From a virus: a DNA stretch of 32,233 nucleotides. The notes below the pieces were generated by a model. The model did no database searches. It saw only the letters and a program-made list of their open reading frames with translations, and was not told where the DNA came from. Positions within the stretch are counted from its first letter, which is position 1; every line of letters begins with the position of its first letter. Of the stretch, positions 1-32,233 are shown piece by piece. The stretch covers positions 1-32,233 of the IMG/VR virus record IMGVR_UViG_3300033571_021620. One strand, given 5' to 3'. The position numbers were made by a program, and so were the translations under genes.

Positions 1-2
1 CA

Positions 3-620
3 GAGGCTCCTGCCGATGTCGCTAAGTCTGATACTGAGCCCGTAGCGGAGCCCGTGGTTGAGGAGCCGGCCGTTGAGCCTGCTGCTGAGCCCGTCGCTGA
101 GCCCGCTGCTGAGGAGCCTGCTGCCGAGGAGCCCGTCAATGCGGGTCACCAGGCCCTGCAGGACCTTGGGGCTGTCCTTGTTCGCGCCAGCGCTGATGAG
201 CGCGCGCGAATCATTTCTAAGGTCGCTGAGCTCGTCTCTGATGGCGAGCCCGAGGCCGTTGTTCCCGAGGTTGCAGAGGAGCCCGCTGTGGCACCTGTGG
301 AGCCAGAGGTCGAGGCACCCGTTGAGGCCCCAGCCCCTGAGGCTGCGGCAGTTGACGAGGTGACTGCTATCGCCAAGTCTGCGCTGGATGCAGCCTTTGC
401 CGCTCAGCAGGAGGTCGCAGCCGTTAAGGCTCAGCTGACCGAACTGCTTAGCCAGAAGGCCACGGTCGAGGCTGATCTTGCAAAGGCACTTGATGTCGTC
501 GGGCGACTGATGGATCTCCCATCGGGTCGCAAGTCGTATTCAGTTCCTACAAACAATTCCGGGACGAAGGCCCCTTGGCTTTCGCCCGTCATCCAGCGCA
601 TGCTGGACAGCGAGGAGTAA
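3..620 (+). CDS. C-terminal part of capsid scaffold or protease-scaffold protein (5' truncated by window)
   Basis: The reading frame is open from the first complete codon at base 3, so the GTG at 54 is probably not the real start and the gene begins left of the window. The visible part is very acidic and built of Glu-Pro-Ala-Val repeats (to about base 340), then an alpha-helical, coiled-coil-like stretch (about bases 350-500) rich in Ala, Gln, Leu and Glu, and a short tail with a basic GRKSYS motif. It ends four bases before the major capsid gene. Phage scaffolding proteins, and the C-termini of maturation proteases fused to scaffolds, have this position and composition and guide procapsid assembly before being removed. 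No catalytic protease motif lies in the visible part, so protease identity cannot be tested here. The structural role is inferred from context; the exact family is uncertain. Confidence 0.6.
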   Translation, partial: EAPADVAKSDTEPVAEPVVEEPAVEPAAEPVAEPAAEEPAAEEPVNAGHQALQDLGAVLVRASADERARIISKVAELVSDGEPEAVVPEVAEEPAVAPVEPEVEAPVEAPAPEAAAVDEVTAIAKSALDAAFAAQQEVAAVKAQLTELLSQKATVEADLAKALDVVGRLMDLPSGRKSYSVPTNNSGTKAPWLSPVIQRMLDSEE

Positions 621-624
621 AATC

Positions 625-1854
625 ATGAGCGAACTCAACGAGAAGTTGCAGGAAGTTGCAAAGGGTCTTGAAACCCTTGGCAATGCTCCGCACCTTGTCG
701 GCCGTGTTGCCGACGAGTCCATTGATGTCGCCGAGGCCTATGCTACTCAGCGCGAGCTTCGCAAGAAGTTCTCGAAGATGAGCCGCATGGAACTTGGCGA
801 GGCGCTCGACATCCAGGCCACCCGCGAAGCGGGCAAGCAGGCTTCGTCCGATGTTCTTAACCGCCTTGCGGTTGCGAACCCGAACATTGCCAAGCTGCTC
901 GATGCCAGCGGCGGCGCGGCGCTTATCCGCCAGGATCTCGAGCCAATCCTTTACGCGATCTTTGTTAAGAAGTTCCCGTTCTTTGAGCGCCTTCGCAAGG
1001 AGCCGGCAAACGGCCTTGTGCATGCGTTCAATCAGCAGACTGCTTACGGCGACGCAGTGTTCCAGACTGAGACCGGCACGGTCACGGACGACGTGAACAC
1101 CTACGCCCGCCAGACGACCAACGTGGCCGTTTTGGCAACCCGCCGTGGTATCACCCTGAAGTCGCAGTTTGCGATTACCCAGGGCGGCGCCCCGGGGCAG
1201 CAGGGCCTTTCGACCGAGCTTGAGGGTGGCGTCACTGCCATCGCCCACAAGCTTCAGAAGACCCTCTTCCAGGGTAACGCCAACACCACTTCCGGTGCAG
1301 GCGCGACCACCGAGCTCGGTGCCTATGATGCGAACGGCTTTGACGGCCTCCGCAAGCTCCTCGGAGCTGCGGCCGGTACTGCCCAGATCGCAAACAAGGG
1401 TACCGCTGCTTACCTGAGCGTCATCAACAACAACGTTGCTGACATCCTCAGCGCTGGTGGTAACCCATCGGCAATCCTTGTGAACCCAGCCGACTACGCC
1501 GGCTTGGTCAACGAGGTCACGAACCTTGTTCGCTACAACGGCTCAAGCCGCGCGAGCGAGCAGATGGGCCTTGGTCTTGGTTCCGTTGTCACGGCTGCCG
1601 GCGAGCTTCCGCTCCTGGCTGTTCCTGGCGACGCAATCGGGACGTACACCTATAGCTCGACGGCTTACCGCGACATGTATGTCGTGGACGAGTCGGTCTG
1701 GTCGATGCCGTACCTTGGTTCGGACTCGATCACGACGCTCGAGATTCCAGTTGGTGTGAACGGCGCCCTTTCGCGCCTCTACATCATGTACTGCATGTAC
1801 GGTCTTGCCAACAAGACCCCGCAGTTCAACGGGAAGATCCGCGTTTCGATCTAA
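625..1854 (+). CDS. Major capsid protein, HK97 fold
   Basis: This 409-residue protein has the size and layout of an HK97-type major capsid protein, which forms the icosahedral shell. Residues 1 to about 95 are helical and charged, like the delta scaffolding domain removed at maturation. Around residues 93-106 the chain becomes Gly/Ala-rich and then reads ALIRQDLEPIL, the usual start of the mature N-arm in this family. The following FPFFERLRKEPANG and the Asn/Gln/Thr-rich strands resemble the E-loop and spine regions. A GAGGAG Shine-Dalgarno overlaps the end of the upstream scaffold-like gene and is correctly spaced from the ATG. Codons are strongly biased to C- and G-ending forms, as expected for the most abundant protein. 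A stable hairpin follows the stop codon. The identification rests on recognised sequence pattern and context, not on a database search. Confidence 0.88.
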   Translation: MSELNEKLQEVAKGLETLGNAPHLVGRVADESIDVAEAYATQRELRKKFSKMSRMELGEALDIQATREAGKQASSDVLNRLAVANPNIAKLLDASGGAALIRQDLEPILYAIFVKKFPFFERLRKEPANGLVHAFNQQTAYGDAVFQTETGTVTDDVNTYARQTTNVAVLATRRGITLKSQFAITQGGAPGQQGLSTELEGGVTAIAHKLQKTLFQGNANTTSGAGATTELGAYDANGFDGLRKLLGAAAGTAQIANKGTAAYLSVINNNVADILSAGGNPSAILVNPADYAGLVNEVTNLVRYNGSSRASEQMGLGLGSVVTAAGELPLLAVPGDAIGTYTYSSTAYRDMYVVDESVWSMPYLGSDSITTLEIPVGVNGALSRLYIMYCMYGLANKTPQFNGKIRVSI

Positions 1855-1879
1855 GAGACGCAGGTCTCTGAAATGCCTG

Positions 1880-1909
1880 GGGGGCGGGGTGAGTGACCCC
1901 GCCCCCTTT
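1880..1909 (+). terminator. Strong hairpin terminator after the capsid gene
   Basis: An 11-bp perfect stem (GGGGGCGGGGT at 1880-1890 with ACCCCGCCCCC at 1896-1906) closes a 5-base loop and is followed by TTTGCTTTG. The T-tract is short and interrupted, so termination may be partial, letting some transcripts pass into the minor head genes while isolating high capsid expression. Confidence 0.7.
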
Positions 1910-1923
1910 GCTTTGAGGTATCT

Positions 1924-2154
1924 ATGGCAAAAAGACGGAAAAACAGAAAAATCCCGTACCACGAAATTATGGCCAAGAAAGCAATTGCTCATGCTATTGC
2001 ACGGAACCCCGAATACCTGGTAGAAATTACCTGGGACGGCGGAAAAACAATTATGCTTTCAGACGACTTGGTAGTCCGATTCGTCAATGGAAAGGCCAAA
2101 ATCCCGCTTCGCCTCCTTCCAGAGGTCGAGCAACACGGATGCAAACGCATCTGA
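1924..2154 (+). CDS. Small basic protein of unknown function, head region
   Basis: A 76-residue protein that I do not recognise. It begins with a strongly basic segment (MAKRRKNRK), has a short helix-like part (about 12-30), then a beta-like half containing TWDGGK and two further Lys/Arg-rich positions, ending CKRI. There is no signal peptide or membrane segment. TGAGGT lies just upstream at a suitable distance from the ATG, and the gene sits immediately after the capsid terminator and 17 bases before the next gene, so it is very likely translated. The position between capsid and head-tail connector genes fits a minor head, decoration or DNA-contacting protein, but nothing in the sequence proves a role. 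Confidence 0.6.
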   Translation: MAKRRKNRKIPYHEIMAKKAIAHAIARNPEYLVEITWDGGKTIMLSDDLVVRFVNGKAKIPLRLLPEVEQHGCKRI

Positions 2155-2171
2155 GATAAGGAGACATTCTC

Positions 2172-2483
2172 ATGGTCGACATTAACGATATCCTGGGGAT
2201 CAAGGACGCTAAGCCGGAGCCGGTTGTTGAGATCGAGCCGGTTGTTGCCCCTGAGCCGGTTGTTACACCAGCCGCCCCAGCTAAGGCTGTTGAACCGGTC
2301 AAGGTCGCTGCAGAGGCGGACGAGTTCGAAGTCGCTCCTGGCGTGTGGCAGATCAACGTTCCGGTTACGCAGTCGTTCACCCTTCCTGACGGCACTTGGG
2401 TTCGCCCAACACAGCTGGATGGCGCCACAAAGGCCGCTGTCCCCGCCAAGTGGGTTGACTGGGTCCGCGCACTCAAGGGTTAA
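2172..2483 (+). CDS. Small acidic/Pro-rich protein of unknown function, head region
   Basis: A 103-residue protein not recognised as a known family. Residues 1-12 (MVDINDILGIKD) look helical. Residues 13-45 are a low-complexity Pro-Val-Glu-Ala linker resembling the acidic repeats of the first gene in this window. Residues 50-103 form a compact, probably beta-rich domain with WQINVPVTQSF and a Trp-rich helical end. An AAGGAGA ribosome site lies 7 bases before the ATG. A folded C-terminal domain on a flexible acidic arm is compatible with a capsid decoration or head-tail accessory protein. That is inference from location only. Confidence 0.6.
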   Translation: MVDINDILGIKDAKPEPVVEIEPVVAPEPVVTPAAPAKAVEPVKVAAEADEFEVAPGVWQINVPVTQSFTLPDGTWVRPTQLDGATKAAVPAKWVDWVRALKG

Positions 2484-2490
2484 TCATTTA

Positions 2491-2503
2491 CCGGCACTGC
2501 CGG
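2491..2503 (+). promoter_or_regulatory. Intergenic hairpin before the adaptor gene
   Basis: CCGGC-ACT-GCCGG forms a 5-bp G/C stem in the 40-base gap, directly upstream of the AAAGGG ribosome site of the next gene. It lacks a T-tract, so it is more likely a processing, stability or translation-insulating hairpin than a terminator. Confidence 0.35.
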
Positions 2504-2523
2504 GAATAGCAAAGGGCAGATAA

Positions 2524-3456
2524 ATGGCCAGCCTCGTGACTCTTTCTGTACCGGGAATCATCTCCGATATTGCTACGTACAACCGTATCCAGGTTGGCCG
2601 TGCTGATACTGAGGATGACGCCACGGCAAAGTCTGGAACGTGGGAGCTGCTCGGATACGTCCCCCTCGTGGCCAACGTCTCTTCGTACACATATACTGAC
2701 GAAGGGGGGGACGCAACTCACTTTTATGCATACCGCCTGAACCACTCTGGAACAAGCGCCACAGGGTCGTGGAGCAGCAATGCTGTCGGCCGCGTGGAAG
2801 GGTATTTGACTGTTGCAGAGTTCCGAGAGTACGAGATCGGTGACCTCGGCTTGCCGGATGGCACAGAGGTAAGCAATCAAAAGATTCGGGCAATGGTCAA
2901 AATGGCCAGCTCCATGGTCGATTCATACGTCGGATATTCTTTCGACCACAGGCGTTCCGTAGAGCGCCATAAGTGGGACCAGCATACCCGACGCATCTAT
3001 CCGCGCCATAAGAACATTGAGTCGGTTGAGGCGGTTAGAATCTATGTGAGCGCCCAGCAATCTGCTGCGTTTACCGTCAATGATATTTTCATCAATGACG
3101 ACCGTGGCTATGTTGAGATCACCAGCCTGGCCAACGTTACCTACTCGCTCTTCCCGGCCATTGTCGCCCTCGGCATGATCGAGCCGGTGGCAGAGATCAC
3201 CTACACGCACGGCAAGACAAACGTCCCCCAGGACATCAAAGACGCAACGGCGCTTATCGCCGTTGACCTTCTTGCAAAGGACAATGTCGCCAAGCAGGGC
3301 CTGCAGGGCATTAGCCGCCTGCGCGTTGGCGAGATGGAGATCTACGCCGACCAATCCGGAGCTGGTGGCTCAAGGAATCGACGAGATCCGCTGGCCTCAA
3401 TCCCGCTTGCCGCTACGCTTATGCTTGATGCCTACATTAGGACATCTATCCGATGA
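2524..3456 (+). CDS. Head-tail adaptor (HK97 gp6-like) with N-terminal Ig/FN3-like domain
   Basis: This 310-residue protein appears to be the connector ring protein that docks on the portal. Residues from about 97 onward (LTVAEFREYEIGDLG, then a helix around MVKMASSMVDSYVG) match the pattern of gp6/gp15-type adaptors: a short 'TVAE' helix, then a helix ending in a Tyr/Gly turn, then beta strands, then a late helix DIKDATALIAVDLLAK. Residues 1-95 are extra, a Tyr/Thr/Ser-rich beta-sandwich-like domain with the alternating strand pattern of FN3/Ig folds. Typical gp6-like adaptors lack such a domain. The gene ends with the ATGA overlap of the next gene, implying translational coupling. Adaptor assignment is fairly secure from order plus pattern; the fold of the N-terminal domain is inferred. 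Confidence 0.7.
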   Translation: MASLVTLSVPGIISDIATYNRIQVGRADTEDDATAKSGTWELLGYVPLVANVSSYTYTDEGGDATHFYAYRLNHSGTSATGSWSSNAVGRVEGYLTVAEFREYEIGDLGLPDGTEVSNQKIRAMVKMASSMVDSYVGYSFDHRRSVERHKWDQHTRRIYPRHKNIESVEAVRIYVSAQQSAAFTVNDIFINDDRGYVEITSLANVTYSLFPAIVALGMIEPVAEITYTHGKTNVPQDIKDATALIAVDLLAKDNVAKQGLQGISRLRVGEMEIYADQSGAGGSRNRRDPLASIPLAATLMLDAYIRTSIR

Positions 3457-3782
3457 GTCTTCCTGGCTTTATCAGCACAATCACGCTCAAGCGCCAAGGG
3501 TCACTGACCCAGGACGCTATCGGAGCTCCGGTCATCGTGGAATCGGAAATTTGGACCAAGCGTGGACACTATCAGCAAGTATATGGTAACGATCAGCCGA
3601 ACCAGACTGGACGAAGCTCAAAGAGCATGTTCAAGTTCTGGTTGCCGTATCTCGACGACGCCGACCGACCGGCAATCAACGATACGCTGGTTACCGGCGG
3701 CAAAGAATTTACCGTTGCATCGATCAACGAGGAGTCCCTCAAGCACCACCTTTTGGTGGAGGCTTGGATTGTCGAGCGGTAA
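3453..3782 (+). CDS. Head closure / head-tail joining protein (SPP1 gp16-like)
   Basis: A 109-residue beta-rich protein with the size and layout of head-tail joining (stopper) proteins, which close the connector after DNA packaging and receive the tail. It opens with strands containing ITLKRQGS, has a Trp in EIWTKRGHY, and contains WLPYLDDADRP, NDTLVTGGKEFTV and an EAWIVER end. The 'strand - W - strand - D.L..GG..F.V - ... - W' order is typical of the family. The ATG overlaps the upstream stop codon (ATGA), and the next gene begins on the base after its stop, so all three connector genes look translationally coupled. Confidence 0.7.
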   Translation: MSLPGFISTITLKRQGSLTQDAIGAPVIVESEIWTKRGHYQQVYGNDQPNQTGRSSKSMFKFWLPYLDDADRPAINDTLVTGGKEFTVASINEESLKHHLLVEAWIVER

Positions 3783-4493
3783 ATGGCTCGCGGCTCTGTA
3801 AGTTTCAATATCTCCGTTGCCCAGCAGCAGCTCAAGGCTGTGGAAAATACCCTTAAGCAGGCACAACAGCAGATCGACCCAACGTTTGTTCAGGCCGCAA
3901 CGCAGCTTGTTCAGTCTGAAGTGTATGGGGGACCACAGAGCCTTGCGGGCCTAGCCTCGCAGGCGGCCCCAGTAGACACCGGAGCGCTGGCCCATGGTCT
4001 TGAGGGGCCATACAACAGCGAGGCATTCCCCAAGCGACGACGATCTCAGAGCGTTTTTTCTGTTACCCCGGCCGGTAAGGGGAAGGTTGCCGCGATCATG
4101 GTCAATTACGGTACAGACCCGCAGCAGGGGAGCTCGAATGGCGGCGAACATCCATACGTTGGATACGTAAAGCAGGACTTTCTCGGAGCGGCAATGCGCT
4201 CATTCCGCTCTCGTCTCAACGTAATTGGCAATGCGCTCTCCCAGGCAATCGCCTACGAAGTCACGCAGTCCCTCCGCTCTGCTGCGCAAGGAGCAGCAAG
4301 CTATGCTGCCGGGAAGTTGAAGCTCAGCCCCAAGGCCATCGCCGCACTAGCCGCAAAATTTGGTGCGGCACCTGTGGGCACAGCAAGCGGTCGTGGCTTT
4401 AAGTCGCGTAAGCTTGCATCGCTAAGCCAAGCGCATTACAAGAAAATCATGCGCCAGCGTCGGTACAAGCTTCGCAAAGCCGGACTAGCCTAA
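3783..4493 (+). CDS. Neck / tail-completion protein (HK97 gp10-like)
   Basis: A 236-residue protein whose central motif APVDTGAL (about residues 62-69), after a helical N-terminus rich in Gln and Ala, is the hallmark of the HK97 gp10-like family of minor neck proteins. A second typical part is the HPYVGYVKQDFLGAAMRS stretch around residues 121-138, which resembles the conserved 'hPf..pA......' region. The C-terminal 70 residues are long for the family, Lys/Arg-rich and probably nucleic-acid or partner contacting. The ATG follows the previous stop codon directly with only a weak GAGCGG upstream, so translation probably depends on coupling. Its last 9 bases overlap the end of the opposing metallophosphoesterase gene. 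Confidence 0.72.
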   Translation: MARGSVSFNISVAQQQLKAVENTLKQAQQQIDPTFVQAATQLVQSEVYGGPQSLAGLASQAAPVDTGALAHGLEGPYNSEAFPKRRRSQSVFSVTPAGKGKVAAIMVNYGTDPQQGSSNGGEHPYVGYVKQDFLGAAMRSFRSRLNVIGNALSQAIAYEVTQSLRSAAQGAASYAAGKLKLSPKAIAALAAKFGAAPVGTASGRGFKSRKLASLSQAHYKKIMRQRRYKLRKAGLA

Positions 4494-5762
4494 ACGGATC
4501 AGGTACTCCGCTGTTACGCCGCTCTCATGCTGAAACAACAACCACTGGCACGGTTCACCAGCAGAAGCAAGCTGCTCCTGAGCGTACGTGTTTGAACTTT
4601 CCGTAGATCCCCCGCTCCAGTGCGTAATGCCGTTCAGATACATCCGCGTTGGGGTGTGGAAGTGACCGGCAGCGCTGTAATCAAACCGCGCAACGGTCAT
4701 ATTCCATCCCTGCAGCTTCTTGCCGAACCCATACCAGGGGAAACCGGCAAAGCCGCCGGACACCTGATCGCCATGGAACAAGAACCACGTCTTACCCTTA
4801 ACGACATCGGTTGCAAACCACGCACGTTCGCCGGCAGAGATAGTCTCTACCCACTCAACGTTCTTCTGCTCCTTCAACGCCATCGAGGCAATGCGGTACA
4901 TCATGGCGTCGGCGTTGGATTCCGGGTGGAACGTGCCGCGACGACCAAGGCGGCCATGATTGCCAATGACGCCAACGACCCGCACCTTCTCGAAGACGGA
5001 TGCCAGGCGGCGAACAAGGTTAGCAAGGATCTCGCCACCATGGAAAATCTGATTGTACAGCGAGGCATCAATGAGGTGCGCCTGACCAGGGAAAATGTCT
5101 TCCCCTTCAACCAGGTCGCCCAGCAGATACACGCGGAGCTCCTTGACCGGATGCGCCGCACGCTGGATTTCAACGAGGCGCTCTACCTTATCGGAAAGTG
5201 ACTTGATGCGCTCTGCGGCGACATCGGAATTGTACGTCGGCGTAATCTTTCCGAGCTGCCAATCCGAAAGCAGCAGAATGGCCGTCTCATCGTCGGCCTT
5301 GCGCTTGTCTGCCTTTGCTGGAGCAACCGGTGCAATGTTCATTGCTGCCGAAGCCTCTCGCGCTGCCTGATAGACAGCCTCGACAAGCTCGTTTCGGTCT
5401 CGCTCCTTATCTTCCAGTTTCTTGAGTGCCTTGCGGTGGGCGGACTTGAGCCGCTCAATCTCACCGATTGCCTCGTATGAGGCAACTTCTTTTTCGGCAA
5501 CTTCCTTCACGACTTCCACCTTTCCGCGAACAGACGCAATGGCCTCTCGCAATGTTCCTGGGATAATCTCCGGAGAACGGCCGTTGAAGGCCCTTCGGTC
5601 GATAAACGACTTTTCTCCCCGGAGTAGCTTGTTCCTCATAATGTTATACCCATTGATCGAACGATCTGGGTATGCCTTGCTGAACTCGCTGTACTCCATG
5701 TTCAGAGCGTCCTGCTTTTCCGCAGCGGACCACGGCCGCAGGTACTGATACTGTCCTGGCAT
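4485..5762 (-). CDS. Metallophosphoesterase with N-terminal helix-turn-helix-like domain
   Basis: A 425-residue protein on the strand opposite to the structural operon. Residues 9-50 resemble a Myb/HTH-type module (a WSAAEKQDAL helix followed by AYPDRSINGYN and a basic helix). Residues 80-140 are a charged coiled coil. Residues 160-425 carry the five calcineurin-like phosphoesterase blocks in order: SDWQLGK (D167, Q169), GDLVEG (D216), GNHGR (N268, H269), FHGD (H330) and AGHFH (H367, H369). The first block has Gln where DxH is usual; this Gln variant occurs, as I recall, in phage members. The domain predicts a two-metal phosphodiesterase or phosphatase, possibly nucleic-acid directed. A GGAGG site lies 4 bases before the ATG. 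It is the second gene of a minus-strand pair and overlaps the neck gene by 9 bases tail-to-tail. The substrate is unknown. Confidence 0.82.
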   Translation of the reverse strand: MPGQYQYLRPWSAAEKQDALNMEYSEFSKAYPDRSINGYNIMRNKLLRGEKSFIDRRAFNGRSPEIIPGTLREAIASVRGKVEVVKEVAEKEVASYEAIGEIERLKSAHRKALKKLEDKERDRNELVEAVYQAAREASAAMNIAPVAPAKADKRKADDETAILLLSDWQLGKITPTYNSDVAAERIKSLSDKVERLVEIQRAAHPVKELRVYLLGDLVEGEDIFPGQAHLIDASLYNQIFHGGEILANLVRRLASVFEKVRVVGVIGNHGRLGRRGTFHPESNADAMMYRIASMALKEQKNVEWVETISAGERAWFATDVVKGKTWFLFHGDQVSGGFAGFPWYGFGKKLQGWNMTVARFDYSAAGHFHTPTRMYLNGITHWSGGSTESSNTYAQEQLASAGEPCQWLLFQHESGVTAEYLIRLG

Positions 5763-5785
5763 TTAACCTCCGGGGAGACTAATCC

Positions 5786-5926
5786 CTACTTCTTGCCTGA
5801 AGCAGGCTTCTTGGCTGCCGCCTTTGCGGCAGGCTTTGCGGCTGGCTTGGCAGCCTTCTTAGGAGCAGCCTTCTGCGCCTTTAACGGCTTTGCCGTCTTT
5901 TTCGAGAACAGATCCTTCAAACCCAT
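5786..5926 (-). CDS. Small Lys/Ala/Pro-rich basic protein (H1-tail-like), 46 residues
   Basis: Reading the minus strand from the ATG at 5926-5924 to the TAG at 5788-5786 gives 46 residues: a short amphipathic start (MGLKDLFSKK) followed by repeats of the AAKPAAK/AAPKK type and a GKK end. About one third of residues are Lys, with no acidic residue after position 5. Such composition is typical of histone H1-like or nucleic-acid-condensing tails. A GAAGGAG ribosome site (5934-5940) stands 7 bases upstream, and the metallophosphoesterase gene follows 23 bases downstream with its own GGAGG site. This is the first gene of the minus-strand pair and lies behind an extended -10 promoter. The coding call is strong because of the ribosome site, promoter and composition. 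The DNA- or RNA-binding role is inferred. Confidence 0.75.
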   Translation of the reverse strand: MGLKDLFSKKTAKPLKAQKAAPKKAAKPAAKPAAKAAAKKPASGKK

Positions 5927-5938
5927 GTTACAACTCCT

Positions 5939-5958
5939 TCTGGCCATTTTCGGCCAGA
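5939..5958 (-). promoter_or_regulatory. Palindrome (candidate operator or leader hairpin) at the start of the minus-strand pair
   Basis: TCTGGCC (5939-5945) and GGCCAGA (5952-5958) form a perfect 7-bp inverted repeat around a 6-base centre. The predicted transcription start of the minus-strand promoter, 7 bases after its -10 hexamer, falls near 5955 inside the repeat, and the other arm touches the AAGGAG ribosome site. This position suits a repressor operator; a translational hairpin is the alternative. Confidence 0.5.
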
Positions 5959-5961
5959 GGG

Positions 5962-5990
5962 ACTATATCACACTTTGAACCACATATCCA
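5962..5990 (-). promoter_or_regulatory. Extended -10 promoter for the minus-strand pair
   Basis: On the minus strand the sequence reads TGGATA (5985-5990), a 17-base spacer (5968-5984) ending TGA, then TATAGT (5962-5967). TATAGT matches 5 of 6 consensus bases, TGGATA matches 4 of 6, and the TG one base before the hexamer gives an extended -10. Spacing is optimal and the first start codon is 36 bases downstream of the hexamer. Confidence 0.6.
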
Positions 5991-6004
5991 CAACATCGTG
6001 TAGT
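5975..6004 (+). promoter_or_regulatory. Possible + strand promoter before the tail genes
   Basis: TTGAAC (5975-5980), an 18-base spacer and TGTAGT (5999-6004) match 4 of 6 bases each to a sigma-70-type promoter. It would restart transcription of the tail operon after the minus-strand cassette. It overlaps the opposing promoter face to face. The match is weak. Confidence 0.3.
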
Positions 6005-6024
6005 CGCAGAAGAATTTATGGTAG

Positions 6025-6456
6025 ATGATGGACATGTCAAGAAGTACAATCTTGGGCATGTATGGCATCTACGAAGCCTTTTTCTCCGCGTTGAGCTCCG
6101 ATACCCAGCTTCAGACGCTGCTGGGCGGTACTGCCACGGATAAAAAGGTCTACCCCGTTTACCACCCCGGAAAGTCCAGTTTGCCCTCCATCCGCGTGGC
6201 CATTTATGGCGGCGGAAGCGATGTGGCCCTGGGCGTTGACCGCCCCATTGTGGACGTGCTGATCGTGAGTAAAAACGGGGCCGCAGAGATGAATACTATT
6301 GGCAACCGCGTGGATGTGGTGCTTAATAGGAAACGCCTCTCGGGGCCGAACGGGACAGTCTTGCATTTGTCGCATAAGGTGACAGAGCAGGACATCTACG
6401 ACGACACGAGTCTGGAATACCGGCGAGTGATCCGGTATAGCGTCATCAAGACATAG
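6025..6456 (+). CDS. Tail terminator protein
   Basis: A protein of up to 143 residues located between the connector genes and the tail tube, the invariable place of the tail terminator, which caps the tube and joins it to the neck. The sequence fits: an N-terminal helix (MYGIYEAFFSALSSD), a Leu-Leu-Gly turn, KVYPVYHPG followed by PSIRVAIYGGG, the strand DVLIVSK, a helix NTIGNRVDVVLN, and closing strands ending RRVIRYSVIK. This is the alpha/beta layout of lambda gpU-like and DUF3168-like terminators. The start is uncertain: in-frame ATGs occur at 6025, 6028, 6034 and 6058 and none has a clear ribosome site. The 6058 start (MYGIY) matches the family N-terminus best. Confidence 0.68.
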   Translation: MMDMSRSTILGMYGIYEAFFSALSSDTQLQTLLGGTATDKKVYPVYHPGKSSLPSIRVAIYGGGSDVALGVDRPIVDVLIVSKNGAAEMNTIGNRVDVVLNRKRLSGPNGTVLHLSHKVTEQDIYDDTSLEYRRVIRYSVIKT

Positions 6457-6467
6457 GAGAAAACACA

Positions 6468-7130
6468 ATGCTTACACTTGGATCCGGTGTAGTCAAGGTG
6501 GCGTTCTGGAAGTCCGGAGCCGTCATCAACGCTGCTGCACCTTACTTTACTACTACCTCCGGATACGGCAACACGGGCGAGCTCGTGACTGTCGGTGAGA
6601 TCGGTGGCGATGTCGAGTTCGACATCAACTTCCAGGAGCGAGAGTTCTACGGCCAGTCGAACTTCCCGATTGCTAAGGCGTTCTTCGGCGGCAAGGCCGA
6701 TATTCGCGCTCGTGGCGTCGAGATTAACTGGGACAACGTCAAGAACCTCTTCCACGTTTCGCTCGGCGAGGGCACGAACCTCGACTCGACCGCGTATGGC
6801 TACGCCCATGACGACTTCACCGGTGGTTCCTACTCGGTGAACTTCGATCCAGACGGCGGCCGCCCGAACAGCACCATCAGCAACGTGACGGCTCTCATGG
6901 GCCTTCCACGCCCGCTGTATGTCAAGTTCGAGCACATCCGCTCGGATGACCCGTCAAAGTCGGTGATCATTCACCTTCCAAAGGCGTATAGCATGCAGCT
7001 CATGATGCCGTTCACCCGTGAAGACATCGCCCGTCAGGACCTTGACTTCTCGGCCGTTGTGGACCGCAATTGCAAGGTTACATCTGGCTCGTCGAGCACG
7101 ACCCCTTCGGTCGTCCTCATCGAGGCCTAA
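6468..7130 (+). CDS. Major tail tube protein, copy 1
   Basis: A 220-residue protein predicted to polymerise into the tail tube. It starts MLTLGSG, and its central block (about residues 43-85) GEIGGDVEFDINFQEREF continues into GQSNFPIAKAFFGGK, followed by RARGVE. The C-terminal third contains RSDDPSKSV and PFTREDIARQD. All of these blocks recur in the next gene, so the two are paralogues. The order (terminator, tube, chaperones, tape measure) supports the tube role. An AGGAG site partly overlapping the upstream stop precedes the ATG by a suitable distance. Codon use is G/C-ending and highly biased, as for the capsid, suggesting high expression. This copy has no extra domain. Confidence 0.78.
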   Translation: MLTLGSGVVKVAFWKSGAVINAAAPYFTTTSGYGNTGELVTVGEIGGDVEFDINFQEREFYGQSNFPIAKAFFGGKADIRARGVEINWDNVKNLFHVSLGEGTNLDSTAYGYAHDDFTGGSYSVNFDPDGGRPNSTISNVTALMGLPRPLYVKFEHIRSDDPSKSVIIHLPKAYSMQLMMPFTREDIARQDLDFSAVVDRNCKVTSGSSSTTPSVVLIEA

Positions 7131-7142
7131 TAGCAGATTAGG
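7126..7142 (+). promoter_or_regulatory. Hairpin over the stop codon of tube copy 1 and the ribosome site of copy 2
   Basis: CCTAAT (7126-7131) and ATTAGG (7137-7142) form a perfect 6-bp stem with a 5-base loop. It includes the TAA stop of tube copy 1 and its 3' arm runs into the GGGGG (7141-7145) ribosome site of copy 2. Ribosomes ending copy 1 would melt it, so it could set the ratio of the two tube proteins. Confidence 0.4.
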
Positions 7143-7153
7143 GGGTCACGAAC

Positions 7154-8017
7154 ATGTTCACTCTCGGAAGTGGTCGTCTGAAGCTCGGTACGTGGCTCAA
7201 CGGCGGCCTGTATACACAGGTGTCCGGCGTGTCCGTGACCCCCTCTACTGCTAGTGGTTCCGTTCCGGCTGGCACGTACTATGTGCGTGTCGCCGGGAAG
7301 AACTCCGCTGGCGTTGCAACGCCTTCGGAGACGTATATCGTCGTCCTGAGCGCAACCGGTAAGCTTGATGTGTCCTGGACCGCCCTTACTGGCGCAACCT
7401 CCGGATACGACGTCTACGTCGGCACGGTCGACGGCTACGACTGGAAGCAGGGCTCAGTGAGCTCTGGCACAACGACACTCAGCGTTACTTCACTGGCCGA
7501 TCCGGCCGGTGCCGACCTCGCCCGCTACAAAGGACTACTTGACATCGGTGAAATTGGTGGAGACGTTGAGTTTGACATTACGTTCCAGGAACGTGAATTC
7601 TTTGGCCAATATAACTTCCCGATTGCCAAGGCTCACTTCGGTGGCAAGTCAAACATTCGCGTTCGCGGCATTGAGCTTGACCCAATGCGTTTCCAGCGAA
7701 TCTTTAGCGTTACCGGTGGAAGCAATGCAAGCACAAGCATTTATCCTGGTACTCTAAATTACAAGGAAACCATTAACTTCGGCACTGCTGCTGTCAATCC
7801 TCTTGACCTGTCAATGCTCCGCAACCGCCCGGTTCGCGCCGTTTTTACTCATACCCGCTCTGACGACCCGTCGAAGACGGTGGCGATCACGGCCTACAAG
7901 GCGTGCATTTACCAGCACAACATCCCATTCACGCGCGAGGACATCATCAAGGTTGATCTTGAGCTCAACCTGCAGTATGATTCCAGCACGGCGCAGATTG
8001 TGTCGATTGCAGCCTAA
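7154..8017 (+). CDS. Major tail tube protein, copy 2, with inserted Ig/FN3-like domain
   Basis: A 287-residue paralogue of the preceding tube protein. It begins MFTLGSGRLKLGTW, then carries an insertion of about 90-100 residues (about 25-125: TYYVRVAGKNSAG, LDVSWTALTGATSGYDVYVG, TTTLSVTSL), which has the strand pattern of an Ig/FN3 sandwich. It then returns to the tube core at GEIGGDVEFD (about 132). By my count 35 of 43 residues in the GEIGG...RGVE/RGIE block are identical to copy 1, and RSDDPSK and PFTREDI are also kept. DNA of the shared block differs at many third positions, so the duplication is old and the protein is under selection. Tubes with surface Ig-like domains are known in lambda (gpV), and SPP1 mixes FN3-bearing and bare subunits. 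A mixed tube here is inferred. Confidence 0.78.
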   Translation: MFTLGSGRLKLGTWLNGGLYTQVSGVSVTPSTASGSVPAGTYYVRVAGKNSAGVATPSETYIVVLSATGKLDVSWTALTGATSGYDVYVGTVDGYDWKQGSVSSGTTTLSVTSLADPAGADLARYKGLLDIGEIGGDVEFDITFQEREFFGQYNFPIAKAHFGGKSNIRVRGIELDPMRFQRIFSVTGGSNASTSIYPGTLNYKETINFGTAAVNPLDLSMLRNRPVRAVFTHTRSDDPSKTVAITAYKACIYQHNIPFTREDIIKVDLELNLQYDSSTAQIVSIAA

Positions 8018-8038
8018 TTAACAGGTTGTAGCTGGTAG

Positions 8039-8052
8039 GCCCCACAGGGGGC
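8039..8052 (+). promoter_or_regulatory. Intergenic hairpin before the chaperone gene
   Basis: GCCCC-ACAG-GGGGC forms a 5-bp G/C stem ending one base before the AAGGAG ribosome site (8053-8058) of the chaperone gene. There is no T-tract. It may attenuate or insulate expression between the abundant tube and the low-level chaperone and tape-measure genes. Confidence 0.35.
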
Positions 8053-8063
8053 AAGGAGTTCAC

Positions 8064-8351
8064 ATGGCGAACCTTAATGAGGTGCGCGCTGCGCGCGTAC
8101 TCAACCTCAATGATCTCGCTGACATTGAGGAGAAGTTTGGTGGCCTTGACAAGGTTGACCTGACACGTTTCACTGTCCTTCGCTACATTCTTTGGCTTGT
8201 CCTTCGTAAGGATGATCCCAAGGTCGATGAGCGCGCGGTTGGCGAGCGATTCTCGCTTGACACCATGCGCGAAGAGATCGATAAGGTGCTCCGTTCAAGC
8301 GGCCTCATTGGCAACGGTGAAGAGGGCATCGAGGGAAAAGCGGAGGCGTAA
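8064..8351 (+). CDS. Tail assembly chaperone, short form (gpG-like)
   Basis: A 95-residue protein between the tube and tape-measure genes, the constant site of the lambda G/T-type chaperone that coats the tape measure during tail assembly. It is helical: residues 1-45 include LNLNDLADIEEKFGGLDKVD, and then a hydrophobic helix RYILWLVLRKDD and a charged helix up to RSSGLIGNGEEGIEGKAEA. An AAGGAG site lies 5 bases before the ATG. Near its end, in frame, is the GGGAAAA heptamer that allows a -1 shift into the following frame to make a longer fusion. It is shorter than lambda gpG (140 residues). The identification rests on order plus the frameshift signal rather than on sequence similarity alone. 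Confidence 0.78.
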   Translation: MANLNEVRAARVLNLNDLADIEEKFGGLDKVDLTRFTVLRYILWLVLRKDDPKVDERAVGERFSLDTMREEIDKVLRSSGLIGNGEEGIEGKAEA

Positions 8352-8380
8352 GCTGGTCTGAGATCGACTGGGGGTCGATC
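8333..8380 (+). promoter_or_regulatory. Programmed -1 frameshift site: GGGAAAA heptamer with downstream hairpin
   Basis: G GGA AAA (8333-8339) is in the correct phase of the short chaperone frame (codons gag-gga-aaa) for the X-XXY-YYZ rule; lambda uses GGGAAAG at the same point. After slipping, the -1 frame is open from 8339 to the TGA at 8636-8638. A perfect 7-bp hairpin, GATCGAC-TGGGG-GTCGATC (8362-8380), follows 22 bases downstream, farther than usual for a stimulator, and also abuts an ATG at 8381. Confidence 0.82.
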
Positions 8381-8638
8381 ATGGCGTCTTACGCAGATGC
8401 CTTTGGTTATACCCCAAGCGATTTCATGCAACTCACGCTACCCCAGCTAAACGCATTCGCAAGATACATCGAACAGCGTGATAAGGAGATGAAGGAGGGT
8501 TCGTCCTCATCTTCATCTTCGAAGAGCTCTAAGAACCGAGCGAAGTTTGCCGAAGGTAGCAAGGGAATGAGCAACATCGGCTCACTTGAGCAGATGATTT
8601 CCGTGTTCGGCAGGCCCGGTGGGCAGTCCGGCGGATGA
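8339..8638 (+). CDS. Tail assembly chaperone extension (gpT-like part of a -1 frameshift fusion)
   Basis: This frame is entered by -1 slippage at 8333-8339. The fusion joins 92 residues of the short form to 99 residues decoded here, about 191 in all. The junction reads EGK-SGGVSWSEIDWGSIM. The Trp-Ser/Trp-containing segment is typical of the T part, which contacts tube subunits in lambda-type systems. The rest holds YTPSDFMQLTLPQLNAFARYIEQ-like helices, a run of Ser (SSSSSSSKSSK) and a Gly-rich end. The ATG at 8381 with an upstream GGGGG could permit independent translation, but the hairpin 8362-8380 would mask that site. The missing start and the in-phase heptamer favour the fusion. The tape-measure gene starts 13 bases after the stop. 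Confidence 0.75.
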   Translation, partial: SGGVSWSEIDWGSIMASYADAFGYTPSDFMQLTLPQLNAFARYIEQRDKEMKEGSSSSSSSKSSKNRAKFAEGSKGMSNIGSLEQMISVFGRPGGQSGG

Positions 8639-8651
8639 GTGGGGGTTTTGA

Positions 8652-11600
8652 GTGGCTGAGGGTCAGGGCGGGAATGTCGCAAGCGTAGGTCTATCTCTAG
8701 ACTCGTCTGCGTTTAATTCTGGCGTAGCCCGCGCCCTTGCAGACATTTCCCGACTCCTCACCGGACTGCGCGAGCTTCAGGCTGCCAGCCAGAAAACCAA
8801 CCTCGGCCAACTCGGCGCTACTGGACGATCCGGAGCGGCTTCTGGCGCTTTTACCCCCGCAACATTTGCACGCGATATTCGTCGCCTTGCTATTCCGGCA
8901 ATCCGTCAGCTTGATCGCGCCGCCTCCACGTCTCCGCTACTTACCGGAAGAATGGCTCGCGGTGCCGGGTTTGACCCTGCTGCCATGGCAGCGGCAATCA
9001 ATCGCCAGACAATTCCCGCAATCCAACGCCTCAACCGAACTATGGGGAGCTTCCGCGACTCCGACTTCATGAAGGAGTTTGAGGCTGGTCGAGCCGCCAG
9101 GGAGCGCGCTCACCGAGCAATGCTGGAGCGTGAGTCCAGGATTACGCAGGAAATTGCCAAGGGAACCACTAAGCGATTGGAGCGCGAGCAGGCGCGCATG
9201 ATCCAGGCGCAGCAGGCTGAAAACCGCCGAGCGGCAGATCCAAACACCCAAGGCTCTCGACAGCTTCGTGCCGCAATTGAAATGCGCCGTCAACTTGCGG
9301 AGCAAAAGCGTTACGTTGAGGCGCACCCAACCCCAACGCAGACCCGCTATGCCGGAGGCGGAAGGGGCGGTGGCAGCCGTGAGGGTCGATGGGGTGACGT
9401 TGCCGACCTGAAAGGCATTCCAAAGGACTGGCGCAAAGTCCTTATGCAGCTTGAGCAGCAGGGGTGGAGGATTGAGCCACGAAGTGGGGGCCATCCAGTT
9501 GCATACCCGACAAGCAAGCAATATAAGCCCATTACGTTCCCGAGCACGCCATCAGACCATCGTGACCTTCTAAACTTTATCTCGAAGGCACGACGATCTG
9601 GCGGGGTTATCAATGGTCGTGGGTACCGAGATGAGGCCGGTCCATTTGTTGAGCGACAGCGTGGATTCTATGAAGACCCGTCAACCAAGAAACCGACGCT
9701 TCGCGCCAACTATCGAATGGCTGCCCTTGAGGAACTTGTAACCTCTAACCTACCGAGCTATCCGCCGGTCATGCAACCGCGCCCTCGCGGCGTGTCTGGT
9801 GTCTCTGCGGCCGATCCTAACTCCCGGCAGCAAATTGAAAGAATGATCAAGGGCTTTGAGCGCGGCAAAGTGTTTGCCCCAAGCGCTAACCTTGAGGAAG
9901 GCCTCATTGCCACCGTGGCAAATGCTGCTGGACAGCAGTTCGTCGCATCCGGTAATGCCCGAACCATGGCGCTTCAAGCCATTGCAAAGCAAGGAACTCC
10001 GCTTCGCAACGCCATTAGCGGCTTTAGCATGGAGTACCTAAAATCAAATCCAACAGAGTTTGGCCAGGGCGAGGTTGCCGCACTTAAAAAGGCTGGAGCA
10101 TCTATTGCAAGGTCCGGCAAAACGCCAGTGCTCATCCGCGAGATTGCCGGTGGCGTAGAAGGCCTTGCTCCGCAGCGCCTTGGCCAGCTCGGTCTGCAAC
10201 TCAATGCTCGAACCGGTCTTTCTGAGAGCGAGATCGCCATTGCTGCGTCGCGCATGCTTTCTAAGGTCCCGGCAGAGGTGCTTGCCGGAGATCCTCGTAA
10301 GATTGTCGCCGCAGGAAAGGGGCCAGCATATGAGGCCCTAAAGAGCGCCCTTTCTTCGGAAGTGCTCGGTGAGCATGTTATGGGGACAAGGTACAAGGGT
10401 GCCAGCGGTGGTGTTGCATTTAAGGGCATGATGGAGCAGATGCTGTATGCACGCGCGTACGGCAATAACCCGGCAACCGCCCAAATGCTCACCGCAGCGT
10501 TCTCCGGAGAGCCCTCAGAGATGAGTTCCTCTGTCAGGGCTGCACTTGGTCGTAGCCTTGGACCACAACTACGTCTCCGCGAACGAATCAATGCTGGAGA
10601 AGTTCCGGCAGGCATGGATCCAATCTTCAACTCGCTTCCTGGAGCATTGCAACTTATGCAAAGGGCACTCGGGACCGGCGGGCAGGGGCCAGGGTGGATT
10701 ACCAACCCAGAAACACTTCGTGGAAACCCTGCCGGAGCGTTGCGTGCATTGCTTTCGCAGAAAACTATGTTTGGAGATCCGACTACAGCAATTGAGCGTC
10801 GTCTTGCCGCAAACATGCTTGCTGTCGGGCCTCAGGGTTTGTCTCCGTTCCTTTCCTCACTCGGCATGTACGGCTCCCGGGCAGAAGGTGCCCAGATGGG
10901 CATGTTCGGCGCGTCTGAGGGTGGCCTGCTGCAAGCAACTAGCAACCCACGTCAGGCTATTGCACTGGCCCAGAAGGCAGCCGCACAATACCAAGAAGCA
11001 CTAAAGACCGATCCGGCCCTGAAGGGCACCGGAAAGGCGGCCGTTACCGCCAGAGAGGCAGTGCTAACCTCCATTGTTGAGGGCGTCTATTCTGGCATGC
11101 CTGCTCAAGCTGCGGCTGTGGCGCAGAAGGTGGCAACAAGCAGCCCACAGGCTGCTGCTGTCGGCCAAGAAATTGTGCAGGGGACCGCTGCGGCTGTCAC
11201 TCAGGCTGCGGTAAATCCAAAGAGGAAGAAATTCACGTTTAAGCTTTCCGAGGAGGAGCAGGCTGCGTTCCTCAGTAAGCTTCGTGGACCAGTGGTTGCC
11301 CCCGCCTCACAGGGCGGCGGATATCAAATGTTCCCACCAGAAGAGCCAAGAACTGGGCTGCGCAGGCCAAATGCCCAGCGCATGACAGAGCTTGGTGGAT
11401 ACGGTATTTCTCCACGGGAAATCGGTGTTGCTGAGGGCAGCGTAAAGGCCCGTGCTGGTGGGTATCTGCCGTATAGCGAGTCTAGCCCACAGCGGCAAAT
11501 GCAATACAACAATCGGCTTACACGCGGCTATGCAACGTTGATGGGTGAAATCGAGGGTCACCTCGCTCAACCAGGACCAAAGTCTACCGCCGCGCTTGCA

Positions 11601-14600
11601 GCAAAAATTCCAGAGGTTGAACGTCTATACAAGGTTGCTATGGAGCGTGGCGGCCTTGGCATGGACCCAATGAACGCCCATGCAGAAGTGGTTGCCAAGG
11701 CTCGAGCAATCCTTGGACCCGTAGCCATCCCGCAGTCAGAGCCCCAGCGGCCACCAATTGTTACCGCAACGCCGGTACCGACGACACCCGAAGGAATTCC
11801 TTACATCAAGGTTCCAACTAGCGGAGAGTTGACTGAGGCCCAGATAAAAGCTGTCCAGGAGGGCCGAGCAAAGCTCTTAATGCCGCCTCCTCCACCTCGG
11901 CAAAAGACCGGAAGGAGCATTGGCGGTCCTATCCCGCCAACCAATGAGGGTTTGGCATCGCTCCTTGGCATTGGTCCGGCGCTGCAACTTGGTGCCGGAT
12001 ATCGTCCGTATCCTGGCGATCCAATGCTTGCCGCCCTTACGCGCGCTCAAGTAGAGCGACGCGCCCTCGCTCTGTCTCGTGGGCAGGTTGAGGGTCCCCT
12101 TATCGGGGCAAATCGTGGCGGCCTTGATCCGGTAACCGGTGCGTTTACTGTCAATCCGAAGATTCCAGAAGTCACCAGGATGCAAGGCGGAATGCTTCGT
12201 GCGCTTCTTACTAGCGAATCGCTGAGCGCAGCTGAAAAGGCACGACAGATCTCCCTTCTCAGCGGAAGCATTCCCGGCATGCGAGGGGTTCCAACGAGTA
12301 TCCCAGAGGGCCAGTGGCAGAAGCTTGGGAGCGGGTCATATCGCGGACCAAAAGACCTCAAGCCAGTGTACGAGTCGCTCAAGCCGCTTATTGAGCAGTA
12401 TGGTGCCGCTCGAACTATGGGCTACGTTGAACTTGCCAGGGGCTCTTCGCAAGGTTACGGGTATTGGGATCCAAAGAATAAAGGCCTGAATCTTTCTGGG
12501 CTTGAGGGACGAAGCTCTGGTGCAATCATGCGAACGTTGGTGCACGAGCTTGCGCATGGATCATTTGGCGAGGCAATGAGGACCGGCTACAAGCAGCCTG
12601 GTCAGGTTCAGATTTATGGCCCCAAGGGTGAAAGCATGGGCATGGCGCCGCATGGCGCTGCCTCTGCGCTTCTTGCCGGAGAGCCAACGAGAGTCGGCCA
12701 CCTTGATCCAAAGTTCTACGAGATGCAGGCAAGGATTCTTAAGTCCGAGGGCGGGCTTTTCTCATCGTTGCTGTTCCATAACTTTGCGCAGGGTGGGTCG
12801 CTCCCAGGTGGGCTTGGGTTGCAGGGCACAGGCCCAGAATATGGTATTGGAAAGCTCGCCGCTCAACTGACTCCACAGCTAGAAAAACTTGCCTCGCCTC
12901 AGCAGCTTCTAGCCGCTCAGGCATTTACAAAGACTATGAACACCTTGGTAGGTGGTATTGAAGGATTTGCTAAGGGCAGGGGCAACCTCGAGCAGACCAG
13001 CAACGGCATCGCAAAGGCGTTCAGAACGCTTGGAGAATCGTCCTCTGAATTCAAGCCAGAGTTTTTGCTCGGCGGTGCCGCCCGGCTATCCAACTTCATC
13101 CGGCAAAATGGCCAAGAAGGCCTGGCAAAGATGGCCCCAGAGCAGTTGCGTGCAGGAATCGTCAACTCCATCCTGTCTACCACGACCGGCGCACTCGGTC
13201 CGGGTCGGTTGCTGGGGCCAATGTCGCAGGTCAGTGGTGTTCATGGGCAGATCTCAGAGTTCCTCAAAAATGCCAGCGAAATGGAGAAGGGCTACCTGGC
13301 CATGGCGATCAACCCGCAGGCCTTTGTTAAGGAGCCCGGGGCAAAGCCATTCTACCAGCGTGGAGATGTAGATCATCTACAGAAGGCTCAGGAAATCCTC
13401 TCAAACGTTGCGCAGGAGGCAGAACGCGCTGCAAGCGTCATCCCAGCAGCAACAAATGTTGCCGTTACGCGACGTGCCGGAATGCAGCTTCCTGTTATCA
13501 ATCGAGGACGCATGCTTCCGGCAGAACACTCGGTTGTTGTTTCCGGGCAGCGCTATGGGGCCGGTGGTGGTCAGTTTGTAGAAACAACTAATAGCGCCGG
13601 AGAGACTGTTCGGCAATTTGTTCCTGCTCAGCGCCTCCCAGAGGTAACCCCTGTACAGGGACCTATGTCTGGCTCCGGAGCCCTTGTCGTCTACGACCCC
13701 CGCGTTGCTGCTCAATACGAGCAGAATAATCCACGCTTTGCCGGAAGGCCATATGGCGGTCGAGCAGAGACTCAACGCTTTACTCCGAATGCTGCTCTTC
13801 TCAACGAGGCATACATGCGCACGCTCAGCTACGGAGGACAGGGCTTCTTCGGTCGTGTAGGGTACGAGCGCCTGACAATGCCGGCACAAGAAATTGCAAG
13901 CCGGTACGCCGGATTCCGTGGCGCTGTTGGTCAGGCCGCATACAACAGCCCCCTCAGCCCAATTGGCGGCATGATGAGCCAGTTCCGACAGGCAACAGGA
14001 ACATATGCCGAGGCCGAAATGGGAAAGCAGCAGCTTCGCGCGGCGGCCCGCCAGCAATATCAAGGTCAAGTTGCCCAGGCTGATGCATTTGCCAATGCCC
14101 AGACTCGATTGAATCGTGTTCTCGGTACTGGCACCGTAAACTTCCGAGAGCTTGGCAAGGTAATGAGCGAGGTCGGAAACGGCTTTACTTCTGGAGCTCT
14201 TTCTTCGCTGAGGTTCGCTGCAAACCTTGCCATTGGACAGCAGGCAGTGTTTGCGTTCGTCGGAATGATCAACCACCTCCGTGGCGGTATTATCGAGTTC
14301 AACGCAAAACTTGAGGCCGCTGCCGTAGGGTTTAACACACTCTTCCGAAACGCTGGATATACCGTCGAAGATGCGAGCGAGAAGACCAAGGCATTCATTG
14401 GCGTTCTTCGTGACTTTGCCAACGTAACAAACTTCCGATTCGGCGACCTTGAGACCGCAGCCCTCCGCATGAAGGCATTCGGTTTCGAGGTGGATAACGT
14501 TACCGCTGCCGCAAAGAACCAGATGCCAATCCTTGAGGAAATTCCTAATCCGTGGGCAAAACTGACCGGAGAGGCTAAGAGCTTCCGTGGCGCCCTCGTC

Positions 14601-17600
14601 AACATCGGCGATGCAGTTGCGGCACTCGGCGCAGAAGACGATAAACTCCGCCGTGTCACGTACGCCCTTGGCCAGATGAACTCAGCTGGTCGTGTCTATC
14701 AAAACGACATGATGCAGCTGGCAAACGCTGGTATTGCCGGATATGACATTCTTGCTAAGGCAGTTAAGAAGCAACTCGAGAATGACCCAGAGCTCATGCG
14801 CGCAAATAAGGCCATCTATAACAAGTTGCTAAACCCAAGAACTGCCGTAGAGGAGATCCGCAAACTTGCCCGCGTTGGACGACTCGTTGGACCAGAGGCC
14901 GTGCAGGCCATTCTCCAGGGCCTTGGGCAGCAGTACGGCGGCGGCATGAAGGCGTTCTCCCGTACCTTCCAAGGAGCCATGACAACTCTTGCGGATACGT
15001 CGCAATCCCTTATTGCTACCGCGTTCAAGCCACTCTTCGATGTCACCCGAGATCTTGTCGTTCAGCTTGCCGACGCCTTCCAAACATCTGAGTGGACGGG
15101 CAAGGCGGATAATGCCGCCAAGGTCATTCAGAAGGTTGCGGAAGCGCTCAGGTCAATGATCCCTGGAACGGCAGACACGATTATGAAGGTCCTTGGTAGC
15201 TTCTTTGAAACCTTTGCAAAACTTGGAAGCTCCCTTGGCAGTACCACAAATGGCTTGGGTAGCTTTGTTAATAACTTTGCTGCAGGAGTAAAGACCATTG
15301 GAGATCTTCTTCAAAACAGCGTGATCCGCAACCTTTTGGTGGCCGGCGTTACCGCAAAACTCGTTATGGGAACAATTGCTTCCAACCCTCTCCTGGCAAC
15401 CATTGGACTCATTGTGTCTTCCATTGGGGCAATCAGTAAGGCTATTGAGACAAACGCCTTTGGCTTTGGCGACCTTGCGGCAAAGGTGCAACCTGAATTT
15501 GACAAGATCCTTGCAAATATCAGCGGAAACTTCATCCCGGGAGTAACGAGCGGCCTCTCCGACGGCCTGGGCGCGTTCTTTGCCATCATGGGGGCCTTCA
15601 TCCGCGCAGTCACTCCGCTATTGGTCGCAATCCTGGACATCATTAGTAACGTTGGGTCTGCTATCAAGCCATTTGCCAGCGTTCTTGGCGTTGCGCTTGC
15701 GGCATTTGTTGGCAAGAAAGTCCTGATCGACGGCATGGCTGCCGCCATGGGTAAGTTTGCCGCCGCAACTGGCGCTGCCGTCGGCAGGGTCACATCGCTT
15801 AAGGAAAAGATGGCGCTGTATCAGGCGTTTGGAACCACCGGAAGGTACTACGGTGGCGACAAGCTAATGGCGATGCAAACTATGCAGCTGGCCAATGGTC
15901 AAAGTCGAGCAGTTCTTGCCCCTGCCGAGCAGGGTGGAATTGGTATCGGCGGACCGACTGCCGTTCGCGCAGCCCTTGCCCTGGCGAATCAATTTGCCCT
16001 CCTGCAGACCGGAGCCCCACTCCAGACTGCCGGAGTCGTTCCGCCGCAAACGGTCCTTGACAAAAAGACCGGCCGCCAGGTCGCCAACCCAATGTATCAA
16101 CAGTTCCTTAATACCGCCGCATTTAATCCGCAGACAACTCTGGCCCAGTATCAAGCAATTCGCGGCGCACGAAAAGAAGAAATTATGCAGGAGTTGGCAA
16201 TTCGAAGGAACAAGTCGCTGACCCCAGAACAGCGCCAGGCTGCTCTAGCAAATGTGTCAACTGCCGGACGCCAGGCATATCGACAATTCCGTGCAGATAC
16301 CGGAGGAGCTGGTTCTTCAAGCATGAAGGCCCTTGAGGCGTCATTTGCCTCAATGAGCCAGGGGATGATTGCCCAGCTCGGTCAGTTTATGGCCAAGATT
16401 CGATCCACTGGCCTCAGCTTGGAAACACTAAAGACTATTGCCAAGGCGGTTGGATCCCGACTTGCTGGCATGGCAACTGCTGCCATGGGCATGGGCATGC
16501 TCTTTAGCGCTATCGGCGGAGCTTTGAATGTTAAGGAGCTTCAAGCAGTTGGAGATACGCTCACAACGATTGGGTTTGCAACAACAGGTTTGACCATGAT
16601 GTTTAACGCCTTGACTGTAGCTGTTGGCGCTGCCGCGCTGCCGCTTATGGCGCTTATGCTTGCAATTGGCGGCCTTATCGCGTTCATCAGTGCCAGCACA
16701 ACTACCGAGCAGGATAAGAAAGGCGCAAAGCAAGTAAGCGAGATTATGGATCTCCGTGATCAGATGGTTGCAATGTACGGAGAGGAAGAGGCAAAGCGCA
16801 GGTTCCCGGACTACTTCCCAGAAAATCTTACGTTGCCGGAGAAAAAGTTGCGCATGGCCCTTCCCGGTGAAACCCCAGACTCTTATGATTGGATTAACAA
16901 TATCGCATTGAAACTTGATTATGACCCAAAGGATCTTGCCGCTGTCCGAAGTCAGTTCGGATTTACCGATGAGGATTTTGCAAAGACAAAAGCCTATTTT
17001 GAGATGATGAATACCGATACCGGTCGAATTCTCTCCTTGTTCCAGGAAGGAAAAACGGCCGAGCAGATTGCTGAGATTACCGGTCTACCAATTGATCGAA
17101 TCAAGTTGCAGCTAAAGGAATTCTACGAGACAACTGGTTCTGACAATAAGGACTTTATTGCCAAGGTGCTTAGCGATAGCCTTGATGCAACCGGCGCTGC
17201 CCTGAAAGAAGCGCAGGAGGCTTACGAAAAGGCAATGGAGCCGTTCCAGAAGAACCTTAGCCGCCTGACTTCTCGAACCCAGGAAGTCATGCAGGCGCTC
17301 TTTGAGAGCGAGAAGAAGGCCCTGGAAGATGAGAAGAAGGCTGCGCTAGAAAATACGTTGGTAATGTACAACGGCGAGCAGGTCCGACTTGGCGTGCTGC
17401 AGCAGCAATATGATGCCATGAAGCTTCAGCGCGAAGAAATGGACCGCATGGCCGAACTTGAGAAACAGCGCACAGCTGCCGCAGAGGCCGCGCTCAATAT
17501 CTTTGACGCCAGTGTTGATCCGCTTGAGCGAGCTCGAGCGGCTCGAGAGTCCGCTCGAGATCTTTTCAATCAAGTTGGAACGTCAAGGCTTGACGAGATG

Positions 17601-19256
17601 CAGCGGGCGATTACCGCCGGCCAGGGGAATGTCGCCTATACAGAAACCGAGGCATTCTACAACGAGAAGATGGATGCCCTACAAAAGGATCAGGCCGAGC
17701 GAATGCGCACGGTCCAGGAGCAAATCGACGACTTGATGCAGAAGATCAAGGAAGGCAAGATTGGGACCGCCGCCGCACAGCAGCAGTTCAAGGATATCTT
17801 TGCGCAAGCCGGTCTTGACCTCGACGTTGCCCAGACACAAGGGTACTCGTTTATGTCAGCCTTTGGCGATGGCTTCATGGATGCGATGAACACAAATATT
17901 AAGGGCGTATTCTCCAAGCTGCCTGGACTTATCATGAAGGCGTTGGAAATGGTCAAGCAGGACAAGCTGTATCAGCAGGCCCTTGACGCCTATAACGCCA
18001 TCGTCACGATGGGTGACAAGATTACTGGCAAGGAATACAAGTCTAAGTATCTGCAGCCGCGCCTTGCTGGTTTGAACACTCTCTACAAAGATGCCGTTAA
18101 GTACCTTACCAGTGGCGAGGGCGTAAAGGCTGCCGGTGGCCTTGATAAGGCGCAAGCCATGATGGCCACACTGCTCAAGAAGAAGATCGAACTGGAAAAC
18201 ATGATCTCGGCAACTAGCGATACGGCTGTTATTGACAAGTCACTTGCATTGGCTGGAGACTCCTCATATCGCAGTGACATTATGGGTATCCAGTTGCCCG
18301 GCATGGGAAATCGCTCGCTTGTCGACTACCTCAGGCTTTACATGGGCTACGCTTCTCGTGACCGCGATAATTACATGAACAATCCGTATCTTGCCGGTGG
18401 CGCGGCTGGCGGTACAATCACGACTGCCGGTCAGTTCATGGTGGGCGAGCGCGGGCCGGAGATGATTGAAGTTGGGCCAAACGGCATTCGCGTCGTCCCA
18501 AACCACAAGCTTCCGTCCTGGCTGCGCTCGTCTGCCGGGGCTCTTGGCGCTGTCAATATGGGTCTGGGTGGCTATGCCTTTGGCACTGGTTCGGGCGACT
18601 CCGGAATGCGTGGACTGAAGTTTGACCCTAAACACATTAACCCGGAACACATTAGAAAATATGGCAACGTGTCAATGGCCGGAACCTGGCAGTCTGCCCT
18701 TGGCATGCTATTGATGCGTGCCGGGGCACCTATTGCCGCCCTTGCGTCAAGGGCCGGTAACGGACTTACTCGTGGAATGGAGTGGATGATTGGACCAGGA
18801 CCACTTGGCAAGATGGCCGATAAGATTGTATCACTTGGCAGTAGCATCAATAATATTGATCCAGAAAATCTTGGACCAAAAATGAAGTTAATTAGCACGC
18901 TCATGAAACCGCAAATGGACATGATGGCATTTGCGCAAGACGTTGGGTATACCAAGTATATGTCTACTGATTTCTTGAAAACTATGGCAGCTGCTGGTGG
19001 CACAATCGGCCTCACCGGGTTAGAAGCACAAGGCTTGATGGGTGCCCCTGGGTTCCTCATGAATCTTCTCAATGGTGGCCCACGATCAGTAACGCCACCA
19101 AACGTGCATGCACACCCATCTCGATCACCAATTAGTGGTACAGTGAACATTCACAACCCGCAACTCAACTCTGCGGCCGACATTGACCGACTCGCCGAGC
19201 GCGTTGCGGAGGCTCAAGTGCGAGCACTTCGAAACTCCGGCTATGTAAAGAGGTAA
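8652..19256 (+). CDS. Giant tape measure protein, 3534 residues, with embedded HicA-like and zincin-like domains
   Basis: The tape measure sets tail length and is ejected ahead of the DNA. At 3534 residues it occupies a third of the window. GTG is the best start, 13 bases after the chaperone stop with GGGGG six bases upstream. Residues 1-220 are helical. About 252-316 resemble HicA (GWRIEPRSGGHPVAY, TFPSTPSDHR). About 1240-1370 carry HELAH (1298-1302) and PHGA (His1334), like a SprT-type zincin. About 1820-2150 are the recognisable tape-measure core (LGQMNSAGRVYQNDMMQLAN, then GYDILAKA). Hydrophobic spans lie near 2222-2263, 2299-2356 and 2602-2683. An HTH-like segment lies near 2793-2826, a coiled coil near 2843-2970, and a typical end motif GQFMVGERGPEMIEVG near 3260. 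The core and end motifs make the role secure; the enzyme-like insertions are inferred from motifs. Confidence 0.88.
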   Translation: MAEGQGGNVASVGLSLDSSAFNSGVARALADISRLLTGLRELQAASQKTNLGQLGATGRSGAASGAFTPATFARDIRRLAIPAIRQLDRAASTSPLLTGRMARGAGFDPAAMAAAINRQTIPAIQRLNRTMGSFRDSDFMKEFEAGRAARERAHRAMLERESRITQEIAKGTTKRLEREQARMIQAQQAENRRAADPNTQGSRQLRAAIEMRRQLAEQKRYVEAHPTPTQTRYAGGGRGGGSREGRWGDVADLKGIPKDWRKVLMQLEQQGWRIEPRSGGHPVAYPTSKQYKPITFPSTPSDHRDLLNFISKARRSGGVINGRGYRDEAGPFVERQRGFYEDPSTKKPTLRANYRMAALEELVTSNLPSYPPVMQPRPRGVSGVSAADPNSRQQIERMIKGFERGKVFAPSANLEEGLIATVANAAGQQFVASGNARTMALQAIAKQGTPLRNAISGFSMEYLKSNPTEFGQGEVAALKKAGASIARSGKTPVLIREIAGGVEGLAPQRLGQLGLQLNARTGLSESEIAIAASRMLSKVPAEVLAGDPRKIVAAGKGPAYEALKSALSSEVLGEHVMGTRYKGASGGVAFKGMMEQMLYARAYGNNPATAQMLTAAFSGEPSEMSSSVRAALGRSLGPQLRLRERINAGEVPAGMDPIFNSLPGALQLMQRALGTGGQGPGWITNPETLRGNPAGALRALLSQKTMFGDPTTAIERRLAANMLAVGPQGLSPFLSSLGMYGSRAEGAQMGMFGASEGGLLQATSNPRQAIALAQKAAAQYQEALKTDPALKGTGKAAVTAREAVLTSIVEGVYSGMPAQAAAVAQKVATSSPQAAAVGQEIVQGTAAAVTQAAVNPKRKKFTFKLSEEEQAAFLSKLRGPVVAPASQGGGYQMFPPEEPRTGLRRPNAQRMTELGGYGISPREIGVAEGSVKARAGGYLPYSESSPQRQMQYNNRLTRGYATLMGEIEGHLAQPGPKSTAALAAKIPEVERLYKVAMERGGLGMDPMNAHAEVVAKARAILGPVAIPQSEPQRPPIVTATPVPTTPEGIPYIKVPTSGELTEAQIKAVQEGRAKLLMPPPPPRQKTGRSIGGPIPPTNEGLASLLGIGPALQLGAGYRPYPGDPMLAALTRAQVERRALALSRGQVEGPLIGANRGGLDPVTGAFTVNPKIPEVTRMQGGMLRALLTSESLSAAEKARQISLLSGSIPGMRGVPTSIPEGQWQKLGSGSYRGPKDLKPVYESLKPLIEQYGAARTMGYVELARGSSQGYGYWDPKNKGLNLSGLEGRSSGAIMRTLVHELAHGSFGEAMRTGYKQPGQVQIYGPKGESMGMAPHGAASALLAGEPTRVGHLDPKFYEMQARILKSEGGLFSSLLFHNFAQGGSLPGGLGLQGTGPEYGIGKLAAQLTPQLEKLASPQQLLAAQAFTKTMNTLVGGIEGFAKGRGNLEQTSNGIAKAFRTLGESSSEFKPEFLLGGAARLSNFIRQNGQEGLAKMAPEQLRAGIVNSILSTTTGALGPGRLLGPMSQVSGVHGQISEFLKNASEMEKGYLAMAINPQAFVKEPGAKPFYQRGDVDHLQKAQEILSNVAQEAERAASVIPAATNVAVTRRAGMQLPVINRGRMLPAEHSVVVSGQRYGAGGGQFVETTNSAGETVRQFVPAQRLPEVTPVQGPMSGSGALVVYDPRVAAQYEQNNPRFAGRPYGGRAETQRFTPNAALLNEAYMRTLSYGGQGFFGRVGYERLTMPAQEIASRYAGFRGAVGQAAYNSPLSPIGGMMSQFRQATGTYAEAEMGKQQLRAAARQQYQGQVAQADAFANAQTRLNRVLGTGTVNFRELGKVMSEVGNGFTSGALSSLRFAANLAIGQQAVFAFVGMINHLRGGIIEFNAKLEAAAVGFNTLFRNAGYTVEDASEKTKAFIGVLRDFANVTNFRFGDLETAALRMKAFGFEVDNVTAAAKNQMPILEEIPNPWAKLTGEAKSFRGALVNIGDAVAALGAEDDKLRRVTYALGQMNSAGRVYQNDMMQLANAGIAGYDILAKAVKKQLENDPELMRANKAIYNKLLNPRTAVEEIRKLARVGRLVGPEAVQAILQGLGQQYGGGMKAFSRTFQGAMTTLADTSQSLIATAFKPLFDVTRDLVVQLADAFQTSEWTGKADNAAKVIQKVAEALRSMIPGTADTIMKVLGSFFETFAKLGSSLGSTTNGLGSFVNNFAAGVKTIGDLLQNSVIRNLLVAGVTAKLVMGTIASNPLLATIGLIVSSIGAISKAIETNAFGFGDLAAKVQPEFDKILANISGNFIPGVTSGLSDGLGAFFAIMGAFIRAVTPLLVAILDIISNVGSAIKPFASVLGVALAAFVGKKVLIDGMAAAMGKFAAATGAAVGRVTSLKEKMALYQAFGTTGRYYGGDKLMAMQTMQLANGQSRAVLAPAEQGGIGIGGPTAVRAALALANQFALLQTGAPLQTAGVVPPQTVLDKKTGRQVANPMYQQFLNTAAFNPQTTLAQYQAIRGARKEEIMQELAIRRNKSLTPEQRQAALANVSTAGRQAYRQFRADTGGAGSSSMKALEASFASMSQGMIAQLGQFMAKIRSTGLSLETLKTIAKAVGSRLAGMATAAMGMGMLFSAIGGALNVKELQAVGDTLTTIGFATTGLTMMFNALTVAVGAAALPLMALMLAIGGLIAFISASTTTEQDKKGAKQVSEIMDLRDQMVAMYGEEEAKRRFPDYFPENLTLPEKKLRMALPGETPDSYDWINNIALKLDYDPKDLAAVRSQFGFTDEDFAKTKAYFEMMNTDTGRILSLFQEGKTAEQIAEITGLPIDRIKLQLKEFYETTGSDNKDFIAKVLSDSLDATGAALKEAQEAYEKAMEPFQKNLSRLTSRTQEVMQALFESEKKALEDEKKAALENTLVMYNGEQVRLGVLQQQYDAMKLQREEMDRMAELEKQRTAAAEAALNIFDASVDPLERARAARESARDLFNQVGTSRLDEMQRAITAGQGNVAYTETEAFYNEKMDALQKDQAERMRTVQEQIDDLMQKIKEGKIGTAAAQQQFKDIFAQAGLDLDVAQTQGYSFMSAFGDGFMDAMNTNIKGVFSKLPGLIMKALEMVKQDKLYQQALDAYNAIVTMGDKITGKEYKSKYLQPRLAGLNTLYKDAVKYLTSGEGVKAAGGLDKAQAMMATLLKKKIELENMISATSDTAVIDKSLALAGDSSYRSDIMGIQLPGMGNRSLVDYLRLYMGYASRDRDNYMNNPYLAGGAAGGTITTAGQFMVGERGPEMIEVGPNGIRVVPNHKLPSWLRSSAGALGAVNMGLGGYAFGTGSGDSGMRGLKFDPKHINPEHIRKYGNVSMAGTWQSALGMLLMRAGAPIAALASRAGNGLTRGMEWMIGPGPLGKMADKIVSLGSSINNIDPENLGPKMKLISTLMKPQMDMMAFAQDVGYTKYMSTDFLKTMAAAGGTIGLTGLEAQGLMGAPGFLMNLLNGGPRSVTPPNVHAHPSRSPISGTVNIHNPQLNSAADIDRLAERVAEAQVRALRNSGYVKR

Positions 19257-19259
19257 CTA

Positions 19260-22200
19260 ATGGCCAGCTATACTGGAACAATCACTGTCAAGATTCAACC
19301 AAAGCTGCTCGACTATACCTCGCTGTCCGATTTCGTTGATATCACTAACCGCGTGATCTTTTCCGAGGGAGGAGATTCGTCGTTTACGTTCACGCAGAGC
19401 TCTGAGGGGTCACAGGCAGGTGCTTCGTTCTCCCTGTTCACCATGTTCCCCATCTCAACAACGAAGTGGTCATCGTATACCGGAGCAACAGACTTGATCA
19501 AGGCGCAAGCTGCGCTTAATGACCCTACCTTTGACTTCGAAGTGCCGGCTAGGTCTGAGGTGCAAATCTACGAGAACGGCAGCCTGATCTTCGGCGGCAT
19601 CGTGACCGAAGTGTCTCGGGAGCGAACGGGTGGATCCATCACCACGCGCATTACCTGCCAAGACTATACTGCGCTCCTTGACGAGGTGGTAATTGACCGG
19701 TACAAGGCCCCCTACGACGTAAAGGACTACCAGATCATCAAGGGCGGCTACGCCACCGACCCCGAAAAGAACGGCCTGTCGGTCATCAAGCTCGTTGATG
19801 GTGGCTCCGGCAGCACCCGAGAAATCACCGTTTCCCTGGAAGATGCGCACGACATGATTGTTGGGCAGCAGTTCACCATTGACCGATCTAGCTCATACAA
19901 CGGGACATGGACTGTTTCTTCAATTCTTTCTGAGGTGTCAATTAAGGCAACAAAGTCTGGAACCGCTCCATATACCGCAGGCGATGAGACATCCGCCCGG
20001 CTAACGCCATATACGGCATCGATTTTTTCAGACATCCGAACGACCGATGCCTACAGCGGCCTATCGTTTAGCCTTGGAATCAATGCAACTAGTAGCTATG
20101 TCGAAGAGAATCTTAACGATACGCGCTTTAGCCCCATTTCGTATTTGCCGGACTCATCGTACCCAGATAAACTCGGGGCAAAGTTGTATCTGCCATTTTC
20201 CGATTACAAAGTTAGCAACTATCGATTCTCTGCCGACCCCAAGGCGGCTGATCTTACCAATGAGCTGCGTCTCTTTGGTTTGCAAAGCACTATTAATGAG
20301 CGAAACCTTGTCACCTCTATCAGTTCCTATAACACGACGAGCAATTATGTTGACGTCACAACTCTTGGTTCACACAACATTATCAGCGGCGAATACGTCA
20401 GCGTTGTCAACCCGCTTCTTGATTCTGGAAAGACTTCTTTTTCATCGAGCTTCCAGGCAGATCGACAAAGTTCATCGGTGGTTCGCATGGCATCACCTAC
20501 TGATCCGGCGATTGACGTAAAGAAATACGCAATCACTGCGGCAAGTGGGGACGGAACATATATTACCTATACCTGCACAAATACATTTCTTCCTGGAGAT
20601 GTGGTGGGAATCAGCGGGATTACGGAAACTAGCACCGCCGGATACGGCTCGCTTAACATTGTTTCCACCGTAGTGGAAGAAGCCACATCAACAACGTTCA
20701 AGATTAAAAACCCAGGAAATCAGACTGCCACCAGCTTTACAGGGGCCTATGCCTACACGACCTATATCCAACTGGCCAAGGATCGAGTGCAAAACCTTTA
20801 TTCCGACTCTAAGGTGTATCAAATCCTTGCGGCAAACCGAGAAGGAAACGTTTCGCAAATTTGGTACAATTCAACCACACCGCAGTATGCAGTAAATGAG
20901 TGCGTATTCATTGAGGGGCTTCCTGATTTTGACGCTCGCGTTATTGTTTCTGAGACGTCCGGTACCACCCCCGATGCTTTCACCGGAAGTCCATGGAGGA
21001 TTTACAAATACGGTAGGTATAACAACGTCGGAGTAGTCGGCGTCGCTAAGAACAAAAGCCCCTATGTTCCTGGATACAAGAATGGAAATTACCTTTCCTC
21101 CGGGCACCCGTTTATTGTTGGGGCATCAATCGTTATCTCCGGACTAACCGGATCAGCTGCAACTGTCAACGGAACATTTACTATTACGAGGGTAAAAGGA
21201 AATTTGGTGTTCTTTAACAGTTCTGGAGGCAACACGGGGTCTTCCACAACCTATGTTAAAGATGTTTCCAGCAAGTCAGCCAGGCTTGCCAGCTCTATCG
21301 TTTACAGCACCGGTGGTGTTTCTTGGATTAAATTTACCGATAGCCGGGCTGACGCAGAAAAAACACCAGAATCTATGCCTAAAACAGCGGCAATCCGTCA
21401 GTTTAATTTTGCCTGGCCAGCGATCTCTGGTGGTCGCTCGGCCGGAACCCCTAGCGCTTCCTTTATCACGGCCCCAGAAGATACGCTTTCGTACATTGGC
21501 GGCAGGCAAGCTGTAAAGTTCACCTCATCGTCATACAGCGGCATTTCTTCAAGGATTAAGTCAGAAATTTCTTTTGTGGAAATTGCATCTAATGTGGTCA
21601 CTATTACCACAAAAGCTGCTCATCGCTTCAGGGTTGGTCAGTTTGTTGTAGTGCAGGCGGCGACAAAAACTACCGTTCAGGGCGGCTATATCATTACCGA
21701 TGTCCCAACCCCAACAACGTTTACATATAGCCTTACTACTTCAAACTATTCAAAAACGGCGGATAGTGGTCCAACGTTTGTCATGGATACCGGTTTTGCC
21801 GCTCTATCAAAATCGTTCAGCGCAATCATTATGGTGCAGCCTAGCTCATTCCCGTCTTCTGGTAACTACAAGACCATTTGGCATCATGGCTCAATTGCGA
21901 CGAGTCAGCGACGAGAGCTTATGATTGACTCTACCGGCCAGATTGTGTTTAGTACCGTTCATGGAACTTACTACAATACCGGCCTTACGCTTACCGCCGA
22001 CGTTCCGGCATTGATCTACGTGTCCCTTGATTCCTCAACCGGAACCACTAACTTGGTCATTTCCAAGAATGACGAAACCGTGTACACGGCAAGTGCAACA
22101 AACTATGGAGGAACAACAAACGTAGATGGTGAGCCAAGGGCAAATCTCACTGTTGGCTACGGCTGGACAGATTCCAGCGCTGCCACCAGGTTCTATGACG

Positions 22201-24380
22201 GCTTGATCGGCGACATGATTGTCATTGACCGTGTTCTTACCTCAACAGAACGTTCTCAGCTAATTTCTTGGATGGCGCATACCTTTACCCTTGCTGGATC
22301 GCTTTTGTCTAGCACCTCTACGTATAAACTTCTTGCCGACAATCCCGGGAAGGCCGAGGTTTCTAAGGTCAAAGAGCCATTTAACGGCATGACGCTACGC
22401 CAGGCAATGGACTATATCTCGAAGAAAACTGGATGCCAGTATTGGGTTGACGCCAATAAGTACCTGCACTATATCAAGCGAGAGGTCCAAAACTTGGTAG
22501 AGAACCCAACTTTTGAAGATCAATTCGGCAATGCAAGCCTGACCGACTGGGATTTTGACGCAGGGTTCACTGTCTCCTCGAGGACAGAGGGGCCATACGG
22601 CTATGGATATGCCGCAACGGCCTCTGGAACCGCAGAGCTAATTGCTCGCTCAAAGTTTTTTACTGTTACCTCAGGAGAGAAGTATTTCGCTTCGGCAATG
22701 ATGAAGACAAGCAATAAGTCGAAGTCCCGACTGGAAGTTCGCTTCTATAACTCTAGCGATGTGCAGGTAGGGGGAGAAAAGGAGATTGGGTCGGCAGTAT
22801 CCACTAACAATTCTTGGGAAAAGATGTGGGGCATGGTTGCCGTTCCGGGAACTCCTGGCATCGTAAAAGCTGCGTTGATTTACCATCATACTTCGCACAG
22901 CAGCACCTATACGGACTACTACGCTAATCCGCTTGTCGTGAAGCTTACCGGAGACTTTGGGTTTGCTGACTACGGCACCGCACCAGGTTCAACGGTAGAG
23001 ATGCTGTTTGATACATCCCTAAACGCAATTATGCCACTCAAGACGTTTGAGGCGCCATCCAACATCTCTCAACACGGCAGCATGGCAAACCGTGTCTACA
23101 TTTATGCTAAGCCGCTTGCAACGAATGCTACGGGTGATCTGATCTCGGCAAATGTCGTTACCGGACAAGTGCTGAAGTACACGTTTGACTATGTCCAGGG
23201 CGTCTGGAATACACATGGAAAAATCATTGAATCTTCAACCGTCAACAAGGATATTGAGACCGCTGAGGATGCGGCGTTGGCCGCAAGCGCAATCTTTAGC
23301 GATTCCGGCAAGACTATTGAATCTTACGACTTTGACCATCCAAACTCTGCCTCCGATGGACGACTGACTGTTGGAACCGTTATTCCATACTTCTGGAGCG
23401 AAGTCGGCGTTATTGAGCCGCTTGTAGTCAAGTCACAAACAACTAAATTCATTGGCGGAGAGGCCTACTACTCCGTGCAACTTGCCGGAGAGCCGGCACT
23501 GCAACGAAACGCAATTGTGCTTGTGCAGCGAGAAAACCTTACGGTCAATCTTGGCCCTGGCCAGCTTGCTTTGACTCGACCAACTAAGGTCAAAAATATT
23601 GTTGTCAACTCTATTGATGTTGACGGAAAATCTCAGACAGTTGACTTGAACGCCAAGATTCAATGGAGCTTTGATACGACTGATCCAAGGAACAAGTTAG
23701 TAAAAAGGTTTGAAATTGAGCGACGTTCACAGGATTTGAACAAAAACATTCTTGGTAAAAAGGCACTTGCAAGTGGCACTGCTCTTTCTCGCGGGTCGGC
23801 TGTTGTTGGCGCAGAGTCTAGCTGCTATGTAAAGCTTGTTGGCTCTAACTCTATTAGCGCAGAGGACATCATCACTATTGCCAACTGGGTAAACCCAGCA
23901 AAAAAGAATTTGGCCGCCAATCCTACGCTTAACGGGAGCTGGGTTGTTGATCATGTGTCTTATAGCAAGACAAGTAAGGCAACAACCGTATACTTCAATA
24001 TGTATGCATCGGAAACCTCGCCAATCGCAGCCTACAGCGCAGCAAAGGGTTCTGTCCCAACCAAATTTACTGTCAGCTGGTATGAGACTGTCAAGGCTGG
24101 TGTAACCGGGAACAAGTGGGCAGCGCTAGATACCGTTCTAATTGGGTCAACAAGCTACACGGATAGCAAGAGCGACTATAAGCACCGCTACCAGTATAGA
24201 ATCCGTGCTGTTGCAGAAACTGAAGATGGTGGTAAACTGTATGGCGATTGGTCATACGTTCCGGCAACGGCCATCAGCAGCCTGGCAGATACAGCATGGC
24301 TGTATATCAATCGCAGCCTTGACCTTTCCTCTGATGGCGGAGCTGGGGCAGATGCGGTATTAACGGAGGCCACCACATGA
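19260..24380 (+). CDS. Tail-tip hub / minor tail protein with FCCH-like modules, LamG-like and carbohydrate-binding domains
   Basis: A 1706-residue protein right after the tape measure, where the distal tail/hub protein is expected. Residues 1-165 look like a baseplate-hub start (QIYENGSLIFGGIVTEVSRE, RITCQDYTALLDEVVI). The hub resumes near 1043-1078 (MTLRQAMDYISKKTGCQYW) and 1260-1427. Between these lie about six repeated beta modules (bases 19809-21770), a LamG/concanavalin-like domain (residues 843-1008: NYKTIWHHGS, GLIGDMIVIDRVLTSTERSQ) and a CBM4/9-like domain (1080-1234: LVENPTFED start). A C-terminal FN3 region (1443-1674) has one further module inserted (bases 23776-24020). The protein thus alternates a structural hub with presumed glycan-binding inserts. 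It starts 3 bases after the tape-measure stop, has AAAGAGG upstream, and ends in an ATGA overlap with the next gene. Confidence 0.75.
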   Translation: MASYTGTITVKIQPKLLDYTSLSDFVDITNRVIFSEGGDSSFTFTQSSEGSQAGASFSLFTMFPISTTKWSSYTGATDLIKAQAALNDPTFDFEVPARSEVQIYENGSLIFGGIVTEVSRERTGGSITTRITCQDYTALLDEVVIDRYKAPYDVKDYQIIKGGYATDPEKNGLSVIKLVDGGSGSTREITVSLEDAHDMIVGQQFTIDRSSSYNGTWTVSSILSEVSIKATKSGTAPYTAGDETSARLTPYTASIFSDIRTTDAYSGLSFSLGINATSSYVEENLNDTRFSPISYLPDSSYPDKLGAKLYLPFSDYKVSNYRFSADPKAADLTNELRLFGLQSTINERNLVTSISSYNTTSNYVDVTTLGSHNIISGEYVSVVNPLLDSGKTSFSSSFQADRQSSSVVRMASPTDPAIDVKKYAITAASGDGTYITYTCTNTFLPGDVVGISGITETSTAGYGSLNIVSTVVEEATSTTFKIKNPGNQTATSFTGAYAYTTYIQLAKDRVQNLYSDSKVYQILAANREGNVSQIWYNSTTPQYAVNECVFIEGLPDFDARVIVSETSGTTPDAFTGSPWRIYKYGRYNNVGVVGVAKNKSPYVPGYKNGNYLSSGHPFIVGASIVISGLTGSAATVNGTFTITRVKGNLVFFNSSGGNTGSSTTYVKDVSSKSARLASSIVYSTGGVSWIKFTDSRADAEKTPESMPKTAAIRQFNFAWPAISGGRSAGTPSASFITAPEDTLSYIGGRQAVKFTSSSYSGISSRIKSEISFVEIASNVVTITTKAAHRFRVGQFVVVQAATKTTVQGGYIITDVPTPTTFTYSLTTSNYSKTADSGPTFVMDTGFAALSKSFSAIIMVQPSSFPSSGNYKTIWHHGSIATSQRRELMIDSTGQIVFSTVHGTYYNTGLTLTADVPALIYVSLDSSTGTTNLVISKNDETVYTASATNYGGTTNVDGEPRANLTVGYGWTDSSAATRFYDGLIGDMIVIDRVLTSTERSQLISWMAHTFTLAGSLLSSTSTYKLLADNPGKAEVSKVKEPFNGMTLRQAMDYISKKTGCQYWVDANKYLHYIKREVQNLVENPTFEDQFGNASLTDWDFDAGFTVSSRTEGPYGYGYAATASGTAELIARSKFFTVTSGEKYFASAMMKTSNKSKSRLEVRFYNSSDVQVGGEKEIGSAVSTNNSWEKMWGMVAVPGTPGIVKAALIYHHTSHSSTYTDYYANPLVVKLTGDFGFADYGTAPGSTVEMLFDTSLNAIMPLKTFEAPSNISQHGSMANRVYIYAKPLATNATGDLISANVVTGQVLKYTFDYVQGVWNTHGKIIESSTVNKDIETAEDAALAASAIFSDSGKTIESYDFDHPNSASDGRLTVGTVIPYFWSEVGVIEPLVVKSQTTKFIGGEAYYSVQLAGEPALQRNAIVLVQRENLTVNLGPGQLALTRPTKVKNIVVNSIDVDGKSQTVDLNAKIQWSFDTTDPRNKLVKRFEIERRSQDLNKNILGKKALASGTALSRGSAVVGAESSCYVKLVGSNSISAEDIITIANWVNPAKKNLAANPTLNGSWVVDHVSYSKTSKATTVYFNMYASETSPIAAYSAAKGSVPTKFTVSWYETVKAGVTGNKWAALDTVLIGSTSYTDSKSDYKHRYQYRIRAVAETEDGGKLYGDWSYVPATAISSLADTAWLYINRSLDLSSDGGAGADAVLTEATT

Positions 24381-25993
24381 GTGTTGAAAGCCTAAAAACT
24401 CCATCTATCACCACGCAGAGCGGCTCAACGTTTTCTCCTGTAGAAATCACCGCAGACGGGATTGCGCTGCTGAACGCCGCAGATGAGCGACGGTCAGATG
24501 GAGAGCTGATTCCGGCTGGATCTGAGGCAGTACTTTCCGTCAGCCGAGAGGGCGGCAGCAGCATCAATGCCAGCTATATTAAATCCGGCGTTATCGACGC
24601 AAACCTTATGCGGGCTGGCCTTATTCAGACGGTGCCATCCTGGAACACTAAGTGGTACGGGGCGCCGGCAGACCATGCTGCGGTTCAAATGGGGTTCACC
24701 GGCGGTTCTATCGCCGCAACGGCCGTTTCAACCAGCAGCGGAACGGTTAGCCTCACGCTTCCAAGCGGGCACGGACTTATCACCGGCGACTACGTTCGAG
24801 TTTCTGGCTTGTACTTCACCACCGGGACGCTTCTTGGGGGAGTTGGCCTTAACCTCCCGACAAATGGACCGGTTGACTATGCCTCTGCTACCGTATCAAC
24901 AAACACGCTGACCTATAGCAAGTCTGATATTACCAGCGGCCTTACGGCCTCTACTGCCTCAACAGTCTATGTTGGCAAAGCATTTTCGATTAGCAGCATT
25001 TCCCGTGTTTATGACGACCCAGATAACCCGGCGGAGCTCAGCACAGTCACCGTAACGACAAGTGTTGCTCATGGATTTTCTGCCGGAGATTACGTTGAAA
25101 TCACTGGAACCATTGAAACTCTTGACGGTGTCGCGTACATTACCGATGCCCCAAGCAGTACAACTTTTGTCTTTAAGCAGCGGTTTGGTGAAAATATTGA
25201 GTTTGATGGAACCCTTGGTTTGACACTGCCAACTCTTGGCGCCCCAGCTGCAGTTAAGGTTCTTAAGGCATATACACAGAACTCCGACGGATCCATCCAC
25301 ATTACCTCCGGAACAGTTGACTCTACGCTCATCGTCGGCGAGATTGCAGCGACTGAAATCACGATTGGCTCCGGTGAGTCCGTAGTCCGAGTCGGCAGCT
25401 ACCCAGATGCTATCTCCCCGGAGTTCCAGGGTATCTGGGGTGGGGCAAGCAATCCAGATAATGCTGAATTCAAAGCAAGCGTAGCTGGCGAGCTTTACGC
25501 AGCAAATGCCACGTTCCCCAACGCAGATATCGACGGCCTAGAAGTCACCTCGCTGAAGATGGCCGGGTCAATCTCGCTTGGCGCCGACCCTAACGGAAAC
25601 ATCGATGCGATCCGCGTGTATGACCGGACGTATGTTCCAGCTCGAGAGATTGCGCGGTGGGATACAAGTGGTATTCAAGTTTCCGACACTGGACTATCAA
25701 CCTCTCGGCGGATTTCTATTAGTGGCTCACAAATCACCCTTATTGACGCAGACGGAAATAGCATTGTTGCCATGAGCCCAGATGGAGTTAATGCATCATC
25801 TATTACCAGCGGCGCGCTTCCTGGCGGATCAAACCTAATCCCCAACTCGTCATTTGAGCTGTCTCCGTTCCCTTCATCTGGTCTGACCTATATCCAGGCC
25901 ACTGCAACCGGTACGGCTGTTAACGGCGACACACCTAGCATCAACGGATCAACTCCGTTTAGTGCATCTATGTCTATGTATACGTATAGCTAG
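24377..25993 (+). CDS. Minor tail protein with two FCCH-like modules and a truncated carbohydrate-binding start
   Basis: A 538-residue protein coupled to the hub gene by an ATGA overlap. Residues 1-110 include FSPVEITADGIALLN and SSINASYIKSGVIDANLMRA, a style common in phage tip proteins. Residues 114-191 and 202-272 are two repeated beta modules (GHGLITGDYVRVSG; AHGFSAGDYVEITG and SSTTFVF). Residues 290-480 form repeated short strands (STLIVGEIAATEITIG, NADIDGLEVTSLKMAG, SGSQITLIDADGNSIVAMS), compatible with a beta-helical or fibre stalk. Near 486 the motif NLIPNSSFE appears, the usual first strand of a CBM4/9-like domain, but the protein ends only about 45 residues later, so that domain is incomplete. 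It is probably a tail-tip or fibre-connector protein. The exact role is not known. Confidence 0.65.
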   Translation: MSVESLKTPSITTQSGSTFSPVEITADGIALLNAADERRSDGELIPAGSEAVLSVSREGGSSINASYIKSGVIDANLMRAGLIQTVPSWNTKWYGAPADHAAVQMGFTGGSIAATAVSTSSGTVSLTLPSGHGLITGDYVRVSGLYFTTGTLLGGVGLNLPTNGPVDYASATVSTNTLTYSKSDITSGLTASTASTVYVGKAFSISSISRVYDDPDNPAELSTVTVTTSVAHGFSAGDYVEITGTIETLDGVAYITDAPSSTTFVFKQRFGENIEFDGTLGLTLPTLGAPAAVKVLKAYTQNSDGSIHITSGTVDSTLIVGEIAATEITIGSGESVVRVGSYPDAISPEFQGIWGGASNPDNAEFKASVAGELYAANATFPNADIDGLEVTSLKMAGSISLGADPNGNIDAIRVYDRTYVPAREIARWDTSGIQVSDTGLSTSRRISISGSQITLIDADGNSIVAMSPDGVNASSITSGALPGGSNLIPNSSFELSPFPSSGLTYIQATATGTAVNGDTPSINGSTPFSASMSMYTYS

Positions 25994-26004
25994 GAGATAA
26001 TCTG

Positions 26005-29000
26005 ATGGCAACAAAGCGCATTTACGTCACCAAAGATGCAAGCGTAGCTCTCCGCGATGGGACTGACTCTCTTGGCCAGGGGGCTGGAGACAACCTTGTT
26101 GTTGGGTATGGAACATGGCTCTATCGTAGCTTACTGTATTTCCCTGTTGACTTTACCGACATGACGGCGATTAGCTCCGCCACAATTACGTTGTTTGCCT
26201 ATAGCCGGTCTGGGCAGACCAATGCTAACTGGGAATACGGCTCCGGTATGAGGATTAAGCGCCTGACCTCATCTTGGTCCGAGGGGACCAAGGGGGCAGA
26301 CGGTATTTGGTGGAACAATAACGCAGTTGCTTGGGCCAACCAACCAAGCGCAACAACGAGCAACCAGGTTACAGATACATCAACGGTTGGAAATTCTCGC
26401 CCATCGCATGGAAAGGCATACACCTTCACGATTACGGATATCGTAAAGCAGTGGGCGCCATCTACAACAGTAACAGGCGGTGGAGATCAGACTAATCACG
26501 GCATTCGATTGGAGATGGTCAATGAGACCAGCACAAGCCCTGACAGCATCGAGTTCTGCTCCCGCGAGGATAACTCGATCAACGGCGGGACCTCCTATGA
26601 CGCATATATTGACATTACCTACACGGCGGCGGTCTCTGTTACAAATCCCATCAATGCTGCGTCAGCGCCAACTTCCTCTAAAATTGCAACCATCGTCAAT
26701 CTTGATGATGCGAACAACTGGACTGGTGCAACAAAGCTGGCAAGGCCGCAGCTTTCCTGGACATTTACCCCGTCAACGTCAACTCCTGCGGCTCAAGATG
26801 AATGGCGCGTTCGGATCTACAGCGCCTCGAGCGCTGGCAATACCATCTTTGACTCTGGCTGGGTAACCGATGGCTCGCATGCTGCGGATACATCTGTTGA
26901 CATCCCTCTGAATATTTCTTCTTCTGGCGCCCCACATATGCCTGGCGGTTTGACCGCTACCGTTAGCAACGTCACCTGGTCATCTAACACGGCGACCTAT
27001 ACCACCTCAGCGGCACACGGTCTTGATACCGGGATGTACGTCAACGTTACTGGGCTTAATGAGTCGCAGTTGAACATCTCTAACGCTGAAATTACCGTCA
27101 CTGGATCTACCACATTCACAGCGACAGCTAGCTACCCAGGAGCAATCACTGGGACAAGCGGAACGGTTTCAACAATCTGGGCATCCGGGTATAAAGGACT
27201 GGTTAATAACACAAACTATTGGTGGACCATTCAAACCCGAGATGTAAACGGCCTTGAGGCAAGCGAATCGAGCCGAACACAATTTAAAGTACTCTTTTCT
27301 AATCAGCAACTTCAGTACGCATACCCAGGCGGAACAGCCTCAACTTTTGTTCATAACATTGGGTCAACTCCGGCTGGAACTTCAGTTGAGCGCCTGTACG
27401 GAACAACAAACACGACCGGTGCGACTCCGTCAACGTGGTATTCCTCGCTTTCTGAGGCGCTGACAAATCGAGGCAGTAACGCATATATTGTCGTTGCGGT
27501 TCGCATGGGCGTGCTCAATAACAGCAATACAGCAATTTCTGACCCAACAGTCTCTGGCCTTTCACTGTCTTATGTGGCTGCTGTGGCCCGAACTCCAGAC
27601 AAGTGGGCAACAAGTTCTGCAAATATTACTGCTGGGCTTTCTGACGAGATTCGTCGGTTTGGTACCCAAGCAGCCAAGATTACGGCAGTAACTGCCGCCA
27701 CGCATTCAATTAAGGCCTATCGGGCTTCATCTGGCGACGGCGTCGGGGTTGTTCCGAATACAAACTACACGTTCTCTTTCTATGTGTATGCGGGCAGTGT
27801 CTCTGGAACGATTACTGGAAAGGTATACGCTGGAAGCACTCTTCTTGCTACATCTGATGTTCACACGGCTTTCGATACCGACAATGAGGGCTGGCGACGC
27901 ATGTACGTCAGTTTCCATTCCGGAGGAAATACGTCAGTTGAGCCATATATTTATATTGATGCCACTGCGACCAACACGTCGTTCTATGTCGATGGCTCCA
28001 TGCTTGAAGAGGGAACTGTTATCCGCTCGTACACTCCTGGCCTCGTCAACTCCCCCGCGCTAGTTGAAGGCGGAGGCATCCAGGTTGATGCAAGCAAGGG
28101 TGGAACGTTCCGACTACGTGGATCTGCTGGTTTACCACGAGATGTAATTCAACTTGGTTCTAACGGCCTTGATTTTGGAACAACAAGCCCTGTTTCTATT
28201 TATCAAACTGCAGATGGCAGCAATTCTCTAACCGTTTCTGGCGCGCTTTCTGCTACTAGCACTGTGTCGGGCGCAACACTTTCTGCAACTGGGGCTGTTT
28301 CTGGCGCAACACTTTCTGCAACTGGGACATTGACACTTGGCTCCTCAATTATCCATCAAGCGACAGACAACGTTCAAGAGTTCATAATTGCTGAAGCAGT
28401 ATCACTGGCTGGACGTACAGCAAGCTTAGCTACCATAACCACTACATATGATCATCAGCTTCTTTCTGGTCAGCTTGTTACCGTAGCCTTAACGTCTGGA
28501 CCAACCGGATATGCCGCGCTTAATGGGTCTTGGACTATTGCGGTAACTGGTACAACAACGTTTACCTATACGACTGGCACGAGCGGCACGATCACCTCTG
28601 GCGCGGCAGTCGGGACCGTTACAACAGTTGCTGCTGGTGTACAGCCACATGGACTTTATATTCCGACTGCCAAAGCCGTTGTGTTTGAGGGAACAACAGA
28701 TAATGTGCTGGAAACGTTCCTTGTTGCTGCTGAAGCAACCACCACAGACAAAACTATTACGCTTCCAGATGCCACTGGAACAGTTCAATTAACTGGGCAA
28801 ACAATCACTCTTGGAACTGACTTAACTGGTAGCGTAACCCTGGCAAATGGCGCAATGACACTCAACGCTTCAGTTACCGACAATAGTCATAACCACACAA
28901 GTTCTACTATTTCTGGACTTGTACTTGGAACTGACGTTAGCGGAACGTATGTAGCCGGAATTACTGCCGGCACCGGAGTCTCTATTTCCGGAACTGCTGG

Positions 29001-29562
29001 TGCTGGATGGTCTCCAATTGTCTCTATTGGTCAGGCAGTCGCAACGACATCAAACGTCACGTTTGCCAACCTGTCAGCAACCGGAACAGTAACATTTACT
29101 ACCCCAGGCACTGTGACGCTCGGAACGGTGGTGGGTGATAACGTCCGAATTACAAACTTGTATCAGACAACAACCATTACTAACTCATTTAACCCACGCA
29201 TGTATAACGGTTCTGGCGCATTCCCTTGGCGCTTCTTCTACGATACGTCGTCCGAGCGATTCAAAACCAACATTGTCTATATGGAAGACACCGACGCCAT
29301 TCTTGACGTGAACCCGGTCTCCTACCACGACAAAGCCGACTACGAAGCAAACGGCGAGGAATCACCGCGACAATATGGTTTCCTTGCGGAGGATATGGCC
29401 TCAAATCCAGAAGGTATTTCGTTCGTGGTGCATAACGGAGCGGATGCTGAAACAATTCAATATGAACGCCTTGTTGTGCCGTTGTTCTCGGCTATGCGCA
29501 AGCTTCGCTCGCGGATTGACGAGCTTGAAGCCAGGCTCGCAGAACTCGAAACCGGTGCCTAG
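26005..29562 (+). CDS. Tail fibre/spike with DNRLRE-like, FN3 and FCCH-like modules and self-cleaving S74 chaperone
   Basis: A 1185-residue fibre. Residues 1-205 resemble DNRLRE/CBM96-type domains (YRSLLYFPVDF, ISSATITLFAY, VAWANQPSATT). Residues 210-430 are FN3-like with a repeated beta module inserted at 312-386. About 529-681 resemble a carbohydrate-binding sandwich (GWRRMYVSFHSGG). A second module lies at 800-875. A Thr/Gly/Ser-rich stalk follows, with a fibre-type HxH (SHNHTSS). The end (about 1075-1185) is an intramolecular chaperone of the peptidase S74 type. It has SSERFK, with Ser1082 and Lys1087 at the spacing of the known Ser-Lys dyad, then NPVSYHDK and YGFLAEDM, and a closing coiled coil. 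Cleavage before Ser1082 would release about 104 residues after trimerisation. AGGAGAT precedes the ATG. It is the likely receptor-binding protein. Confidence 0.82.
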   Translation: MATKRIYVTKDASVALRDGTDSLGQGAGDNLVVGYGTWLYRSLLYFPVDFTDMTAISSATITLFAYSRSGQTNANWEYGSGMRIKRLTSSWSEGTKGADGIWWNNNAVAWANQPSATTSNQVTDTSTVGNSRPSHGKAYTFTITDIVKQWAPSTTVTGGGDQTNHGIRLEMVNETSTSPDSIEFCSREDNSINGGTSYDAYIDITYTAAVSVTNPINAASAPTSSKIATIVNLDDANNWTGATKLARPQLSWTFTPSTSTPAAQDEWRVRIYSASSAGNTIFDSGWVTDGSHAADTSVDIPLNISSSGAPHMPGGLTATVSNVTWSSNTATYTTSAAHGLDTGMYVNVTGLNESQLNISNAEITVTGSTTFTATASYPGAITGTSGTVSTIWASGYKGLVNNTNYWWTIQTRDVNGLEASESSRTQFKVLFSNQQLQYAYPGGTASTFVHNIGSTPAGTSVERLYGTTNTTGATPSTWYSSLSEALTNRGSNAYIVVAVRMGVLNNSNTAISDPTVSGLSLSYVAAVARTPDKWATSSANITAGLSDEIRRFGTQAAKITAVTAATHSIKAYRASSGDGVGVVPNTNYTFSFYVYAGSVSGTITGKVYAGSTLLATSDVHTAFDTDNEGWRRMYVSFHSGGNTSVEPYIYIDATATNTSFYVDGSMLEEGTVIRSYTPGLVNSPALVEGGGIQVDASKGGTFRLRGSAGLPRDVIQLGSNGLDFGTTSPVSIYQTADGSNSLTVSGALSATSTVSGATLSATGAVSGATLSATGTLTLGSSIIHQATDNVQEFIIAEAVSLAGRTASLATITTTYDHQLLSGQLVTVALTSGPTGYAALNGSWTIAVTGTTTFTYTTGTSGTITSGAAVGTVTTVAAGVQPHGLYIPTAKAVVFEGTTDNVLETFLVAAEATTTDKTITLPDATGTVQLTGQTITLGTDLTGSVTLANGAMTLNASVTDNSHNHTSSTISGLVLGTDVSGTYVAGITAGTGVSISGTAGAGWSPIVSIGQAVATTSNVTFANLSATGTVTFTTPGTVTLGTVVGDNVRITNLYQTTTITNSFNPRMYNGSGAFPWRFFYDTSSERFKTNIVYMEDTDAILDVNPVSYHDKADYEANGEESPRQYGFLAEDMASNPEGISFVVHNGADAETIQYERLVVPLFSAMRKLRSRIDELEARLAELETGA
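28270..28326 (+). repeat. 24-bp direct repeat, 33-base period, in the fibre stalk
   Basis: A 24-base unit beginning GGCGCAACACTTTCTGCAAC occurs exactly at 28270-28293 and 28303-28326. It encodes tandem SGATLSATG units in the fibre. Exact DNA identity points to a recent duplication or slippage that lengthened the stalk. Confidence 0.8.
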
Positions 29563-29619
29563 ATCGAATGTTTACCGTATCCTTTCATTGCCGTAAAGGC
29601 ATAACAAAGGGGGTATTCC

Positions 29620-30363
29620 ATGCGATACAAGGTAAAGTCCCAGCTCTATTCTGACGCTGAGGCAATTAAACAGGGAATCTTGGACGATTGTGGCCCGTCC
29701 TCTATGGCCGCAGCCGTGTCATGGGTGTTTCAGTACACCCCAGGTCACGATTTCAGCGCTTCCGACGGGGTTGCCGCTAAGGCAAAGGCAACCGGAAAGG
29801 TTGAGAAGCAGGGTGTTTCCGATAACGGTTCGTCACTTGGTGACCTTATCAAGACTGCCCGAGTTCTTGGGGCCGAAGCTCGGTTTGCCAAGAGCTGGGA
29901 GGATGTTGTGGCTTCTGCAAAAGCCGGATCGGCACTTGGCGTCTGGGTTCAGCAGCCAGTGGGTTTCCCGCCTGAGGTAGAGATCAGCGCTTGGCATCGA
30001 AAGTGGGCCAAGTGGTGGGGCAAGGGTGGCGGCGGCTACAAGAAGGACCCAAAGCACCTTGGTGAGGGGTACGGCCACATGACCTCTGCAGCTTGGTGTG
30101 AGGATCATGGATGGCAGTGGGCATGCCCAACCCGAGAGGGCAAGGGAGCTGAGGAGTTTGGTGTTCAGGTAACTGAGGCCCAGCTTAAGGCCATTGCCGA
30201 CAGCAAGCGTGTAAGTGGTTCTCACAAGGCGCCACCGCATGCGCATGTTATTATTATCTCAGCGCCAAAAGGCTGGGTTGCGCCTAAGCCTGCGGCAGCG
30301 CCGGTAGCCCCTGTGGCTCCTGCACCCGCTAAGCCGGCCAAGTGCCCAACTTGCGGTAAGTAA
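29620..30363 (+). CDS. Endolysin, C39-like cysteine peptidase
   Basis: A 247-residue protein between the fibre and holin genes, the expected place of the lysin. QGILDDCGPSSMAAAVSW (Cys24) is the papain-like C39 catalytic segment, with the acidic residues and CGPSS turn typical of the family. GYGHMTSAAWC supplies the partner His153, and EDHGWQWACP may hold the third residue. Such domains in phage lysins cut the peptide bridges of peptidoglycan. Residues 122-137 are Trp/Lys-rich. Residues 220-240 are a Pro-Ala-Val-Lys linker, and the protein ends KCPTCGK, a CxxC pair that could bind zinc or a partner. No separate wall-binding domain is visible. A strong AAAGGGGG site lies 6 bases before the ATG, and the holin follows 14 bases downstream. 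No signal peptide, so export would need the holin. Confidence 0.75.
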   Translation: MRYKVKSQLYSDAEAIKQGILDDCGPSSMAAAVSWVFQYTPGHDFSASDGVAAKAKATGKVEKQGVSDNGSSLGDLIKTARVLGAEARFAKSWEDVVASAKAGSALGVWVQQPVGFPPEVEISAWHRKWAKWWGKGGGGYKKDPKHLGEGYGHMTSAAWCEDHGWQWACPTREGKGAEEFGVQVTEAQLKAIADSKRVSGSHKAPPHAHVIIISAPKGWVAPKPAAAPVAPVAPAPAKPAKCPTCGK

Positions 30364-30377
30364 TAGAAGGAGAAAAC

Positions 30378-30791
30378 ATGAGCGCCATTAAGAACGCGGT
30401 TCTTTGGATCATGGCTAACACGGGTATCGATGAGATGCTCTTGGAGGCCGCACGCGCCTTTATCGCAACGTCAATCGCCGTTGCGCTCGGTCTCGGCATC
30501 CCGCTGCTTGATATTTCAGGCAACGACTTCCGAACCGTGATCTCCGCCGGACTGGCCGCCTGCTTGCAGGTAGTCGTCCGCGCCCTGAACCCTGAGGATG
30601 CCAAGTTCGGCGTCGGCAAGGCGAAGGTCGCTAAGGCTGAGGAGAAGGCAGCTGCCGAGAGCACGGCTCACATTACCGGCAGCGCAATCGACACGGATGG
30701 AGACGGAATTGCAGATGAGCTCGCTGGCAGCCTTGCCAACGAGGGTCATGCTGAGTTCCAGGATCTTGAGGACGACGGCCACAAGGGCTGA
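30378..30791 (+). CDS. Holin with two membrane spans and an acidic Ca-binding-like tail
   Basis: A 137-residue protein with two predicted membrane helices, about residues 26-45 (FIATSIAVALGLGIPLL) and 52-69 (VISAGLAACLQVVVRAL), separated by a short turn. This is the layout of r1t-type two-span holins that permeabilise the membrane to release endolysin. It follows the endolysin by 14 bases with a GAAGGAGA ribosome site. After a Lys/Ala/Glu-rich helix the soluble tail holds DTDGDGIADEL (Asp105, 107, 109, 113), the calcium-loop pattern of thrombospondin type-3 repeats, then a highly acidic end. A holin with such a tail is unusual. A strong terminator begins 16 bases after the stop, so this is the last gene of the + strand operon. 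Confidence 0.72.
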   Translation: MSAIKNAVLWIMANTGIDEMLLEAARAFIATSIAVALGLGIPLLDISGNDFRTVISAGLAACLQVVVRALNPEDAKFGVGKAKVAKAEEKAAAESTAHITGSAIDTDGDGIADELAGSLANEGHAEFQDLEDDGHKG

Positions 30792-30806
30792 TCGTAATCG
30801 GGTACA

Positions 30807-30850
30807 ATAAAAAAGAGGAGGGGTCCCGCGAGGCCCCTCCTCTTTTTTAT
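30807..30850. terminator. Bidirectional terminator between convergent operons
   Basis: A perfect 17-bp inverted repeat (30807-30823 with 30834-30850) has a G/C-rich upper stem (GAGGAGGGG/CCCCTCCTC) and an A-run on one side with a T-run on the other. It therefore reads as stem plus U-tract on both strands. It ends the endolysin-holin operon on + and the opposing operon on -. Confidence 0.9.
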
Positions 30851-30863
30851 GCCCTGCGGGCGA

Positions 30864-31040
30864 TTAGTCGTCTTCGCGCCAGCGAAGTGGTCCGGTAATA
30901 AGCCAGGCCCCAGTAAGAGCAAGCAGGATCGAGCCCACCACGTCGCGGGTCTCACCCTCCGGAAGTACAGCCCAGGCGATGGCCAAACCAAAGATTGTCC
31001 ATCCACCTGCAATAATGTCGTTTACAGCGTTTTTAATCAT
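30864..31040 (-). CDS. Small two-span membrane protein (holin- or antiholin-like), 58 residues
   Basis: Reading the minus strand from the ATG at 31040-31038 to the TAA at 30866-30864 gives 58 residues. It starts [14 protein letters not shown] and has two hydrophobic spans (about 14-26, [13 protein letters not shown]; about 34-52, [19 protein letters not shown]), a short acidic turn PEGETRD between them, and a charged end RWREDD. AAGGAG (31050-31055) lies 9 bases before the ATG. The start overlaps the stop of the upstream P/T-rich gene (ATGA), so translation is coupled. The gene stops just before the shared bidirectional terminator. Small two-span proteins near lysins are often holins or antiholins, but it lies on the opposite strand to the lysin, so a role tied to the P/T-rich protein is equally possible. 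Confidence 0.72.
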
Positions 31041-32233
31041 TTACGGATTCTCCTTGGCTTATCTCCACCGCCAGACGACGTTGGGCCGCCCCCACCGGTC
31101 GTTCGAGCAGTGCTTGCCGCGCTTGCAGCAGCTGCTGCAGCTTGGGCTACTTGTGTCACCACAACGGCTGCAACCACGACTGGAGCAGCTTTTTCCTTTT
31201 CCTCCGGCGAGAGGTCCTTGCCGAGATTGGTAATTGCAGTGACGGCTTTACCAACGTTTTCTACACTATCACCGAGTGTTTCGGCAATAGCTGCGGCAGC
31301 TTCTCCAATAGCCTCTGTCACAGCTCCCACAGCAGCGCCCGGATCAATTGGTCCAGGTGTGTCAGTAGGTACAGGGTTGGGATCAACAGAAGGGGTCGGA
31401 GATTCCGTAGGGGTGGCCGTTGGCTCGGGCGTCGGATCGGGTGTGGCAGACGGGGTCGGTTCATGTGTTACCTCCGGGCTAGGGCTGGGACGGGGCGTCG
31501 GAGACGGCGTCACAGAAGGCTCTGGCGTGGGGCTAGGAGCCACGCTAGGGCTTGGCGTTGGTGGTTCTGGTGTCGGAGTAGGGGTGGGGCTTGGCGTGGG
31601 CTCTGGGGTTGGCGTTGGAGTTGGCTCAGGTGTAGGGCTTGGGGTTGGCGGTGGCGGTGCTGGAACAAACACGGAAACGGCTACTGAGGCTGGTGAGTAA
31701 ACGCTTAGGGTGTCATTGTCAGCCCTGACCCAGAACGTATACGTCTGATCTAGGCCGCCAGTAATAATAAAAACGTCGTTGTTAATGCCCATGTTGGTTT
31801 CGCCGGAAGCAGCGCCCCAGCCCACGAGATCCCCAGTGGTCCAGAACACCCCGTACCGCTCAATGTCGGTTCCGCTTGCCTCTGGGGCATTCCACGTGAG
31901 GTAGACGTTCCCATTGCTATAAACAGTAACCATTAAACCGGTTGGCGCGTTTAGGTATGGGTCAGGCACGGGCGTTGGGGTTGGCTCAGGAGTTGGCGTA
32001 GGCGTTGGCTCAGGAGTTGGTGTGGGAGTAGGCGTCGGAGTAGGCGGTGGCGTTGGTGTCCACGTAGCTGATGGCGTTCCTGGGGCAAGCTCGGCCGCAA
32101 AGTTGCTGATCAAATAGTAGTGATTGCCACCAAAGCGGTCAGCCGTTGGGTCACCGCAGCAGACGCCAGCTCGGACTCGATAATCGCCAGCGGGCAGGGA
32201 AATGCGAATCGTTGAAGCAAGTGAGTATCCGCC
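31037..32233 (-). CDS. Pro/Thr/Glu-rich FN3 protein (5' truncated at the window edge)
   Basis: The frame is open from the right edge of the window to the TGA at 31039-31037 (398 residues visible). The TTG at 32113 is probably internal because sensible protein continues upstream ([18 protein letters not shown]). In order it has: a beta-rich segment with a CC pair, a PTPTPEP linker (bases about 32060-31960), an FN3 domain (about 31955-31670: [28 protein letters not shown]), a second long PTPEP/PSP linker (about 31670-31360), an Ala/Val/Glu helical part, a hydrophobic stretch [17 protein letters not shown], and a basic end KPRRIRK. The layout suggests an extended surface or virion-attached fibre, perhaps membrane-anchored at its C-terminus. 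No LPxTG sorting signal is seen. It is coupled to the 58-residue membrane protein. Function is unknown. Confidence 0.72.
31360..31670 (-). repeat. Long Pro/Thr/Glu/Ser linker repeat
   Basis: Degenerate 6-base-type repeats (ggcgtnggn on the + strand) encode PTP, PEP and PSP units for about 100 residues. Such tracts expand and contract readily. The + strand is rich in GG pairs at short spacing and has two-layer G-quadruplex potential. Confidence 0.6.
31965..32060 (-). repeat. Shorter Pro/Thr/Glu linker repeat
   Basis: The same kind of PTPTPEP-coding repeat flanks the other side of the FN3 domain. The 17-base unit GTTGGCTCAGGAGTTGG occurs exactly at 31980-31996 and 32004-32020, a 24-base period, indicating recent slippage. 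Confidence 0.65.

Follow-up and report, generated by a model that had tools for sequence, protein, structure and literature searches.

Tandem tail-tube-type paralogues in a phage tail cassette, the second with an inserted FN3-type domain

The window analysed here spans the 32,233 bases of an IMG/VR virus record and contains two complete open reading frames in tandem, copy 1 and copy 2, separated by 23 nt and each preceded by a Shine-Dalgarno-like sequence (Table 1). Both genes also occur at 100% identity on a 78,442-base contig. An initial annotation of the sequence had proposed that the two proteins derive from a gene duplication, with 35 identities in a block of 43 residues and with the motifs RSDDPSK and PFTREDI in common. 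All of this stood up: the count is exact when the block is started at residue 43 of copy 1 and residue 132 of copy 2, both motifs were found in both copies, BLASTP aligns the proteins with 69 identities in 161 positions (43%, E=3e-39), and their local alignment score of 307 lies far beyond the scores of shuffled sequences (34 +/- 5, maximum 62, n=300). In copy 1, the block comprises the predicted strand 2, the strand 2-3 loop, and strand 3. Because 15 of the 35 identical residues are encoded by different codons in the two genes, the pair goes back to an old duplication rather than to an artefact of assembly.

Table 1. Features of the tail region, with positions in the window
Feature	Position	Strand	Description
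Probable tail completion/terminator gene	6025..6456	+	143 aa, directly 5' of copy 1
Copy 1	6468..7130	+	predicted bare tail-tube protein, 220 aa, ATG 6468 to stop 7130
Conserved block, copy 1	6594..6722	+	residues 43-85; 35/43 identical to copy 2
Copy 2	7154..8017	+	predicted tail-tube paralogue with inserted FN3-type domain, 287 aa, ATG 7154 to stop 8017, probably accessory
FN3-type domain	7214..7498	+	copy 2 residues 21-115; AlphaFold2 model, Pfam fn3, titin profile match
Conserved block, copy 2	7547..7675	+	residues 132-174
Tail assembly chaperone (G-like)	8064..8351	+	95 aa; PHROG 2115 tail protein, E=3.8e-6
GGGAAAA slippery heptamer	8333..8339	+	-1 frameshift (G/GT type), in frame; -1 frame open for 101 aa
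T-part of chaperone	8381..8638	+	open -1 frame
Tape measure protein	8652..19256	+	3534 aa; Pfam TMP_3, E=8.8e-11

Copy 2 had also been described as carrying an Ig/FN3-like insertion of 90-100 extra residues near its N-terminus, rather than a C-terminal addition. The nature and the place of the insertion were confirmed, whereas its length was slightly overstated: ~87 residues are extra at the site, the additional segment lying between residue ~21 and ~125, and the whole protein is 67 residues longer than copy 1. In the AlphaFold2 model, residues 21-115 fold with confidence into a sandwich of seven strands (pLDDT mostly ~84-96). Pfam fn3 matches 13/13 copy-2 homologues, all of them under the curated cut-off (best E=0.0023), and a profile of the insert recovers titin FN3 domains (E=1.4e-7). 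The domain is placed after the first core strand, between strands 1 and 2. In the tail tube of lambda, the strand 1-2 loop touches the Ig domain of the neighbouring subunit and faces the outer side (PMC8718954), and by analogy it is plausible that the FN3-type domain of copy 2 projects outward from the tube surface.

The two genes lie in the order tail completion, tube, G/GT chaperones, and tape measure, which is that of the standard siphophage tail cassette. The 143-aa gene upstream of copy 1 shows a weak match to Pfam Tail_completion_gp17 (E=0.038 over residues 18-140) and is found at the same place in relatives. The slippery heptamer is kept in every intact chaperone gene checked among the relatives; two chaperone ORFs listed without it end before the heptamer region. 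The TMP_3 match of the tape measure scores 42.3 bits against a cut-off of 41. This protein also contains a zinc-peptidase-like motif, HELAH, at positions 12543-12557 (residue 1298), a region for which Pfam gave no peptidase match. It should be mentioned that the plus-strand head-tail cassette encloses an exonuclease/metallophosphoesterase gene on the minus strand (4485-5762), and that relatives likewise have a gene of this type, in differing subtypes, on the minus strand there. The nearest named matches of the exonuclease are in Streptomyces phage Dagobah and Actinomycetia phage DSL-LC01, and these are the sole pointer, a hint at most, to the host.

As to the proteins themselves, the AlphaFold2 model of copy 2, built with 13 sequences, has a mean pLDDT of 72, with a moderately confident core in which the loops 144-163 and 186-221 fall below 50. 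The model fits the tube-type beta-sandwich with one helix. With Foldseek, it matches the tail tube of T5 (9iny), Bxb1 (9d94_J, probability 1.00), and Douge (8zdj_S), the last from a structure containing the Douge tube protein gp13 (PMC13033339), as well as the major tail protein of SH-Ab15497 and Hcp. Its matches in a set of predicted viral proteins are major tail proteins, the top one being from Arthrobacter phage Sergei (E=4.5e-8). The best E-values are moderate and the TM-scores low (~0.2-0.5), with a core of medium confidence, and the matches are good evidence, not proof, that copy 2 has a tube-type fold. Copy 1 modelled alone gave a poor result (pLDDT 39), so its assignment as a tube protein comes from its homology to copy 2 and from its context. 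With these qualifications, gene order and fold matches agree with the tail-tube identity initially put forward. Neither copy matches a Pfam tube family, and no sequence profile linked the core to a named tube family; the only PHROG hits were to phrog_8234, of unknown function (E=2.7e-7 at best, with the copy-1 family), and to phrog_2175, annotated as 'protein with Ig domain' (E=3e-4 at best). The absence from curated families does not contradict the fold, tube proteins being very diverse in sequence.

Searches of IMG/VR yielded about 57 contigs with this tube family. Copy 1 is present in all of them, and it is followed by copy 2 in 21, which belong to four lineages (the window clade, L023/L025, L029-L031, and L091/L092/L099). 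In all four, copy 2 is directly behind copy 1 and the FN3-type domain is at the same site. The other contigs, about 36, have copy 1 alone, a few of them ending soon past it; in 15 single-copy contigs searched whole, up to 91 kb and most of them fragments, there is no second copy. Because many relatives carry only copy 1, this protein appears able to build the tube without copy 2, and copy 2, judging from its distribution, is accessory and dispensable at the level of the lineage. Outside this set, neither copy gave a tblastn match among 50,697 phage records, the most diverged copy-1 homologues gave none either, and a single scan across 84,980 prokaryote genomes revealed no prophage relative. 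We also considered whether copy 2 goes with long tails, and rejected this: the tape measure is 1410-3549 aa in genomes with copy 2 and 1627-5542 aa in those without. Across this phage group (the window and L125-L144), the tape measure ORFs range from 1410 to 5542 aa, the longest (5112-5542 aa) being those of L135, L136, and L138; if all of this length served as ruler, these phages would have some of the longest phage tails.

A phylogeny of the tube proteins of relatives had been named at the outset as a check on the pair. In a maximum-likelihood tree of the core columns, with the FN3-type domain left out, the copy-2 proteins form a single clade (100/99), and every protein from a single-copy contig groups with copy 1. 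The single clade rules out repeated independent duplication; on this tree, copy 2 arose once. On the unrooted tree, the two-gene state requires at least four changes, which may be losses or horizontal gains of copy 2. Region 39-97 alone fails to recover the copy-2 clade, a result compatible with parallel change in that loop or with gene conversion.

Several observations in relatives concern the insert itself. In two contigs (L023 5646-6701 and L025 2359-3414), copy 2 is 351 aa long and contains a further ~75 residues after the FN3-type domain at the same site; with this second insert, the strand 1-2 position behaves as an acceptor site. A 301-aa protein in three viral contigs that are otherwise unrelated to the window (L040 2438-3343, L041, and L042) carries the same FN3 subfamily, with ~48% identity to the copy-2 domain, so the domain moves between phage proteins. 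Domains of the copy-2 type in other proteins of the single-copy relatives were limited to weak matches in the gene that follows the tape measure, as in the large proteins of L135 (16753 onwards) and L136 (3-2543, minus strand).

There are also signs that the two copies act together. The segment most conserved between them is residues 55-75 (18/21 in the window), in the predicted strand 2-3 loop, which makes inter-ring contacts in known tubes (PMC8718954). In a pairing test on the four lineages, for which the smallest possible p is 1/24, pairing each copy 1 with the copy 2 of its own genome gave the most identities (rank 1 of 24), whether residues 55-97 or the entire core were compared. Columns 58 (R/K), 73 (F/Y), 82, 83, and 163 have the same lineage-specific residue in both copies in all four lineages. 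Since copy 2 is one old clade, such shared residues point to parallel change or gene conversion, and both would be expected if the two proteins belonged to a common assembly, of which the pattern is suggestive.

The median dN/dS is 0.071 for the core of copy 2, 0.141 for the FN3-type domain, and 0.120 for copy 1, and the dN of the FN3-type domain is about twice that of the copy-2 core. Copy 2 is under purifying selection. These values bear on the idea that copy 2 is not a tube subunit, but either a separate tail-associated protein or a decaying duplicate. Its dispensability at the lineage level would suit both forms of this idea. However, the core dN/dS rules out the decaying duplicate, and the strong purifying selection, the conservation of the interface loop, the fixed position in the tail operon, and the tube-type fold speak against the idea as a whole, which we consider improbable.

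Codon adaptation was calculated with the major capsid gene (MCP) of each genome as the reference, in two of the four lineages, where most records are close relatives. In the window, copy 1 has a CAI of 0.68 and ranks highest after the MCP. Copy 1 scores 0.64-0.74 and copy 2 0.49-0.66, against 0.36-0.48 for the terminator and about 0.36-0.52 for the tape measure. Every two-copy record measured shows the same order, with copy 1 first, copy 2 next, and the terminator, adaptor, and tape measure below both. The chaperone, which is not a virion protein, has a codon adaptation similar to that of copy 2. As a loose proxy for copy number, the order suggests that copy 1 is the most abundant and copy 2 intermediate.

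The codon values weigh on two further arrangements of the tube. One is an obligate hetero-hexamer, in which copies 1 and 2 would alternate 3+3 in every ring as an unfused version of T5 pb6. It would account for the T5 tail tube being among the structural matches and for the co-variation of the copies at interface-like columns, but a 1:1 ratio does not sit with a codon adaptation that is clearly higher in copy 1 than in copy 2, and copy 1 appears to suffice in close relatives; we give it little chance. The other is a zoned tube, with copy 2 making up a terminal ring or a few such rings, as a tip-near initiator or close to the neck. Tail genes often duplicate into end proteins, and gp54 and gp48 of T4 are thought to be tube-like initiators; copy 2, for its part, is a distinct and faster-diverging paralogue with conserved features of its own. 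Against this, its codon adaptation exceeds that of the one-ring proteins (terminator and adaptor), and one would expect an initiator or a neck ring to be indispensable, whereas many close relatives lack copy 2 and have no obvious replacement. A zoned tube therefore seems rather unlikely.

Expression of copy 2 is probably coupled to that of its neighbours. In the two-copy genomes, 10-47 nt follow the tube gene with no comparable hairpin, whereas single-copy relatives (L058, L063, L069, L073, L088, L094, and L118) have a gap of 131-221 nt and a strong GC-rich hairpin after it. The short gaps and the lack of such a hairpin suggest that copy 2 is cotranscribed with copy 1 and the chaperones, and the hairpin and long gap, seen only in single-copy relatives, that the control of transcription differs with copy number.

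A close parallel is Bacillus phage SPP1, which has bare and FN3-bearing subunits, gp17.1 and gp17.1*, in one phage, the FN3 form being dispensable. There, the two major tail proteins occur in a ratio of 3:1 and the C-terminal FN3 is added through a translational frameshift (PMC8718954). In the window, by contrast, two genes have diverged after duplication and the domain follows strand 1; the tube gene does not end in an SPP1-type frameshift, copy 2 having its own start, ribosome binding site, and complete core. Two related major-tail genes are known from DJ, EL, and other actinobacteriophage clusters (PMC12859696, PMC11080557; Camille, MH153800), and the role of the second gene in the Gordonia DJ phages was left open by the authors (PMC12859696). 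In clusters of this type, however, a gene separates the two copies. The pair of FortCran resembles ours in its 43% identity and in the extra residues of one protein, but these are 51 aa at the C-terminus. No homology to Camille gp17, gp19, or gp20 was found with hhalign (probability <1%), in a comparison of low sensitivity because the Camille profiles were of single sequences.

Decorated tube proteins encoded by a single gene offer other parallels. Gp15 of Arthrobacter phage Wayne (Korravirus) is a tube protein of Pfam Phage_TTP_17 with an internal FN3 that is related to that of copy 2 (profile i-E 4e-12), but its gene is the only tube gene, the domain is at residues ~121-213, after the helix, and the core is unrelated in sequence. 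The YSD1 tube protein has an Ig-like domain within it, domain2, plus a C-terminal Ig (PMC8718954, PMC9022992); this is again one gene, with the insertion between helix 1 and strand 4 and the domain folded onto the neighbouring subunit. T5 pb6 combines a duplicated tube domain with one Ig-like domain, but the duplication is fused in one polypeptide, the Ig is C-terminal, and the rings are trimeric. Thus, the novelty implied in the initial annotation does not extend to the single elements, which have precedents in SPP1, the DJ phages, and Wayne; it does hold for their combination and for the insertion site, since we found no precedent, in the collections and open papers searched, for a tandem tube paralogue with an FN3-type domain after strand 1 and a patchy presence among relatives.

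The explanation that we favour, and regard as probable though by no means certain, is that copy 2 provides accessory subunits co-assembled in smaller numbers into a tube made mainly of copy 1. Copy 1 would be the main tail-tube protein and could build the tube unaided. Copy 2 would be an old paralogue that has kept the ring and stacking interfaces, with its FN3-type domain between core strands 1 and 2; translated beside copy 1, it would enter the same tube as many subunits, fewer than those of copy 1. We infer that the domain projects from the tube surface and contacts the host surface weakly during adsorption, probably through glycans; the Ig-like domains of the Douge tube bind mycobacterial glycans (PMC13033339). 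Copies 1 and 2 would then be a two-gene equivalent of gp17.1/gp17.1*. A more far-reaching reading, which we entertain only as a tentative and rather doubtful one, is that the strand 1-2 loop is a modular display site and that a decorated second subunit is added or dropped as a cassette, giving a heteromeric tube in which the two gene products co-evolve at the ring-stacking loop; at its boldest, this reading would place both subunits in defined positions, in zones or alternating.

On the favoured explanation of an accessory, co-assembled copy 2, the gene pair looks like a modular way of decorating the tail, and it would represent a third route, besides frameshifting and C-terminal fusion, by which one phage can have both bare and decorated subunits. 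Why many phages carry Ig-like domains on their tail tubes, and how the number of these domains is controlled, is unsettled (PMC9022992). Because the relatives described here exist with and without a separate gene for the decorated subunit, they can be compared, or the gene deleted, with the main tube gene undisturbed, and the role and placement of tube decoration may thereby become directly testable.
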